DNA from: a bacterium
Lineage (GTDB): Bacteria; Chloroflexota; Dormibacteria; Aeolococcales; Bog-877
Direction: 5' to 3'
Assembly (NCBI GenBank): GCA_021785655.1
Contig: JAJYET010000012.1
Coordinates: 1 to 56,591, forward strand
DNA length: 56,591 bases
Part shown: piece by piece, positions 1 through 56,591 of the stretch
Layout: the number at the start of each line of letters is the position of its first letter
Numbering within the stretch: the stretch's first letter is position 1
The notes under the pieces: model-generated
The model's database searches: none
Seen by the model: only the letters and a program-made list of their open reading frames with translations
Told to the model about the DNA's origin: nothing
Program-made: the position numbers and the translations under genes

Positions 1-669
1 GTAGACGACTCCAGGCCGACCAGGGCCAACGTGCTGTGCGACACCGGTATCAGGTGATGGCCCTGCGGAGATGCCTCGAGTGGGCGAAGTGGTCCCTGGT
101 TACTGGCGACCCCACCCCGCGGGTGTCCCCTGTTTGGGGCGACCGATAGTCGCTCCCACTGGTGAAGAGGGCACGAGATAGGAGCGAGCTGTCTTCACAC
201 GAGTCTCGGGCCCGGTCAGGGGCGGACTTGACCAGGGGCTCACCCACCGCCTGGTGCCCGAGGCGGTGATGCCGGTCCACCTCCCCGTTGAGCCGGGCCA
301 TCCCCCTTCGATCGCACGTACCTCCGTTGCTCTCTGCCATGCCACAGCTCATGAATCCCTCGCGGCCATCTTCTCGCGGTGGCCTGCCGTCGGGCCGGTG
401 ACGCCCACCGGTGCGGATCGGGCCAGCCGGGCCGTTGGGTCAGCCGGCGGTTATCCGCAGGGCCTCGCGAGCGCTCAAGGCCATCGCCAGCGCCGATTGA
501 AGGGCTCCGTCCGACTCTCGGGACGGGACCCTGTGGTTAGCTGGGGCTGCGAGCGCATGGCAGTGGGGGCCAGAGGTCGCGAGCACGAGGAGGTCCGTCG
601 GCGGAGCGAGCTCACGCCCCCGCAGCGGGCGAGGCCCGACCACCCGGCTCACTCTCTCGAATGAGGCCC
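1..669. other. No recognisable gene
   Basis: Both strands were read in all frames. Only short, compositionally biased open frames are present, and none resembles a known family. No tRNA, repeat or clear promoter was seen. It may be the decayed flank of a gene lying left of the window. Confidence 0.5.
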
Positions 670-2214
670 TCAGCCGAGTTCCGGCACCACCTGACGCGCC
701 CGCTCCAGTACCCTTCCGTCGCTCACCGCCCTGGCCACCGCCTCCAGCTCCGGACTGGTGAAGCGGTCCGCCCCGACGCCGCCCCCAAGCTCGCGGACCA
801 GCTCCCCCACTGCCCGGCCGGCCGGCCCCGGCCGCAGTGGCTGGCGCAGCTCCAGTCCTCGGGCCGCGGCCAGCAGCTCCACGCCGAGGATCCGGGAGAG
901 GTTGTCCACCACCTGGCGCAGCTTGCGAGCGGCCCCCCAGCCCATGGAGACGTGGTCCTCCTGCATCCCGGAGGTGGGCAGCGAGTCCACGCTGGCGGGC
1001 TGGGCCAGCCGCCGGTTCTGGGCCACCATGGCGGCCGCGGTGTACTGGGCGATCATCAGCCCCGAGTTGACCCCCGCCTCCGCCGCCAGGAAGGGGGGGA
1101 GCCCCTGGGAGCGTGCCGGGTCCAGGAGCCGGTCGACCCTTCGCTCCGCGATCGCCCCCACCTCGGCGGCGGCGATGGCCAGGAAGTCCAGCGCGAAGGC
1201 CAGCGGCTCTCCGTGGAAGTTGCCGGTGGACGCCACCCGCCCGTCCCTCAGGACCACCGGGTTGTCCACCGCCGAGCGCAGCTCCCGCTCGGCGACACCC
1301 CGGGCGAAGTCCAGGGTGTCCCGGGCGGCGCCCGCGACCTGTGGGGCGCAGCGGATCGAGTAGGCGTCCTGGACCGCGTGAGGAGACTGCGCATGGGAGG
1401 CACGGATCTCTGAGCCACTCAGAAGGCGTCTCAGGTTCCCGGCGCTCACCATCTGCCCGGGATGGGGGCGGATCTGGTGCAGCTCGGCGATGAAGGGGCC
1501 GTCGGTGCCCAGCAGGGCCTCGGTGCTGAGCGCCGCTGAGACGTCAGCGGTCGCCAGGAGGTTCTCCAGGTCCTCGATCGCCAGCACCAGCATCCCCAGC
1601 ATGCCGTCGGTCCCGTTGATCAGGCTGAGCCCGTCCTTGACCTCGAGCTGAATGGGCTGGAGCCCCGCCTCCCCCAGCGCCACCTTGCCCCCCACCACCC
1701 GGCCGTCCGGCAGCTCCGCCCATCCCTCACCGATCAGGACGAGGGACATGTGGGCGAGCGGAGCCAGATCCCCGCTGGCACCCAGGGAGCCGTGCTCCGG
1801 CACGATCGGGGTTATCCCGGAGTTCAGCAGCGCCACCAGCTGGTGGGCGACCTCCGGGCGGCTGCCCGAGTACCCGAGGCACAGGGTGCGGGCCCGGAGC
1901 AGCATCATCGCCCGCACCACCTCGACCTCCACCTTCGGCCCCATACCGGCGGCGTGGGAGCGGATCAGGGCGTGCTGGAGCCGGGAGCGTTGGTCCACGG
2001 GGATGCTGGTGTTGGCGAGCAGTCCGAAGCCCGTGGAGATCCCGTAGGCGGGGATGGCGCCGGCCCCTATCTCCTCCACCAGCCGCCGGGCCGAGCTCAT
2101 CGCCGCATCGGCTTCCTGGGTGATCTCCGCCAGAGCGCCGTGGCGGGCCACCTCCACCACGTCCCGGCGGCCCAGCCCCTGGTCCCCGATGTGGACCGTG
2201 GCTGCCGCGCTCAC
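670..2214 (-). CDS. hutH: Histidine ammonia-lyase
   Basis: Deaminates L-histidine to trans-urocanate, the first step of the Hut pathway, in the cytoplasm. From the GTG at 2214 the protein is 514 residues, the usual family length; the open frame extends 30 codons further upstream but that part is unconserved. Visible motifs are YGISTGFG near residue 57 and GSLGASGDLAPLAHMSL, whose Ala146-Ser147-Gly148 triad cyclises into the MIO electrophile, followed by NGTDGMLGM. No hutU, hutI or hutG is in the window, but a cyclodeaminase-like fusion protein lies at 13.4-14.6 kb and could handle one-carbon units from histidine. The upstream 750 bases are a gene graveyard, so its promoter is unclear. Confidence 0.93.
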   Translation of the reverse strand: MSAAATVHIGDQGLGRRDVVEVARHGALAEITQEADAAMSSARRLVEEIGAGAIPAYGISTGFGLLANTSIPVDQRSRLQHALIRSHAAGMGPKVEVEVVRAMMLLRARTLCLGYSGSRPEVAHQLVALLNSGITPIVPEHGSLGASGDLAPLAHMSLVLIGEGWAELPDGRVVGGKVALGEAGLQPIQLEVKDGLSLINGTDGMLGMLVLAIEDLENLLATADVSAALSTEALLGTDGPFIAELHQIRPHPGQMVSAGNLRRLLSGSEIRASHAQSPHAVQDAYSIRCAPQVAGAARDTLDFARGVAERELRSAVDNPVVLRDGRVASTGNFHGEPLAFALDFLAIAAAEVGAIAERRVDRLLDPARSQGLPPFLAAEAGVNSGLMIAQYTAAAMVAQNRRLAQPASVDSLPTSGMQEDHVSMGWGAARKLRQVVDNLSRILGVELLAAARGLELRQPLRPGPAGRAVGELVRELGGGVGADRFTSPELEAVARAVSDGRVLERARQVVPELG

Positions 2215-2276
2215 GACGGGGTCCCAGGCGGGGCCGACTCTCCACCCCGGGAGACCAGTGGGACTCCCCCCTGATG

Positions 2277-2441
2277 TAGATGAGCGATCCCGCTCACCCT
2301 CCAATGGCGCATGGTCTTCTTCATCTCATCCCCCAGCATGGCGATCACCGGTCCAACTCCCCGCTCTCCTCCCGCCGCAAGTCCGTAAAGGTAAGGCCTG
2401 CCGACCAGGGCCGGATCGGTGGCCAGGGCCAGCGCGGTCAC
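2277..2441 (-). pseudogene. Remnant of FMN-dependent alpha-hydroxyacid dehydrogenase (C-terminus)
   Basis: About 55 residues on the minus strand match the end of the lactate/glycolate oxidase family: VTALALATDPALVGRPYLYG, then LAAGGERGV and LGDEMKKTM. In intact enzymes this follows the DGGxRRGxD FMN-phosphate site; here nothing of the preceding 300 residues is recognisable. The fragment ends just before hutH. It is a decayed gene tail, interesting because a functional FAD-type 2-hydroxyacid dehydrogenase lies 4 kb away. Confidence 0.6.
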
Positions 2442-2755
2442 GGAGCCGTCGCCGGGCCGAGCGCCCGAGGTCAGCGACCGTGTCAGTGGGAGTTGGGCCA
2501 CAAGCCGCACCCACAAGCCGCGGCCGTCGCGGACGCTGTCGCAGCACCGGGCCGACCATCGCCCGCTGGAATCCCTATTTATGGGCGCCGGGCGACGGTG
2601 GCCAAGAGCACGTCGACCCGCCCGGTCGCCGGACCATCACGGCGCCGCTCGGAGCAGGATCTCGGTGGGGCCTCCGGCTGGCTCAGCATCGGTGAGTGCC
2701 CGCCGGCGAGCGGGACCACCAGCGCGCCCAGGCGCTCCCACGGCGCCGAAAGCTG

Positions 2756-2872
2756 CTAGCTGGGCCGGATGGGGGAGATCACCTGACGGCCCGCGGCCGG
2801 CAGCAACCCCTCCACATCCGCCCAGCATCAGGGGCCGTGCCAATGCCCGTGGACCAGCACATAGGTGGCCAC
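2756..2872 (-). pseudogene. Remnant of alpha/beta hydrolase N-terminus with in-frame stop
   Basis: Reading from the GTG at 2872 gives VATYVLVHGHWHGP, a TGA stop at 2830..2828, then CWADVEGLLPAAGRQVISP and a TAG at 2758..2756. Intact EstC-like alpha/beta hydrolases carry LVHGxWHGxWCW at exactly this place, so the TGA sits where a tryptophan TGG is expected. No nucleophile elbow (GxSxG) follows. This is a truncated, nonsense-mutated gene start. Confidence 0.55.
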
Positions 2873-2969
2873 CCTCAGCTCCGAGACGGGTCAGAGACCG
2901 ACATCTGGGAGGAGGCAGGTATTCGCCGCCACGGTTGGTCCCGGGGTCTGGGTCCGCTGGAGGAACACC

Positions 2970-4379
2970 CTAAAGCCCACCTCCCGCCTCGCCGGCGACT
3001 TCGGCCTCCTGGGGCGCAGCCCGCCGGGCCGAGGTCGAGTACAGGTAGTAGAGCCCCGATGCCAGGATCAGTCCCACGATCCAGGCGATGTCACCGCCGC
3101 CGATGGCCTTGGCGATCGGACCCTCGAAGAAGCTCGAGTTCATGAACGGGAGCTCGACCACGACGGTCAACGCGTAGATGCCGAGGGCCGCCCACGAGAC
3201 CGTGCCGTACCTTCCGTGGGTCTCGAACAGGCTCGGGATGTCGTACTTGCCGCGGCGGACCAGGTAGTAGTCGGTGAGGTTGATGGCCGTCCAGGGGATG
3301 AGGAAGTAGAGCAGGAAGAGGACGAAGTTCGAGAGGTTGGTGAGGAAGTTGGAGCTGGCGGCGATGGCGATCACCGTCCCGAGCGCCGCCACCACGGTGG
3401 TGGCGACGAGGCGCCCGCGAGCCCCCGCCAGGAGTTTGCCGCTGGGGGAGAGGGTGGTGAAGGCCGTCAGGAAGGCGCCGTACAGGTTCTCCAGGTTGGC
3501 GGCGAAGACGCCCAGCAAGATGATGACCAGGAAGAGCCAGCGAACCTGGGGGAACAGGCCCGCGAAATAGGCGGGTGCGTTGCTGGCCACCTGGCTCTCG
3601 GCCACCACGGCGCCGAGGGCTCCCACGATCATGACGAAGCAGGCGCCCCCCGCCGACCCCAGGTAGGTGAACCAGAAGGTGCGCTGTGAGCTGGTGGACT
3701 TGGGCAGGTAGCGTGAGTAGTCGGAGACGTAGGGCGCCCAGGTGATCTGCCAGGCGGCGAAGATCGAGGTGACCAGGAGGATCGTTCCGAAGGTGACGCT
3801 GGCCTTGGGAGCGTGGGCTGGCAGGATCGTCAGCAGCTTGACGAACAGCACCGCGAAGATCGCGAAGGACAGGACCGACACCACCCGGTCGTAGGCGTGG
3901 AAGAGGTCATACCCCACCCAGGTGATGAGCAACACGAGAACGTCCGAGATCACCACCGCGGGCCCCACCCCGATGTGCAGCAAGGAGGCGATCGCCTGCC
4001 CGCCCAGGATCCCGCTGCTGACGAAGAAGCCCAGGTACATGAGGAGGACGACGACCACCGGGAGCGCGGACCCGAACATCCCGAACTGGGCCCGGCTCTG
4101 GATCATCTGCGGGACGCCCATCTTGGGGCCCTGGATGGAGTGGTAGGCCATGAACAGTCCGCCCACGAGGTTGCCCACCAGGATGGTGATGATGGCCCAC
4201 ACCAGGTTGAGCCCCAGGACCACCGCCAGCGCCCCGGTGGCGACGGCGGTGATCTGCACGTTGCTGGCGAACCAAAGGGTGAAGAGGGTGTTGGGGTGGC
4301 CGTGGCGCTCTGCCTCCGGGATGTAGTCGATGGAGCGCTGCTCCAGGCCGATCCCACCCTGCCGCGGAGTGTCTGCCAT
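2970..4379 (-). CDS. NCS1-family permease (nucleobase/allantoin/hydantoin type)
   Basis: Integral membrane symporter of 469 residues with about 12 hydrophobic segments. The N-terminus (QRSIDYIPEAERHGHP, then LWFASNVQI) and the segment GGLFMAYHSIQGPKMGVPQM are typical of the nucleobase-cation-symport-1 family. ATG at 4379 is preceded by a good GGGAGGA ribosome site; the longer frame upstream is GC-rich noise. A sigma-70-like promoter lies at 4453-4481 and gives a leader of about 67 nt. The same promoter design drives the GntR operon at 8.8 kb. The substrate cannot be fixed from sequence; purine, cytosine, allantoin or a hydantoin are family options, and an imidazole compound is conceivable given hutH downstream. 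Confidence 0.85.
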   Translation of the reverse strand: MADTPRQGGIGLEQRSIDYIPEAERHGHPNTLFTLWFASNVQITAVATGALAVVLGLNLVWAIITILVGNLVGGLFMAYHSIQGPKMGVPQMIQSRAQFGMFGSALPVVVVLLMYLGFFVSSGILGGQAIASLLHIGVGPAVVISDVLVLLITWVGYDLFHAYDRVVSVLSFAIFAVLFVKLLTILPAHAPKASVTFGTILLVTSIFAAWQITWAPYVSDYSRYLPKSTSSQRTFWFTYLGSAGGACFVMIVGALGAVVAESQVASNAPAYFAGLFPQVRWLFLVIILLGVFAANLENLYGAFLTAFTTLSPSGKLLAGARGRLVATTVVAALGTVIAIAASSNFLTNLSNFVLFLLYFLIPWTAINLTDYYLVRRGKYDIPSLFETHGRYGTVSWAALGIYALTVVVELPFMNSSFFEGPIAKAIGGGDIAWIVGLILASGLYYLYSTSARRAAPQEAEVAGEAGGGL

Positions 4380-4452
4380 CCCAGGTGTCCTCCCTTCCCG
4401 CCGCCCTTCTTGGGGCTGGGCCGGGTCGGCCCGGCGCCCCTCATGGGTGCGA

Positions 4453-4500
4453 ACTGTAACCGGCCCGGCCGGCGCCGTCAAGGGCAAAAAGTCAAAAATC
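4453..4500 (-). promoter_or_regulatory. Promoter plus conserved upstream element of the permease gene
   Basis: On the minus strand: element GATTTTTGACTTTTTG (4500..4485), then -35 TTGACG (4481..4476), a 17-base spacer and -10 TACAGT (4458..4453). The element and -35 recur with three mismatches in 24 bases at 8811-8835, with the same 17-base spacing to TAGAGT. The AT-rich element contains near-direct repeats (TTTTGAC, TTTTTGCC, CTTGACG). It is a likely operator for the GntR protein or an activator, and lies just upstream of the divergent GH105-like gene. Confidence 0.7.
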
Positions 4501-4542
4501 AATGGCACGGGCCCGAGGGGCGCCTGGTAGGATTCCCGGGCC

Positions 4543-5574
4543 ATGAGCGACCTGGCTGAGCTGCGTTCGCGTGTGGCCCTGCGCACCTGCCGCTGGCCGC
4601 TGGGCCACTGGTACTGGGGCGACGCCATCTGCGTGGACGGCCTGCTGGCGGCGGGCGCGGCCGTTCCCGCCGCCAGGGCGCGGGCGGCGGAGCTCCTGAG
4701 GGGCTGGCTGGAGCGGGTGCCGCGGGGCTACCACGACGCCCTCGCCCCGGGGGCGGCCATCGCGTCGCTGGTGGGGGTCGGAGAGCTGCCCGAGGCCGCC
4801 GCCGACCGGTTCCTCCAGGCGGTGGACGGGCTGCCCCGGCTCTTCGCCGAGGTCCCGGCGCTGGAGCCCCACCTCCCGCAGTTCCGCTTCGGCCTGTGCA
4901 TCGACGCCCTCTACCACCTTCCGCCGGCCCTGGCGGCCATCGGCCGGATGCGCTCGGACGACCAATTGGTCCAGCGGGCGGGGCGGATCGCGGTGCAGAT
5001 GCTGGAGCGGCTGCGCTGCCCAGGCGGCTTCGCCCATTGGTACGACGTCGGCGAGGATCGCAACAACCAGGTGCCGTGGAGCCGGGGGGTGGGCTGGGCG
5101 CTCCTCGGGGTTCTCGACACGATCGCGCTGACCGAGGGTCGGGCACTCCGAGTGGAGCTGGAGGGGCTGGGCGCCGAGCTGTGGGACGCCCTGTGCGAGG
5201 GGGCGGGGCCCGCGGGCTGGGGCCCGGTTCTGGGGCGCCCGGACCTGCCCCGGGAGACCTCGGTGGCGGCATTCGTGCTGGCGGCGGCCCACCACCCAAT
5301 GGCCGCCGTCCCGGCCCGGCGCTCCCTGTACCAGCTGGCGCGGGGGCGGGTCCTGAGCGCCATCGACCAAGGAGGCGTGTATCGCGGGGTCAGCGCGGAC
5401 GTGCTGCCGAGCTGGGATCCGGCCAGCTACGAGTCCTTCGAAGTTGAGCCCTCCCCCTGGGGCCAGGGGGTGGCGCTGCGATCACTGGCGGCCCTGGCCG
5501 GGGATCCTTGGGTCCCCGGCCTCCCACCGGGATCGGCTCTGGGAGTTCAGCCGGGGATCGCGCCCCTCACGTAG
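4543..5574 (+). CDS. Glycoside hydrolase family 88/105-like protein (unsaturated glucuronyl/rhamnogalacturonyl hydrolase type)
   Basis: 343 residues predicted to form the alpha6/alpha6 barrel of the YteR-like family, which hydrolyses unsaturated uronyl ends left by polysaccharide lyases. Recognisable pieces are CPGGFAHWYDV, VPWSRGVGWALLGVLDT, ETSVAAFVLAAA and the C-terminal YESFEVEPSPWGQGVALRSLA; these Trp- and Gly-rich turns are characteristic. No signal peptide is seen, so it should act in the cytoplasm. A TAGGAT box at 4528-4533 lies nine bases before the ATG. Its 3' end overlaps the convergent hisC by 28 bases. No lyase or sugar transporter is nearby. Confidence 0.72.
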   Translation: MSDLAELRSRVALRTCRWPLGHWYWGDAICVDGLLAAGAAVPAARARAAELLRGWLERVPRGYHDALAPGAAIASLVGVGELPEAAADRFLQAVDGLPRLFAEVPALEPHLPQFRFGLCIDALYHLPPALAAIGRMRSDDQLVQRAGRIAVQMLERLRCPGGFAHWYDVGEDRNNQVPWSRGVGWALLGVLDTIALTEGRALRVELEGLGAELWDALCEGAGPAGWGPVLGRPDLPRETSVAAFVLAAAHHPMAAVPARRSLYQLARGRVLSAIDQGGVYRGVSADVLPSWDPASYESFEVEPSPWGQGVALRSLAALAGDPWVPGLPPGSALGVQPGIAPLT

Positions 5575-6635
5575 GCGGCGGCCGCCTCCAGAACCGCCTG
5601 GTTCTCCTCCCTCAGCCCCACCGTGACCCGGACCCCCTCGCCGGCAAAGCAGCGCACGCTGACCCCGGCCTGGGAGCAGGCGGCGGCGAATCCCGATGAG
5701 CCCTCCCCGAGGGGCAGCCAGACGAAGTTGGCGTGGGAGGGGGGCACCTCGAGCCCCAGCTGGTGCAGACCGGTGGTGAGCCGCTGGCGCTCGGCCACCA
5801 GGACCTGGGCACGACGGCGCAGCTCCCCCTCCAGCTCCAAGGCCGCGATCGCCCCCGCCTGGGCGGGCGCGGTCAGGGTGAAGGGGATGGCCACCGCCTC
5901 CAGGCTCGCCACCACGTCGGGGTGGGCGGTGCACCAGCCCACCCGCATCCCGGCCAGGGCGAAGGCCTTGGAGAAGGTGCGCATGACCACCAGGTTGCCG
6001 AGTTCCGAGCGCAGCTCCAGCGCCAGTCCGTCCGCCTCGGGCTCCCCGAACTCGCAGTAGGCTTGGTCCAGGACCAGAAGGCAGGTGGCGGGGAGCTGGC
6101 GGGCGAAAGCCGCCACCTCATCCGGGGCCAGAGCGGTGCCGGTCGGGTTGTTGGGGTCGGCCAGCAGCACGACCCGGGTGTCGGCCGAGACCGCCCGGGC
6201 GAGCGCGGCAAGATCGATCCGCTGGTCGACGAGGGGGACCGGAACCGGCCGGGCGCCGCAGCTGCCCGCCAGGATCGGGTAGGCCTCGTAGGAGCGCCAC
6301 CCGTACACCACCTCGGCCCCGGGGCCGCCGTAGGCTAGGAGCAGGTCGCGGAGCAGCTCCAGCGACCCGCCGGCCACCGCCACCTCCTCGGCGGGGAGCC
6401 CGTACCGCGTGGCCAGCCTCAGTGCCAGCTCCCGCCCCGAGGGTGGGTAGCGGTTGGCCTCCCCGCAGGCGGCGGCCATGGCCTCCACCATCTGCTCGGG
6501 GAGGGCGAACGGCGACTCGTTGGAGCTGAGCTTGTAGCCCGGCCGCCCCTCACGCGGGGCCGCGGGGGTGCCGGGGACGTAGCTTGGCAGGTGGGCGATC
6601 GCCGACCTCGGGGGAGGTGGGCTGGTTCCCCTCAT
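5547..6635 (-). CDS. HisC-like PLP aminotransferase
   Basis: 362-residue fold-type I aminotransferase of the histidinol-phosphate/aromatic aminotransferase group. Visible are YKLSSNESPF at the N-terminus, LADPNNPTGT (about residues 158-167), LDQAYCEF, and the Schiff-base lysine K223 in RTFSKAFALAGMRVGW. The ATG at 6635 overlaps the stop of the upstream dehydrogenase gene as ATGA, so translation is coupled. No other his genes are present. Its operon with a 2-hydroxyacid dehydrogenase and GntR regulator suggests a catabolic role linking an amino acid, a 2-keto acid and a hydroxy acid rather than histidine biosynthesis, but that is inference. Confidence 0.85.
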   Translation of the reverse strand: MRGTSPPPPRSAIAHLPSYVPGTPAAPREGRPGYKLSSNESPFALPEQMVEAMAAACGEANRYPPSGRELALRLATRYGLPAEEVAVAGGSLELLRDLLLAYGGPGAEVVYGWRSYEAYPILAGSCGARPVPVPLVDQRIDLAALARAVSADTRVVLLADPNNPTGTALAPDEVAAFARQLPATCLLVLDQAYCEFGEPEADGLALELRSELGNLVVMRTFSKAFALAGMRVGWCTAHPDVVASLEAVAIPFTLTAPAQAGAIAALELEGELRRRAQVLVAERQRLTTGLHQLGLEVPPSHANFVWLPLGEGSSGFAAACSQAGVSVRCFAGEGVRVTVGLREENQAVLEAAAAYVRGAIPG

Positions 6636-8020
6636 TCCTCGACCTCCAGCATCTTGCCCGGGTTGAGGATCCCGAGGGGGTCCAGGGTGGCCTTGAGCCG
6701 GCGCATCACCCCCACCCCGGAGGGGTGCTCCTGGCGCAGAAACGAGGTCTTGCCGATCCCCACCCCGTGCTCCCCGGTGCAGGTCCCGCCCATCCGGAGG
6801 GCCCGCTCGACCATCCGGGCATGGAGGGCGGCCGCCTCGTCGAATTGCTCCTCCCTCCCCTCCTCTAGGACGAAGGACAGATGGAAGTTGCCGTCGCCGA
6901 CGTGGCCCACGATGGGGGCCAGCACCCGGCTCCGGTCCAGCTCCGCCTTGGTCTCCAGCAGGCAGTCCGCCAGCCGCGACACCGGGACGCAGACGTCGGT
7001 GGACCAGGTCCTGGCGTGGGGCCGGAGCGCCTTGGCGGCGTAGAGCGCGTGATGGCGCGCCTCCCAGAGCCGGCTCCTGTCCTCCGGGGTGGGCATCAGC
7101 TCCAGCCGGCCACCTTTGGCCCCCACCACATCCGCCACCTCGCGCACCTGCTCCGCCACCGCGTCCCGGGCCCCCTGGAACTCCAGGAGCAGGGTGGGGG
7201 TGACCGGGCTGTCCATCTGCTGGTAGCGGTTGATGGCGTCCACCATCACCTCGTCCAGCAGCTCGATCCGGGCCACCTGGATCCCCAGCTGGACGGTCTC
7301 GATCACCGCGCTGACCGCGGACCTGAGGTCGGGCATCGGGCAGACCGCCGCGGCCACCGCCCCCGGCAGCGGCTGCACCCTGAGCGTGACCTCGACGACC
7401 ACTCCCAGGGTGCCCTCCGACCCGGTGAAGAGATGGGTCAGGTCGTATCCGGCGCTGGACTTGCGGGCGCGCCCGCCGGTGGTCACCACCTCCCCGCTGG
7501 CCAGCACGACCCTGAGCCCCAGGACGTTGGCGGCCATGGTCCCGTAGCGGACCGCCATGGTGCCGCTCGCCCGGGTGGCCGCCATACCTCCCAGCGTGGG
7601 GTCGGATCCGGGGTCCACCGGGAAGAAGAGCCCCCTTGGCCCCAGCTCGGAGTTGAGCTGGCTGAGGGTGACCCCGGCCTCCACCGTGGCGTCGAGATCC
7701 TCGGGGTCCACCCGCAGCACCCGGCTCATCCCCGATAGGTCCAGGCTCACCCCTCCGTGGACGGGGATGGCCCCACCCTCCAGCCCGCTCCCGGCTCCGA
7801 ACGGAACGACCGGGCACAGATACTCCCGGCACACCTCGAGGACCGCCTGCACGTCCTCCACGCTCTGGCAGTGGGCGACCGCCCAGGGAAGTCGCGGCTC
7901 ATGGTGGGACTCGTCCCGGCTGTGGCGCTCCAGGTCGGCCGGGCTGAGGCTCAGGCGCTCTCCGAGGCGCTCCGCCAGCCCAGGAATCAGCCCCCCGGGA
8001 ACCTCAGCCGTCCCCGGCAC
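6632..8020 (-). CDS. FAD-linked D-2-hydroxyacid dehydrogenase (GlcD / D-lactate dehydrogenase family)
   Basis: 462 residues from the GTG at 8020, the usual length for this family; the open frame upstream is unconserved. The PCMH-type FAD domain shows PFGAGSGLEGG, DPTLGGMAATRASGT, and AGYDLTHLFTGSEGTLGVV; the C-terminal FAD-oxidase domain shows HVGDGNFHLSF and the metal-binding TGEHGVGIGK. It oxidises a D-2-hydroxy acid (lactate, glycolate, hydroxyglutarate or similar) to the 2-keto acid, passing electrons to the respiratory chain or an electron carrier. It overlaps the gntR stop by 17 bases and hisC by four, so the three genes form one operon. Confidence 0.88.
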   Translation of the reverse strand: MPGTAEVPGGLIPGLAERLGERLSLSPADLERHSRDESHHEPRLPWAVAHCQSVEDVQAVLEVCREYLCPVVPFGAGSGLEGGAIPVHGGVSLDLSGMSRVLRVDPEDLDATVEAGVTLSQLNSELGPRGLFFPVDPGSDPTLGGMAATRASGTMAVRYGTMAANVLGLRVVLASGEVVTTGGRARKSSAGYDLTHLFTGSEGTLGVVVEVTLRVQPLPGAVAAAVCPMPDLRSAVSAVIETVQLGIQVARIELLDEVMVDAINRYQQMDSPVTPTLLLEFQGARDAVAEQVREVADVVGAKGGRLELMPTPEDRSRLWEARHHALYAAKALRPHARTWSTDVCVPVSRLADCLLETKAELDRSRVLAPIVGHVGDGNFHLSFVLEEGREEQFDEAAALHARMVERALRMGGTCTGEHGVGIGKTSFLRQEHPSGVGVMRRLKATLDPLGILNPGKMLEVEE

Positions 8021-8741
8021 CGGCGGCCACCCTGGATCCGTTGGAGGCCGGCTCCGGTCCGAGCATCGGCGCCACCCTCTCCACGGTCCACTCCAAAAGG
8101 TCCCGGGCCATGCGCTCGGCCGCCGTCCCGTCGCGGCGGGCGCAGGCCTCGAAGAATGCGGTCTGGCGCTGGAAGTCATCGTGGGCGTTCATCCCCTGGG
8201 CCAGCGCCAGCCGGAAGTAGCGTTCGGCCTGGCGGCGGTAGGAGCGGATCTCCTGCAGGAGGCGGGGGTGCCCCGCGGCCTCATAGCAGATCTCGTGCAT
8301 GGACCACTCCGCGTCCAGGTACTGGGGCAGGACCCGAAGGTCGTCATGGTCCAGGCCGCCGAGCTTGCGGACCAGCCCTCGCATCCGCTCGACGTCGCCG
8401 TCGGTGAGACGGGGAGCACCCCGCCCCGCGGCCACGCTCTCCAGTCCCACCCGCACCGCGTAGATGTCCAGCAGGTCGTCCACGGAGAGGGGGGCCACGG
8501 TGGACCCCTTGCCCCGCTGGTGCACGACCAGGCCCTCGGCCCGAAGACGTTCCACGGCCACCCTCACCGGGGTCGTGCTCACTCCCAGCTGGGCAGCCAG
8601 GTCGTTCAGCCGCAGCGGCGACCCCGGGGGGAGCTGGCGGAGGATCAGCCGGCGCAGGTGGGCGTACACCGCGTCGGTGACGGAGGACACCGCCAGCTGG
8701 GCAGTATGTCGTCCGGTGCCGGTGGAGCTGTCCTGGGTCAT
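8004..8741 (-). CDS. GntR-family transcriptional regulator (FadR/FCD subfamily)
   Basis: 245 residues. An N-terminal winged helix (LRRLILRQLPPGSPLRLNDLAAQLGVSTTPVRVAVERLRAEGLV) is followed by an all-helical FCD ligand domain with the usual metal-binding acids and histidines (for example EWSMHEICYEAAGHPRL). ATG at 8741 has GGGAGG a few bases upstream; an in-frame GTG at 8753 is less likely. As first gene of the operon with the dehydrogenase and aminotransferase, it probably senses a hydroxy or keto acid and controls its own promoter and that of the NCS1 permease through the shared element. Confidence 0.9.
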   Translation of the reverse strand: MTQDSSTGTGRHTAQLAVSSVTDAVYAHLRRLILRQLPPGSPLRLNDLAAQLGVSTTPVRVAVERLRAEGLVVHQRGKGSTVAPLSVDDLLDIYAVRVGLESVAAGRGAPRLTDGDVERMRGLVRKLGGLDHDDLRVLPQYLDAEWSMHEICYEAAGHPRLLQEIRSYRRQAERYFRLALAQGMNAHDDFQRQTAFFEACARRDGTAAERMARDLLEWTVERVAPMLGPEPASNGSRVAAGAGDG

Positions 8742-8787
8742 GGGGCCTCCCACTGCGGCCGTGGGCGGTCACCGCCCCGACGCCGAG

Positions 8788-8835
8788 ACTCTACACCCGG
8801 GCAGGTGACGCGTCAAGAACAAAAAGTCAAAGATC
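8788..8835 (-). promoter_or_regulatory. Promoter plus conserved upstream element of the gntR operon
   Basis: Minus strand: element GATCTTTGACTTTTTG (8835..8820), -35 TTGACG (8816..8811), 17-base spacer, -10 TAGAGT (8793..8788), leader of about 40 nt to the ATG at 8741. Element, -35, spacing and -10 class match the permease promoter at 4453-4500. Confidence 0.7.
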
Positions 8836-9005
8836 CACCAGTCCGGCAAAGGCCCCTCCGGAGTTCCGGAGCCGACCGCCTGGATCTGGCTGTTGGGATC
8901 TTATGATCCTGCGCCTGGACTCGGCCGATGGCCCGTTCCCGCCCACTCCCGGGCCTTGCGGGCGGCGCGGGCGCCGGGGCCCGTTGCGCGGGTGGTTCCA
9001 CTATC

Positions 9006-10403
9006 ATGCTGGCCGTGCCAAGCCGAACCTTCCCCAAACTGGCGCTCGCGGCCGCCGGGACCGCAGGACTGCTCCTGGCAAGTGGGCTCCTCAGCGTCCC
9101 TGATGTGCTGGCTGCCGCGCCGACCGGGGGTGGTCTGCGCGATGCCACCCCGGGGCAGCTGGCCTACCAGGTGGGCCCGGGGGTTAGTGAGCTGCTGGTC
9201 ACGGTGGTGGGGGGCATCGGGGGATCGACGACGGACTCCGTCCTGGGGTCCGCTGACACCACCCCGGGTGGCCCGGCCGGCACGGTGCAGGGCCTGCTGG
9301 CAGTGACCCCGGGCGAGACCCTCTACCTCGAAGTCGGGGCCAACGGCGCCTCCGCGCCGGGCGCGACCGCCCAGGGCGGCGGGGGCGCTGGGGGGGCGAC
9401 TTACATTCCCAGCGCCGGGTACGCCGGGTTCACCGCCTCCGGGGGAGCTGCGGGCGGGGGCGCCAGCGACATCCAGCTTTGCGCGGCGGCCAGCTGCAAC
9501 CCGGCGGACTTCGGCACCAGCAACGACCCCCGTCTGGTAGTCGCGGGAGGTGGCGGGGGGGCCGGTGATCTCAATTCCGACGCCGGCGGGTTCGGCGGGC
9601 GCGGCGGGAACCCGGCCTACCCCGGCAGTGGCGGTCTCTCTGAGCTCGGGTACACCACCATGGGTGGCCCCGGCAGCGCCGGCAGCGCATCGATCGGGGG
9701 CCACGGTGGCCCCGCGGGGCAGGGTTACGGAGGGGCGAACAACGGCAGCCCCGGCACGGCGGGCGGGGCGACGTCCGGCGGGGCGGGAGGGGCTGGCTCG
9801 ACCGCTGGCGGGGCTGGTGGCGGCGGCGGTGGCGGCGGCTTCTACGCCGGCGGCGGGGGAGGAGGCGGGGGCTTGGGCAACGGTGGGATCGGGGGCCTGG
9901 GGGCCGGCGGTGGCGGTGGCGGCGGCGAGAGCTACGCGGGGCCGCAGCTATCGCAGGCGACCTTCGGCAACGTCACCAGCGGAACCCCGTTCATTCAGAT
10001 CCAGTACCCCAGCGTGACGTCTCTGGCGGTGCAGCCGGCCACCTCCGGACCATCCGGTTCTGGGGCGACGGTGACTGCCACCGTAGCGTCCGTCGATGGG
10101 GGCGCACCCACCGGCTCGGTCGTGGTGACCGTGGGGGGGGGCTCCTCGTGCACGGCCGTGCTCAGCCAGGGTCGCGGCAGTTGCGGCCTCACCCTGCCGG
10201 CTGCCGGGGCGACCCAGTTCGCCGGCGCCTACTCCGGGGATACGACATACGCGGCCAGCACGGCGACGCTGGCGTACCAGGTGACGGTGCCTGTTCCAGC
10301 GGCCGGGGCCGCGCTTCCCCTGGCACCCTCCTCCCTGTTGATCCTCCTCGGCGGGTTGCTGCTGGTAGGCGCGTACTGGCCCAGCCGCCGCCGCGAGGTC
10401 TGA
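9006..10403 (+). CDS. Secreted glycine-rich repeat protein with Ig-like domain and C-terminal membrane anchor
   Basis: 465 residues. ATG at 9006 starts a signal peptide (TFPKLALAAAGTAGLLLASG, cleavage near LAAAPTGG). Residues about 45-335 are a glycine-rich domain with runs such as AGGGGGGGGFYAGGGGGGGG and the pattern LVVAGGGGGAG, resembling the bacterial glycine-rich beta domain. A bacterial Ig-like module follows (SLAVQPATSGPSGSGATVTATV, ending YSGDTTYAAST). The end is proline/alanine, a hydrophobic helix and RRREV, like an anchor with a positively charged stop. Probably a cell-surface structural or adhesive protein. A TATGAT box at 8902-8907 is a possible -10. Confidence 0.75.
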   Translation: MLAVPSRTFPKLALAAAGTAGLLLASGLLSVPDVLAAAPTGGGLRDATPGQLAYQVGPGVSELLVTVVGGIGGSTTDSVLGSADTTPGGPAGTVQGLLAVTPGETLYLEVGANGASAPGATAQGGGGAGGATYIPSAGYAGFTASGGAAGGGASDIQLCAAASCNPADFGTSNDPRLVVAGGGGGAGDLNSDAGGFGGRGGNPAYPGSGGLSELGYTTMGGPGSAGSASIGGHGGPAGQGYGGANNGSPGTAGGATSGGAGGAGSTAGGAGGGGGGGGFYAGGGGGGGGLGNGGIGGLGAGGGGGGGESYAGPQLSQATFGNVTSGTPFIQIQYPSVTSLAVQPATSGPSGSGATVTATVASVDGGAPTGSVVVTVGGGSSCTAVLSQGRGSCGLTLPAAGATQFAGAYSGDTTYAASTATLAYQVTVPVPAAGAALPLAPSSLLILLGGLLLVGAYWPSRRREV

Positions 10404-10427
10404 CCGGCCGGCGGCCCTCCCGGCCGG
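10404..10427 (+). terminator. GC-rich hairpin directly after the glycine-rich gene
   Basis: CCGGCCG (10404-10410) pairs with CGGCCGG (10421-10427) around a 10-base loop, starting at the base after the stop codon. There is no U tract, so it may be a 3' stabilising or Rho-assisted structure. Confidence 0.4.
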
Positions 10428-10840
10428 CGCGGTGACGAACTCTCCTCCGGCCTCTAGGATCTCCGCCAGCCCAGCGGAGAGGTCCAGTTGGGGGCCGAAT
10501 TCGAACTCCTCGTTCTCGACCTAGCCGCAGTGTCCCCCGCCGCCCTCACCTCGTTCCCGGCCCCCCGGGCCAAGGGCGCCACCAGCGGCGGGTGAGTCGC
10601 CGGCAGCCGACGGCGGAGCTGGGCGGGGAACTTCCCTTGGCACGGCATCCCCCTCCTCGACCGGTGCAGGTCCTCCCGGCAGGACTGAGACCACCTCCGG
10701 CGCCCCTCACCGGGCAGCCCCAGCGGCCCCTCAACCCATCTTCGAGCCGGTCCGAAGATGCCGAGCCGCCCCGGCCCGCCGACCGCCCAGAACCCGCCTG
10801 CCCATGCCCCTCCCGCCCCCGGACTGTGACGGGGACCTGG
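10428..10840. other. Gene-poor stretch downstream of murE
   Basis: No convincing gene. A plus-strand micro-ORF (TTG at 10488 to TGA at 10595, 35 codons, starting MGAEFELLVLDLAAV) has a GGAGAGG sequence upstream and a TAGGAT at 10455-10460, and an inverted repeat TCTCCGC/GCGGAGA frames that site. It could be an eroded gene start; coding status is unproven. Confidence 0.35.
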
Positions 10841-12343
10841 TCAAGAATCCTGCAACCCGTGAGGGCCCTGGCGCCGGCGCAGGGCCGCCTCCGCCTCCCG
10901 GGCCTCGTCCCAGGGGATGGAGCCGCCAGAGGTGAGGATGCTGTGCTCGTGCCCCTTGCCGGCCAGGAGGACGGTGTCTCCGGGGAGAGCGCGCTCCACC
11001 GCCAGCCGCACCGCCCGGGAACGATCCACCTCGCGATGGAGGTTGTGGTCGAAGTCGGCCCCGGCGTCGACGGCCCCCCGGCAGATCTCACCGATGATCG
11101 CCTCTGGATCCTCGTCCCGGGGGTCCTCGCTGGTCACCACCACCTGGTCTGCCAGGCGAGCGGCGATCCGCCCCATCTCCGCCCGCTTCTCAAGGTCCCG
11201 CTCCCCGGCCGAGCCGAACACCACCCAGAGACGGCCGGCGGTGGCGGCGCGCAGCTCCGAGAGGGCGAGGGTGAGGGCGGCCGGGGTGTGGGCGTAGTCC
11301 ACCACCACCTCGAAAGGCTGGCCCAGCCGAACCCGCTGCATCCGGCCGGGCACGCTCTCCAGCCCGGCGAGCCCGGCAGCCAGCTCCGGGAGGGGGTGGC
11401 CCATCTGCAGCCCCGCGGCCATCGCCGCCAGGGAGTTGCCCACGTTCCACCTCCCTGGGAGCTGCAGGCGCACCTCCGCCGTCCCGTACGGGGTGACCGC
11501 GGTGTACGCCCAGCCCCCGTCCACCGGCAGCATCCTGAGGGCGTACACGTCCGCGCCCCGGTCACCAGTCGCGCTGTAGGTGAGCAGCGGCCCCGCCCAG
11601 CGCTCGCGCAGCAGCGGATAGGCCCGGTGGTCGTCCAGGTTGAGGACGGCGAAGCCCCCCGCCTCGCCGGAGAGGTAGAGGAGCCTCGCCTTGGCCCCCA
11701 GGTAGCCCTCCCAGCTGCCGTGGAAGTCGAGGTGGTCGTGGGTCACGTTGGTGAAAACCGCCCCCTGGAACCGCACCTCGTCCACGCGATGAAGGGCGAG
11801 AGCGTGGGAGGTGACCTCCAGGGCCACGGCGCGACATCCCGCGCCCAGCATCCGACCCAGGAGCCCCTGGACTTCCGGGGCCTCCAGGGTGGTCTGCCGA
11901 GTGAGGTTGGGCTCCACCAGCTCTCCCATCCGGAAGTCCACCGTGGTTATCGAGCCCACATTTCCCAAAGAGGGGGTGAGGGCCGCCCGGAGGAGGATCG
12001 AGGTCGTGGTCTTTCCGTCGGTGCCGGTGACCCCGATCACCGGCAGCTGGTGGGAAGGGTGGCCCGCCAGGGCCGCCGCCATCTGACCCAGCGCCACCCT
12101 GGTGTCCTCCACGACCACCTGCCGCCCGGCATCCAGGCCGGGAACCAGGCGCTCCGTGACCGCCGCCTCCGCTCCCTTCTGGAGGGCTACCTGGGCGAAG
12201 TCGTGCCCGTCCAGGTGCGCCCCGGGGATCGCGAAAAACACCCTCCCGGGCCCCGCCCGGCGGGAGTCGTACACCGCCTCACCGACCTCGGGGTCGGCCG
12301 CGGCGGGGGGACCGAAGGGGAGCTTCAGCTCCGACCAGCGCAT
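10841..12343 (-). CDS. murE: UDP-N-acetylmuramoyl-tripeptide synthetase (MurE)
   Basis: 500 residues from the ATG at 12343, which has TACCCT six bases upstream (leaderless type); a GTG lies 24 bases further out. Adds the third amino acid to UDP-MurNAc-L-Ala-D-Glu in peptidoglycan synthesis. Motifs: SRRAGPGRVFFAIPG (uracil site), GVTGTDGKTTT P-loop, FTNVTHDHLDFHG, VVDYAHTPAAL, and SEDPRDEDP. The last is DNPR in meso-diaminopimelate enzymes and DDPN-like in lysine enzymes; EDPR keeps the arginine but changes the two preceding residues, so the third residue of this cell wall is open. No other mur genes are adjacent. Confidence 0.92.
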   Translation of the reverse strand: MRWSELKLPFGPPAAADPEVGEAVYDSRRAGPGRVFFAIPGAHLDGHDFAQVALQKGAEAAVTERLVPGLDAGRQVVVEDTRVALGQMAAALAGHPSHQLPVIGVTGTDGKTTTSILLRAALTPSLGNVGSITTVDFRMGELVEPNLTRQTTLEAPEVQGLLGRMLGAGCRAVALEVTSHALALHRVDEVRFQGAVFTNVTHDHLDFHGSWEGYLGAKARLLYLSGEAGGFAVLNLDDHRAYPLLRERWAGPLLTYSATGDRGADVYALRMLPVDGGWAYTAVTPYGTAEVRLQLPGRWNVGNSLAAMAAGLQMGHPLPELAAGLAGLESVPGRMQRVRLGQPFEVVVDYAHTPAALTLALSELRAATAGRLWVVFGSAGERDLEKRAEMGRIAARLADQVVVTSEDPRDEDPEAIIGEICRGAVDAGADFDHNLHREVDRSRAVRLAVERALPGDTVLLAGKGHEHSILTSGGSIPWDEAREAEAALRRRQGPHGLQDS

Positions 12344-12392
12344 GGGCAAAGGGTAGTGCGCCGCCACTTCTCGGGGGCGTCACAATTGGGAC

Positions 12393-13388
12393 GTGAGGGC
12401 CATGGAACTGACACGTCCGGGGGCGGCCGAGACCTCCCCCTTGCTCCCCGTGACCCGCCCCGATCCGATTCCCGGGGAGGGAGAGGTCCTGATCGAGGTC
12501 CTGGCCTGCGCCGTCTGCCGCACCGATCTGCAGATCGTGGAGGGCGACCTGAAGGCGCACAGCCTTCCCCTGATTCCCGGGCATCAGGTGGTCGGCCGGG
12601 TGCTAGGCGCCGGGCCCGGCGCGGCCTCGCTCGCCGAGGGGGAGTTGGTGGGCGTGGGCTGGTTGGCCCACACCTGTGGAGTCTGCGACATGTGCCGGCG
12701 GGGGCGGGAGAACCTCTGCCGGCGCGCCGAGTTCACCGGTTGGGACCGGGACGGCGGCTACGCCACCCACACGGTGGCCCGGGAGGAGTACTGCTACCGG
12801 ATCCCCGAGGGGCTGGCGGCTGTGGATGCCGCTCCACTGCTCTGCGGCGGCATCATCGGCTACCGCGCCTTCAAGCTGGCCGAGGTCGGGCCAGGCGACC
12901 GGCTTGGCCTGTACGGCTTCGGCGCCTCCGCGCTCCTGGTGGCCCAGGTGGCGATCCAGCAGGGGTGCCAGGTGTATGTGGTCACGAGGGGAACTGCCGC
13001 CCAGGAGCGGGCCCGCGCCGCCGGAGCCACCTGGGTCGGCGCTATGGGCCAGCAGCCACCCGAACCCTTGCAGGCGGCGATCACCTTCGCCCCGGTGGGT
13101 GAGGTGGTGGTGGACGCGCTCCGGGCCCTGGACCGGGCCGGTTCGCTGGTGATAAACGCCATCCACCTGAACCACATTCCCGAGTTCGAATACCAGCACC
13201 TCTACTGGGAGCGGAGGGTCCAGAGCGCGGCCAATTTCACGCGCCAGGACAGCGCAGAGCTCCTCCACCTGGCGAGCGAGATCCCGATCCGCACCCAGCA
13301 CGAGGAGTTCCCGCTGGAGGAGGCGAACCAGGCGCTCATGAAGCTCAAGACGGATGGGGTGGGGGGGGCCGCGGTCCTCATCCCCTGA
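12393..13388 (+). CDS. Zinc-dependent alcohol dehydrogenase (MDR family)
   Basis: 331 residues. GroES-like catalytic domain with ACAVCRTDLQ (catalytic zinc Cys), PGHQVVGRV, and the structural zinc lobe CGVCDMCRRGRENLC with four cysteines; Rossmann domain with LGLYGFGASALLVAQVA. Oxidises an alcohol or reduces an aldehyde with NAD(P)H; substrate unknown. GTG at 12393 is six bases after CACAAT, consistent with a leaderless start; an ATG is in frame at 12402. It is divergent from murE and abuts the convergent fusion gene at 13389 with no gap. Confidence 0.88.
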   Translation: MRAMELTRPGAAETSPLLPVTRPDPIPGEGEVLIEVLACAVCRTDLQIVEGDLKAHSLPLIPGHQVVGRVLGAGPGAASLAEGELVGVGWLAHTCGVCDMCRRGRENLCRRAEFTGWDRDGGYATHTVAREEYCYRIPEGLAAVDAAPLLCGGIIGYRAFKLAEVGPGDRLGLYGFGASALLVAQVAIQQGCQVYVVTRGTAAQERARAAGATWVGAMGQQPPEPLQAAITFAPVGEVVVDALRALDRAGSLVINAIHLNHIPEFEYQHLYWERRVQSAANFTRQDSAELLHLASEIPIRTQHEEFPLEEANQALMKLKTDGVGGAAVLIP

Positions 13389-14648
13389 TCAACCCTGGGC
13401 GGCGAACTCCTCACGAAGGCGCAGCACAGCCTCCCGCGCCGCTCCGGTGATCTCCAGCGCCAGCCGGCGGTCCAGCTCCAGCGCCGCGGTGGTGCGCAGC
13501 CCGCGCAACCGGGCCTCCAGCTCGGCGAGAGCGGCGGCGATCTCCTCAGGGCTCGCCAGCGCCGCCTGCCGAGCTTGGGCCTCACCCTGGTGCCGCCGCT
13601 GCGCTCGCTGAAAGGCGCCGAACGCCTGGCGGTCGTGGTCCGCGGCAAGCAGCAACCTGGCCGCGCTGTGGCCGGAGCGGGCGATCTCCTGGGGGTCCTC
13701 ATGCATCCGGCAGAGGCCGTCCAGGGCGGCCGCGAGCGCCCCGGTGATCGCCGCCCCGGCCGCTCCCCCGGCCGGGTCCCGCGGCGAGAGCAGGCGCGCC
13801 ACCGCCTCCAGCAGTGACCAGGAGGCGACGGGCCCCGGGCTGAGCTGAGCCAGCTCGGTCAGGGAAAGCAGGGCACAGATCGAGGTCACCCGCCCGATGC
13901 CGCCCGGGACCGGGGTCACCCGAGTGGCACCGGCGGCTGCCTCCGTGCCCACGTCTCCGCGCAGGGACCCGTCCACCATCGACGTGCCGACATCCAGCAC
14001 CGTCGACCCCTGGCGCACCACCCTGGCAGGGATGATCCCGGCGATCCCCACAGCGGAGATCAGCACCTGGTATGCGGGCAGGGGATCCATCCGATCCACG
14101 TCGTGCTGCACCACAGTGACCTGGGCACCGGCTGCCAGCAGCCGCTGGGCGATCGGCCGGCCGCCCGTGGGGCCGTGCCCGATCAGGAGGACCGCCGTCT
14201 CCCTGAGGTCGTATTCCAGGTGGCGGAGGGTAGCCAGGCAGGCCTCGGCCACCGGGGTGCCACGCCGCAGGCCCGCGGCGGCGGCCGCCTGGGCCGCCGG
14301 GGTCACGGCCTCGACGTCCTTGCTGGCGGGGAGGTGGGCCTCCACGGTTCCCGGGGCCAGCGAGCTGACCGGCTGGACCACGACCACCCCGTCCACCGTG
14401 GGATCCAGGACCAGCTCATCCAGCAGGAGGAGCGTCGCCTCGGGGCTGTCCTGCGGTGCCAGCCGGTGGTCCACCTCGATCCCCGCCTCCCTCGACTCCC
14501 GCTCCAAGGAGCGGGCGAAGGAGCGTCCGGCGACATTGCCCGCCTCCACCAGCACCCCCAGGCGGAAGGGTCGCCGGCGGGCCCGGGAACGCTTCGCCAG
14601 CTCCGAGCGGAGTTCATGTCCGAGGACGGAGAGGTCGTAAAGGGGCAT
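13389..14648 (-). CDS. Fusion of a FolD-like methylene-THF dehydrogenase and an FTCD_C/FchA-like cyclodeaminase domain
   Basis: 419 residues. Residues 1-270 follow FolD: LGVLVEAGN, VDGVVVVQP, SKDVEAVTP, the nucleotide loop GHGPTGGRP (157-165), VLDVGTSMVDGSLRGDV and TPVPGGIGRVTS. The FolD catalytic Tyr and Lys (YxxxK) are Phe44 and Leu48 here, and the DKDVDG aspartate region is altered, so FolD cyclohydrolase activity should be lost. Residues 274-419 match the all-helical formimino-THF cyclodeaminase/FchA family (DPAGGAAGAAITGALAAAL, AADHDRQAFGAF). The fused domain could supply methenyl-THF (from formyl- or formimino-THF) to the dehydrogenase half. ATG at 14648 begins the conserved part. Confidence 0.75.
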   Translation of the reverse strand: MPLYDLSVLGHELRSELAKRSRARRRPFRLGVLVEAGNVAGRSFARSLERESREAGIEVDHRLAPQDSPEATLLLLDELVLDPTVDGVVVVQPVSSLAPGTVEAHLPASKDVEAVTPAAQAAAAAGLRRGTPVAEACLATLRHLEYDLRETAVLLIGHGPTGGRPIAQRLLAAGAQVTVVQHDVDRMDPLPAYQVLISAVGIAGIIPARVVRQGSTVLDVGTSMVDGSLRGDVGTEAAAGATRVTPVPGGIGRVTSICALLSLTELAQLSPGPVASWSLLEAVARLLSPRDPAGGAAGAAITGALAAALDGLCRMHEDPQEIARSGHSAARLLLAADHDRQAFGAFQRAQRRHQGEAQARQAALASPEEIAAALAELEARLRGLRTTAALELDRRLALEITGAAREAVLRLREEFAAQG

Positions 14649-14836
14649 CAGGATGCAGATCCCGGGCGGCTGTCGGCAGCGGCTCGACTCTGGGCCGTTG
14701 GGGGCGCCCCGGTCGGAGGAGGGGCCGGGCGGTGGCGCGGTTCTCGGGAGTCGATTGAGGGAACGTACCAGGGGATGCGGGCCCGGCGCAGCGGGCCCGC
14801 GTCCCCAGAAGCTCAGCCGCACCCTAAGATGGCCGC

Positions 14837-15172
14837 ATGCCCGATGACTGCGTCTTCTGCCGGATCGTGAACGGTGAGCTGCCTGCCAACCTGGTGCTGC
14901 GGGAGGAGGGCATCATCGCCTTCCTGGACATCCACCCCGCCGCCTCCACCCACGCCCTGGTCGTGCCCGAGCGGCACATCGACGACCTGCGCCAGATGGA
15001 CGACGCCGACCTCTGGCTGCGCCTGACCAGGGCCGCCCACAAGGTGGCGGAGGAACTCGGCCATGCCGACGGATACCGCTTCTACGTCAGCGTGGGCCAG
15101 GGGGGCGGCCAGACGGTTCCGCACCTGCACGTGCACGTGCTGGCCGGGGAGATGCGCCGGCTGCCTGCCTGA
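14837..15172 (+). CDS. HIT-family nucleotide phosphoramidase-like protein
   Basis: 111 residues, full length for Hint-type HIT proteins. CVFCRIVNGELPANLV at the N-terminus, then FLDIHPAASTHALVVP and the catalytic histidine triad HLHVHVLAG. Members hydrolyse AMP-N or AMP-lysine bonds. TAAGAT at 14825-14830 lies six bases before the ATG, so the transcript is probably leaderless. Confidence 0.93.
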   Translation: MPDDCVFCRIVNGELPANLVLREEGIIAFLDIHPAASTHALVVPERHIDDLRQMDDADLWLRLTRAAHKVAEELGHADGYRFYVSVGQGGGQTVPHLHVHVLAGEMRRLPA

Positions 15173-15191
15173 TCTCGGCGAGTTATCCTTG

Positions 15192-15223
15192 TTGGCAGGT
15201 CGGATTTCCGTCCGGGGTGCCAA
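15192..15223 (+). promoter_or_regulatory. Two-tier hairpin in the leader of the rhodanese-MoeB gene
   Basis: TTGGCA (15192-15197) pairs with TGCCAA (15218-15223); inside, CGGA (15201-15204) pairs with TCCG (15211-15214). A TATCCT box at 15184-15189 would start the RNA just before it. The structure lies 18 bases before the ATG. It matches no riboswitch class that I recognise. Confidence 0.35.
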
Positions 15224-15241
15224 GTCGGCTGGGAGCGACAG

Positions 15242-16426
15242 ATGACCATCAACTCACGCGACCTACTGGAGCAGGCCCGCCTCGAGGTGCCCGAGGTCGA
15301 CTGTCCCTGGCTGCGTGATGCCATGGAGCGCGACCCCCAGCATGTCGTCCTCGACGTCCGAGAGCCGGAGGAGGTGGCGCAGGGGCTGATCCCCTCCGCC
15401 GTCCACATCCCCCGCGGCTACCTCGAGCTCCAGGTGGAGGCGGCGATTCCGGATCGCTCCCGGCCGGTCACCATCTACTGCGCTGCGGGGGTGCGCTCGC
15501 TGCTCGCGGGCCAGACCCTGCGCCGGATGGGATACACCGACGTCCGCTCCCTCAGAGGGGGGTTCGGCTCCTGGAAGGACCGGGGGTTCCCCTACCGGGT
15601 GCCACGGGCGCTCACAGCCGAACAGCGCGAGCGATACAGCCGCCACTTCCTCCTCTCCGAGGTGGGCGAGGTGGGGCAGGCTAGGCTCCTGGACTCCAAG
15701 GTGCTGATCATCGGGGCGGGCGGCCTCGGGGCTCCTGTCGCCTACTACCTGGCCGCGGCCGGGGTGGGGACCCTGGGGTTGGTGGACTTCGACAAGGTGG
15801 AGCGCAGCAACCTCCAGCGCCAGATCATCCACACCGAGGACCGGCTGGGGATGATGAAGACCAAGTCTGCCGCCCTGGCCCTGAACGCCCTCAACCCGGA
15901 GGTCCAGGTGGTGGAGCACAACCTGCACCTGGACAGCTCCAACGCGGAGTCGGTCCTGGCGGGCTACGACGTGATCGTCAACGGCTGCGACAACTTCCCC
16001 ACCCGCTACCTGGTCAACGACGTGGCCGTCTTCCTGGGGAAGCCGCTGGTGGACGGAGGGATCTTCCGCTTCGAGGGCCAGGTCACCACCATGGTCCCCG
16101 GGGCCTCGCCCTGCTACCGCTGCCGCTACCCGGCGCCCCCACCTCCAGAGGAGGCGCCGTCCTGCGCCGAGGCCGGGGTGCTGGGGGTGCTCCCGGGGCT
16201 GGTGGGGCTGGTCCAGGCGACCGAGGTGGTGAAGCTGATCCTGGGTATCGGCGATGTGCTCAGCGGCCGACTGCTGCACGTCGACGCGCTGGCGATGGAG
16301 TTCCGGGAGTTCCGGATCCGCAAGGACCCCGGCTGCCCGGTCTGTGGCGAGCGGCCCACCATCACCGCCCCCATCGACTACGAGGGTTTCTGCCTCAACC
16401 CCAACCTCCCCGCGATGGCGGTCTGA
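15242..16426 (+). CDS. Rhodanese-E1-like fusion: sulfur-carrier adenylyltransferase/sulfurtransferase (MoeB/ThiF/MoeZ type)
   Basis: 394 residues. Residues about 25-120 are a rhodanese domain (VVLDVREPEEV, active cysteine in IYCAAGVRS, LRGGFGSWKDRG). From about 128 a ThiF/MoeB domain follows: ERYSRHFLLSEVGEVGQ, GAGGLGAPVAYYLAAAGVG, DKVERSNLQRQIIH, NGCDNFPTRYLVND, and two zinc Cys pairs (CYRCRYP and CPVCGERP). It adenylates the C-terminal glycine of a ubiquitin-like sulfur carrier and delivers sulfur for molybdopterin, thiamine or cysteine. In MoeZ/MOCS3 the rhodanese is C-terminal; here the order is reversed. No carrier protein gene is adjacent. Confidence 0.9.
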   Translation: MTINSRDLLEQARLEVPEVDCPWLRDAMERDPQHVVLDVREPEEVAQGLIPSAVHIPRGYLELQVEAAIPDRSRPVTIYCAAGVRSLLAGQTLRRMGYTDVRSLRGGFGSWKDRGFPYRVPRALTAEQRERYSRHFLLSEVGEVGQARLLDSKVLIIGAGGLGAPVAYYLAAAGVGTLGLVDFDKVERSNLQRQIIHTEDRLGMMKTKSAALALNALNPEVQVVEHNLHLDSSNAESVLAGYDVIVNGCDNFPTRYLVNDVAVFLGKPLVDGGIFRFEGQVTTMVPGASPCYRCRYPAPPPPEEAPSCAEAGVLGVLPGLVGLVQATEVVKLILGIGDVLSGRLLHVDALAMEFREFRIRKDPGCPVCGERPTITAPIDYEGFCLNPNLPAMAV

Positions 16427-16481
16427 GGAGGCCGTCCGAGATGCCAGGTTCGGCGCCGTCGCGCCGGGGTACCATGTGGTC

Positions 16482-16697
16482 GTGAAGCAAGGAACGGTTG
16501 CGCTCGAAGATCTGATGACCGCGGTGGAGACCGCCCGCGACAAGGTGATAGCGGACGAGGTCAAGTCGCTGGTGAAGTTCGGCATCCCCAAGGCCATGGC
16601 TCAGCAGATGGTGGCGGCGCGCTTCCAGCAGCGGGTTGGGGGCGAGGAGGGCGAGAGCAGCGAGGCGGAACCGGCCGCCTGGCCCGACATGAGCTGA
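16482..16697 (+). CDS. Small hypothetical protein
   Basis: 71 residues from the GTG at 16482 (MKQGTVALEDLMTAVETARD). TACCAT at 16470-16475 lies exactly six bases upstream, which fixes the start as leaderless. The product is helical and charged, with KSLVKFGIPKAMAQQMVAARFQQ and an acidic tail. No known domain is recognised. It sits between the MoeB fusion and a putative metallopeptidase. Confidence 0.65.
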   Translation: MKQGTVALEDLMTAVETARDKVIADEVKSLVKFGIPKAMAQQMVAARFQQRVGGEEGESSEAEPAAWPDMS

Positions 16698-16737
16698 TCC
16701 CCACCTCGGGCGGGGCGGCCCAGCGGACAGATCCGGT

Positions 16738-17787
16738 GTGTCCTCCCGCCCGGGCCTTGCGCCTTACTACCTCCCGCTGCAGTTTCAACCCCTCCAGGCG
16801 TACCTGAGCCGGGGCCTCTCGCCGGCCCGGTGGGCGGAGGAGCAGTTCGCCGTCAGCGTGAGCTCGGGAGCAGGTGGCGGCCAAGAGCGCGCCCGGCGAG
16901 AGCTGGAGGTGGTCGCGACCCTGGACCGCCTCCCCATCCAGGTCAAGGACGTGATGCGCGGGCTGATCGACCAGCTGCACCTCGATCCCGGGGGCACGTT
17001 CTCACCCGGGACACTCGCCACCTGGGACCGCGGCATCCTGAGGGTCAACGTGGACTGGCCCGACCTCGGGCCGGTGACCCAGCTCAGCCGGCATCCGACC
17101 CTGCGCCGCCGGCTCTTGGTCTCCACCCTTGTGCACGAGTGCGGCCACGCTCTGGTGGAGGACCCGCGGGGGGGAGTCTCTCTGCGCGACTACGTTCGGC
17201 TGGTGGCCGCCGGCGGCTGGCTTCCCCGCCCCACCGAGGACCACTGGCCGTACCTGGCCGGCAACGACTCTCTGGACCAGCTGGAGGCGCACTACCTGGA
17301 GCGGCTGCGGGCGATCGACCCCAGGTGGGATCCGGGGCTCCCCCTGAGAGATGTGCGGCAGCCGGGGCCCGCAGCTTTGGACTGGCAGCTGGCGCAACAT
17401 CCGTCCGGGCCGGACTGCCCGCTGCACCGTGGCCAGTCGCTGAGGCTGCAGCCGGCTTCGAAGATCGCGCTCTCGATCATGGCCGAGGCAAGGGGGGCTG
17501 CGGGCCTTGCCGCGCGCTCCGGGCTCAGCGCGGACGAACTGAAGAGCACCCTGACCCGCCGCCCTTCCGTGAGCCCGTACGCGGAGGACGAGCCGTGCGA
17601 GACCCTGGCCGAGATCTTCCGCTGCCTGCAACTGGAGCACCCGGCTCGTGGCCTTCCAGCCCTGGAAGAGGGCTGGCGGCTCCTGATCTCGCCATGGCGC
17701 GAGGCAGAGCTCCAGCTGGGGCCCCGGGCGGCGGCCCTTCCCCATTCCCGGCCGCGCCTGGCCGTCCTGGTCCGGAGTCGGTCATGA
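16738..17787 (+). CDS. Putative zinc metallopeptidase (HExxH)
   Basis: 349 residues, GTG start at 16738. The only clear motif is STLVHECGHALV with His133-Glu134 and His137, the HExxH signature of zincins; ETLAEIFRCLQ near residue 290 could bring the third ligand. No signal peptide or membrane segment is seen. Its stop overlaps the start of the next gene as ATGA, so they are co-translated. Specific family and substrate unknown. Confidence 0.6.
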   Translation: MSSRPGLAPYYLPLQFQPLQAYLSRGLSPARWAEEQFAVSVSSGAGGGQERARRELEVVATLDRLPIQVKDVMRGLIDQLHLDPGGTFSPGTLATWDRGILRVNVDWPDLGPVTQLSRHPTLRRRLLVSTLVHECGHALVEDPRGGVSLRDYVRLVAAGGWLPRPTEDHWPYLAGNDSLDQLEAHYLERLRAIDPRWDPGLPLRDVRQPGPAALDWQLAQHPSGPDCPLHRGQSLRLQPASKIALSIMAEARGAAGLAARSGLSADELKSTLTRRPSVSPYAEDEPCETLAEIFRCLQLEHPARGLPALEEGWRLLISPWREAELQLGPRAAALPHSRPRLAVLVRSRS

Positions 17788-18065
17788 CGGCCGCCTACCG
17801 GCTCACGGACCCGCGGACCGGTTCGGCCGTCTCCGTGCGGTGGCCGGGTGTCGAGGTCACCGGTGATCCGGCCCTGGCCGGGCGGGTCGAGGCCTACCTA
17901 AACGACGCCCCCTTCCCGGCTCTGGCCACCAGCTACGACTCCCGCACGGGGGAGAGAGGGAGTCGGGTGTGGCTGCCGCAGCGGGGATCCTGGGAGTGGC
18001 TCCGGGCCTCCCTCGGACGGGCCGCTGAGGAGCTGGGGCTGGTGATGCTGGTAGACATCCCGTGA
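17784..18065 (+). CDS. Hypothetical protein coupled to the putative metallopeptidase
   Basis: 93 residues (MTAAYRLTDPRTGSAVSVRW). ATG overlaps the preceding stop by four bases. Contains a Trp-rich C-terminal half (VWLPQRGSWEWLRASLGRAAEEL). No family recognised. The tight coupling suggests a partner, substrate or inhibitor of the metallopeptidase; that is inference only. Confidence 0.6.
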   Translation: MTAAYRLTDPRTGSAVSVRWPGVEVTGDPALAGRVEAYLNDAPFPALATSYDSRTGERGSRVWLPQRGSWEWLRASLGRAAEELGLVMLVDIP

Positions 18066-18166
18066 ACTCTGCCGCTGGCCCCTTGCCTTGTCCGTACGCG
18101 GGGAATATCCTTCGGGCTTCGCCACCCGGACTGGTGGCGCAGGTTCAGGTGGGGGCCGTGGGCTCG

Positions 18167-18769
18167 GTGCGCACCATCACATTGGCTCGGCGTCTCGCTC
18201 TGGTTCCGCTGGCGGCTTGCCTGGCCGCTGGTTGCGGCGCCGCACCCCCAGTTGCCATCCCCTCCGCCAGCCCGTCCCCGACCGCGTCCCCGACCACCAT
18301 CGCCCCTGGGGTTGAGGTGCCTGCCTCTGATGTCAAGGTTCCCCCGTACTCGGTGTCGACCACCCACCCGCTGCCGGCCGGGGTGTCGGCGGCGACCGTG
18401 GCCCGGGACGTGGTGATAGACAACCTGATCGAGAACGTGGCGATAGAGCGGGGCGATGCCGCGCTCCTCACATACGCGGACTGTGGGAACTGGTTGGCGG
18501 CGGTAGCCCAAGAAATCCAGAGCGACAAGGGGCACGGGACCCATGTTGTGAGCGTGAGCGACACCGTCGCCGCGATGGATGTCGGCACGAAAGCCGATCC
18601 AGCGGCTCCGTCGCTAACAATCGCGATCGTCATCACAGGCACGGAGACCGAATTGTCGACTACGGGATCCCAGCAAACCAAGAAGTCCACTCCCTTCGCT
18701 GTTATCCGATGGGTGTTGTGGGACGCGGGATTGGGCAGGTACCTGACGTGCGACACAGGTTCGTCCTAG
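18167..18769 (+). CDS. Secreted lipoprotein of unknown function
   Basis: 200 residues from the GTG at 18167. Signal sequence RRLALVPLAACLAAGC with lipobox LAAGC (Cys23) and then a Pro/Ser/Thr linker, so it is a lipid-anchored exported protein. The mature part has no recognised domain. The 3' end overlaps the start of the next secreted protein by 22 bases, so the two are likely a co-expressed envelope pair. Confidence 0.7.
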   Translation: MRTITLARRLALVPLAACLAAGCGAAPPVAIPSASPSPTASPTTIAPGVEVPASDVKVPPYSVSTTHPLPAGVSAATVARDVVIDNLIENVAIERGDAALLTYADCGNWLAAVAQEIQSDKGHGTHVVSVSDTVAAMDVGTKADPAAPSLTIAIVITGTETELSTTGSQQTKKSTPFAVIRWVLWDAGLGRYLTCDTGSS

Positions 18770-19692
18770 TTGTCATTGCACTGACTGCGTTTGGGGTGAG
18801 CTTGGCCGCTCAGCCAGTCCTTGCCACGTATCCGGGTCCGGGCCCCACCGTAGGTTGCTCGGGGAACGCCGGTGGGGTCTCGTTCGGCGGGACCTGTGTA
18901 GCGGTGCAGGGTCCCTCCGCCCCGACCAAGCCGGCCTGGAATCACCCCTGGATCCTTTTCGCCCCCGTCCCCGTCCCGGCCTGTGCCCCCTACTCGGTCA
19001 CCCAGTGGGCCACCGGAACCTCCAAGGACGGATGGAGCTGGGACGGGAGCTTCTGGACAGAGGCCGGGCAGCGAGTACCCATCCTCTACTCGACTCCCAT
19101 CCAGGACAACGGTTGGGTGTGGAGCGTCTCCTGCGGCAGCCCGGGCGTGCTCCGGTACACGGGGGCCGCCAGCAAACCCAGAAGCCCCAGCCCCTGTTCC
19201 CCCGGGGTCAAGCCGGCCAGCTGCAGACCCGGGCTGGACCCCACCGGCTTCCTCGCCGCAGTGGAGAAGGACCTCCCGTCGGAGACCCTGACCGTGAGCC
19301 CGCCGCCGCCCGGGGTGGTGGGCGTTCCCGTGACGGTCGCCATCAACCCGACTCCTGTCATCCAGTACGCCACGATCAAAACCACCGCTCCGGACCTCGG
19401 CGATGGCGACCCCGACGAGCTCCTGCATGTGGTCTGGGTGGTGGAGGCGGCCCCGGAAGCCACCACCTGGTTCTGGCCGGACGGGACCTCTGGCATTCAG
19501 CTCCCCTGGATCCCCCAGGTGGCCGAAGCCCACGGCGCGATCCGGGCGGTCGTGACCTACCGGGTCACCGCGTCTGGTTTCTGGTCGGATGGGGTCTCCG
19601 TCCATCCCCTGGCCAGCGTCGAGGTGGGCACCCTGACGGTCCAGGCTTCGCTTCCATACCCGGTTCAGCAGGTCCAGGCGGACCTCGGGTAG
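18748..19692 (+). CDS. Secreted hypothetical protein
   Basis: 314 residues from the GTG at 18748, which begins a signal peptide (HRFVLVVIALTAFGVSLAAQ, cleavage near VLATYPG). The mature protein is Pro/Trp-rich with several paired cysteines and beta-rich character (ATTWFWPDGTSGIQLPW). It resembles the secreted Trp-rich proteins that accompany lipoproteins in high-GC Gram-positives, but I recognise no named domain. Confidence 0.65.
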   Translation: MRHRFVLVVIALTAFGVSLAAQPVLATYPGPGPTVGCSGNAGGVSFGGTCVAVQGPSAPTKPAWNHPWILFAPVPVPACAPYSVTQWATGTSKDGWSWDGSFWTEAGQRVPILYSTPIQDNGWVWSVSCGSPGVLRYTGAASKPRSPSPCSPGVKPASCRPGLDPTGFLAAVEKDLPSETLTVSPPPPGVVGVPVTVAINPTPVIQYATIKTTAPDLGDGDPDELLHVVWVVEAAPEATTWFWPDGTSGIQLPWIPQVAEAHGAIRAVVTYRVTASGFWSDGVSVHPLASVEVGTLTVQASLPYPVQQVQADLG

Positions 19693-19729
19693 TCCCCGGC
19701 GGGTCAGGTAGACTTGTCTGCTGGCTCCG

Positions 19730-19803
<74 letters not shown>

Positions 19804-19875
19804 CGCGCGAGGCGGCCTTTCGTCGCGATCCGCCCAGCCAGCGCCGCCGTGGACGCTTGACCGTCGCGCTTGCCG

Positions 19876-20271
19876 TCAAATGGTGACCACTTCGATCAGC
19901 CCACCGAGGCCGCTCAGGTCGTCCGGATTTCGGGTGTAGAGGGTCAATCCGTTCGCGTGCGCGGTGGCGGCGATCAGCAGGTCAGCGATGCGGCGGCGGT
20001 GGGAACGGCCCGTCTCAGCGCCGGAGGCCACGATCAGGCCGTAACTGCGCGCAGCCGCGGCGTCGAATGGGATCGCTTCGAAGGCCGCCTCTACTTGCTG
20101 GAGGCGAGCCTGGCGTCGTGCTCTCTCGTCGCTGGCCGTGGCCAAATGCGGGCCGGCGCTCAGCTCGGCCAAGGTAACTGCACAGATCGCAGTCTCGTCG
20201 GGGAGAGCCGCGGCGACGTCCGGGGCGTCCCAGTCAAGGACCACTGAAGTGTCAAGAAGGCCAGTCGACAT
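19876..20271 (-). CDS. PIN-domain toxin (VapC type)
   Basis: 131 residues. N-terminal LLDTSVVLDWD supplies the first PIN acidic residue, AELSAGPH the second, and RRRIADLLIAATAHANGLTLYTRNPDDL the third cluster, so the four-acid metal site of a PIN ribonuclease is intact. It directly follows its antitoxin gene (stop and start adjoin). Expected to cleave RNA, often tRNA, when released from the antitoxin. Confidence 0.88.
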   Translation of the reverse strand: MSTGLLDTSVVLDWDAPDVAAALPDETAICAVTLAELSAGPHLATASDERARRQARLQQVEAAFEAIPFDAAAARSYGLIVASGAETGRSHRRRIADLLIAATAHANGLTLYTRNPDDLSGLGGLIEVVTI

Positions 20272-20520
20272 CTAAAGGCTCTGATCGACGATGCGATCGA
20301 GGTCGGACCTGAACTCGGCGGCGTCAAGGTGTGGCCCGACAGCAGCGAGGGCTAGGAGCTCCGCCTTGGGCACGAAGGTTCGACGTGGCCGCCGAACTGG
20401 CCGGAGCTCGGCGACCGGCACGCCGTTGCGGGTGACGAGGAAGGTCTGGCCGGACACCACCTCGTCGATCACCCGGGCGTTGTCGTTGCGGAGCTCCCGC
20501 TGGGCTATGGCCTTGGTCAC
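20272..20520 (-). CDS. Phd/YefM-type antitoxin partner of the PIN toxin
   Basis: 82 residues from the GTG at 20520: TKAIAQRELRNDNARVIDEV and QTFLVTRNGVPVAELRPV are the typical DNA-binding N-terminus; the C-terminal AEFRSDLDRIVDQSL is the toxin-wrapping part. TACACT (20532..20527) lies six bases before the GTG, marking a leaderless start, inside an inverted-repeat operator. Confidence 0.85.
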   Translation of the reverse strand: MTKAIAQRELRNDNARVIDEVVSGQTFLVTRNGVPVAELRPVRRPRRTFVPKAELLALAAVGPHLDAAEFRSDLDRIVDQSL

Positions 20521-20528
20521 TAACCAAG

Positions 20529-20557
20529 TGTAGCACTCGGAGCTACGGTACGCTACA
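20529..20557 (-). promoter_or_regulatory. Inverted-repeat operator over the antitoxin promoter
   Basis: On the plus strand TGTAGC (20529-20534), AGCTAC (20541-20546) and GCTACA (20552-20557) form nested inverted repeats that cover the -10 box. This is the layout expected for autoregulation by the antitoxin-toxin complex. Confidence 0.6.
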
Positions 20558-20572
20558 GACGAGTCCGGCAAG

Positions 20573-21115
20573 CCTGCGAAGCTTTCCCCGTCCCCTGGTC
20601 AACGATCTGCTGGACACCGCGTGGGGACGGTGGAGGGGTGAACCAGGAGGCGGCCATATGACCAGCAGGCGAGGCAGGCTGCCCGTCACCCGTTCCGGTG
20701 GCCCCCGCACACGCCCCCATCTCCGCTACCTCGCCGGCCATATTCCCGAGGACGGGCCAGCGATGCCGGTCGACATGGCTCAAACGTCGAGCGGACTGTC
20801 CCAGCCGATGGAGCGCTGCGCCACCACAACCGCAGCCAAGCCGTTCCGGATGGCCACCCGTGGGTCCCGGCGGCTCGTGTCCGCACCCACCGGCCGGGCA
20901 CGCCCCATCGCCTGGCGACAGCGGCTCGGCCCGGTAGCCGTTGACCGCGACCGCCACGGCATCGGCGGCAGCGATCCACTCGGCCCCGCGCCGTCCGGCC
21001 AAGGCCCGCGCCTCGACTACCAGCGCGCCGAGCTGGCCGCAGGACAAGCACTGACCACCTGCAGTGACAAGGTGCGATGGCGGCACGGTCCAGAACAGCG
21101 GATCGACTCGCAATC
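20573..21115. other. No convincing gene; probable decayed DNA
   Basis: Open frames exist on both strands (for example minus 20553-21113 with QCLSCGQLGALVVEARALAG), but none resembles a known family. It lies between the toxin-antitoxin pair and a decayed monooxygenase, so erosion of a mobile or accessory gene is likely. Confidence 0.4.
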
Positions 21116-21334
21116 GACCGTCGCGTCGTGTCGCACTAAGTCCTCATGGTGATGCTTCGACCCCCACACGTCGCCGACCCCGACCCTGACCTCGCCGGCG
21201 CCGGCGGCTCCGCCGAGGTACCGGCGACCTCCGAGGACGGTGAGTTCTCGACCTGCCGTCGTGAGCAGCGCGACAACATCGTCCCGATGGCCCGGCTTGC
21301 GGGTGAGGCAGGCGATCAATCCGTGCGGGATCAA
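21116..21334 (-). pseudogene. Remnant of antibiotic-biosynthesis-monooxygenase-like (YgiN/ABM) protein
   Basis: Minus-strand reading from a TTG at 21334 gives IPHGLIACLTRKPGHRDDVV, then a segment with RRYLGG and VGDVWGSKHHHEDLVRHDAT. Intact small ABM proteins read GLIAxxTxKPGxRDExVxLL, then Y-V followed by WVTEVWxSKEAHxASL. The middle of the beta sheet is missing and the frame runs on into unrelated sequence, so it is decayed. Confidence 0.45.
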
Positions 21335-21383
21335 CCACCACCCCGCCGCGGTGTGCTCTCGGCGCCAGGCCGAGCGGGGACGG

Positions 21384-21992
21384 TCACCGTTGATCCTGCC
21401 GGAGCCTCCTGGGATGGAGGGACTCGCCGCGAGCGAGCATGTCGACGTACTCCGCCAGCTTGCGGTCCCGAGTCGCCGGGCGCTTGACGGCGTTGAGGCG
21501 GTAGACGATGGCGTAGCGGTTGGCGGCGTCCAACTGGTCGAAGGTCGCGGCTGCGGCGGGATTGGTCGCCAGCGCCAGGACCAGATCGGGCGGGATCTGC
21601 ATGTCGGCCTGCCCGCGGTAGGCCGCTTGCCATCTTCCCTGCGCCTTGGCGGCCTGGACGGCCGCGATTCCGGCCGGCCGCATCCGTCCAGCCTCGGCAA
21701 GGCGGGCGACGTGCTCGACGTTCCTGGTGGACCAGGCGCTGCCTGGCCGCCGCGGCGTGAAGCGCTGGCGATAGCTTCCGTCGTCACGTCGTGCGATCTG
21801 CCCGTCGATCCAGCCGAAGCAAAGCGCCTCGTCAAGCGCTTGCGCGTAGGTCAGGGCCGTCGTCTGACCTCCCTTCTTGTGCAGTACCAGCCAGACCCCG
21901 GGATGGTCGGTATGGTGGGTGTCGAGCCAGGCGTGCCATGCCTCGGCGTCGTGGACAAGCAGCTCCGCGAGTTCTCTCACGATGGGCGCCAT
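21384..21992 (-). CDS. YdeI/OmpD-associated-family protein
   Basis: 202 residues, full length. Diagnostic pieces: DHPGVWLVLHKKGG, ALDEALCFGWIDGQ, RQRFTPRRPGSAWSTRNVEH, and the C-terminal RYAIVYRLNAVKRPATRDRKL with LAEYVDMLARGE. Members are cytoplasmic proteins of unclear function that occur in accessory regions and near stress genes. The start overlaps the upstream VOC gene by 16 bases, so they share a transcript. Confidence 0.85.
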   Translation of the reverse strand: MAPIVRELAELLVHDAEAWHAWLDTHHTDHPGVWLVLHKKGGQTTALTYAQALDEALCFGWIDGQIARRDDGSYRQRFTPRRPGSAWSTRNVEHVARLAEAGRMRPAGIAAVQAAKAQGRWQAAYRGQADMQIPPDLVLALATNPAAAATFDQLDAANRYAIVYRLNAVKRPATRDRKLAEYVDMLARGESLHPRRLRQDQR

Positions 21993-22393
21993 GGCAAAGG
22001 GAGAGGACCGGGCCTCAGACAGAACCGTTGGCCGTGGGTATCGAGCAGCGCCCGCCAGCGCCCAGCTCCGGCTTGGAAGTCAGGCTGACTGGCTCCGAGC
22101 GCGCCCAGGCTCTCGGACGCCTCGTCGAGGTGGTCCACCCGCAGGTCGAGATGGAGGCGTTTGGCGCCAGCCTCGTCGGCCCACGGCGAGGGCGGGAATC
22201 CCTCGAGCTTGCCTAGGCCGATCCTGATGCCATTGCCTTCGACTAGCCCGTAACCGTCGTCGCCGTGGGTGACCTCCCAACCTGGCGCGGCCGCGTAGAA
22301 CCGCGCCCGCCTCGCTGCGACCGGGCCTTCGATGTTCGGCAACGACAGCGCCGTCGACTCCCCGCCCCCCGACCTAGACTCTGTGTCACTCAT
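21977..22393 (-). CDS. VOC/glyoxalase-like protein
   Basis: 138 residues from ATG 22393. A beta-alpha-beta fold of the vicinal-oxygen-chelate superfamily: RARFYAAAPGWEVTHGDDGYGLVEGNG, then KRLHLDLRVDHLDEASESLGALGA, and DTHGQRFCLRPG. It resembles the DUF-type VOC proteins lacking obvious enzymatic metal triads. The N-terminal strand is unusual (LPNIEGPVAAR instead of the common beta strand), so slight decay is possible. Confidence 0.7.
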   Translation of the reverse strand: MSDTESRSGGGESTALSLPNIEGPVAARRARFYAAAPGWEVTHGDDGYGLVEGNGIRIGLGKLEGFPPSPWADEAGAKRLHLDLRVDHLDEASESLGALGASQPDFQAGAGRWRALLDTHGQRFCLRPGPLPLPWRPS

Positions 22394-22519
22394 ACATGTA
22401 GCCCGGTGTCCTCCTTCTGCGGAGCCACTCCAGAGGCAGGGACAATACCTGTGCTCGGGTGAAGGGGTAGCCACCTAGCAGCGCGCCCCGTCGTGCCGCC
22501 GGGGGCGATCCTCTTCAGG

Positions 22520-22978
22520 TCAGGGTGCGGCTGCGGCGCGCTCTTGGGCGTGGGCGTCGAGCCGCTCCAGTTCGTCGGCATAGATCCGCTGCATGACCCG
22601 GGGACCGAAGAGACGCTCGAAGAAGCCGCCCAAGCCGCCGGCACCCTCCCAGGTGGTGGAGATGCGGACCTGGCAACCGGGCCCACTCGGGCTGACCCTC
22701 CACGTCGTGACGGTGCTCGAGTTGGTGTCGGACTCGGTGAGCACGCGGCCCGGCTCGGGCTCGTCCACCACGCTTCGGTAAGCACGGGTGCGCCCGCCGA
22801 CGGTCACCTTGTAGCGGATAACGGTGCCCGCCCCGACACCGCCGGATTCGACCTCGAACCCGGAGAACGCTTCGGGCAGGAACCTTGGGTGGTCCTCGGC
22901 CATGTCTGCGATGTAGCCGTAAACGGTTGCGGCTGGAGCGCCCACCTGCCGTTCGCAGGACACCTCCAAGCGGCTCAC
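22520..22978 (-). CDS. SRPBCC-superfamily protein
   Basis: 152 residues from the GTG at 22978 (an ATG at 23026 is also in frame). Helix-grip fold hallmarks: SCERQVGAPAATVYGYIADM at the start, YKVTVGGRTRAYRSVVDEPE, and a C-terminal helix GGLGGFFERLFGPRVMQRIY. Such START-like proteins bind hydrophobic ligands; the specific role is unknown. A decayed TetR-type gene lies head to head, which suggests that this gene was once repressor-controlled. Confidence 0.75.
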   Translation of the reverse strand: MSRLEVSCERQVGAPAATVYGYIADMAEDHPRFLPEAFSGFEVESGGVGAGTVIRYKVTVGGRTRAYRSVVDEPEPGRVLTESDTNSSTVTTWRVSPSGPGCQVRISTTWEGAGGLGGFFERLFGPRVMQRIYADELERLDAHAQERAAAAP

Positions 22979-23038
22979 CGTCTGCTCTTCGTCTGTACCA
23001 CCTGGGACATTCACCAGACGGTACATCCGGGTGCGTAT

Positions 23039-23225
23039 TCCTGGCAAGCGCGCCAACTGCTGCTCGAAGCAGCCGGGGAGCGGGTGGTCCAAGGCAGGTG
23101 GAGCGACCAAGGCCCGCGCCAGCTCGCCGGGACCATGGGCACCGGGCATCGGAGGTTGCTGCGCCACTTCGAGGCCAAAGTGGGGCTGCTCGTTCTGACC
23201 TCCAACCAGATCAACCAAGCCGTCG
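23039..23225 (+). pseudogene. Remnant of TetR-family regulator (HTH part)
   Basis: The plus-strand frame reads ARQLLLEAAGERVVQ, then WSDQGPRQLAGTMGTGHRRL, then LRHFEAKVGLLV. This matches actinobacterial TetR N-termini (LAxxxGTSHRxLxxHFxSKxGLL). There is no in-frame start codon; a GTG at 23031 is one base out of frame, and no ligand domain is recognisable downstream. Probably a frameshifted remnant. Confidence 0.4.
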
Positions 23226-23766
23226 CGGGAGCATTCGGCCGCTCGAAGCACCCCGGGGCCTCTTCGGCCGCCCAGGCGCTGCGGGCCTCGTCGAGGCCCC
23301 GCGACCTGCTGGATCTGGGAGCTGGCTCGCGCAGCGGTCGGGCCCGGAGCCGGTGGAGCCGCTGCCCGCGTCCAGGCGCGCCGGCATCTTCCCATTGCCC
23401 GCGGACCGCTCGACTGGCTCGCCACCGGGGAACGAGAGGAAGTCGAGCTGGCCCACGGGGACCGTCTGCGACCGGTCGCGGATAGTGAAACCGCTCCGGG
23501 CCGCGTGTTGCCAAACGGAACTCTCCACGGGGACGCCGAGGAGGGAGGACCTTGGGGCCCCCGATGCCCGGAAGCGGTTCCCCATCCGAGCATCCAAACA
23601 GCCCGCAAAAGGGATCGATCCGGCGGCCGCTACGTTTCGTGCCGATCCTGTTCCGCTCGGATGGCGTGAGAGATTGTGCCGTGACGACGTTCAGGTCTCC
23701 ACCTCGACCGTCCAGAGAGGAACTGCCCTCCGGGGGCGCTTGACCGGAGGGGATCAGGCTCGGTCG
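23226..23766. other. Gene-poor stretch between the TetR remnant and a membrane protein
   Basis: Frames are interrupted and biased. One plus-strand reading (about 23370-23560) looks protein-like (GPLDWLATGEREEVELAHGD) but has no start codon and matches nothing that I recognise. Likely decayed DNA. Confidence 0.35.
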
Positions 23767-24516
23767 CTACGAGGTGGTGGCCGCAGCGCCACGCGCCCTA
23801 CCTCTGTTGGTGAAATGGCGGCCGATTCCTATGGATCCGGCGATACCCAAACCGACGGCGACCAGGGGCAGGACCTGGTCGAAGCTGTAGGCGGTAGAGT
23901 AATTGGCCCGGCTGATGATCTCCGCGGTTCCCGTCGCCTGGACTAGGAACAAGGCCGCCCACAGGTATGTGGTGACGTACATGCCGGTCCGGAAGTCTTG
24001 GTACGCGTCCCACATCATGTCGAAGCCCTCCATCCCGTCGTGGGTGCCGTCACTGCCGTAGCGCTGGGCCATGAAGAAGACGATCGGTCTGCGGGCCACG
24101 ACACACGACCCCAAGAAGATCAGGCCGATCAGGCCGGTGGCCGCGCAGTCCTTGTAGAGCAGGATCTTGGGGGTCGTGCTTCCGGCCACCGCGATGATGG
24201 CGGACACCGCGGTGAAGGCGAAGATCGCGGCCGAAGCCCCGCTGAACTTGCGGGCTTTGGCCCAGACCACCAACCCGCCCAGAACCGGACCGATGCTGCC
24301 CACCAGGTAGCTGACCACGTCACTGGCGCCCATCTGCTGGGCGACGTGGAACAGCGCGATGGCACCGCCAATTTCGACCACTGTGACGACGACGTTGAAC
24401 AGCATTCCCTTCTTTGGGGGATGCTCCTGGCGCCTTCGAGCGATCTCGTCATGCACAGACGGCCCAAGGGCGGCCTCGCTCGAGGTGTCCACTTCCTCGC
24501 TACGGCGGCCCGGCAT
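23767..24516 (-). CDS. VC0807-like integral membrane protein
   Basis: 249 residues with about six hydrophobic helices. A charged N-terminus is followed by a first helix (MLFNVVVTVVEIGGAIALFH), SYLVGSIGPVLGGLVVWAKA, RKFSGASAAIFAFTAVSAII and the cytoplasmic loop VARRPIVFFMAQRYG typical of the VC0807/septation-A-like family. Function unknown. It closes the accessory-looking stretch. Confidence 0.7.
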   Translation of the reverse strand: MPGRRSEEVDTSSEAALGPSVHDEIARRRQEHPPKKGMLFNVVVTVVEIGGAIALFHVAQQMGASDVVSYLVGSIGPVLGGLVVWAKARKFSGASAAIFAFTAVSAIIAVAGSTTPKILLYKDCAATGLIGLIFLGSCVVARRPIVFFMAQRYGSDGTHDGMEGFDMMWDAYQDFRTGMYVTTYLWAALFLVQATGTAEIISRANYSTAYSFDQVLPLVAVGLGIAGSIGIGRHFTNRGRARGAAATTS

Positions 24517-24810
24517 GACGTGGATACCCAGCTACAGAATCCGGCCCAGGTCGGAACTGAGGTCGCATCTCGCCGGGGCCATCTGATAGTGCGGCCCCGG
24601 TGGCCTCTTGGCGGCGTGAGCCGGGGTCGCCACTGCGGAGACCGTGCTCATCTCAGGTCCCGCACCCGGTGGGCTGCTGCCGGCTCCTGCCCACGCGGCA
24701 GAAGCCTAACACTGTATCCGGCGGCCGGGTGTTGGGGGGGAGCCCGGTAGGGCTGGCGAGTCGTCGTGGGCCGCGGCCCTTGGCGCGGCGCGGGCGATCG
24801 GTCGACCCCG

Positions 24811-25638
24811 CTAGGCGGGGCTCCCAGGACCGAGCATCGGGGGGACATCCCCGGGGGACCACACGTGCGGGGTGGTGCTGGTCACCACGACCATCCCCAA
24901 CCCCTCCAAGATCGGGCGGCTCTCGGACGACGCGTCGACCTGCAGGTAGGTGTACCCGGCGGCCACCGCCAGCCGCGCCCGCATCGCCACCAGGGCCCGA
25001 TAGATGCCGCGGCGGCGCCATCCCGGCAACGTCGACCCGCCCCAAAGTCCGGCGAACTCGGTCCCCGAGTTCAGCTCCAGCCAGGCGGCGGAGACCACCT
25101 CACCCTCCGCGGCAGCCAAGAGGATCCGCAGCCTATCGGGGTCAGCTCGCTTGCGCGCCAAAAGGTCGTCGGCGAGCCAGCTGCGGTCCTCGCCCCACAC
25201 GGCGGCCTCCAGGGCCGCGATGCGCCGGAGGTCAGGCTCCCCCTCCACCTCGCGCAGCTCAACCCCCTCCGGAGTCGGCGCCCCAGCCACAGCCATCTCC
25301 CCGGCCAGCCCGACGAGCACCGTCTCCTCGTCCTGGGGACGGAATCCGGCCGCGGCGAGCCGGGCCGGCAGGTCCTCCGGCAGGTCGTGGCTCCGAAGTT
25401 TCCACTCCACCGCCTCCCCCCGGGCGGCGAAGAAGTCGCGCTGCCTTCCGATCAGGGCGTCCAGCTCTTCCCCGCTCAGGCCCAGATCCCGGGGCGTGCT
25501 GATGAACCCTTCCTTGCGCCCCACGACCCGTACGATCGGACCGTCCGCCTCGGCCCGCACTCCTGGCGGCAGCCCCGCGTGTTCCATGGGCCGGACCTGC
25601 AGGTCGTAGGCCGCCAGCAGCCGGCCCGGGTCGAGCAC
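24811..25638 (-). CDS. GNAT-family acetyltransferase-like protein
   Basis: 275 residues from the GTG at 25638; TAGACT (25650..25645) lies six bases upstream, so the start is well fixed and leaderless. The C-terminal half is a GNAT domain: VVSAAWLELNSGTEFAGLWGG, GWRRRGIYRALVAMRARLA (acetyl-CoA loop) and GYTYLQVDASSESRPILEGLG. The N-terminal 110 residues are a family-specific extension. Acceptor unknown. Divergent from the membrane protein at 25841. Confidence 0.85.
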   Translation of the reverse strand: MLDPGRLLAAYDLQVRPMEHAGLPPGVRAEADGPIVRVVGRKEGFISTPRDLGLSGEELDALIGRQRDFFAARGEAVEWKLRSHDLPEDLPARLAAAGFRPQDEETVLVGLAGEMAVAGAPTPEGVELREVEGEPDLRRIAALEAAVWGEDRSWLADDLLARKRADPDRLRILLAAAEGEVVSAAWLELNSGTEFAGLWGGSTLPGWRRRGIYRALVAMRARLAVAAGYTYLQVDASSESRPILEGLGMVVVTSTTPHVWSPGDVPPMLGPGSPA

Positions 25639-25840
25639 CCGGGCAGTCTAGCCAGTCGGCCTGGTCGGGGCTCCGCCCCGGGCCATGCGCGCGACCGGCA
25701 TGCCGGGCTCCGCAGTCGCCGGGAGGGGCCGTTTCCCGGCCAGGTTCCGGCGGGGAGGCCGTTCCTCGGGGTGACCGATCCGCAGGCCTGCGGCGGTGCG
25801 CGCACATCGGCCCCCGTCGAGGTGCGATCCTTTATCTCCC

Positions 25841-26659
25841 ATGCGCAACCCCGGCAGCCGCGAGCTGCGCCGCCGCCAAGCCCGGCTGGAGACCCAGCAG
25901 CGCACCATGGTGCGCGAGCGGGCCCAGGTGCCCAAGCGCAGCGAGGTGATGCAGCGGGGGGGGATGCTGGAGGGTTTCGCCCCGTCCCTCGTCACCCGGG
26001 TGGCCCTCCTGTCGCTCCTGCTGAGCGTGGTTCTGATCGCCCTGGCGGTGCTGGGGCTCCTCGTTGAGCTGGGGCAGAAGGACCTCTTCCTGGGCGTGGT
26101 GGTGGTGGTGGTGGCGGTCCTCATCTCCGGCGTCACCATGTCGGTCACGGCGCCGGCCTGGCTCACGGCGAGGGGAGACCGCAAGGCTCAGGCCCGGAGC
26201 ATCCAGGGGCAGCTGGTGGGTGCCAGCCGGATCTCGCCCACCCCCACGCTGGCCACCCTGGCCATCAACGTCGGCCGCAACGTCGAGCAGTTCCGGGTCA
26301 GGCCCGAGTTCTTTGAGCGGGTGAAGTCGGGGGCCACCGTGGTGGGGATCACCGTCACCCCGGGGCTGAACTACGTGCAGAGCCTCACCGTGATCCGCCG
26401 CGACCGGCTGGCCGTGATGAAGGAGCCCCCGGTCTCAAGGGCCATGAAGGTGGCGGTCTGGCTTCCCCTCATCTCCCTGGGGTCCCTGTCGCTGGGGATG
26501 GCCCTCGGCTGTCTCATCGGCGCCCTGCTCCCGCTCGGCAGCGGAGCCGCCCATCCTATGGTGACCCTGCTTCTGGCGGCGGTCCTGGCCGGTGGCGTGG
26601 CCCTCTTCACCAGGTGGTACGGGAACCGTCTCGCTGGTCAGCTGGGCGCGGACCTCTGA
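25841..26659 (+). CDS. Hypothetical four-helix membrane protein
   Basis: 272 residues from ATG 25841. A basic N-terminal tail (SRELRRRQARLETQQRTMVR) precedes two hydrophobic helices near residues 50-105; a soluble loop of about 100 residues and two more C-terminal helices follow. No known domain recognised. It immediately precedes the rpsF operon but a separate promoter lies between. Confidence 0.65.
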   Translation: MRNPGSRELRRRQARLETQQRTMVRERAQVPKRSEVMQRGGMLEGFAPSLVTRVALLSLLLSVVLIALAVLGLLVELGQKDLFLGVVVVVVAVLISGVTMSVTAPAWLTARGDRKAQARSIQGQLVGASRISPTPTLATLAINVGRNVEQFRVRPEFFERVKSGATVVGITVTPGLNYVQSLTVIRRDRLAVMKEPPVSRAMKVAVWLPLISLGSLSLGMALGCLIGALLPLGSGAAHPMVTLLLAAVLAGGVALFTRWYGNRLAGQLGADL

Positions 26660-26740
26660 TCTCCAGCCTGCGCTCTCCGGCTCCGCCGCCCCGCGAGCGC
26701 TGAGGAGGTGGCCGGGACCGGGCCCCCAGTCGAGCTCTGT

Positions 26741-26746
26741 TAAGAT
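26741..26746 (+). promoter_or_regulatory. Probable -10 box of the rpsF operon
   Basis: TAAGAT at 26741-26746 gives a leader of about 57 nt before rpsF. The leader contains CCGG repeats able to pair around TCCCCAG, which might be an S6:S18 autoregulatory site; no -35 is obvious. Confidence 0.4.
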
Positions 26747-26809
26747 CGCCAGGTCACCTGCACCCGGTCCCCAGCCGGCTGCATCTCCACAGGATCTGGG
26801 AGGCGCCTC

Positions 26810-27307
26810 TTGCTGCGCGAGTACGAGCTTTTCTACATCATCCGGCCCGACCTGGACGACGAGCAGGTCAGGACCACCATGGACGAGATCGCTGAGGTGG
26901 TCGCGGCCGATGGTGGCGCGGTCGCCAAGTCCTCGCTGTGGGGACGGCGTCGGCTGGCCTACCAGATCGCCGGCTTCACCGACGGGTACTACGTCCTGAA
27001 GGAGATCAGTCTTCCCGGGGAGAACCTCCGCGAGTTGGAACGGCAGCTCCGCCTCGACGAGAGGGTCATTCGCAGCCTGATCACCCTGAGCCAGGTCTAC
27101 TACCTCCCGGAGGACGAGGACCGCCGGGGCCGGCCCCGGACGCGCCCCCGCCGGGCGGAGGCCGGCGTCCCCGGGGACGACCAGGTGGCGGACGAAGGCG
27201 TCGAGGGGCCGGAGGAAGAGGCCCCCGATGAGCTGGACGAGACGGTGGACGCCGACCTGGCCGTGGAGCCGGGCCAAGCGGTCGAGCCGGACGAGGGGGA
27301 GGAGTAG
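26810..27307 (+). CDS. rpsF: 30S ribosomal protein bS6 with acidic tail
   Basis: 165 residues from a TTG with GGGAGG just upstream. Residues 1-98 are the S6 fold (LREYELFYIIRPDLDDEQV, GRRRLAYQIAGFTDGYYVL, RVIRSLITL). The remaining 65 residues are an Arg-rich then Glu/Asp-rich tail not needed for ribosome binding. S6 pairs with S18 on the 30S platform. First gene of rpsF-ssb-rpsR. Confidence 0.95.
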   Translation: MLREYELFYIIRPDLDDEQVRTTMDEIAEVVAADGGAVAKSSLWGRRRLAYQIAGFTDGYYVLKEISLPGENLRELERQLRLDERVIRSLITLSQVYYLPEDEDRRGRPRTRPRRAEAGVPGDDQVADEGVEGPEEEAPDELDETVDADLAVEPGQAVEPDEGEE

Positions 27308-27309
27308 CG

Positions 27310-27783
27310 ATGGCGGGTTCGCTCAACCGGGTGATGCTGATCGGCCGCTGCACCGCCGACCCGGAGATGCGCTACCTCCCGAGCGGCCTTCCCGTGACCC
27401 AGCTGCGAATCGCCACCAACCGGTACGGCACCTCCCAGGAAGGGGAGCGCCGAGAGTTCACCGACTACCACGATGTGGTGGTCTGGAACATGGGGCAGCG
27501 CAAGCTGGCGGAGCTGGCCGGCCAGTACCTGCGCAAGGGCAGCCTGGTGTACATCGAGGGGCGGCTGCAGACCAGGTCCTGGGAGGGCCAGGACGGCCAG
27601 AAGCGCTATCGGACCGAGGTCAACGCCAGTGACATCCAGTTCCTGGACTCCAGGTCCGCCGAGGGGCAGGAGGGGTCCCCTCGGGTGGCCCCGTTCCCCG
27701 GCCCCACGGCGAGTGCCCCGTCGGCTCCGGAGCCGGCCGACATCCCGGACGGGGATATCGATCCTGATGACATCCCCTTCTAG
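27310..27783 (+). CDS. ssb: Single-stranded DNA-binding protein
   Basis: 157 residues, two bases after rpsF. OB fold ([55 protein letters not shown]), a Pro/Ala linker, and the acidic tip DPDDIPF that docks replication and repair partners. Homotetrameric coat protein of single-stranded DNA. Confidence 0.96.
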
Positions 27784-27824
27784 CCCGCTGGCCGCCGAGC
27801 CGCGGCAACCGTAGGAGACCCAGC

Positions 27825-28058
27825 ATGTCGGATTTCGCCCGCCGCCGCCCCCGAAAGGTATGCAACTTCTGCCTGGAGCGGATCGTCAACGTCGACCACA
27901 AGGAGGTGGCCCGCCTCCGCCGCTACATCAGTGAGCGGGGCAAGATCCTCCCCCGCCGGGTGACCGGCACCTGCGCCCTGCACCAGCGCCGTCTCACCGT
28001 CGCTCTGAAGCGCGCTCGGCACATGGCTCTCCTGCCGTTCTCCAGCGACCAGCACTGA
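27825..28058 (+). CDS. rpsR: 30S ribosomal protein bS18
   Basis: 77 residues. [40 protein letters not shown] and [20 protein letters not shown] define S18. CNFC together with the later Cys and His form the zinc-binding (C+) version. In most bacteria rplI follows; here a glucokinase follows instead. Confidence 0.96.
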
Positions 28059-28069
28059 GGTCTGAGGGG

Positions 28070-28885
28070 GTGGCCGGCCGGACACCGGGGACCAGGGCGA
28101 AAGCCGGGGAGGCCGCGACCCCGGGCAAGCCCGTCACCCTGGCGCTGGACGTCGGGGGGACCGGGATCAAGGGGGATGCGCTGGACCGGCTGGGCAAGGC
28201 GCTGGCGGATCGGGTCCGCGTCCCCACCCCCTACCCCCTCACGCCGGAGAAGCTCCTGGACATCTTCCGGCAGATCGCCTCCCAGCTTCCGCCGGTCGAC
28301 CGGGTGGCGGTGGGTTTCCCCGGGGTCGTCCGGAAGGGCAAGGTGCTCAGCGCCCCCCACTTCGTGCGCCCCAAGGGCGACGACAGCCCCATCGACCCCG
28401 AGCTGGAGCGCAGCTGGGTGGGCTTCGACCTGGCCCAAGAGACCGCGGAAGCGCTTGGCCACGAGACCCGGGTGGGCAACGACGCAGACGTCCAGGGGCT
28501 GGCCGTGGTCGCCGGCAAGGGGCTGGAGGTGGTGCTCACCCTGGGCACCGGCCTCGGCAGCGCCGTCTTCCAGGACGGGGTGTTGGGGCCGCACCTGGAG
28601 CTGGCCCATCACCCGCTGCGACGGGGGCTGACCTACAACGAGTACGTTGGCGACGAGGCGCTGCGCAAGCTGGGCAAGCGGCGCTGGAACAAGCGGGTTG
28701 CCAAGATGGTGGACACCGTCCGCCAGCTGCTCTTCTTCGACCACCTCTACATCGGCGGGGGCAACTCGGCCCACGTGAAGGCCGGCCTCGGCGAGGACGT
28801 GACCCTGGTGGACAACCAGGCGGGGATCCTGGGAGGGATCCGGCTCTTCGACCAGCCGCAGGGACCGAGAACTCGCTCCCGGTAA
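28070..28885 (+). CDS. ppgK: Polyphosphate glucokinase (ROK family)
   Basis: 271 residues, GTG start 11 bases after rpsR. Phosphate-1 loop LALDVGGTGIKGDAL, AVGFPGVVRKGKVLSAPHF, catalytic GNDADVQGLA and the adenosine motif LTLGTGLGSAVF, plus the C-terminal LYIGGGNSAHVK. It lacks the HC-type ROK zinc motif, and its length and FPGV region match the actinobacterial polyphosphate/ATP glucokinases. Phosphorylates glucose at C6 using polyphosphate or ATP. Confidence 0.85.
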   Translation: MAGRTPGTRAKAGEAATPGKPVTLALDVGGTGIKGDALDRLGKALADRVRVPTPYPLTPEKLLDIFRQIASQLPPVDRVAVGFPGVVRKGKVLSAPHFVRPKGDDSPIDPELERSWVGFDLAQETAEALGHETRVGNDADVQGLAVVAGKGLEVVLTLGTGLGSAVFQDGVLGPHLELAHHPLRRGLTYNEYVGDEALRKLGKRRWNKRVAKMVDTVRQLLFFDHLYIGGGNSAHVKAGLGEDVTLVDNQAGILGGIRLFDQPQGPRTRSR

Positions 28886-28970
28886 ACTTGGCCAGGGAGG
28901 CGGCGGCAGTCCGAGGCTGCCGTCCACCGGAGCTGGAGCCCATCCGCTCCACACCTGGGGGAACTATCGG

Positions 28971-30560
28971 TTGCACGCTCTTCTAGACCGGCGGCCGCGG
29001 GTTCTGGTGGCCGACCCGATCGCGCCCGCCGGCCTGGAGCTCCTGGAGGGCACCGCGGAGGTGGATGTCCGCCTCAAGCTCGCGGAGCCGGAGCTGGTGG
29101 ACCTGATCCCCTCGTATGCGGCGCTCCTGGTCCGCAGCGAGACGCGGGTGACCGCGGCGGTGATCGAGGCCGGCATCGGGCTGCGGGTGATCGGCCGCGC
29201 CGGGGTGGGGGTGGACAACATCGACGTCGAGGCCGCCACCCGCCGGGGCATCCTGGTGGTCAACGCGCCCACCGGCAACACCGTGGCCGCCGCGGAGCAC
29301 ACCCTCGCCCTGATGCTGGCCCTGGCCCGAAACATCCCCCAGGGCGACTCCTCCCTGCGCCAGGGCCGGTGGGAGCGATCCCGGCTGGTCGGCACCGAGC
29401 TGCACGGAAAGACCCTTCTGGTGGTGGGGCTGGGGAAGATCGGAGCGGAGCTGGCCAAGATGGTCATGGGGCTGCAGATGCAGGTTCTGGCCTTCGATCC
29501 GCTGGTGGCCCCAGACCGGGCCCACCAGCTCGGCGTCGAGCTGGTGACCCTGGATGAGGGGCTGGGGCGGGCCGACTTCGTCACCGTGCACACCCCTCTC
29601 ACCGACGCCACCCGGGGGCTGATCGGCGCCAGAGAGCTCGCCCTGCTGCCCCGGGGCTCGAGGGTGCTCAATGTGGGGCGGGGCGGGATCGTGGACGAGG
29701 GGGCGGTGGCTGCGGCGGTGGCCTCCGGCCGCCTGGCCGGCGCGGCCTTCGACGTCTTCGCCAAGGAGCCGCCGCCGCCTGACCATCCTCTGCTTCAGGA
29801 CCCAAGGATCCTGGTCACCCCGCATCTGGGCGCCTCCACCGTCGAGGCCCAGCTCTCGGTGGCCACGGACGTGGCGGCCCAGGTGCGCGACGTCCTGGAG
29901 GGGCGCCCCGCCCGCTGGGCGGTGAACGCGCCCCCCGTCTCCCCCGAGGAGGCGGCGGTCGTAGTCCCCTATCAGGACCTCGCGTGGCGCCTGGGCAGCC
30001 TCTGGGCCCAGCTCGGGGGGGGGAAGGTGCGGGCCGTGGAGCTGGAGTACCGCGGGGAGGTCGCCCGCGTCCAGCCGGCCGCCATCACCGCCTCCGCCCT
30101 TGGAGGGCTCCTGCGCCACTTCAGCCACGACCCGGTGACCCCGGTCAACGCGCAGGCGATCGCCGCCGGGCACGGGATCGCGGTGCGGGAGCGGCGCGTC
30201 CAGGATTCCGGGGCCCCCTCTCTCGTGCTGCGGGTGGACGGGGATGGGGCGGGGGAGATCGAGGGAGCCGTGGTTCTGGGGGAGCCGCGGGTCATCCGGC
30301 TCGAGGGCCTCCCGGTCGACCTGGTGCCCAAGGGGCGGCTGCTGGTCCTGCGTCACCTGGACCGCCCCGGGCTGATCGGCGACCTGGGGCGGCTGCTGGG
30401 AGAGGCCAACGTGAACATCGGGGAGATGCGGGTGGGCCGCGACTCCCCGCGCGGACGGGCGGTGACCGCCCTCAGCCTCGACGACCCGGTGCCCGACGAG
30501 GTGGCCTCCCGCCTCAGAGCCATCCCCGGAGTGGAGTCGGCGCGGCTGGTGGAGCTCTAG
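28971..30560 (+). CDS. serA: D-3-phosphoglycerate dehydrogenase
   Basis: 529 residues from a TTG at 28971. First step of serine synthesis. NAD fold GLGKIGAELAKMVMGL, substrate and catalytic regions GRAGVGVDNIDVEAATRRGI, RGGIVDEGAVAAAVASG, and TPHLGASTVEAQ. After about residue 315 comes the intervening domain typical of long SerA proteins, and the last 75 residues are an ACT domain (LRHLDRPGLIGDLGRLLGEANVNI) for serine feedback. TAAACT at 28882-28887 may be its -10; the leader holds a CGGCAG/CTGCCG hairpin. Confidence 0.95.
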   Translation: MHALLDRRPRVLVADPIAPAGLELLEGTAEVDVRLKLAEPELVDLIPSYAALLVRSETRVTAAVIEAGIGLRVIGRAGVGVDNIDVEAATRRGILVVNAPTGNTVAAAEHTLALMLALARNIPQGDSSLRQGRWERSRLVGTELHGKTLLVVGLGKIGAELAKMVMGLQMQVLAFDPLVAPDRAHQLGVELVTLDEGLGRADFVTVHTPLTDATRGLIGARELALLPRGSRVLNVGRGGIVDEGAVAAAVASGRLAGAAFDVFAKEPPPPDHPLLQDPRILVTPHLGASTVEAQLSVATDVAAQVRDVLEGRPARWAVNAPPVSPEEAAVVVPYQDLAWRLGSLWAQLGGGKVRAVELEYRGEVARVQPAAITASALGGLLRHFSHDPVTPVNAQAIAAGHGIAVRERRVQDSGAPSLVLRVDGDGAGEIEGAVVLGEPRVIRLEGLPVDLVPKGRLLVLRHLDRPGLIGDLGRLLGEANVNIGEMRVGRDSPRGRAVTALSLDDPVPDEVASRLRAIPGVESARLVEL

Positions 30561-30567
30561 CCCCAAG

Positions 30568-31830
30568 TTGCCCACGGTCAGTCCCTTCCCAGCCCTTCGG
30601 TACGACCCCAGGCGCATCGAGCTGGCCGCGGTGCTGGCGCCGCCCTACGACGTCATCGGCCCCGAGCTGCAGGAGCGGCTGTACTCTCGGGCCCTCCAGA
30701 ACATGGTCCGGGTGGAGCTGGGCAAGGACTACCCGGACGACCTGCCCGGGGAGCGCGACCGCTACACGAGGGCCCGTGACCATCTGCGCACCTGGCGCGA
30801 GCAGGGCTTCCTCCTGCGGGAGGGGTCGCCTGCGATCTACGTCCACGAGCACCTCTACCCGGATCCCCAGGGCGGCGGGGCCCACCGACGGCTTGGGGTG
30901 TTCGTGGCCGTGCAGCCGGCCGCCCACGAACGCCGGCTGATACTGCGCCACGAGCTGACCTTGGACGGGCCCAAGGAGGACCGCCTGCGTCTGCTTCGCG
31001 CCACCGGGGTCCAGGCCTCGCCGCTGCTCCTCCTCCACGATGGGCCGGTCGACGTGGGCGCCGCGCTCGAGGCCGCGACGGACCGGCCGCCGGGGGCAGA
31101 GGCGGAGCTGCGGGGCGAGTATGGCCGGGAGCATCACCGCCTCTGGCCGGTCACCGATCCCGACCTCGTCGGGCCCATCTGCGATGCGCTGTCCGCTGGC
31201 CGGATGTTCATCGCCGACGGCCATCACCGCTACGAGACGGCCCTTGCCCTCCGGCTCCCCTGGGCCCTGGCCCTGGTGACCCCGCTGCGTTCGGTCGACC
31301 ACGTGATCCTGGCCACTCACCGAGTGCTGGACCAGAGCCCGCTGGCTGCCGACCAGGTGCTCACCGCCCTCTCCGGCTCCGGCTGGGAGGTGGCCACGTG
31401 GGATGACGTCCAGAGCGCCCAGCTCCGGGCGAGGGAGCTCGGCCCCGACCACCACGCCCTGGTGGTGCTGGACTCCGAGGCCGTGGGTACCGCCTCGCGC
31501 CGGCGCCAGGAATCTGAGCATGGGGCGGCGCAGCTGGACGTGTCCGTCCTCAACCGGGAGGTCCTGGAGACCATCCTGGGGATAGGTCCCGAGGCGGCCG
31601 CGGCGGGGAGGGTGCGCCACACCCGGGACCCCGAGGAGGCGATCGCGGCTGGCCGCCGCCGCGGGAGCCTCTCCTTCCTCCTCAACCCCACCCCTCTGCA
31701 GGCCGTGGTGGACGCCTCGCTGGCCGGGGAGGTCCTCCCCCAGAAGTCCACCTACTTCTACCCCAAGGTCCCCAGTGGTCTGGTGCTGATGGAGACGGAG
31801 ATGGTGGGGCCGGGCTCCCCCCGGAAGTAG
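30568..31830 (+). CDS. DUF1015-family protein
   Basis: 420 residues, TTG start seven bases after serA. The family signature is clear: VLAPPYDVIGPELQERLYSR near the N-terminus, FIADGHHRYETAL in the middle, and LPQKSTYFYPKVPSGLVLM at the end. Biochemical role unknown; the gene often travels with serA, suggesting a link with serine or phosphate-ester metabolism. Translationally coupled to serA by proximity. Confidence 0.9.
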   Translation: MPTVSPFPALRYDPRRIELAAVLAPPYDVIGPELQERLYSRALQNMVRVELGKDYPDDLPGERDRYTRARDHLRTWREQGFLLREGSPAIYVHEHLYPDPQGGGAHRRLGVFVAVQPAAHERRLILRHELTLDGPKEDRLRLLRATGVQASPLLLLHDGPVDVGAALEAATDRPPGAEAELRGEYGREHHRLWPVTDPDLVGPICDALSAGRMFIADGHHRYETALALRLPWALALVTPLRSVDHVILATHRVLDQSPLAADQVLTALSGSGWEVATWDDVQSAQLRARELGPDHHALVVLDSEAVGTASRRRQESEHGAAQLDVSVLNREVLETILGIGPEAAAAGRVRHTRDPEEAIAAGRRRGSLSFLLNPTPLQAVVDASLAGEVLPQKSTYFYPKVPSGLVLMETEMVGPGSPRK

Positions 31831-31962
31831 GGGCGCCCGCCGCCACCGATCGGGGCGGAGCATGGATCCCGGCCACGGCCCGAGGGCAAGACCGCCCGCC
31901 CCTGTTCCGCGCCCCAGCGCTACCCGGCACCCTCGCCCTCCGACTGGCCCGGTCGGCATTAC

Positions 31963-31984
31963 GATAATATGTGTGCATATGATC
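31963..31984 (+). promoter_or_regulatory. Palindromic operator upstream of the SRPBCC/MarR unit
   Basis: A 22-base imperfect palindrome: GATAATATG on the left and CATATGATC on the right, four bases apart, with ATATG/CATAT as the core. It lies 27 bases before the SRPBCC start, in an AT-rich patch of otherwise GC-rich DNA, and includes GATAAT, a likely -10. MarR proteins bind sites of this size and symmetry, so the downstream MarR gene is the obvious ligand. Confidence 0.6.
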
Positions 31985-32011
31985 GGCGCGCCTGGTACTT
32001 GAGGGAAGTCA

Positions 32012-32437
32012 ATGTGGACCTATGAGCACTGCCTGGAGACGACGGCGACGCCCCAGCGGCTGTGGCAGCTGTACAGCGACGTTCGCACCTGGCCGAGCTG
32101 GGACCGGGCCAATGAGTACACGACCCTCGACGGCCCATTTCGGGCTGGGTCAAGCGGATCGATGAAGTTCACCGGCCAGGACCCGATGCCGTTCACCCTG
32201 GTCGCGGTCGACCCGGGCCATTCCTTCGCCGACGAGACCGACCTGGGGGACATCGTGATCCGCTTCGAACACCGCCTCGAAGCCGGTGCGGGGAGGACCA
32301 CCATCACCACCCGGGTCACGATCAGCGGGCCGGCGGCGGACACGCTGGGACCAGAGTTGGGTCCCCAGATAACCGCCGACATCCCAGCCCAGCTCGCGGC
32401 GATCGCCGGCCTGGCCCTCTCCGGCGCCGACCGATGA
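32012..32437 (+). CDS. SRPBCC-family protein
   Basis: 141 residues with the polyketide-cyclase/START layout: TTATPQRLWQLYSDVRTWPS, WDRANEYTTLDGPFRAGSSG, FTLVAVDPGHSFADET and RFEHRLEAGAGRTTITTRVT, then a C-terminal helix. Likely binds a hydrophobic ligand or acts in detoxification. Its stop overlaps the MarR start as ATGA, forming a two-gene unit under the palindrome. Confidence 0.85.
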   Translation: MWTYEHCLETTATPQRLWQLYSDVRTWPSWDRANEYTTLDGPFRAGSSGSMKFTGQDPMPFTLVAVDPGHSFADETDLGDIVIRFEHRLEAGAGRTTITTRVTISGPAADTLGPELGPQITADIPAQLAAIAGLALSGADR

Positions 32438-32892
32438 GCAGCCGCTACCAGGATGCCCTGGAGAGCCCGGGCCTTCTCCTCTGGCTGGCCACCCTGCGCT
32501 GGCAGCGGCTCATGCGCTCCACGCTGAGGCCGCATGGCCTGACCCACGTGCAGTTCGTGACCCTGGCCTCGCTTTGGTGGCTCACCGAGCACGGGGCGAG
32601 ACCGAGCCAGCGGGAACTGGCCGATCATGCCGGCACCGACCTCACCATGACCGGACAGGTGCTGCTGGCACTGGAGCGCCGGGGCCTTGCGGTGCGAGAG
32701 CCGGATTCCCAAGACGCCCGGATACGGCACCCTGGCCTCACCGAGCGGGGGCGGCAGGTGCTCCTCCGGGCGCTGCCGGAGGTTGAGGAGGCGGACTCAC
32801 TCTTCTTGGAGCCGGTGAGCGACCGGGCCGGCCTGACCCAGGGTCTGCGGGAGCTCACCTCGAAGGGCCGCCGGCCCGGTGTCCCAGGTTAG
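32434..32892 (+). CDS. MarR-family transcriptional regulator
   Basis: 152 residues. Winged helix: HGLTHVQFVTLASLWWL, PSQRELADHAGTDLTMTGQV, LLALERRGLAVREPDSQDAR, then LTERGRQVLLRALPEVEEAD. Expected to repress its own operon through the palindrome at 31963 until a ligand binds. Confidence 0.88.
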   Translation: MSSRYQDALESPGLLLWLATLRWQRLMRSTLRPHGLTHVQFVTLASLWWLTEHGARPSQRELADHAGTDLTMTGQVLLALERRGLAVREPDSQDARIRHPGLTERGRQVLLRALPEVEEADSLFLEPVSDRAGLTQGLRELTSKGRRPGVPG

Positions 32893-32924
32893 TAGCGGTC
32901 GCGATCGGGTACGCTGATATCGAA

Positions 32925-33257
32925 GTGCCGACCTACGCGTACCGCTGCCCGGCCAACCACGAGTTCGAGGTCATCCAGTCGATCGTGGACGACCCCCTGA
33001 CCGTCTGCCCCAGCTGTGGGGCGGGGGTGCGCCGGGTGGTCTTCCCGGTGGGGATCGTCTTCAAGGGCCAGGGGTTCTACAAGACCGACTCCCGATCCGC
33101 GGGCGCCGGCTCCATCACCTCACCCAAGACCATTGCGCCCGAACCGGCCCAGGCCGCGCCCGCCGCCAAGGCGGAGCCCGCCGCCAAGGCCGACGTCAAC
33201 CCAGCTCCGAGCGGAGCCAGCGCCGGAGCCACCGGCACAGGAGTAAAGAATGGCTGA
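32925..33257 (+). CDS. FmdB-type zinc-ribbon protein
   Basis: 110 residues, GTG start. The N-terminal 45 residues are the FmdB zinc ribbon ([19 protein letters not shown], then [14 protein letters not shown], then [10 protein letters not shown]). The rest is an Ala/Pro-rich disordered tail. The 3' end overlaps the thioredoxin gene by eight bases. TACGCT at 32910-32915 is a likely -10. Confidence 0.88.
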
Positions 33258-33573
33258 GCCTCTGAATGTCAGCGACGCGACCTTCGACACCCAGGTGATC
33301 AAGTCCGAGGTGCCCGTGCTGGTCGACTTCTGGGCCGGGTGGTGCCAGCCCTGCCTGATGCTGGCCCCGGTGGTCGAGGAACTGGCCAAGGAGTACGGGC
33401 CCCGGGTCAAGCTGGCCAAGCTGGACGTCGACGCCAACCCCAGCATCGCCGGCCAGTTCGGCGTCATGAGCATCCCCACCCTCATCCTCTTCAAGGGAGG
33501 CCAGGCGGTCCAGCGGCTGGTCGGCTTCCAGCCCAAGTCCTCTCTGAAGGCCAAGCTCGACCCGCTGGTCTGA
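33250..33573 (+). CDS. trxA: Thioredoxin with WCQPC active site
   Basis: 107 residues, complete thioredoxin fold: [60 protein letters not shown] with the cis-proline. The active site is Cys32-Gln-Pro-Cys35 instead of the near-universal Cys-Gly-Pro-Cys, which should shift redox potential or partner choice. Coupled to the FmdB-like zinc ribbon upstream. Confidence 0.93.
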
Positions 33574-33616
33574 GGCGGCCCGGGGCCTGCCCCGGCCCGG
33601 CGGTCCTTCGGTCTCC

Positions 33617-33838
33617 CTAGCGGCTTGACCTCCAGGCCTCGTAGGCGGCCAAGGCGGTGTCGCGACCGCAGCTGCATTCCGGGGTGAGCCCCTGGTCTCC
33701 CCAACGCCCCACCGACTCGTCGTACAGGGGGCCCAGATGGGCGGGGCAGTAGGCGGCGTGGCCAGACGCCGCCAGGGCCTGGTAAAGCCGGTGGGCGATC
33801 TCGTCGGCGCTGAGGCGGGTCTGGGTCTCCGCTTCCAT
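33617..33838 (-). CDS. Small Cys-containing hypothetical protein
   Basis: 73 residues, ATG at 33838 with TAGACT (33850..33845) six bases upstream, a leaderless start. It contains CPAH and CSCG spaced by about 30 residues, a possible zinc site, after a helical N-terminus (SADEIAHRLYQALAASGHAA). No family recognised. Convergent with trxA. Confidence 0.65.
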   Translation of the reverse strand: MEAETQTRLSADEIAHRLYQALAASGHAAYCPAHLGPLYDESVGRWGDQGLTPECSCGRDTALAAYEAWRSSR

Positions 33839-33917
33839 AGCAGAAGTCTAGACGGCCTCCCCCCGGGCCGGGTCGGGCAGTGGGGGCCGGCGCTCGCCAG
33901 CCGGTAGTATCAGGCAG

Positions 33918-35783
33918 ATGCCTGACCTGGAGCTCGAGTTCGCCCGCGCCCTCGCCCGGGCGGCCCGGGGCCTCGGGGTGGCGGAGGAGGTGCCGGCGGC
34001 CGTCGAGCCCTCCGCCGTGGAGTCGGCGGGCGACCTCTCCTCCCCGATCGCCTTCAGGCTTGCCAAGGTCCTCCGCCGCCCGCCCGCGTCCATTGCCGAC
34101 GAGCTGGCGCGCCGGCTCGAGCCACCCCGGCACACCGCCGAGGTGACCGTGACCGGCGGAGGGTACGTCAACCTGCGGATCGAGATGGCCACCTACGCGT
34201 CCGAGGTGGTGGCCTCCGCCCTGGAAGGGGGCGCGGCGATGGCCGCGAACAACGACCCTGGCCCCAAGGTGGTCGTCGAGCACACCGCCACCAATCCCAA
34301 CAAGGCGGCCCACGTGGGACACCTGCGCAATGCCTGCATCGGCGACACGGTGGCGCGGTTGCTGCGCTCCCAGGGGCAGCGGGTGGAGGTGCAGAACTAC
34401 ATCGACGACACCGGGGTCCAGGTGGCGGACGTGCTGGTGGGGATCCGCGAGCTGGGCCTCTCCCCGGCGGTGGGCGAGCCCTTCGACCGCTTCTGCTCCC
34501 GCTGCTACGTCGAGGTCTTCCGCCGCTATGAGGCCGAGCCCCGACTCCTGGAGCTGCGCCGCGAGACCCTGCGCCAGATCGAGGGCCGCCGCGGTGAGGT
34601 GGCGCTGGCGGCCAAGGAGCTCACCAGCCGGATCGTGGACGCCCACCTGCGCACCATGGCTCGGGCCGGGATCGGCTACGACCTCCTGACCTGGGAGTCC
34701 GACATCCTGGAGCTGGGCTTTCTGGGCCGGGCCCTCGATCTCATGGAGGAGATGGGGGTGACCGTCCGGGTCTCGACCGGGGCCCTCGCAGGGTGCCTGG
34801 TGCTGCCGATGACCGAAGGCGAGACCGACCCGGAGACGGGGGAGGCCAAGGTGCTCATCAAGAGCGACGGGATAGCCACCTACACCGCCAAGGACATCGC
34901 CTACCACCTCTGGAAGTTCGGCCTCCTGGGGCTGGACTTCCACTACCACCCCTGGGCGCCCGAGGGCCCCGCCACCTCCTCGGCCCGGGCCGGCGATCAC
35001 GACCTGGACCCCATCTCCTTCGGCCGGGCCGGGAGGGTCGTCAACGTCATCGACCAGCGGCAGAGCGCCCCCCAGAAGGTGGTCCGGGAGGCGCTGCGCC
35101 GGCTGGGGCACGAGCCCCAGGCGGAGCAGCTGTTCCACCTGGCCTACGAGGTGGTGGCCCTCTCCCCCCGGGCGGCCGCTGCGCTCGGGGTGGAGACGGA
35201 GCCGGGGAGGACCATGTACGCCCTGAGTGGCCGGCACGGCATCGAGGTGGGGGCGGACGACCTCCTGGACGCGGCGGTCCGCCTGGTGCGGCCCAAGGCT
35301 CGGGACCAGCGCACCGCGGAGGTCCTCGCCGCCAGCGCGGTCCGCTACTACCTTCTGCGCTTCGGCCTCAACTCGATCATCAACTTCGACTTCGACGAGG
35401 CGCTGCGCACCAGCGGCGACACCGGCGTCTACCTGCAGTACGCTCACGCCAGGGCCTGCGGGATCCTGCGCCGGGTGGAACCGGTGCAGGCCGCTCCCGG
35501 TCCCTACCGGCTCACCCCCGAGGGTCGGCGCCTCGTGAAGCAGATCGCCGCCTTTCCCCGGGCCGCGGCGGAGGCGGCCAACAGCCTCTCCCCCTCCTCG
35601 TTTGCCGGGTACACCTTCGAGCTGGCCACGGCGTTCAACGACTACTACGAGCACACCGACCGGCTCTACCGGGTGCAGGATCCCTCTCTCCGTGCCCAGG
35701 GACGGCAGCTGGTGGACGCCCTGCGCGCCACCCTGGCGCGCTCCCTTCAGATGCTCGGGCTCGAGCCCCTGGAGCGCATTTGA
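33918..35783 (+). CDS. argS: Arginyl-tRNA synthetase
   Basis: 621 residues, slightly long for class I ArgRS. The N-terminal Add-1 domain is followed by NPNKAAHVGHLRNACIGDTV (HIGH-type motif as HVGH), QNYIDDTGVQVADV, KSDGIATYTAKDIAYHLWKF, and MYALSGRHGIEV in the place of KMSKR, then the DALR anticodon domain (YLQYAHARACGILRR). TAGTAT at 33905-33910 lies seven bases before the ATG, so leaderless. Confidence 0.95.
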   Translation: MPDLELEFARALARAARGLGVAEEVPAAVEPSAVESAGDLSSPIAFRLAKVLRRPPASIADELARRLEPPRHTAEVTVTGGGYVNLRIEMATYASEVVASALEGGAAMAANNDPGPKVVVEHTATNPNKAAHVGHLRNACIGDTVARLLRSQGQRVEVQNYIDDTGVQVADVLVGIRELGLSPAVGEPFDRFCSRCYVEVFRRYEAEPRLLELRRETLRQIEGRRGEVALAAKELTSRIVDAHLRTMARAGIGYDLLTWESDILELGFLGRALDLMEEMGVTVRVSTGALAGCLVLPMTEGETDPETGEAKVLIKSDGIATYTAKDIAYHLWKFGLLGLDFHYHPWAPEGPATSSARAGDHDLDPISFGRAGRVVNVIDQRQSAPQKVVREALRRLGHEPQAEQLFHLAYEVVALSPRAAAALGVETEPGRTMYALSGRHGIEVGADDLLDAAVRLVRPKARDQRTAEVLAASAVRYYLLRFGLNSIINFDFDEALRTSGDTGVYLQYAHARACGILRRVEPVQAAPGPYRLTPEGRRLVKQIAAFPRAAAEAANSLSPSSFAGYTFELATAFNDYYEHTDRLYRVQDPSLRAQGRQLVDALRATLARSLQMLGLEPLERI

Positions 35784-35817
35784 TGGCTCCGACCCGCTCG
35801 CCCCATACTCTCGTGCC

Positions 35818-36462
35818 GTGAGCCTCATCCCCCTCTTTCCCCTGGGGCAGGTGCTGTTCCCCGGGGCCGAGCTGCCCATCCGGGTGTTCGAGCCCCGTTA
35901 CCGGGCGCTGGTCCGGCACTGCGTTCTCCATCAGGAGCCTTTCGGGGTGGTGGCCGTCCGCCAGGGGAGCGAGCTGGATCCCGCGCCCCTCAGCTTCCGC
36001 GTCGGCACCCTGGCCCGCATCGGCGAGGTGAGCCGGCTGCCCGGCGGGGAGAGCGAGGTGCTGGCGAGGGGAGGGACGCGCTTCCGGCTGGTGGCCCTGG
36101 CGGCCGGGGCCGCCTACCCCCAGGCGGAGGTCGAACCACTCCCCGACCTCCCTCCGGCCTGGTACGCGGACACCGCCTTAGACCAGCTGCGACCGGTGTA
36201 CGAGGCGTACCGTCGGGGGCTGGTGGCGATGGGACTTGACCTACCCGCCTTCCACGAGCTCCCCAAGGAGCCCACCGAACTCTCCTGGGCGGTCGCCCAG
36301 AACCTGGTGGTCGAACTGGAGTCGCGCCAGCTGATCCTGGAGGAGCGGCGGCCCCTGGAGCGGCTGCGCCGCGAGCTCAGCCTCTTGCGCCGGGAGGCGA
36401 CGCTCGTGGAGCGGGGGCTGGCCAACCGGGTGGTCCGGTCGCCCAGCTACACCCCGAACTGA
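35818..36462 (+). CDS. LON substrate-binding (N-terminal) domain protein
   Basis: 214 residues from the GTG at 35818, fixed by TACTCT (35806-35811) six bases upstream. IPLFPLGQVLFPGAELPIRV, FEPRYRALVRHCV, FGVVAVRQGSE and GTRFRLV are the LON/PUA-like domain found stand-alone in many bacteria; no AAA or protease domain. The C-terminal part is helical (a likely coiled coil, LILEERRPLERLRRELSLLR). Role presumably in protein quality control. Confidence 0.88.
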   Translation: MSLIPLFPLGQVLFPGAELPIRVFEPRYRALVRHCVLHQEPFGVVAVRQGSELDPAPLSFRVGTLARIGEVSRLPGGESEVLARGGTRFRLVALAAGAAYPQAEVEPLPDLPPAWYADTALDQLRPVYEAYRRGLVAMGLDLPAFHELPKEPTELSWAVAQNLVVELESRQLILEERRPLERLRRELSLLRREATLVERGLANRVVRSPSYTPN

Positions 36463-36465
36463 CCG

Positions 36466-38865
36466 CTACTGGAGCTGGAGGACCACCCGCTCCCCGGCGG
36501 AGCCGGTGTCCGTGCCGGGCAGCAGGTAGCCGCTGACCTGGGCCGCCCGGCTCAGCTGCAGCACGTACACGGCCCCACTGAAGCCGGGCACGTGCCCGAC
36601 CTTGACGCTGGTCACCAGCTCACCGGAGGGTGGTTGGGGCACGGCCACGCCCGGAGACACGCCCTGCATCTCCACGTACAAGGTGGTGGCGCCGTCGAAA
36701 CCGGTAGTGACCTTGGGCGGTCCGCTCCCGGACACCATCTGGAAGACCACCCAGAGCTGGGTGCCGTTCTGGTGCAGGCCGTACCGGGCGGTCTGCATCT
36801 GATAGCCGCTGCCGCCACCCCCGAAGGTCTGCTGCCCGGTGAGGTTGAGGCCCGGGGCCGTCGTGGCCGGGGCGCTCGGGGAGGCGCTGGGGGAGTGAGA
36901 GGAGTTGGGAGTGGGGGAGCTGTGGGCGGTCTTGGTCGGTGCCGGGGTGGGCGAGGTGCGATGGGTCAGGGCCCACCCGATCAGGAACACCGCCAGCGCC
37001 GCCACCGCGATGGTGCCGGTCCGGGTCCAGCTCCGGGGCCCCGGGCCCGCCGGCCTTGATGTCACCGGCCGCCTGCCCGGGCCCTCCGGGCGGTGGGGCG
37101 GGGGGATCCGCTGGTACCCTGTGGTCTCCTCGCTCGGCGGCCGACGCGGCGGCACCACGGAGTCCACGGGACGGATGGGCGGGGACAGCGGCTCGGCGGC
37201 CACCGCAGGGGGCGGTTGGGGGGGGATGTCCAGGAGGTCGCGCTTCGGCACCCACCCGTCCGTCACCGAGCTCGGCAGTGAGGGAGGCGGGGGGATCCAG
37301 ACCGGCACCTCAACTGGAGCTGCCGTCTCCTCCAGCCCGGCCGCCTCCTCCCGGGCCACCTCCATGACCTGGTCGGCTGACCCCTCCTCCGCGTCGGCGG
37401 CCGCAAGCTCGCTTGGCCAGGGAGGGATCGGCGGGAGGGAGGGGGACCACACCGGCAGCGGATCCGGCTCCCAGCTGCGCTGCTCGGGACCCGGCGCCGT
37501 CGCCGGGCCGTCGCCCTCCGCGTCCGCGGTCCAGGGGTTCTCAGCCGTGGTCTCCAATGGCTCGAGGGCCCGATCACCGGCCCGGACCTCGAGCGAAGCG
37601 GTGGGTTCGAGAGGGGCGCCCGGATGCGGGGTTTCTTCGCCGGCCACTGGCGCTTCCCATTGGTCGCCCAAGATCGGATCTGGGGAGCCGAGCGCCGCCC
37701 CGGCGTCGACGGTGTTCGCGTCGATGGGTGGGCCGGGGACCTCGGCCGCCGGTGGGAGGTCGAGCGCGGACCCGTCCGGCTGGCTCCTCCAGGAGGCCGG
37801 CGCCACCCGGTCCGACGGGAGGCCGTTCGCTGCGTCCTCGTCCTCCTGCTCTGAGGGGGCGATTCCCTCCGCCCCCGGCGGGGGCGGAACATCGGGGCCA
37901 GAGCCGTCTGCGGCCCACAGACCGTCGGCGACCGGTTGGTAGTCGACCAGCGGGAGGTCTGGGTCGGCAGACGCATCCTGGAAGATGGGATCGAATTCCT
38001 CGACCGTGTCGGCTGGGGTGTCCGCAACGAGCTCCGGCCCCTCGGCCATGGCGTCGGTCCCCGCCAGCTCGAGGCCTAGGGTGGTGACCTCTTCAGGCTC
38101 GGCGGCGCTCTCAATCCAGGCCTCCTCACCGGAGGGGGCCGCGCTCTCCTCGAGCGACGACACCCAGCCGGAGACCTGCGCTCCGGGCACCGGCTCCTCC
38201 TCCTCCGCAGGGAGGAACGGGGCGTCGGCCTCGGGGGATGAGCCCGGCTCAGGGTGCACCTCGGTCCCCGCAGACCAGGGTGTGATGTCGCCCTCGCTCG
38301 CCGCGGCAGGGTCAGAGCCGCCTGGTTCCTCCGGACTGGAGTCCTCGGGCGAGGCGCCGAGATCTGGGGGCGAGGCCCCGGGCTCGACCAGGCCGGCCTG
38401 CGGCTCCGCCCCCGGCTCGGTGGGCGCCTCGGGGGCTTGCCCAGGCGTGGGGAACCCGGCCACCGCAATCGAGTCGAGAGCACCCGCAGCGGTGGCGCCC
38501 GCCACCTCCGGACCCCACAGGGCGAGGTCGGGGAGGGAAGCGGACCCCGCGATGTCGGGCTCCGGGGCGCCGCCCGGGGGCGGAACCTCCACCACCGTCA
38601 CCGGGTCCGGCTCCGCCGGGGGTGCGGCGGCCGTGCCCGCCGCCTCCGGGGCGAGCACCCGGGCCCGCTCCAGGATGGCGGTCGCAGCCCCCGGGGGGAT
38701 GTGGGCCCTGGCCAGCTCGGAGATCCGCTCTGTCTCCTCGCGCAGGTAGCGCATCCCGGAGCGGCAACGCTCGCAGGTGACCAGGTGGGTCTCGAGCTCA
38801 GCCTGCCTCTCCTGGGAAAGCTCCCCGTCCAGAGCGCAGCTCAGGGTGAGCAGGCTGCACTTCAT
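36466..38865 (-). CDS. Large membrane anti-sigma factor with zinc finger and very long acidic linker
   Basis: 799 residues. Residues 1-40 hold the anti-sigma zinc finger: CALDGELSQERQAELETHL then VTCERCRSG (HxxxCxxC). A roughly 560-residue Pro/Glu/Ala/Ser-rich, strongly acidic linker follows, then one transmembrane helix near residue 615-635 (TIAVAALAVFLIGWALTHR) and an external domain of about 165 residues. It starts one base after the sigma gene stop. Expected to hold the sigma factor at the membrane and release it on an envelope signal. Ordinary zf-HC2 anti-sigma proteins are 80-300 residues, so the linker is exceptional. Confidence 0.8.
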   Translation of the reverse strand: MKCSLLTLSCALDGELSQERQAELETHLVTCERCRSGMRYLREETERISELARAHIPPGAATAILERARVLAPEAAGTAAAPPAEPDPVTVVEVPPPGGAPEPDIAGSASLPDLALWGPEVAGATAAGALDSIAVAGFPTPGQAPEAPTEPGAEPQAGLVEPGASPPDLGASPEDSSPEEPGGSDPAAASEGDITPWSAGTEVHPEPGSSPEADAPFLPAEEEEPVPGAQVSGWVSSLEESAAPSGEEAWIESAAEPEEVTTLGLELAGTDAMAEGPELVADTPADTVEEFDPIFQDASADPDLPLVDYQPVADGLWAADGSGPDVPPPPGAEGIAPSEQEDEDAANGLPSDRVAPASWRSQPDGSALDLPPAAEVPGPPIDANTVDAGAALGSPDPILGDQWEAPVAGEETPHPGAPLEPTASLEVRAGDRALEPLETTAENPWTADAEGDGPATAPGPEQRSWEPDPLPVWSPSLPPIPPWPSELAAADAEEGSADQVMEVAREEAAGLEETAAPVEVPVWIPPPPSLPSSVTDGWVPKRDLLDIPPQPPPAVAAEPLSPPIRPVDSVVPPRRPPSEETTGYQRIPPPHRPEGPGRRPVTSRPAGPGPRSWTRTGTIAVAALAVFLIGWALTHRTSPTPAPTKTAHSSPTPNSSHSPSASPSAPATTAPGLNLTGQQTFGGGGSGYQMQTARYGLHQNGTQLWVVFQMVSGSGPPKVTTGFDGATTLYVEMQGVSPGVAVPQPPSGELVTSVKVGHVPGFSGAVYVLQLSRAAQVSGYLLPGTDTGSAGERVVLQLQ

Positions 38866-38866
38866 G

Positions 38867-39388
38867 CTAGATCGAGATGTCCCGATAGATGCTGCCGAAC
38901 TCGCGCCGGCCCCGGGCCACCAACCGGGAGGCTGCCTCTGGAGAGCACTCCAGGGCGACCGCGATCTCGCGGTAGGACAGCTTGGCGAAGTCGCGCAGGA
39001 GTAGGGAGGCCCGGAGGGGGAAATCGGTGGCCAGCATGGCGCGCTTGGCGGTGTTGATCCGGGCGGCGTCGGAGGCGCTCGAGCCCAGGTTGATCATGGG
39101 CGGGCGCTTGGCGAACAGCCTGCCAACTCCCCGGCGCAGCGGCGGGTAGTGCTGGTGCTGCTTGGCCGCCTTGGTCACCGAGCGGTAGAGGATCGCCCGC
39201 CCCTCACGCTGCAGGCTGGCGGGTGGGAAGTGACGCGTCTGGTGAAGCCCGGCGGTCACATACTCCACCGCCTCCTCGGGGTCCCCGGTGAGGTGGATGG
39301 CGTAGGAGATCAGGGTATCGAGGTGCTGGCGCGCCAGGGCTTCCAGCGTGCTCGCGGCGGTTGGAGGTCGTTCTAAGACGCTGTTCAT
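38867..39388 (-). CDS. ECF-type RNA polymerase sigma factor
   Basis: 173 residues from ATG 39388. The sigma-2 region is weakly conserved (ARQHLDTLISYAIHLTGDPE and AVEYVTAGLHQTRHF), while the sigma-4 helix-turn-helix is clear (LRDFAKLSYREIAVALECSP, then EAASRLVARGRREF). Coupled to the anti-sigma gene (TAG, one base, ATG). Its own promoter (39422-39450) is of the housekeeping type. Confidence 0.8.
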   Translation of the reverse strand: MNSVLERPPTAASTLEALARQHLDTLISYAIHLTGDPEEAVEYVTAGLHQTRHFPPASLQREGRAILYRSVTKAAKQHQHYPPLRRGVGRLFAKRPPMINLGSSASDAARINTAKRAMLATDFPLRASLLLRDFAKLSYREIAVALECSPEAASRLVARGRREFGSIYRDISI

Positions 39389-39394
39389 GACGTT

Positions 39395-39410
39395 GCGTGT
39401 TCGCACACGC
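39395..39410 (-). promoter_or_regulatory. Inverted repeat in the sigma-factor leader
   Basis: GCGTGT (39395-39400) and ACACGC (39405-39410) are separated by four bases, between the promoter and the start codon. It could be an operator or a leader hairpin. Confidence 0.35.
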
Positions 39411-39421
39411 GAGCTGGCGCC

Positions 39422-39450
39422 ACTATAGCGGGAGTCGGGGCGTCTTGCAA
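39422..39450 (-). promoter_or_regulatory. Sigma-70-type promoter of the ECF sigma operon
   Basis: Minus strand: -35 TTGCAA (39450..39445), 17-base spacer, -10 TATAGT (39427..39422). Near-consensus and correctly placed about 34 bases upstream of the ATG at 39388. Confidence 0.7.
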
Positions 39451-39600
39451 GCGCCGGTATTTCCTCAGCGAGAATCGCACCCAGGGGCGTTCACCGGACG
39501 ATGGATCGGCTCTGGAGGCGCTTCCCGCCTCCCGCCCGGCGGAGCGGGCCCGGGGATCCCGCCCACTCAGCCTTTCCGGGCCCCCCGCCTGATTGGCCGG

Positions 39601-40044
39601 TCAGGGGGCGCTCAGGTCCACGGATGGGCTGTGCATGATCTCCCAGAGGTGTCCGTCGGGATCCTGGACGTAGCCCGAGTAGATTCCCCAGGGGCGGTCC
39701 CGCGGCTTCTCGAGGAGACGCCCCCCGGCGCCGCCGATGCGAGCGACGAGGGAGTCGACCTCGTCCCGACTGGCCACGAAGTGGCCGAGGCTGAACTCTC
39801 CGCTCTTGGGGGGTCCGTAGGGAACGCCCGCGTCCCTGGCCAGTTCTGTGCGGGGATAAATACTGAGGACCAGTCCCCCGGCGAGGTGGAACATGGCTAT
39901 GGCGCCCTCGGCCCCGCTCTTTTCGTCATGGAACTCGCTGCCGATCACGCCGGTCGACTCCAGGCCCAGGCCGTCGCGGTAGAAGGCCAGCGCTCTGTCC
40001 AAGTCCTCGACGGCGAGGGTGATGGCGTGGACTCGGGGCTCCAT
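39601..40044 (-). CDS. VOC-family (glyoxalase-like) protein
   Basis: 147 residues from ATG 40044, with GAGGAG seven bases upstream. VHAITLAVEDLDRALAFYRD, GLGLESTGVIGSEFHDEKSG, GHFVASRDEVDSLVARI and YVQDPDGHLWEIMHSP are the paired beta-alpha-beta modules of the VOC superfamily with the metal-binding Glu in WEI. Substrate unknown; possibly a dioxygenase or resistance protein. Confidence 0.88.
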   Translation of the reverse strand: MEPRVHAITLAVEDLDRALAFYRDGLGLESTGVIGSEFHDEKSGAEGAIAMFHLAGGLVLSIYPRTELARDAGVPYGPPKSGEFSLGHFVASRDEVDSLVARIGGAGGRLLEKPRDRPWGIYSGYVQDPDGHLWEIMHSPSVDLSAP

Positions 40045-40765
40045 CTCGTCGCTCCTCTGGCCGTAATCCCGCACGGACCAGGTCGGGTTCGGCGCCCGGG
40101 GGAAGAGGGGAGGCCAACGATACCAAGGCCGGCTCTCTGGTGATGGTCGCCGGCGGGACCGCGCTGCCGGCCGACGAGTTGCGCGGGGCGCCTCGCGTCC
40201 GGCGATGGCAGGCGCCCGGGACCCGGCCGAGGTCGGCGGGGGCTCGTCTCGAGGTGCCCTCGCCCCATCTCAGGAAGGGACCCCTGCGAAGCCCAAGACC
40301 GGACCATCGCGCTGTCCAGGGGCCGGCCGGGCCGGGTGCTCTCACCTGCGAAACCGCCTGCGAGGTCCGGGTCCCGCCCCCCGGCGTCGGCCCCCCGCGG
40401 TCTCTTCGCAGCTCTGGCTGGACCGCTCAGCACCTAGCGGCGCCTTCTGGCCTGGGAGCACCTTCCGACCGGGAATCGAATTCGCGACCCCTAGGGCCGG
40501 GGTGCAGTGAGGTCCCAGGCCGCCGATGGGGCCACAGCCCTAGTGGGTACGATCATGCGGTGGATCGGGAAGGCGCCTCGCGGTTGACAGGAGGCCGGCC
40601 GGGCGCCGTGGGGGCGTGCGCCCTCTACGGGGAGTCGGTGGCCGGCGCGGGAGGCCGCCTCGCCCCCTCGGCCGTCGGCCCTGCCGAACCATGGTCCGCC
40701 CCCGGGCTGCCCGCGGCGATGCCGCCGCGAAGGCTGGGTGAAGTCGACCGCGGCGAGCGTCCCGC
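40045..40765. other. 720-base gene-poor stretch with a tRNA-like fragment
   Basis: No frame resembles a known protein. On the minus strand, about 40488..40468 reads GGTCGCGAATTCGATTCCCGG, like a tRNA T arm (GGTCGCGGGTTCGATTCCCG) with a spoiled stem; no anticodon arm is recognisable beside it. Possibly the scar of an integration into a tRNA gene. Confidence 0.35.
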
Positions 40766-41512
40766 GTGACCGCCACGCTGCTGGTGGGGCTGGCGGTCTT
40801 CGGAGCCTCTGCCGTGGAGATGGTCGAGGCCCTGACCATCGTGCTGGCCGCCGGCCTCACCCGGGGGTGGCGGTCCGCCCTGGAGGGTTCGGCGGTGGCC
40901 GTGGTGGTGCTGGCCGCCGTGGTGGCCGCCCTGGGCCCGGCGCTCATCCATCTCGTCCCGATCGCGGTCCTGCGAGTCGTGGTCGGCAGTCTGCTCCTGG
41001 TGCTCGGGCTGCAGTGGTTGCGCAAGGCCATCCTCCGGGCCAGCGGCCACAAGCCCAAGCACGACGAGGACGCCATCTACCAGCGGGAGGTGGCCCGCCT
41101 CTCCGGGCTGCCCCGGCCGGTCACCGGGAGGGACGCGACCGGGTTCGTGATCGCCTTCAAGGGGGTGCTCCTGGAGGGGACCGAGGTGGTGATGATCGTC
41201 CTCACCCTGGGCCTCAGCTCTGGTCGGCTGGAGGTGGCGGCACTGGGGGCAGGGGCCGCGGTCCTGGTGGTGGGGGTGGTGGGGACCCTGGTGGCCCGCC
41301 AGCTTTCCGAGGTCCCTGAGAACGCGCTCAAGTTGGGTGTCGGGCTCATGCTGGTTACCTTCGGGACCTTCTGGGCCGGTGAGGGGGTGGGGGTTGGCTG
41401 GCCGGGCGCCGACCTCTTCCTCCTCGGTCTCCTCGCGCTCTACGGGATGGCCGCCTGGGTGCTGGTGAGGTTCCTGGGCCGCCAGCAGCTCAGCCCCGAG
41501 GTGGCGGCATGA
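40766..41512 (+). CDS. COG4280-type predicted membrane protein
   Basis: 248 residues, GTG start, six to seven hydrophobic helices. Two internally similar motifs, VEMVEALTIVLAAGLTRGW and LEGTEVVMIVLTLGLSSG, carry conserved glutamates in membrane helices, as in the UPF0016/GDT1 and related cation transporter groups. VTFGTFWAGEGVGVGWPG in the C-terminal part is a family hallmark. Probably a metal-ion or cation transporter. Overlaps the next gene as ATGA. Confidence 0.75.
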   Translation: MTATLLVGLAVFGASAVEMVEALTIVLAAGLTRGWRSALEGSAVAVVVLAAVVAALGPALIHLVPIAVLRVVVGSLLLVLGLQWLRKAILRASGHKPKHDEDAIYQREVARLSGLPRPVTGRDATGFVIAFKGVLLEGTEVVMIVLTLGLSSGRLEVAALGAGAAVLVVGVVGTLVARQLSEVPENALKLGVGLMLVTFGTFWAGEGVGVGWPGADLFLLGLLALYGMAAWVLVRFLGRQQLSPEVAA

Positions 41513-41721
41513 CTGCGGTCCGCATTCTGTCCGCCTTCGGACGGTTCTGGTGGGACTTCATCGTGGGCGAGACTCCGGAGCTGGCGATCGGGGTTGCCCT
41601 GGTGGTTGTCGCCGCCTGGGGGCTTGCGGCCGCGAAGGTGCCCATCGGCGCCGCCCTCCTCCCGGCGGCTCTGCTCCTGCTCCTCACCGCCAGCCTCTGG
41701 CGGGGGCGTAGGCCCCGCTGA
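41509..41721 (+). CDS. Small membrane protein, partner of the COG4280 protein
   Basis: 70 residues, four-base overlap with the upstream gene. Amphipathic Trp-rich N-terminus (FGRFWWDFIVGETPELAIGV) and two hydrophobic helices, ending RGRRPR. No named family recognised; the coupling makes it a likely small subunit. Confidence 0.7.
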   Translation: MTAVRILSAFGRFWWDFIVGETPELAIGVALVVVAAWGLAAAKVPIGAALLPAALLLLLTASLWRGRRPR

Positions 41722-41749
41722 CCGGCGCCCAACCGCAGGGCGGGTCAGC
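41717..41749. terminator. Bidirectional hairpin between convergent genes
   Basis: GCTGACC (41717-41723) pairs with GGTCAGC (41743-41749) and GCCC (41727-41730) with GGGC (41738-41741). It spans both stop codons of the small membrane gene and the lysE-type gene. Confidence 0.45.
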
Positions 41750-42380
41750 CGCTGCAGCTGGAGACCGCCACCGCCACCCCCAGGCCGATCAGCGCCGTTC
41801 CCGAAGCGGCGCCCACGACGGCCAGCCGGCGGCGGGACCCTGAGAGGCGGGCTCGGGCGGCGCTGGCCCCCACTGCCCAGGCGCAATCGGCCGCCAGGGC
41901 GAGCGCCAGGAAGATGCCCCCGAGCGCCAGCAGCTGGAGGCCCACCGCTCCCGCTCCGGGAGCGACGAACTGGGGCAGGACCGCGGTCATGATCAGGGCT
42001 CCCTTGGGATTCGACGCCCCGACCACCGGGCCCTCCCACAAGTCCCGACCGCCCCGCAGGGGCGCCGGCTGGGCCGCCAGCGCCGCCTGCAGCTGCCGGC
42101 GGTGGCGGATGCCCTGGACCCCCAGGTAGACGAGGTACACCGCTCCGCCGAGCTTCACCACCTCGAAGACCACCACTGATCGCTGCAGGACAAGCCCCGC
42201 ACCGGCGGCCACCGCGAAGAGCTGAACCAGCTTGCCGCAGTTGTCCCCGACCGCGGCCCAGAGCCCAGCCCGCCGGCCCTTGACCAGGGATCGGGAGACC
42301 ACGAACACCACGCTGGGGCCGGGGGCCGCCGCCAGGACCGCCGCCGCCAAGGCGAAGGCCAGGAGTCGCGCCGCAGACAT
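41745..42380 (-). CDS. LysE/RhtB-family amino-acid exporter
   Basis: 211 residues, about six helices. APGPSVVFVVSRSLVKGRRAGL near the N-terminus and GPVVGASNPKGALIMTAVLPQFV in the middle are the family hallmarks. Exports lysine, threonine, homoserine or similar amino acids. Last gene of the SAM-hydrolase/NnrE run, 61 bases after nnrE. Confidence 0.88.
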   Translation of the reverse strand: MSAARLLAFALAAAVLAAAPGPSVVFVVSRSLVKGRRAGLWAAVGDNCGKLVQLFAVAAGAGLVLQRSVVVFEVVKLGGAVYLVYLGVQGIRHRRQLQAALAAQPAPLRGGRDLWEGPVVGASNPKGALIMTAVLPQFVAPGAGAVGLQLLALGGIFLALALAADCAWAVGASAARARLSGSRRRLAVVGAASGTALIGLGVAVAVSSCSG

Positions 42381-42441
42381 CAGGCGGCGGGTCCTGAGGC
42401 CAGGCTGCCCGCCAGCCGGTGGTTCGCGGCCCTCGGCCCTG

Positions 42442-43170
42442 TCATGAGCCCAAATCCACCTCCCGCGGTTCGGGCGCGCGCCACCCGGGAGCCGCGAGGC
42501 CGGCCCGGGCGTACGCCTCCCGGGGGATGCCGATGTCCGCCAGCCAGCCTCTGCCGACCCAGTGCCGCGCCCCCGGTGCGAGGCAGCCGGCCTTGGCCAC
42601 CCCCAGCATGAGCGTGTGGTGCGCCCGGACGCACTCGCCCAGGACCTCGCCGGTGTCGGCGTCCAGCCCGGAGGGCAGGTCCACCGAGAGGACCTGGGCC
42701 GAGCTGCGGTTCACCCGGCTGATCACGGCCGCGGTGGGCTCCCGGGGAGCCCCTCGGGACCCGGTGCCCAGCAGCCCGTCCACCACCAGGCTGGCCCCGG
42801 AGATGGCTCGCTCGGCGCTCTGTCCCCGACCGTCTCCCAGCACCAGCAGCTCCGCTCCCGCCCCCTGGGCCGCCCGGGCCAGGCCGGACGTTCCGCCCAG
42901 CTCCTCGACCGGGACCGGGATGAGGACCCGGGTGGGAAGGCCCCAGTCCATGAGGTGGCGGGCGCTGACCAGGGCGTCTCCCCCGTTGTTCCCCCTTCCC
43001 GCTACCACCGCCACCTGGGCTCCGGGTCCGGATGCCTCCAGCGCCAGCCGGCGGGCGAGGACCGCCACCTGGTACCCGGCGAGGGCCATGAGCATCTCCA
43101 CCGGCACGCCGAGGGCGACGGCCTCGCCGTCCAGCGCCCGCGCCTGCTCCCGGGTCGCCGTCGGGGTCAC
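42442..43170 (-). CDS. nnrE: NAD(P)H-hydrate epimerase
   Basis: 242 residues: YjeF N-terminal domain only (VAVVAGRGNNGGDALVSARHL, VVDGLLGTGSRGAPREP, VLSVDLPSGLDADTGEV). Epimerises damaged S/R-NADHX. The C-terminal ADP-dependent dehydratase, often fused, is absent here and must be elsewhere. GTG overlaps the upstream stop as GTGA. Confidence 0.92.
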   Translation of the reverse strand: MTPTATREQARALDGEAVALGVPVEMLMALAGYQVAVLARRLALEASGPGAQVAVVAGRGNNGGDALVSARHLMDWGLPTRVLIPVPVEELGGTSGLARAAQGAGAELLVLGDGRGQSAERAISGASLVVDGLLGTGSRGAPREPTAAVISRVNRSSAQVLSVDLPSGLDADTGEVLGECVRAHHTLMLGVAKAGCLAPGARHWVGRGWLADIGIPREAYARAGLAAPGWRAPEPREVDLGS

Positions 43171-43997
43171 CGAACCGCCACTCCGGCGACCACCCCCCGT
43201 CCCGCGGTCGAGTCCGCCTCCCAGGTCACCCGCACCTTGTCTCCGGGGCTGAGCTTCAGCTCCCGGGCCGCGTTCACGCGGTTCCCGGTGATCTCCAGAT
43301 GGCCGGCGCTGTTCCAGAGGATGGCAAGCCCGGACTCAATCTCGTGGTAGCTGCGAACGACCTGACGGACCTCCCGGCCCCCCGGCGCCGTCACCGACGC
43401 CGGCTGGGGCGCATACCAGGGAGTCTGGGCCACCGCCAGGATGGCGTTGCCGAAGTGGTCCACCACCACCACCTGCGCCCAGGTGCCCTCGGCGTCCCCC
43501 TGGGGCAGGAGACCGGGAAGGAGCGAGGGGCTGGGCACCCGGGGGCCCGCCTCCTCCAGCGCCAGCTCTCCAGTGGCGAGCCGGGCTGCCAGAGGGCCGA
43601 TCAGGTCCCGTCCGTGGAAGGTGCCGCTGAGCTGCGCCGGAAGGTGGGGCGCGACGGCGATCCGAAACGCCGACCGTTCCTTCCCGCGCTGCCAGAGGAA
43701 GTGCAGGAGGCCGTTGTCCGGCGCGACCACCACCTGGCCGTCCACCGCCGCCGCCACCAGGGGGCGGTCGCTGCCCACTCCGGGGTCCACCACGGCGCAG
43801 TGGACGGTGCCCTCCGGGAAGGCCGGAGCGCAGGCCGCCAGCCAGTAGGCCCCGGCGCCGATGTCAGTCGGTGGGACTCCGTGAGTGATCACCTCGACCT
43901 GGAGCCCGGGCGCGGCCCGGAGCACCGCTCCCAGCATGGCGCCCCCGTACCCGGAATCGGTCCCGAAGTCGGTGAGAAGGGTGAGGATGGCGGCCAT
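43167..43997 (-). CDS. SAM hydroxide adenosyltransferase (DUF62 / SAM hydrolase)
   Basis: 276 residues. ILTLLTDFGTDSGYGGAMLG, AVVDPGVGSDRPLVA, VVAPDNGLLHFLW, FHGRDLIGPLAARLATG and VVVDHFGNAIL with the C-terminal beta domain match the fluorinase/chlorinase family that hydrolyses SAM to adenosine and methionine. The halogenase-specific insertion is not evident. Coupled with nnrE. Confidence 0.9.
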   Translation of the reverse strand: MAAILTLLTDFGTDSGYGGAMLGAVLRAAPGLQVEVITHGVPPTDIGAGAYWLAACAPAFPEGTVHCAVVDPGVGSDRPLVAAAVDGQVVVAPDNGLLHFLWQRGKERSAFRIAVAPHLPAQLSGTFHGRDLIGPLAARLATGELALEEAGPRVPSPSLLPGLLPQGDAEGTWAQVVVVDHFGNAILAVAQTPWYAPQPASVTAPGGREVRQVVRSYHEIESGLAILWNSAGHLEITGNRVNAARELKLSPGDKVRVTWEADSTAGRGVVAGVAVR

Positions 43998-44057
43998 GGG
44001 ACGGGCCCATTGTGACCGATGGGTAGCTGCCCGCAGTGCCGGCCCCGGCCCTTTGGT

Positions 44058-44819
44058 TCAGCTCAGGGTGGGGCGCCGGGCGCGGATGATCGCCGCCATA
44101 GCCCCGGCATGCACCCGGTGGGTCGGAAGGATCTGCACCTCCACCAGGCCCGCGGCCCCCAGGGCTTCGCGGTACTCGGCCTCGGTGAGCGCCCCGGCCA
44201 CGCACCCGGTCCAGAGGGTCATGTCCTGCCTCGTCGCCTCGTCCATCTCCGGATCAGCCACCACATCGGAGATGGCGAAACGCCCCCCCGGGCGGAGGAC
44301 GCGGAAGGCCTCGGCCAGGACCGCGCGCTTGTCCGCCGCCAGATTGATGACACAGTTGGAGATGACCACGTCCACGCTGCCATCCGCGAGTGGGATGTCC
44401 TCCAGGTACCCCTCCAGGAATTCGGCGTTGTCGCAGCCGGCCCGCCGGGCGTTGGCCCGGGCCAGCTCCAGCATCTCCACGGTCATGTCCAGCCCGATGG
44501 CCCGGCCCGTCGGACCGACCCGGCGGGCCGAGATCAGTACGTCGGCGCCGGCTCCCGACCCCAGGTCGAGCACCGTCTCGCCGGGCCGGAGGTCGGCCAC
44601 CGCAGTGGGAACTCCGCAACCCAGAGATGCGGCGACCGCCGGCCCCACCAGATCAGCATCGGGCTGCCCTCGGTAGAGGTCGGCCCCAAAGACTGCCTCC
44701 GCCCCACCACAGCAGCCCGTGCCACCGGGCCCGCAGCATCCGTCCTTCGTGGAGGCGAACTGCTTCGCCGCCTCCGCGTATCGGTCGCGCACCCGATCAC
44801 GGATTTCGGCCTCCACCAT
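44058..44819 (-). CDS. arsM: Arsenite S-adenosylmethionine methyltransferase
   Basis: 253 residues. ATG at 44819 with a strong GAGGAGG site. SAM motif VLDLGSGAGADVLISARRVG, and the arsenic-binding cysteines in the expected places: CCGPGGTGCCGG near residue 28, SLGCG, ISNCVINL and LWTGCVAGAL. Methylates As(III) to volatile or less toxic forms. No arsR or arsB is adjacent. Confidence 0.92.
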   Translation of the reverse strand: MVEAEIRDRVRDRYAEAAKQFASTKDGCCGPGGTGCCGGAEAVFGADLYRGQPDADLVGPAVAASLGCGVPTAVADLRPGETVLDLGSGAGADVLISARRVGPTGRAIGLDMTVEMLELARANARRAGCDNAEFLEGYLEDIPLADGSVDVVISNCVINLAADKRAVLAEAFRVLRPGGRFAISDVVADPEMDEATRQDMTLWTGCVAGALTEAEYREALGAAGLVEVQILPTHRVHAGAMAAIIRARRPTLS

Positions 44820-44904
44820 CAGCCTCCTCGACCCACGCAGACGTTCCAGGCGACACCCTAGCGGTGCTGCCGGCAGCCGTCAACTTCCGCTCGAAGAAAT
44901 GAGA

Positions 44905-44932
44905 AAGGGGGCGGCCCGAGGGCCGCCCCCTT
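44905..44932 (-). terminator. Intrinsic terminator of groEL
   Basis: A 12-bp perfect stem (AAGGGGGCGGCC at 44905-44916 pairing with 44921-44932) around the loop CGAG. On the minus strand it is followed by TTTCTCATTTCTTC, a U-rich tract. It lies 22 bases after the groEL stop. Confidence 0.8.
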
Positions 44933-44954
44933 CCATTTCCCGTCTCAGGCGGGA

Positions 44955-46562
44955 TCAGTACTCCGGCATCGGGGGCGCCGCCGCCCCCTTCTTCTCGGGG
45001 ATGTCGGTCACCAGCGACTCGGTGGTCAGCAGCAGCCCGGCGATCGAGGCCGCGTTCTGGACGGCCGACCGGGTCACCTTGGTGGGGTCGATGATCCCCG
45101 CCTTGACCATGTCCACGTACTCGCCGGTGGCGGCGTTGAAGCCCTGGCCCGCGGGCAGGCTGCGGACCTTCTCCACCACCACCGAGCCCTCGGCGCCGGC
45201 GTTGTTGGCGATCTGCCGGGTCGGCTCCTCCAGCGCCCGCAGCACGATGGTCACCCCGGTCTGCTGGTCACCCTCGAGCTTGAGGCCGGCGAGTGCCTTC
45301 TGGGCCAGAAGGAGGGCGGTCCCACCGCCGGGGACGATCCCCTCCTCGACCGCGGCCCGGGTGGCGGAGACGGCGTCCTCCATCCGGTGCTTGCGCTCCT
45401 TGAGCTCGGTCTCGGTGGCGGCACCGACCTTGATCACGGCCACCCCGCCGGCCAGCTTGGCCAGCCTCTCCTGGAGCTTCTCCTTGTCCCAGTCCGAGGT
45501 CGACTTGTCGATCTCAGTCTTGATCTGTTCGATCCGTCCCTTGATGGCGTCGGAGCTGCCGGCGCCCTCGACGATCGTGGTGTCGTCCTTGGTCACCTTG
45601 ACCATCCGGGCCCGGCCCAGCTGGCCCAGCTGGACGCTGTCGAGCTTGAGGCCCAGCTCCTCGCTGATCACCGTCCCTCCGGTGAGGATGGCGATGTCCT
45701 GGAGCATGGCCTTGCGCCGGTCGCCGAAGCCCGGCGCCTTGACCGCCACGGCGGTGAAGATCCCCCGGATCTTGTTCACGATCAGGGTGGCCAGCGCCTC
45801 GCCGTCCACGTCCTCGGCCACCACCACCAGCGGCTTGCCGCTCTGGTGGATCTTCTCCACCACCGGGAGCAGGTCGGCGATCGCCGAGATCTTCCGGTCG
45901 GTGACCAGGATGTAGGGCTCCTCGAGCACCGCCTCCATGGACTGGGTGTTGGTCACCATGTAGGGGCTGATGTAGCCCTTGTCGAACTGCATCCCCTCGA
46001 CCAGGTCGAGCTCGGTGGCGATCCCCTTGGACTCCTCCACGGTGATCACGCCGTCCTTGCCAACCTTCTCCATGGCCTCGGCCACGGTCTCCCCGATCTG
46101 GGGGTCGGCGGCGGAGATGGACGCCACCTGGGCGATCTTCTCCCGCTCGCTGATCGGCACGGAGTGCTTCTTGATCTCCTCGACGACCACGTCGACGGCC
46201 TTCTGGATCCCGGCCTTCACCTGTACCGGGTTGGCGCCGGCGGCCACGTGGCGGAGCCCCTCGTTGATCATCGCCGAGGCCAGGACGGTGGCCGTGGTGG
46301 TGCCATCACCGGCAATGTCGTTGGTCTTGCTGGCGACCTCCTTGACCAGCTGGGCGCCCATGTTCTCGAAGGGGTCCTCCAGCTCGATCTCCTTGGCGAT
46401 CGTCACCCCGTCGTTGGTGATGGTGGGGCTGCCGAACTTCTTGTCCAGCACCACGTTGCGACCCTTGGGCCCGATGGTGATGCGGACCGCGTCCGCCACC
46501 TTGTCGGCCCCCCGCTTGAGCGCGGCCCGGGCCTCCGTGTCGAACAGCAACTGCTTGGGCAT
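44955..46562 (-). CDS. groEL: 60 kDa chaperonin GroEL
   Basis: 535 residues from ATG 46562 with GAGGAGGAGA upstream. Hallmarks: [39 protein letters not shown] (ATP site), [40 protein letters not shown] and VPGGGTALL. The tail is [13 protein letters not shown] rather than Gly-Gly-Met repeats. No groES is adjacent, so this is a stand-alone copy under CIRCE control. Confidence 0.97.
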
Positions 46563-46616
46563 ACTTCTGATCTCCTCCTCGGTTCCCACAAGAGCGATCG
46601 GCTTGGCTCTTGGCCC

Positions 46617-46646
46617 ATGTTAGCACTCTGGCCGGTCGAGTGCTAG
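46617..46646 (-). promoter_or_regulatory. CIRCE operator and -10 box of groEL
   Basis: TTAGCACTC (46620-46628), nine bases, GAGTGCTAG (46638-46646): one base from the consensus CIRCE, the binding site of HrcA. The minus-strand TAACAT (46622..46617) overlaps its edge and is a likely -10, so HrcA would block polymerase. Confidence 0.92.
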
Positions 46647-46703
46647 CAGGTGGCTCAGGGGAGTGCCAGGCGCGGGCCGGCCCTCCCCGCCATCATTCTC
46701 ACC

Positions 46704-47525
46704 ATGCACAGCGGAGCCCCGGCGGCCGGAGAGCTTCGGCGCCTGCTGGGCGCCGAAGAGCGCCAGCGGGTGGCCAGATTCCTGCTCGCCCAGGGGTGGT
46801 CGGGGCTGCACCTGGGTGAGGCGCTGGTCCGCTGGGAGGCATCCTCCTCCGGCCGGCCGCCCCTGTGGGGAGCCCACGGTCCGTCGGGGGAGCTCACCTC
46901 GGTGGCCTTCACCCCCCCGGGCCGATTCCAGCTGCTGGCTCCGCTTGGGGCGGACCGGGAGGGAGGCCGGGCGCTGCTGCTGCGCCTGCTCCCCGAGCTG
47001 GAGCGGGTCTCCGCTCTCGAGGACCACCTCCTCGAGCATGAGCTCGCCGGCTTTGACCGAAGCATCCGGGAGATGACCGTGGCGGCCAGCCTGCTGGCGC
47101 CCGCCCGCCCCCTGCCCGAGGCCCGCCGCGCCCGCCTCCGGGACGCCCCCGAGGTGCACCGCATCTACCAGCACGTCAGCTGGATGCGCCTGGAGAGCGC
47201 CGCCGACTGGCGGGCTCGGCTCCGCCTCGACCCCACCTGGGTGGTGGAGGAGGAGGGCCGGGTGGTGGGGGTGGCGCGCTGGACCAAGCGCTACGGGCGG
47301 GTGGTCGAAGTCGGTGGGGTGGCCACGGACCCGGACCGCCGCCGCCGGGGGGCGGCCACGGCCGCCGTCCTGGCGGCCACCGCACCGGCGCTCTCCGCTG
47401 GCCTCACCCCCCTGCTGTGCTTTCAGGACCCCGCGCTGGCCCCGCTCTACCTCAACCTCGGGTTCGAGCGGGTGGGGAGGGAGCTGGCGTTCCACCGGCC
47501 CCCTCCGCCCGTCCCCGGCCTATGA
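46704..47525 (+). CDS. GNAT-family acetyltransferase-like protein
   Basis: 273 residues from ATG 46704. The N-terminal half (LLGAEERQRVARFLLAQGWS) is family-specific; the C-terminal half is a GNAT fold with VVEEEGRVVGVARWTKRYGR, VGGVATDPDRRRRGAATAAV (acetyl-CoA loop) and LAPLYLNLGFERVG. Resembles the DUF4081/GNAT proteins of high-GC bacteria. Acceptor unknown. It lies divergent from groEL. Confidence 0.85.
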   Translation: MHSGAPAAGELRRLLGAEERQRVARFLLAQGWSGLHLGEALVRWEASSSGRPPLWGAHGPSGELTSVAFTPPGRFQLLAPLGADREGGRALLLRLLPELERVSALEDHLLEHELAGFDRSIREMTVAASLLAPARPLPEARRARLRDAPEVHRIYQHVSWMRLESAADWRARLRLDPTWVVEEEGRVVGVARWTKRYGRVVEVGGVATDPDRRRRGAATAAVLAATAPALSAGLTPLLCFQDPALAPLYLNLGFERVGRELAFHRPPPPVPGL

Positions 47526-47532
47526 TCGGCAG

Positions 47533-48660
47533 ATGGCGGACCTGAAGTCGGCGCTGGCGTGGTCGGCGCTGGTGGCGGGCGCGGCGGTCGCCGCCGAGCG
47601 GGCCGCCAACCATTGGCGCCAGGGGAGCGGTGACGGGGCGCTGGACTGGGAGCTGGTCCGGCGCACCGCCTACTCCAGGGCCGGGGAGGACCGAATGGAC
47701 CTGGTGCGGGAGGTGGGCGAAACCTATCAGCCGCTGGTCCAGGAGCTGGTTCCCCTCCTGGCGCTGGCCTGCGGCACCGGGGCCCAGTCCGCCACCTTCG
47801 GGGCGGTGAGGGTGGTGGGGCGGCGGGGCTTCGTGGACCAGAACCTGGCCATGATGCAGCGGGTCATCGGGCCCTTGGAGCAGATGACCGGCAGCTTCCG
47901 GAGCAGCCCCATGCTCCGGCTGCCGACCAGCCTTTACCTCGGCACCCTTCTCGGCTACATCGGCCGGCGGGTCCTGGGCCAGTACGACCCGGTGCTCAGG
48001 TTCGGCGGGGATGAGCCGGCGTCGCTCCCCTCTCCGGCCCTTCTGATGGTGGAACCCAACGTCCGGGACTTCCAGGAGCGGGCGGGGTTGCCGCTGGACT
48101 CGCTCCGCCGCTGGTTGATGCTGCACGAGCTGACCCACGCCTGGCAGTTCGAGCTCCACCCCTGGCTCGCACCCCACCTCACCTCACTGGTGGCCGAGCT
48201 GGCCCGCCTGCCCCGGGCTCAGGGCCCCAAGGGGCTGGAGGAGATGGTGCAGGCGGCCCGCCAGCTTCGGCCCCAGCTGGCTGCGGTGGGCCGCATCCAG
48301 GCGGTCATGGCCCTCCTGGAGGGCCATGCCAACTACATCATGCGCGAGGTGGGGCAGCGCCATCTCGCCGACTTCGAGACTCTGGATCAGGCCTTCCACC
48401 GCCGCCAGGAGCAGCCCACCACCCTGGAGCGGCTGCTGCTGATCATCTCCGGAGTGGCGCTCAAGCTGCAGCAGTACCAGCAGGGGGAGCGCTTCCTTCG
48501 CCAGATCCGCGAGAGGGGTGGCGAGGAGGCCCTGACCCGGGTCTGGGCTGGCCCTGAGTCGCTGCCCAGCTGGGGAGAGGTCCGTAGGCCCGAGCGCTGG
48601 CTGGAGCGGATGGGCTACCAGCGCACCTGGGCGGGCTGGACTTCGTCGCAGCCCGCCTGA
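47533..48660 (+). CDS. Zinc-dependent metalloprotease, F420-associated (DUF2342) family
   Basis: 375 residues; TATGAT (47521-47526) six bases before the ATG fixes a leaderless start. Family features: LALACGTGAQSATFGAVRVV, GQYDPVLRFGG, ALLMVEPNVRDFQERAGLPL, zincin motif MLHELTHAWQFELHPWL (His198, Glu199, His202) and LLEGHANYIM for the third ligand. Members co-occur with F420 genes in Actinobacteria, but the substrate is unknown and no F420 synthesis gene is nearby. Confidence 0.88.
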   Translation: MADLKSALAWSALVAGAAVAAERAANHWRQGSGDGALDWELVRRTAYSRAGEDRMDLVREVGETYQPLVQELVPLLALACGTGAQSATFGAVRVVGRRGFVDQNLAMMQRVIGPLEQMTGSFRSSPMLRLPTSLYLGTLLGYIGRRVLGQYDPVLRFGGDEPASLPSPALLMVEPNVRDFQERAGLPLDSLRRWLMLHELTHAWQFELHPWLAPHLTSLVAELARLPRAQGPKGLEEMVQAARQLRPQLAAVGRIQAVMALLEGHANYIMREVGQRHLADFETLDQAFHRRQEQPTTLERLLLIISGVALKLQQYQQGERFLRQIRERGGEEALTRVWAGPESLPSWGEVRRPERWLERMGYQRTWAGWTSSQPA

Positions 48661-48782
48661 GCCGAGGATTCGGCCGCCGGTATCGCAATGGCCGCATCTT
48701 GCGTACACTGCGCGGGTGAACTGCCTGCGGGCGGGACGGGATTCCTCCGACCCGACCTTTGAGCCCTCACGGAGCTGATGCC

Positions 48783-50336
48783 ATGAAGATCTCCTTCCGC
48801 CTCCCCGGCGGCACCTCCCTCCCCGGCGCCCTGCGCCGGCTCCTCGAGCCCCCCGCGGCCCGACAGCTGACGCCGGCACTGGTCCCGGCCGGCGTCCCCG
48901 GGGCCTGGCGCGTGCCGGATCAGCAGACCTTCCACCCGGTTTTCGGGCGCAAGCGCGACGAGAGCCCGGCGCCGGGACCGGACGAGGCCCAGTCGGAATC
49001 CGCCGAGGCCGCCGAAGAAGGCGCCGGACCGATCGGGCCCGGGGCCGACGAGCTGCCGCCCATCCCGTCCGCTCCGGAACCGGGCGAGGCCCGGGAGGAG
49101 GAGCCCGCCGCCGCGGCCACCGAGGAGGCGGCGACGGAGGAGGCGCCGACGGAGCCCGCGGCCGAGGAGGCGGGCTGGTCCTCCTACCAGGAGCCGGTGG
49201 AGCCGTCCCCGTTCTCGTTCGAGGCTGAGCCGGAGCGGCCGGACCTGCCCGCCTGGACGCCCACCCCGCTAGGAGGGTCGGCCTTCCCCGCGTTCCCCAC
49301 CGAGCCTGAGGAGACCCCCGGACCATGGGGGTCGCCGGAGGGCCCAGAGGTGGTGGCGTTCCCAGGCGGCGACTACCAGGAGCCGGCCCCGGAGGCCGCC
49401 TGGCCCGCCGCCGCCCAGGATCCCGTCTGGGGAGCCCAGGGGGGTGACGTGGATGCCACCACCCTGGCTGAGCTACCGGAATCCCAATTCCTGGAGGCGG
49501 CAGCCGAGAGCGCCCCGGAGGAGCCGGAGTCGGGGGACCTTCCCGAGCCCCCGGCTGAGCCCGCTCCAGAGGAGGCGGTGGCCCCGGCCGAGGAGTACAC
49601 CGTGGAGCCCGAGCCGGCGACCTGGGTCGCCGACGAGGCACCGGCGCCGACCTACCTCACATACCCCCCCGAGGAGGCCCCTGCCCACGTGGGGGCCGTG
49701 GCGCTGGTGGAGGACGCCCGCGCCTTCCCCCTCCCTGAGGGCGAGATCCTCTTCCGCAACCTCCGGGCGGGCTTCACCGATCCGGCCCGGCTCCTCCGGC
49801 ACCTGGCCGGGGAGGGGCACACCGGGGTGCTGCACGTGGCCGCCGCGGAGGGCCGCAACACCTACGTGGTACTGGTGGACGGGTACGTGGTGGCGGTCGC
49901 GGGTGACGCCCAGGGCCGGGTCACCACCACCAACCGGGTGGCCTTCCCCAACTTCCCCAACAGCCAGGACGTGCTCAACGTGATCACCTACCCCCGGGAG
50001 ATCGCCCGTGGGTTGGGGCTCCTGCTCCACGCCCCGGTGCACTTCCGGGGGCTGGGGGCGATGTTCGTGAACCTGGACGGGCTGCGCAGCTACCTCAGCA
50101 AGCACTCGGCCTCCGGGGGCATGGTGGTGGCCTCGGACCAGGGCACCGGTGTCGCCCTCTTCGACGACGGGCGGCTGGTGGGTGCCTACACCGGCAACCA
50201 GGCTCCCGACGAGGACCTAACTCCACTGCGCGAGCTGATCAAGGACCTCGACGCCGAGATCGACGTGCGCATGGGCGGCCCCAAGGAGCTGGACCCGATC
50301 CCGCTGGACACCCTGCTGGCCGGCTACCCTCTGTGA
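48783..50336 (+). CDS. Acidic Pro/Glu-rich protein with C-terminal DUF4388-like domain
   Basis: 517 residues from ATG 48783. Residues about 55-320 are an extremely acidic Pro/Glu/Ala-rich disordered linker. The last 190 residues are a folded domain: FRNLRAGFTDPARLLRHLAG, HTGVLHVAAAEGRNTYVVL, VDGYVVAVAGDAQG and a second similar unit (MVVASDQGTGVALFDDGRLV). This resembles the DUF4388/PATAN domains of signalling proteins. Its linker style matches the anti-sigma protein at 36.5 kb. TACACT at 48704-48709 is a candidate -10. First gene of an overlapped operon. Confidence 0.65.
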   Translation: MKISFRLPGGTSLPGALRRLLEPPAARQLTPALVPAGVPGAWRVPDQQTFHPVFGRKRDESPAPGPDEAQSESAEAAEEGAGPIGPGADELPPIPSAPEPGEAREEEPAAAATEEAATEEAPTEPAAEEAGWSSYQEPVEPSPFSFEAEPERPDLPAWTPTPLGGSAFPAFPTEPEETPGPWGSPEGPEVVAFPGGDYQEPAPEAAWPAAAQDPVWGAQGGDVDATTLAELPESQFLEAAAESAPEEPESGDLPEPPAEPAPEEAVAPAEEYTVEPEPATWVADEAPAPTYLTYPPEEAPAHVGAVALVEDARAFPLPEGEILFRNLRAGFTDPARLLRHLAGEGHTGVLHVAAAEGRNTYVVLVDGYVVAVAGDAQGRVTTTNRVAFPNFPNSQDVLNVITYPREIARGLGLLLHAPVHFRGLGAMFVNLDGLRSYLSKHSASGGMVVASDQGTGVALFDDGRLVGAYTGNQAPDEDLTPLRELIKDLDAEIDVRMGGPKELDPIPLDTLLAGYPL

Positions 50337-51124
50337 CCCAGGGGCCGGACCCCGGGCCGGCCGATAGCCGCTCCCAGTTTGCGCGGGTGGCCCAGGCCTA
50401 CCGCAGCAGCACCACGCACGCCGATCCCGTCGCCCTGGCCCGCTTTGTGGAGCTGGCCGAGCTCAGGCCCAACCACCGGGTACTGGACGTGGCCACCGGC
50501 GCCGGCCACGTGGCCCTGGCGGCCGCCCCCCAGGTCCGTGAGGTCGTGGCTCTCGACCTCACGCCGGAGATGCTGCAGCAGGCGCGGGCCCAGGCGGCGG
50601 AGCGTGAGATCCGCAACGTGGAGTTCGTCCTGGGGGACGCCGAGCGGCTCGAGTTCCCCTCCTCCTCCTTCGACCGGGTGCTGGTGCGGTCCGCGCCCCA
50701 CCACTTCCAGCACCTGATCCCCGCCCTGGCGGAGTTCCACCGGGTGCTGGTGCCAGGGGGGGCGCTGGCGGTGAGCGACTGCTCCCCACCGCCGGTGGTC
50801 CGGGACTGGCTGGAGGTGGTGGAGGTGGGCCGCGACCCGTCCCACATCCGCAGCCGGGAGCTGGAGGAGTGGCGGGCGCTGCTGCAGTCGCTGGGATTCA
50901 CCGTGGAGCTGGCGGAGCGGATCGAGCAGGAGAACGACGTTCTGGCCTGGTTCGAGAGAGCTGGCGTGGAGGACCCCACGCGGAGGCGGCTCCTCGACTA
51001 CTACGAGACCGCCCCCCAGGCGGTCCGCGAGCAGCTCAGTCCCCAGTGGCGGGAGGGGCGCTTCTACCACCGGTACTGGCAGGGCCTGCTGCGAGCGCGA
51101 AAGCCGCTGGAGCCGCTCCTCTGA
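50333..51124 (+). CDS. SAM-dependent class I methyltransferase (UbiE-like)
   Basis: 263 residues, GTG overlapping the previous stop as GTGA. Motif I VLDVATGAGHVALAAAPQV, VVALDLTPEMLQQARAQA, GDAERLEFPSSSFDRVLVRS and EFHRVLVPGGALAVSDCSPP give a typical Methyltransf_11 fold. The C-terminal 90 residues contain a substrate lid (REQLSPQWREGRFYHRYW). Acceptor unknown. Confidence 0.88.
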   Translation: MTQGPDPGPADSRSQFARVAQAYRSSTTHADPVALARFVELAELRPNHRVLDVATGAGHVALAAAPQVREVVALDLTPEMLQQARAQAAEREIRNVEFVLGDAERLEFPSSSFDRVLVRSAPHHFQHLIPALAEFHRVLVPGGALAVSDCSPPPVVRDWLEVVEVGRDPSHIRSRELEEWRALLQSLGFTVELAERIEQENDVLAWFERAGVEDPTRRRLLDYYETAPQAVREQLSPQWREGRFYHRYWQGLLRARKPLEPLL

Positions 51125-51145
51125 AGGTGGGTTGGGCTTCCTCTG

Positions 51146-51529
51146 ATGGCTGAGCCGATCGACCTCAGCGGGGTGCACCGGGAGCTGGACCAGCTCAAGC
51201 GCCAGCTCTGCCACTGCCAGCTGCAGGGCGAGTGCCTGGGCTGCAAGGGGGTGGAGATGGTGCGCCAGCAGCTGGAGGCGGTGGTGGCCGCGGCCTCCCA
51301 GCCGGTGCTCCTCCAGGTGGCCCAGGAGGCGGCGGCCAAGGACATGCTCTCCCAGTTCACCCAGATGCAGGAGCGGCTCATGGACGACCCCGCCATCCGC
51401 CAGGCGGCGGACGCCTTCCGGGAGCGGCTGCTGGAGGACCCCGAGGTCCGCAACCTGATGGAGGAGCTGATGAAGCGGCTCGGGCCGGAGGGTCCCGGAG
51501 GGCTGGAGGGCCCGGGGGGGCTCCCGTGA
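51146..51529 (+). CDS. Small cysteine-cluster hypothetical protein
   Basis: 127 residues. CHCQLQGECLGCKG near residue 22 carries four cysteines in a zinc- or cluster-like pattern, followed by a long helix (MLSQFTQMQERLMDDPAIRQ) and a Gly/Pro tail. No family recognised. Its stop overlaps the citE-like start as GTGA. Confidence 0.65.
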   Translation: MAEPIDLSGVHRELDQLKRQLCHCQLQGECLGCKGVEMVRQQLEAVVAAASQPVLLQVAQEAAAKDMLSQFTQMQERLMDDPAIRQAADAFRERLLEDPEVRNLMEELMKRLGPEGPGGLEGPGGLP

Positions 51530-52401
51530 GGCGGCGCTCGGTCCTGGTGCTGCCCGGCGACTCCGAGCGGATGGTGGCCAAGGCGCAGGTGGTGCCGGCA
51601 GACGAGGTCGTCCTGGACCTGGAGGACGCCGTCCCCCCCGACCCGGAGTTGAAGGTGGCGGCCCGGGCGCGGCTCTTGGAGCTGGCCCTCCAACACCCCT
51701 TCGCGGGCCGCCGACTGGCGGTGAGGGTGAACCGGGTCGGCACCCGGGAGGCGCTGGACGACCTACTCGAGCTGGTTCCCGGGCTCGGCCCCCGGCTGGC
51801 GTCGGTGGTGGTGCCCAAGGTCCAGGAACCGTCCGAGGTCACCTTCGTCGACCGGCTGCTGGCGGCGCTGGAGCCCCAGGGGCACCGGGTCGAGATCCAG
51901 ATCCAGATCGAAGACCCGCGCGGGCTGGAGGCGGTGGGCGAGCTGGCGGGGGCCACGCCCCGTCTCTCCGCGCTGATCTTCGGCCCCGGTGACTTCGCCG
52001 CGGCCATGGGCATGCCCACCCTGGGCATCGGGCGGGAGGCCGCCGGCTATCCGGGGGACGTCTGGCACTACCCGCTTTACCGGATCGCGGTCGCGGCCCG
52101 GGCTCGCGGCCTCCAGGTGGTGGACGGGCCGTACTCGGTGCTGGACGACGGGGAGGGGCTGGTCCGCTCCTGCCAACGCGCCGTGGCCCTTGGTGTGGAC
52201 GGCAAGTGGGCGATCCACCCCGGGCAGCTGGAGACGATCAAGCGCGCCTTCACTCCCAGCAGCACGCAGGTGCAGGGTGCCCGGGACGTGCTGGCCCAGC
52301 TGGTCCCCGGGGGGGCCCGGAGGATGGGAGGGGAGATGGTGGACGAGGCCAGCCGGCGGCTGGCGGAGTCCGTCCTCAGAAGGGCCGGGGAGAGCTGGTG
52401 A
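51526..52401 (+). CDS. HpcH/HpaI aldolase/CitE-type CoA-ester lyase
   Basis: 291 residues, GTG start. TIM-barrel lyase: SVLVLPGDSERMVAKAQVVP, ADEVVLDLEDAVPPDPE, LAVRVNRVGTREALDDLLEL, VVVPKVQEPSEV, IQIEDPRGLEAV and LIFGPGDFAAAMGM with the metal-binding Glu and Asp, then KWAIHPGQLETI. Relatives cleave citryl-CoA, malyl-CoA or beta-methylmalyl-CoA; the free substrate is not deducible. GTGA overlap with the next gene. Confidence 0.88.
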   Translation: MRRRSVLVLPGDSERMVAKAQVVPADEVVLDLEDAVPPDPELKVAARARLLELALQHPFAGRRLAVRVNRVGTREALDDLLELVPGLGPRLASVVVPKVQEPSEVTFVDRLLAALEPQGHRVEIQIQIEDPRGLEAVGELAGATPRLSALIFGPGDFAAAMGMPTLGIGREAAGYPGDVWHYPLYRIAVAARARGLQVVDGPYSVLDDGEGLVRSCQRAVALGVDGKWAIHPGQLETIKRAFTPSSTQVQGARDVLAQLVPGGARRMGGEMVDEASRRLAESVLRRAGESW

Positions 52402-53540
52402 GCGGCGAGCGCTCCCAGCTCTCCCGGGAGACCCTGCTGGTCCACGGCGCGAGCCGCTCGGACCAGCGCACCGGGGCCCTGGTCCCGCCGCTGGTGCTCT
52501 CCGCCACCTTCGCCCACGGCAACCAGGAGGGGCTGGCGTACTCCCGGGACCGCAACCCCACCTGGGAGCTGCTCGAGGCCGCCGTGGCCCAGCTGGAGGG
52601 GGCGGCCGCCGCGGTGGCCTTCGCCTCCGGCATGGCCGGGATAGCCGCCGCCCTGGACCTCCTCCCGATGGGGGCGGAGGTGGTGGCGGCCCAGGACGCC
52701 TACACCGGGACCCGGGAGCTGCTCTCCCACCTCAGCTCGACCGGGCGGCTGCGGGTGCGCAAGGTGGACGCCACCGACCCGGCCGCTCTGGAGGAGATCG
52801 GGGGGGCGGCGATGGTCTGGCTGGAGAGCATGGGCAACCCCCTCCTCAGCGTTCCCGACCTCCGGGCCTGGGCCGCGGCCGCCCACCGCCAGGGGGCGAT
52901 CCTGGTGGTGGACAACACGCTGGCCACCCCACTGCTCTGCCGCCCCCTGGAGCTGGGCGCGGACCTGGTGGCCCACTCCGCCTCCAAGCACCTCGGCGGC
53001 CACAGCGACCTCATGCTGGGGGTGGTGGCCGGGCGGGACCTGGAGCTAATTTCGCGGCTGCGCCAGCACCGCACCCGGCAGGGTGGCTGCCCCGGCCAGC
53101 TGGAGGCCTGGCTGGCGCTCCGAGGGATGCGCACCCTGGCGGTCCGGCTCTCCCGCCAGTGCCAGACCGCGAGCTTCCTGGCTGGGGCGCTGACCGGGAC
53201 TCCTCGGGTCAAAGAGGTCCACTATCCCGGCCTGGCCACCCACCCGCAGCACCGGCTGGCGGCGGAGCAGCTGGACCTGGGGTTCGGCGCGCTGCTGGCG
53301 CTGGAGCTGGACGTGGACGCCGAGGCGGCGGAGAGGGTCTGCACCTCCACCAGGATCTGGACCAACGCCACCAGCCTCGGGTCCGTGGAGTCGCTCCTGG
53401 AGCGCCGGGGAAGGTGGGCCGGCGAGGAGTACCTGCCCCAGGGACTGATCCGCCTCTCCTGCGGGATCGAGAACCAGGAGGACTTGCTGGACGACCTCGG
53501 GCGGGCCCTGGCTCAGGTGGGGGCCGGCCCCCTCGCCTGA
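52398..53540 (+). CDS. Cys/Met-metabolism PLP enzyme (cystathionine gamma-synthase/lyase family)
   Basis: 380 residues. LVHGASRSDQRTGALVPPLV, YSRDRNPTWELLEAAVAQLE, FASGMAGIAAALDLL, the PLP lysine in AHSASKHLGGHSDLM, and LIRLSCGIENQEDLLDDLGR. Uses a homoserine ester, cystathionine or methionine; synthase versus lyase cannot be separated safely. Last gene of the operon; overlaps the convergent tetR by 28 bases. Confidence 0.9.
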   Translation: MSGERSQLSRETLLVHGASRSDQRTGALVPPLVLSATFAHGNQEGLAYSRDRNPTWELLEAAVAQLEGAAAAVAFASGMAGIAAALDLLPMGAEVVAAQDAYTGTRELLSHLSSTGRLRVRKVDATDPAALEEIGGAAMVWLESMGNPLLSVPDLRAWAAAAHRQGAILVVDNTLATPLLCRPLELGADLVAHSASKHLGGHSDLMLGVVAGRDLELISRLRQHRTRQGGCPGQLEAWLALRGMRTLAVRLSRQCQTASFLAGALTGTPRVKEVHYPGLATHPQHRLAAEQLDLGFGALLALELDVDAEAAERVCTSTRIWTNATSLGSVESLLERRGRWAGEEYLPQGLIRLSCGIENQEDLLDDLGRALAQVGAGPLA

Positions 53541-54124
53541 AGGAGGCGCCCCAGGAGGTCCAGGATCGCCGCCCGGATCGCGCCGAGGTCTGAGTCCCCG
53601 AGGGCCAGCTCGGTCAGGGCCCCGTCCATGGTGAGGGCGATGGCCCGGGCCAACGGGGCCACCGGCCCCTCGACCTCCCCCTCAGCCTGTCGCTCCTCGA
53701 GGTAGCGGCGGATGAAGGCCACGATGGTGTCCCGGCGGAGCCGCAGAGAGGCCTGGAGCCCGGGGTTCCGCTGGGCCTCGGCCAGGGCCCCCAGGAGAAG
53801 CGCTCCCTCCCCCCCTTGGGCCAGCCGGGAGAGGTAGAAGTCGACGGCGTGCTCCAGGCGGGCCCTCGGGTCGCGGATGGCCGCCATCTCCGCCATCAGC
53901 CCCGCCATCTCGGCCTCCGCCCCCAGGGTGCAGGCCGCGGCGTACAGCTCGGCCTTGCCGCCGAAGTACCGGTAGATCAGACCCACCGAGACCTTCGCTT
54001 CCGCGGCGATCTCCGGCACCGAGGTGGCCTGGGGACCAGAGCGGGAGAAGGCCCGCGCCGCGCCCTCCAGGATGCGACGGCGCATGTGGTCGGCGTGCTC
54101 GCTGACCGCCGGCTGGATGGTCAA
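53513..54124 (-). CDS. TetR-family repressor of the MMPL exporter
   Basis: 203 residues from a TTG with AGAGGAG upstream. HTH: RRRILEGAARAFSRSGPQAT then VPEIAAEAKVSVGLIYRYFG, and GKAELYAA. The ligand domain is helical (LEHAVDFYLSRLAQGGEG). Transcribed divergently from the MMPL gene across a perfect palindrome, the classic repressor/efflux arrangement. Confidence 0.9.
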   Translation of the reverse strand: MTIQPAVSEHADHMRRRILEGAARAFSRSGPQATSVPEIAAEAKVSVGLIYRYFGGKAELYAAACTLGAEAEMAGLMAEMAAIRDPRARLEHAVDFYLSRLAQGGEGALLLGALAEAQRNPGLQASLRLRRDTIVAFIRRYLEERQAEGEVEGPVAPLARAIALTMDGALTELALGDSDLGAIRAAILDLLGRLLQARGPAPT

Positions 54125-54170
54125 GCTGTCTCCTCTGCCCCAGGGCCTGGCCTGCTACCCTGTAAGCGTA

Positions 54171-54192
54171 CCTGAATGAACGTTCATTCAGG
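54171..54192. promoter_or_regulatory. Perfect 22-bp palindromic TetR operator
   Basis: Half-site CCTGAATGAAC followed by its exact reverse complement. The core TGAATGAACG and its mirror is the commonest TetR/AcrR-type operator design. It lies between the divergent tetR (start 54124) and MMPL (start 54216) genes. Confidence 0.85.
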
Positions 54193-54215
54193 ACGGTCCA
54201 CCGGAGGCCGCCACC

Positions 54216-56474
54216 TTGCCCTTCGCCCGCCTCGGGGCCTTCGCCCACCGCCACCGCCGCTCCATCCCGGTGGGGGGGCTGGCCCTGATGATCCTGCTCC
54301 TCGTGCTCTCGGGACCGCTGGGCGGTTCCCTCCAGGCGGGGGGCTTCTCGGTCCCCGGCTCGCAGAGCCAGCGCGCCAGCCAGCTCCTCACCCGCCACTT
54401 CGGTGCCGCGACCACCCAGCTGCTGCTGGTGTACCGCAGCCCCCGCCCCAACGTGACCAGCCCGGGGGTCCAGGCCGAGGTGGGCGCCAGTTTCGCCCGC
54501 CTGGCCCGCCGTCCGGAGGTCGCCTCGGTCCAGACCTACGCCAGCACCAGGCTGCCGATCTTCATCGGGGACCGGGGGCATGAGACCTTCGCGGTGGTCG
54601 ACCTCAAGATGAGCGAGGTGGCGGCCTCGGACCAGCTGGCCAGCCTGGAGTCCTACCTCAGCCGCCCCAAGGGGCTCACCATGTGGGTCACCGGCCCGGC
54701 CCCGATCGACGCCCTCTACAACAGCGCTCTGGAGGCCCAGCTCCGGACCGCCGAGCTGATCGCCCTCCCCGTCTCCCTGCTCCTCCTGCTGCTGGTCTTC
54801 GGCTCGGTCACCGCGGCCCTCCTCCCCCTCCTGATCGCCGGGCTGGCCGTCCCCACCGCCCTCTCGGTGATCCGGTTGATCGCGGCCCACTTCTCGATGT
54901 CCATCTTCGTGACCAACGTGGCCACCATCGTGGGGCTGGGACTGGCCATCGACTACTCCCTCTTCTTCGTCAAGCGCTTCCGCGAGGAGCTGACCCAGAG
55001 CCCCCCCGAGGTGGCGGTGGTGGCGGCCACCGCCAGCGCCGGCAAGGCGGTCGCCATCTCCGGCACCGCCGTGGCGCTGGGCCTGCTCTCCCTGACGCTC
55101 TTCCCGGCGACCGCCCTCGGGAGCATGGGGATCGGTGGGGTGGTGGTGGTCGCCTGCACCCTCCTCTTCGCCCTCACCGTCCTGCCGGCCATCCTCTCCC
55201 TTCTCGGGCACCGGCTCAATTGGCTGACCCTGAGGCGCGGGCTGCGGGGCGCGACCGACCTCACCCATCACCAGTCCAGCTTCTGGGGATGGGCCGGTGA
55301 GCGGGTGATGCGCCACCCGGTGGCGATCGCCCTTCCGGTGGCGGTGGTCCTGCTGGCGGTGGGCACTCCCTTCCTCAGCCTGCGGCTCTCCACCGGGGCC
55401 AGCGTCCAGGAGATCCCCGCCGGGCCGGCCCGCACCGGCTACGCCCAGCTGGTGGACAACTTCCCCCAGGCCGGCGGCGTGAACGACCTCAGCATGGTGG
55501 TGGACTACGGCCACCAGCTCGGTGGGAGGCTGAGCCCGGCGCAGCAGTCCGCCCTCCGCGCCTACCTCGCCAAGGCCGAGCGGCTGCGGGGGGTGCAGGG
55601 GGTGGACGGCGTGCTCTCGCCACCCCCGGGTGTGCCGGCCAGGGTCTATCAGGCGTTGCTCAGCGGGCCGCCGGCGCAGCGTCCGGCGGGGGCCCAGAAA
55701 TACATCGCGGGCTACCTGGCCGGCCCGGTCGCCCAGTTCGAGGTTTCCACCGGATACGGCCCCGACTCCAGCGCGGGGGCCAGGCTGGTGTCCCAGCTGC
55801 GGCAGCTGGCGGCGCCGCCCGGTACCTCCGTCCTGTACGGGGGCGGGGCGGCCGTCTCGGTGGACTTCCTTGCCGCCTTCGCCCACACCATCCCCTGGGC
55901 GGTGGCCATGGTGGTGCTGGCCACCATGGCGGTCCTCTTCCTCACCTTCGGCTCGGTGGTCCTGCCCATCAAGGCCGTGCTGATGAGCCTCATCTCCATC
56001 AGCGCCGCCTTCGGCGCCATGGTCTGGATCTTCCAGGACGGCCATCTCTCCCGGTTGCTGGACTTCACCTCCCCCGGCTCGATCACCGCCACCGACCCGG
56101 TGCTGATGTTCGCCTTCATCTTCGGCCTCTCCATGGACTACGAGGTCTTCCTGCTGACCCGGATTCGAGAGCGCTACCTGGCCACCGGGGACAACCGTCG
56201 AGCGGTCCAGGAGGGGATGGCCTCGACCGGCGGGGTGATCACCTCGGCGGCGCTGATCATGATCGCCGTGTTCGGCGCCTTCGCCCTGGGCCACGTGCTG
56301 GACATCCAGATCCTGGGGCTGGGCATGGCCGTGGCGGTGGCGGTGGACGCCAGCCTGGTGCGGGGGGTGATGGTTCCGGCCCTCATGCGCCTGCTCGGTA
56401 GGGCCAACTGGTGGGCGCCGGCGCCGGCTCAGCGGCTGGTGGCCCGGCTCGGTCTCTACGAGAGCCGTTCCTAG
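54216..56474 (+). CDS. MMPL-family RND exporter
   Basis: 752 residues, TTG start. Twelve helices in two halves, each with a large external loop. TIVGLGLAIDYSLFFVKRFR and MFAFIFGLSMDYEVFLLTRI are the paired proton-relay motifs with conserved Asp-Tyr, and both are intact. Exports lipids, polyketides or drugs using the proton gradient. Controlled by the adjacent TetR. Confidence 0.93.
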   Translation: MPFARLGAFAHRHRRSIPVGGLALMILLLVLSGPLGGSLQAGGFSVPGSQSQRASQLLTRHFGAATTQLLLVYRSPRPNVTSPGVQAEVGASFARLARRPEVASVQTYASTRLPIFIGDRGHETFAVVDLKMSEVAASDQLASLESYLSRPKGLTMWVTGPAPIDALYNSALEAQLRTAELIALPVSLLLLLLVFGSVTAALLPLLIAGLAVPTALSVIRLIAAHFSMSIFVTNVATIVGLGLAIDYSLFFVKRFREELTQSPPEVAVVAATASAGKAVAISGTAVALGLLSLTLFPATALGSMGIGGVVVVACTLLFALTVLPAILSLLGHRLNWLTLRRGLRGATDLTHHQSSFWGWAGERVMRHPVAIALPVAVVLLAVGTPFLSLRLSTGASVQEIPAGPARTGYAQLVDNFPQAGGVNDLSMVVDYGHQLGGRLSPAQQSALRAYLAKAERLRGVQGVDGVLSPPPGVPARVYQALLSGPPAQRPAGAQKYIAGYLAGPVAQFEVSTGYGPDSSAGARLVSQLRQLAAPPGTSVLYGGGAAVSVDFLAAFAHTIPWAVAMVVLATMAVLFLTFGSVVLPIKAVLMSLISISAAFGAMVWIFQDGHLSRLLDFTSPGSITATDPVLMFAFIFGLSMDYEVFLLTRIRERYLATGDNRRAVQEGMASTGGVITSAALIMIAVFGAFALGHVLDIQILGLGMAVAVAVDASLVRGVMVPALMRLLGRANWWAPAPAQRLVARLGLYESRS

Positions 56475-56478
56475 GCAA

Positions 56479-56506
56479 CGGACAGGACGCGACACGCGTC
56501 TGTCCG
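56479..56506 (+). terminator. Strong hairpin after the MMPL gene
   Basis: CGGACAGGACGCG (56479-56491) pairs, with one bulged G, with CGCGTCTGTCCG (56495-56506) around the loop ACA, four bases after the stop. A second hairpin (CCACCGG/CCGGTGG) follows near 56517-56535. No U tract. Confidence 0.55.
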
Positions 56507-56591
56507 TGTGCTGGGACCACCGGTCGAGCCGGTGGGCTCCGGGGCGGTCCCGGTTCCTGCTTCACGGCCACCTGCCGGGCGAGGCCCGGGC

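Follow-up and report, generated by a model that had tools for sequence, protein, structure and literature searches.

What can a FolD-like protein do once it has lost the catalytic lysine of FolD and carries an extra domain at its C terminus? The question is raised by a gene in the window analyzed here, a stretch of 56,591 nucleotides (contig JAJYET010000012.1 of assembly GCA_021785655.1) from a member of the Dormibacteria. A first-pass annotation of this stretch had proposed that a lysine-less FolD was fused to a cyclodeaminase/FchA domain that replaces the lost cyclohydrolase activity. We examined each half of the protein, the FolD proteins of the phylum, and the folate genes of the genome in order to evaluate this proposal.

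The fusion gene and its FolD half

The possibility that the fusion was an assembly chimera or the product of a frameshift was ruled out because its full-length homologs (Table 1) are present in independent MAGs, the gene order murE-adh-fusion-HIT-moeB is kept across them, and the dN/dS ratios against the window gene are well under 1 in the FolD half (0.12-0.38) as well as in the C-terminal half (0.04-0.42). The neighbors (murE, alcohol-dehydrogenase-like, HIT, and moeB/thiF) were named from sequence appearance. Purifying selection acts on both halves, about equally strongly. All the full-length relatives found were in Dormibacteria-type MAGs.

Table 1. Features of the fusion gene, with positions in the window.
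Feature	Position	Strand	Basis
Whole fusion gene, 419 aa plus stop, ATG at 14648	13389..14648	-	ORF; homologs 66-96% identical over the full length
FolD-like half, residues 1-270 (folate-binding 12-113, Rossmann NAD(P) 133-266)	13839..14648	-	PF00763, PF02882, PDB FolD matches
Residues 44-48, FARSL, at the FolD YxxxK position (F44/L48 for Tyr/Lys)	14505..14519	-	E. coli FolD alignment
Residues 109-114, SKDVEA, at the FolD DKDVDG position (E113 = E. coli D121)	14307..14324	-	Alignment
Residues 157-163, GHGPTGG, dinucleotide-binding glycines; FolD GRSxxVG NADP motif lost	14160..14180	-	Alignment
C-terminal five-helix divergent FTCD_C/FchA-like domain, residues 271-419	13392..13838	-	Domain HMM, hhalign, AF2 model, Foldseek
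D339 codon in D-x-x-A-F motif, equivalent of rat FTCD Asp412 (1tt9)	13632..13634	-	Alignment; invariant in family

The assignment of the N-terminal half to the FolD family is clear. PF02882 matched above its cut-off (9.8e-24), PF00763 fell just below its own (2.5e-7, 31.4 bits against 32.8), and 26 solved FolD/MTHFD sequences in the PDB matched this half. Alignment with E. coli FolD placed F44, L48, V91, and E113 of the fusion at Y50, K54, Q98, and D121, respectively, and these four residues are identical or nearly so in all the full-length relatives. The Phe44/Leu48 pair and the SKDVEA site described in the first-pass annotation were thus confirmed, with no lysine at the active position, but the changes at Q98, at D121, and in the NADP motifs had been missed: GRSxxVG and CHSxT are rewritten as GHGPTGG and VVQHDV. 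The GxGxxG motif is accompanied by D183, an invariant acidic residue after the second strand, which hints that the fusion may use NAD+ rather than NADP+.

In FolD, the cyclohydrolase reaction uses the lysine as its general acid/base, the glutamine positions this lysine, and the aspartate positions the pterin (PMC3338484). Because the lysine and its helper glutamine are both gone, the FolD half should be unable to run the cyclohydrolase step. Whether it is a dehydrogenase acting on folate is uncertain, because the folate-binding helpers Tyr50 and Asp121 are also lost and the stem leading to the fusion is about 4 changes/site long. Yeast Mtd1 is a precedent for dehydrogenase activity that survives without a working YxxxK; like the fusion, Mtd1 and other monofunctional methylene-THF dehydrogenases have the FolD fold without this motif, although these enzymes carry no fused cyclohydrolase-like domain.

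The C-terminal domain and FTCD_C

The first-pass annotation had residues 274-419 matching the FTCD_C/FchA family. By Pfam, this match was not recovered: PF04961 gave nothing above its cut-off in residues 271-419 (E = 1, 9.5 bits against 24.5). As the Pfam scan was unusable for this purpose, we turned to profile-profile comparison, a predicted structure, and an HMM search in the reverse direction, and by these the match stood. A domain HMM (A2) built from the fused domains alone, with no FTCD_C sequence, was run on 400 genomes of the phylum. Its best hits outside the fusion's own family (G126, G182, G190, and G174; 2.5e-5 to 1.2e-4) were stand-alone FTCD_C genes, all four above the Pfam cut-off, with E-values of ~1e-15 for FTCD_C (two of them scanned as proteins), and all four immediately upstream of a folD without K54. 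In hhalign, the match of the fused domain to FTCD_C rose from 46% to 95.5% when this bridging stand-alone subfamily was included; the score with the bridge was 57.4, against a maximum of 21.7 in 40 column shuffles and 20.7 for the reversed profile, and the score against canonical FTCD_C alone was 31.9, against 18.8 in controls. The segments ASW...GG...AAL and AD.DR.A are common to the fused domain and the FTCD_C alignment.

Residues 270-419 were modeled by AF2 as five helices (pLDDT 74, pTM 0.71). The top PDB match of this model in Foldseek was the Thermotoga cyclodeaminase 1o5h (probability 1.00, TMq 0.67, with a weak E of 0.17), and the FchA structure 7vg4 was also among the matches. The full-length model was poor (pLDDT 62) and its Foldseek matches were FolD only. 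Asp412 of rat FTCD, a catalytic residue of the cyclodeaminase active site, maps to D339, which is invariant in the fusion family. The C-terminal helical fold and this aspartate are therefore what the fusion has in common with FTCD (1tt9) and 1o5h; in contrast with them, it has no formiminotransferase domain or gene, and the GKxxY, GN, and NVxINL motifs, as well as LPKxT, are missing from the fused domain in the alignment with FTCD_C. The PGGGS loop has become (P/A)AGGAA, retaining just GG. The HMM, the profile-profile comparison, the fold, and the invariant Asp agree that the C-terminal domain is a divergent, shortened homolog of FTCD_C/FchA. Our literature search turned up no open-access paper about the active-site residues of FTCD_C.

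Divergent stand-alone FTCD_C genes are found upstream of folD in genomes of f46/g88 (L108, L109, L128, and L129). Their products, with a CGGGV loop and no GKxxY, stand between canonical FTCD_C and the domain of the fusion.

A domain so reduced could be what is left of a degenerate FTCD_C, retained for folding, oligomerization, or docking, with the dehydrogenase half alone active and methenyl-THF hydrolyzed without an enzyme or by an unrecognized one. Several of the conserved residues of canonical FTCD_C are indeed missing, and methenyl-THF hydrolyzes spontaneously. However, many of the same losses are shared by the stand-alone bridge proteins encoded beside K54-less FolDs, D339 is invariant, and the C-terminal domain is under selection about as strong as that on the FolD half. 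In addition, the window's genome, which is 91% complete, yielded neither a second FolD nor another candidate for the cyclohydrolase. We consider the remnant explanation unlikely.

Lysine 54 and its FTCD_C partner in the phylum

Of 121 genomes, 94 have FTCD_C, in most cases as the gene just upstream of folD on the same strand. Among the FolDs examined across the phylum, none of the 68 with an adjacent same-strand FTCD_C gene has kept K54, which is mostly replaced by Ile, Leu, or Val; conversely, the 26 FolD rows with K54, of which 23 come from the phylum, two are copies of E. coli FolD, and one is gammaproteobacterial, all lack such a neighbor. On the FolD tree, the loss of K54 is placed at roughly a single transition, so the 68:0 count is to be read as one strong association and not as 68 independent events. 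Genomes of the same order without FTCD_C retain K54. Three genomes of the same class (G017, G079, and G095) have an FTCD_C gene that is not adjacent to folD, together with FTCD_N and a FolD with K54, the pattern expected if their FTCD_C proteins serve histidine breakdown. Loss of the lysine alone is therefore not unusual, being the rule for FTCD_C-paired FolDs in the phylum. K54 loss where FTCD_C adjoins folD provides a simple annotation test, and many Chloroflexota genes annotated as "bifunctional FolD" probably encode dehydrogenases only.

Fusion of the two partners has a much narrower distribution. In the Dormibacteria family that includes the window's genome (f1), exactly one FolD above the cut-off was found in 14 of the 16 genomes and the fused domain was present in all 14; the two genomes without the fusion are 84% and 86% complete. 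The survey that the first-pass annotation had called for, conducted with the domain HMM, detected no fusion in other families among the 400 genomes.

Because K54 loss tracks the presence of an adjacent FTCD_C partner and the fused domain is distantly related to FTCD_C, the best reading of these sequences is the one first proposed, namely that the fused domain would replace the lost cyclohydrolase. The arrangement resembles systems with a stand-alone FchA, in which a dehydrogenase is likewise paired with a cyclohydrolase of the FTCD_C family: Clostridium perfringens and acetogens use FolD for the first role, Methylobacterium uses MtdA (with FchA 7vg4), and in most of the Chloroflexota sampled fchA adjoins a K54-less folD. 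The fusion differs from these in being one polypeptide with the order FolD-FchA, the opposite of the fchA-folD gene order of the phylum, and in the shortness and strong divergence of its FchA-like domain. It resembles bifunctional FolD (E. coli 1b0a) in the two-domain fold of residues 1-270, in its place in the pathway, and in being single copy, but it lacks K54 and Q98, has Y50 and D121 replaced and the NADP motif changed, and carries the additional C-terminal domain.

In two trees, the fusion fell among K54-less, mostly FchA-paired FolDs, but AU tests (p 0.95 and 0.22) did not reject a grouping with the K54-bearing FolDs of the class to which it belongs. It may have arisen either by the fusion of an fchA-folD pair with swapped order or by the gain of the domain by a bifunctional FolD.

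A probable source of 10-formyl-THF

No Fhs was found in the window's genome or in 13 of its 15 family relatives (14 of the 16 family genomes). Users of 10-formyl-THF are present: purM-purN-purH are grouped, and of the three Formyl_trans_N proteins of the genome, PurN is above its NCBIfam cut-off and one was taken as Fmt by size and Pfam match only. No PurU was identified among the three. Given these users and the absence of Fhs, 10-formyl-THF most likely arises from methylene-THF via methenyl-THF, and the fusion is the sole visible candidate for the two steps. Flux from methylene-THF to 10-formyl-THF is likelier than the reverse; the direction suggested in the first-pass annotation, from formimino- or formyl-THF to methylene-THF, is thus disfavored.

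The fusion probably joins a methylene-THF dehydrogenase to a cyclohydrolase of the FchA type and produces 10-formyl-THF, both activities being predicted. The N-terminal half would act as a FolD-type dehydrogenase without the cyclohydrolase step, and the C-terminal domain would hydrolyze the methenyl-THF that this dehydrogenase produces, yielding 10-formyl-THF for PurN, PurH, and Fmt. The direction of flux and any channeling between the halves are likewise putative. A more detailed version can be proposed tentatively, with a channeled, probably NAD-dependent two-site enzyme whose minimal 149-residue FTCD_C domain has a stripped-down site, and in which FolD, split by the loss of its lysine, was re-formed by fusion. 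The parts are known, but the FolD-FTCD_C fusion appears to be a new domain arrangement, and no report of it was found in our literature search. If this model holds, the protein would be a naturally occurring fusion of FolD and FchA, in which a dehydrogenase with a single function and a separate cyclohydrolase were combined to rebuild a bifunctional enzyme. It would also help to establish the minimal set of FTCD_C residues that cyclohydrolase chemistry requires.

The long stem, the replacement of Tyr50, Lys54, Gln98, and Asp121, and the rewritten NADP motif could also point to a changed function, in which an extremely diverged FolD/FTCD_C pair has a different pterin or C1 carrier as its substrate or acts as a regulator. 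Such a change is improbable, as the genome has to make 10-formyl-THF and has no FolD besides the fusion, which keeps 35 of the 58 columns conserved in FTCD_C-paired FolDs, including TPVPGGxG, GD, and KD.

A formimino route, with the C-terminal domain deaminating histidine-derived 5-formimino-THF and the FolD half reducing the resulting methenyl-THF to methylene-THF, is very improbable: the hutH noted in the first-pass annotation is real (670-2304, minus strand, TIGR01225 above cut-off), the FTCD_C family includes cyclodeaminases, and one genome of genus g103 in the same family has FTCD_N, but hutH lies ~11 kb from the fusion, no FTCD_N formiminotransferase was found in the window's genome, in its congeners G119, G135, and G143, or in G348 and G386, and the three genomes above with both FTCD_C and FTCD_N keep the K54 that the fusion has lost.

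Several further arrangements were seen among these genes. The third formyltransferase of the window's genome (L192, 918-2869) is of uncertain kind, with Fmt as its best match, below cut-off; the next gene downstream of it is FdhD-like. In genus g103, two genomes (G381 and G402; L195, L198, and L199) have, besides the fusion, an FTCD_C match in a frame of 500-620 aa; in G381, the frame region also has FTCD_N, and the genome has Fhs. Second folD copies lacking both K54 and Q98 (YLLDL, FVLDL, or YVLDL) occur in genomes that also carry an FTCD_C-paired copy (L148-L153, L155, L159, L161, L162, and L166), and these second copies form one clade. In L144 (1234-3093) and L146 (1311-3128), two folD genes lie in tandem, of which one has K54 and the other lacks it, with no FTCD_C in the stretches around them.

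Follow-up and report, generated by a model that had tools for sequence, protein, structure and literature searches.

The locus described here raises the question whether five closely packed genes work together in an uncharacterised sulfur or CoA-ester pathway, as proposed in a preliminary description, or whether a narrower relationship lies behind their order. The window analysed is a stretch of 56,591 nucleotides that is part of a Dormibacteria genome, and the presence of five same-strand open reading frames, designated A to E, was confirmed in it at positions 48783 to 53540. All are on the forward strand: A (48783..50336) encodes 517 aa from its ATG, with an alternative open TTG start 24 bp upstream, and is followed by B (50333..51124, GTG start), C (51146..51529, ATG start, 127 aa), D (51526..52401, GTG start), and E (52398..53540, GTG start). 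The GTGA stop/start overlaps reported previously at 50333, 51526, and 52398 proved exact, namely, A/B at 50333..50336, C/D at 51526..51529, and D/E at 52398..52401, while the fourth junction, B/C, is a gap of 21 bp. The operon is bordered by conserved flanks, which consist of forward-strand genes of a GNAT protein (46650..47525) and a Zincin_2/DUF2342 metallopeptidase (47533..48660) on the left (46650..48660), and, on the right (53513..56474), of a reverse-strand TetR regulator gene (53513..54124), convergent with E, the final 28 bp of which it overlaps, and a forward-strand MMPL transporter gene (54216..56474).

Overlaps of 4 bp are frequent in the window. According to our own gene caller, trained on the window genes, they occur in 8 of 38 co-directional neighbour pairs, or in 5 of 34 outside the operon, and three such junctions of four represent a modest excess (hypergeometric ~0.02, hand calculation). 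In related loci, the sets of which overlap, as the same genome is present more than once across retrieval routes, 13 of the 14 with both A and B have an in-frame start that overlaps the stop by 4 bp at this junction. The same holds for C/D in all 11 loci with D directly after C, where two of the starts are TTG, and for D/E in 9 of 12 loci. A consensus search found neither a sigma-70-type promoter nor a terminator, and for this reason we only infer the co-transcription of A to E.

The domains expected in the products (DUF4388 in A, a class-I SAM-dependent methyltransferase in B, HpcH/HpaI in D, and Cys_Met_Meta_PP in E) were found with Pfam and NCBIfam, and C does contain four cysteines. The DUF4388-containing C-terminal region of A (about residues 305-517) matches PF14332 with 26.2 bits at a gathering threshold of 25, over a part of the profile (8-51 of 122), and is preceded by a Pro/Ala/Glu-rich linker, which is fairly described as acidic (residues 55-304 comprise 24% D+E, 20% P, 19% A, and 2% K+R). 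A has a DUF4388-type paralogue that occurs throughout the class and is represented in the same genome by a distant relative (G000:C64). The B protein is UbiE-like, but its score with TIGR01934 (MenG/UbiE), 73.3 bits, is below the cut-off of 158.35; we rejected it as the missing menaquinone methyltransferase, because another gene of the genome (G000:C6) scores 218.5 and exceeds this cut-off. The E protein matches PF01053 (Cys_Met_Meta_PP) above the cut-off, with 332.5 bits, and is of the cystathionine gamma-lyase/synthase type. Its Lys197, in the motif SASKHLGG, aligns with the lysine in SATKYLNG of PDB enzymes, which we take to be the PLP-binding residue, and E looks like an ordinary transsulfuration enzyme.

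The D protein is a CitE-like or malyl-CoA-lyase-like predicted CoA-ester lyase. It belongs to the HpcH/HpaI superfamily, as it matches PF03328 over the entire profile (1-221 of 221; 110.1 bits, cut-off 25), and its best PDB match is 4l9y (157 bits, residues 6-287). Residues E33, D34, R67, E129, D156, and D273 are kept at the Mg-site and catalytic positions of malyl-CoA lyases in the alignment; in the D family, R67, E129, D156, and D273 occur in all 21 rows, and E33 and D34 in 20, with a gap in the remaining one. The roles described in PMC3832036 are those of a Mg-ligand Glu and Asp, a Glu-Asp pair for waters, a catalytic Arg, and a C-terminal Asp.

The comparison of gene order across four families (f1 to f4) indicates that A to E do not form one fixed set outside f1, the family of the window. 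The common order in f1 is GroEL/GNAT/zincin/A/B/C/D/E/TetR/MMPL; gene order is thus conserved beyond this genome, and the notion of a linked gene set is not refuted. Among the genomes with a detected D, C and D are adjacent and on the same strand in 14 of 17 from f1, where one gene intervenes in two more, and in all 19 from f2, where this adjacency survives and none of the f1 GNAT, zincin, B, E, and TetR genes was seen in the 11 stretches examined. In the tree of D, f1 was not recovered as one group, and support at the f1/f2/f4 split was low. In f4, 10 of the 13 loci have a gene for an AMP-binding acyl-CoA synthetase immediately before C, and in 9 of these 10 the distance between the two is -1 to 11 bp (Pfam was run on one of the synthetases, to which the other nine are 50-74% identical), and D is unlinked to C in all nine genomes in which both were found. 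C of f3 has no constant partner, a co-directional gene being present at most 30 bp upstream in one of seven loci. At thresholds of E ≤ 1e-40 for D and B and E ≤ 1e-60 for gene E, D was not found in 12 of the 31 f2 genomes with C, in all f3 genomes, and in most f4 genomes, and C is still present in them. E adjoining C was not seen outside f1. A cluster label hinted that C of f3, too, might have a synthetase nearby. This was rejected: in local segments, the f3 enzymes share only 27-34% identity with that of f4, they are encoded on the opposite strand several genes away, and the C-terminal domain differs in the f3 enzyme that was scanned.

Gene C was found in 103 of the 110 genomes of the class, at one locus in each (the pair of matches in G342 represents fragments of a single locus), including all 37 high-quality genomes; the seven genomes without it are 59-89% complete. 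Dormibacteria are uncultured, and by their titles all records of them that we met are metagenome-assembled genomes. At E ≤ 0.001, C was detected in none of 345 sampled relatives from the same phylum, by our reading Chloroflexota, outside the class. The wider profile A2 gave matches in 15 of these 345 genomes at E 0.003-0.1 and none at E ≤ 0.001. The two strongest of the 15, which were inspected, are located in a 376-residue frame labelled by us as peptidase-like and in a 43-residue stretch, and both lack the cysteine motif. One more apparent relative (L022) was spurious, being a large frame without this motif. Absence beyond the phylum is weakly tested, since the patterns of the wider contig scan derive from one C protein; they retrieved f1- and f4-type relatives and would miss divergence of the f2/f3 level in other phyla. 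No match was found in plasmids, nor, by two patterns, in viral contigs. The dN/dS of C is about 0.09 in comparison with L006, the lowest among the five genes, and 0.39 in comparison with L008, where that of B is 0.18. Our literature search found no published account of a Dormibacteria cysteine-protein operon, which is not proof that the family is unpublished.

The cysteines of the motif CxCx5CxxC of C (Cys22, Cys24, Cys30, and Cys33; 51209..51244, forward strand) do not vary among the 26 sequences of alignment A2, and exactly four cysteines in this arrangement are present in each of the 24 relatives checked. Searches of Pfam and NCBIfam gave nothing above a curated cut-off, and the family is unnamed in these libraries. 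In the AlphaFold model, which is helical, the cysteine loop is placed between helices 8-21 and 31-51 (block-mean pLDDT of 88-93 for residues 11-40; overall pTM of 0.37). A Foldseek search of PDB with this model gave four matches, none at E ≤ 0.001, and the best score in a second comparison, with VIA-align, was a Z of 5.7 to a designed protein; neither outcome would indicate that the predicted fold is new. Among PDB sequences, profile A1 found nothing at E ≤ 0.001, whereas the matches of profile A2 within this threshold were all to designed helical proteins, four in number (E 1.2e-6 to 1.6e-4); its best natural match was DnaI (E 0.062). The Com_YlbF/YmcA family (PF06133) matches 3 of 26 C members, with a best E of 0.097, and does not appear among the five that were listed for the C protein of the window. 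The invariant cysteines likely form a metal site, one that no solved or modelled fold backs in the PDB fold search at E ≤ 0.001.

Our preferred reading, to which we assign a probability of roughly 0.4, is that the class-wide, single-copy C is the conserved centre of the locus, that D is its most stable partner, and that C binds and adjusts a CoA-thioester enzyme of the same message. The cysteine loop between two helices would hold one Zn2+ ion or a [2Fe-2S] cluster, and C would bind and tune, in a metal- or redox-dependent manner, the co-transcribed enzyme, which would be D in f1 and f2 and the AMP-forming acyl-CoA synthetase in f4. D would cleave a 3-hydroxyacyl-CoA, e.g., malyl- or citramalyl-CoA, and A, B, and E would be later or looser members of the cluster. 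We infer the partnership of C with these enzymes (D and the f4 synthetase) from their positions; as Dormibacteria genomes probably contain many CoA-ester genes, the neighbourhood could also be a coincidence.

A housekeeping role of C independent of the adjacent genes, for instance as a structural zinc or Fe-S component of a central machine, is a serious if tentative alternative, in which the gene order would be synteny inherited within families. It agrees with the near-universal presence of C in the class regardless of its neighbours, with the lack of a constant same-strand neighbour in f3, and with the fact that f1 keeps the order of apparently unrelated flanking genes (GroEL, GNAT, zincin, TetR, and MMPL) as well. 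The C-D adjacency, however, persists in f2 although the remaining neighbours that surround it in f1 are lost there, and the C/D stop/start overlaps are kept in f1. The opposite extreme, a dedicated sulfur or CoA-ester pathway to which each of the five proteins contributes, appears unlikely. Family f1 keeps the order of all five genes with their overlaps, sulfur-relay genes (SQR-like, DsrC, and DsrE2) were seen next to D in a single genome, L055 of f1, and in 13 genomes of f2 the class-wide A-type gene is located downstream of C at a distance of 2-21 kb. Against this, none of A, B, and E is immediately next to C in 31 loci of f2, f3, and f4; in the examined stretches of these loci, B (above 31% identity) and E are absent, and the single A-type gene seen (31% identity) is three genes away from C. 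Moreover, a CoA-transferase or synthetase is absent from the f1 operon, and E is the sole full-length PF01053 gene of the genome, one other being a partial match. The proposal thus stands in part: the order conserved outside this genome and the C-D pair in two families make a functional link that includes the CoA-ester lyase plausible, but a dedicated five-gene set is unsupported, and the locus is probably a translationally coupled cluster of one Dormibacteria family.

That C is a client-binding, co-chaperone-like factor seems very improbable. Its C-terminal half has DP-type stretches akin to those of the STI1/HOP DP domain (PF17830), a profile matched by 12 of the 26 members (E 1.4e-5 at best), and GroEL is encoded five genes away in f1. 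Nevertheless, the six members with listed scores are all below the cut-off of 29.1 bits (15.5 for C itself and 25.3 for the best relative), the best two matches span 18 residues, the f3 members end shortly past the first DP, GroEL near C was seen in f1 only among the examined f1 to f4 loci, and the helical part matches designed proteins too. A bolder extension of the preferred reading, which we regard as rather doubtful, makes C the founder of a new family that defines the class. Its members would be small redox or metal switches, carrying [2Fe-2S] or Zn in a cysteine loop that is a rearranged form of the SoxR one. Produced together with CoA-thioester enzymes, namely, a lyase of the malyl-CoA type in two families and an acyl-CoA synthetase in a third, they would control the activity of these enzymes and so tie acyl-CoA metabolism of Dormibacteria to the redox or metal state.

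The occurrence of C in all 37 high-quality genomes of the class, together with the lack of a match at E ≤ 0.001 in the 345 relatives sampled from the phylum, makes it a candidate marker of Dormibacteria and a candidate core function of this lineage, and the C-D and synthetase-C pairs are concrete partners that can be tested.

E resembles cystathionine gamma-lyases and gamma-synthases (PRK07582, 353.3 bits; PDB 6k1l, 276 bits), with the PLP lysine in SASK, although it is below the PRK07582 equivalog cut-off of 440. D shares the six aligned active-site residues named in PMC3832036 with malyl-CoA/beta-methylmalyl-CoA and citramalyl-CoA lyases, but scores under the NCBIfam equivalog cut-offs of RipC (153.9 of 375), citE (98 of 443.4), and malyl-CoA lyase (62.1 of 500); CitD/CitF or a CoA-transferase domain is absent among the operon genes. 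No MerR DNA-binding domain was found in C (E ≤ 1) or in five relatives (E ≤ 0.1), nor is one among the 25 listed of 41 families for the 26 members. In SoxR, the [2Fe-2S] loop motif given in PMC8063818 is CX2CXCX5C, located at a helix end, and CxCx5CxxC of C does not conform to it. Both proteins have a CxCx5C block of equal spacing at the end of a helix, while the remaining cysteine is three residues after this block in C and three residues before it in SoxR, the likeness being one of spacing only.

The operon at positions 48783-53540 of the forward strand comprises genes A (48783-50336), B (50333-51124), C (51146-51529), D (51526-52401) and E (52398-53540), and these five reading frames, as well as the three GTGA overlaps between them, lie exactly where the preliminary description had placed them. 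Domain-family searches agree with its assignment of a DUF4388 domain to A, a SAM methyltransferase to B, an HpcH/HpaI lyase to D and a Cys/Met PLP enzyme to E, and detected no domain above cut-off in the 127-aa, four-cysteine product of gene C. Genes B and C are separated by a 21-bp gap. Since four-bp overlaps are common in the window (8 of 38 co-directional pairs, and 5 of 34 without the operon), three of four in the operon represent only a modest excess.

The gene cluster is genuine, with conservation at the family level, and its members are separable. The gene-order conservation proposed earlier as a check was borne out, as the order is common to loci of the window's family (f1) beyond the window. 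Where the contig is long enough, f1 loci show the order GroEL (-), GNAT, zincin, A, B, C, D, E, TetR (-) and MMPL, with the exceptions of L016 and L055; this sharing of the flanks indicates that the conserved block exceeds five genes. Among f1 genomes with D, C adjoins D in 14 of 17, is separated from it by one gene in two and lies on another contig in one. The intervening gene of L016, on the opposite strand, appears on reading to be endoglucanase-like. In L055 (9452-13844, genome G386) D is flanked by two sulfide:quinone oxidoreductase-like genes, one of them between C and D and the second exceeding the NCBIfam SQR III cut-off, and the sulfur-relay genes DsrC and DsrE2 come next; this region is possibly a sulfide-oxidation island.

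In the conserved left flank, positions 47533-48660 encode a Zincin_2/DUF2342 metallopeptidase, which with 232 bits exceeds the cut-off of TIGR03883, the 'coenzyme F420 biosynthesis associated' subfamily. On the right, the gene of a TetR regulator (53513-54124) diverges from that of an MMPL-family transporter (54216-56474), and the two, which accompany the operon through much of f1, are likely a regulator/transporter pair. The minus strand also carries a short arsenite-methyltransferase-like gene (44058-44600; 180 aa), whose match to the ArsM profile lacks the N-terminal portion and scores 250.4 bits vs. a cut-off of 263, and, near GroEL, a SAM hydroxide adenosyltransferase-type gene (SAM_HAT, PF01887; 43167-43997).

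Outside f1, the surroundings of C are different in each of the three other families of the class. The GNAT, zincin, B, E, TetR and GroEL genes of f1 were found in none of the 11 f2 and 13 f4 stretches around C, nor in the seven f3 stretches, except for a B-like methyltransferase (30%) in L085; an A-type gene occurs in one f2 stretch (L059) and an MMPL gene in another (L065). In f2, every one of the 19 genomes where D was found has it next to C, and the remaining 12 f2 genomes having C gave no D match at E<=1e-40. Close to C, 8 of 11 f2 loci carry DNA-methylase-like genes of one cluster (e.g., L067:6875-7639; PF01555 in the one scanned), and in L057 and L059 such a gene is immediately next to C, on the same strand. 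In f4, D is unlinked to C in 9/9 genomes with both (two further genomes have D, and C was not found there), and in 10 of 13 loci the gene directly upstream of C encodes an AMP-binding acyl-CoA synthetase, the gap being -1 to 11 bp in nine of these loci. At the seven f3 loci, the gene after C is convergent with it and belongs to a single cluster (the member that was scanned is a sortase), and only one locus has a co-directional neighbour no more than 30 bp upstream of C.

The C-terminal region of A has a second copy in the same genome (23-24% identical) and relatives in at least 106 of 110 class genomes. At 13 loci around A-type genes other than A, the next downstream gene is the same in nine and, as judged by reading, may encode a beta-propeller-like protein; the genes upstream would mostly be dihydropteroate-synthase-like and folK-like. 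Because these A-type genes share conserved neighbours of their own, A is most readily viewed as a duplicate specific to its family. The block of the DUF4388-type paralogue and the beta-propeller-like secreted protein is conserved in L100:6116-10831 (contig C64 of the window's genome) and the f2-f4 loci L088-L099, and in many f2 genomes is located 2-21 kb downstream of C. Among the matches listed for f2, 13 of the 30 genomes with an A-type gene have one 2-21 kb downstream of C, sharing its contig and strand, which counts against full separability; in one genome it is 29 kb distant and on the opposite strand, and in 16 the matches are on other contigs. At E<=1e-40, B has relatives in 18/18 genomes of f1 and 35/42 of f4, and the genomes of f2 and f3 gave none. 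At three f4 loci B seems to adjoin complex I-like, second methyltransferase-like and malate-dehydrogenase-like genes. Assignment of B as MenG was rejected. Besides E, no full-length PF01053 gene was found in the genome (one other passes the cut-off with a partial profile; 40.6 bits, 57-207 of 381); E has relatives at E<=1e-60 in 85 of 110 class genomes, and none in 31 f2, f3 and f4 stretches around C.

The best solved relative of D is the malyl-CoA lyase of R. sphaeroides. The active-site residues named in PMC3832036 are the ligands of Mg, a pair that binds water, the catalytic Arg and an Asp of the lid. Their counterparts in D are E129 and D156, E33 and D34, R67, and D273, respectively; in an alignment of D relatives from f1, f2 and f4 with the own-genome paralogue, four of these residues are kept in 21/21 rows and two in 20/21 (one gap). 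Human and mycobacterial relatives cleave citramalyl-CoA (PMC6689899). D scores below the named NCBIfam equivalog cut-offs, and therefore no substrate is assigned. The genome also encodes another, more distantly related member of this lyase family, which sits with genes that read as a CaiB-type transferase and as HMG-CoA-lyase-like.

The link that best survives rearrangement is that of C with a CoA-thioester enzyme. Its persistence supports, without proving, the reading that C is a partner protein for such enzymes and is itself metal- or redox-bearing. Nearly as likely, C is a core protein in its own right that synteny has carried along. It is present in 103 of 110 class genomes (f1 18/18, f2 31/32, f3 15/18, f4 39/42) and in all 37 high-quality ones. 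In a 400-genome phylum sample, 53 matches at E<=0.001 all fell among the 55 class members, with none in the 345 other genomes; a wider 26-row profile at E<=0.1 gave weak matches in 15 genomes outside the class, of which the two strongest, on inspection, were not relatives. This sampling treats Dormibacteria as a class inside a larger phylum, presumably Chloroflexota, and NCBI places class Candidatus Dormibacteria in the phylum Candidatus Dormiibacterota. A scan of genome contigs with C gave 21 loci, one spurious and 20 relatives, titled Candidatus Dormiibacterota/Dormiibacter (11), 'bacterium' (7) or 'Chloroflexi bacterium' (2). Relative to L006, dN/dS rises from 0.09 (C) through 0.11 (B), 0.17 (E) and 0.24 (D) to 0.25 (A); the values relative to L008 (C 0.39, B 0.18) weaken the case for C as the gene under the strongest constraint.

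For C as a metal- or redox-bearing partner, the cysteine motif CxCx5CxxC suggests binding of Zn or [2Fe-2S]. All four cysteines are invariant across the 26 rows, as are M1, D6, S8, D15, G35, R40, Q42, V46, A49, Q52-P53, L55, Q57-V58, Q60-E61, L78 and D81-P82, and each of 24 relatives checked has the motif and exactly four cysteines. The protein is 103-104 residues long in f3, 118-140 in the listed members of f1 and f4, and 139-191 in f2, leaving out L061, whose frame enters D across masked bases. In the predicted structure, which has five helices (pLDDT 74.6, pTM 0.37), the cysteine loop lies between helices one and two; confidence is locally good at this loop and poor for the global arrangement. 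The nearest published spacing that we found is CX2CXCX5C of SoxR (PMC8063818), which is a likeness and not a sign of kinship.
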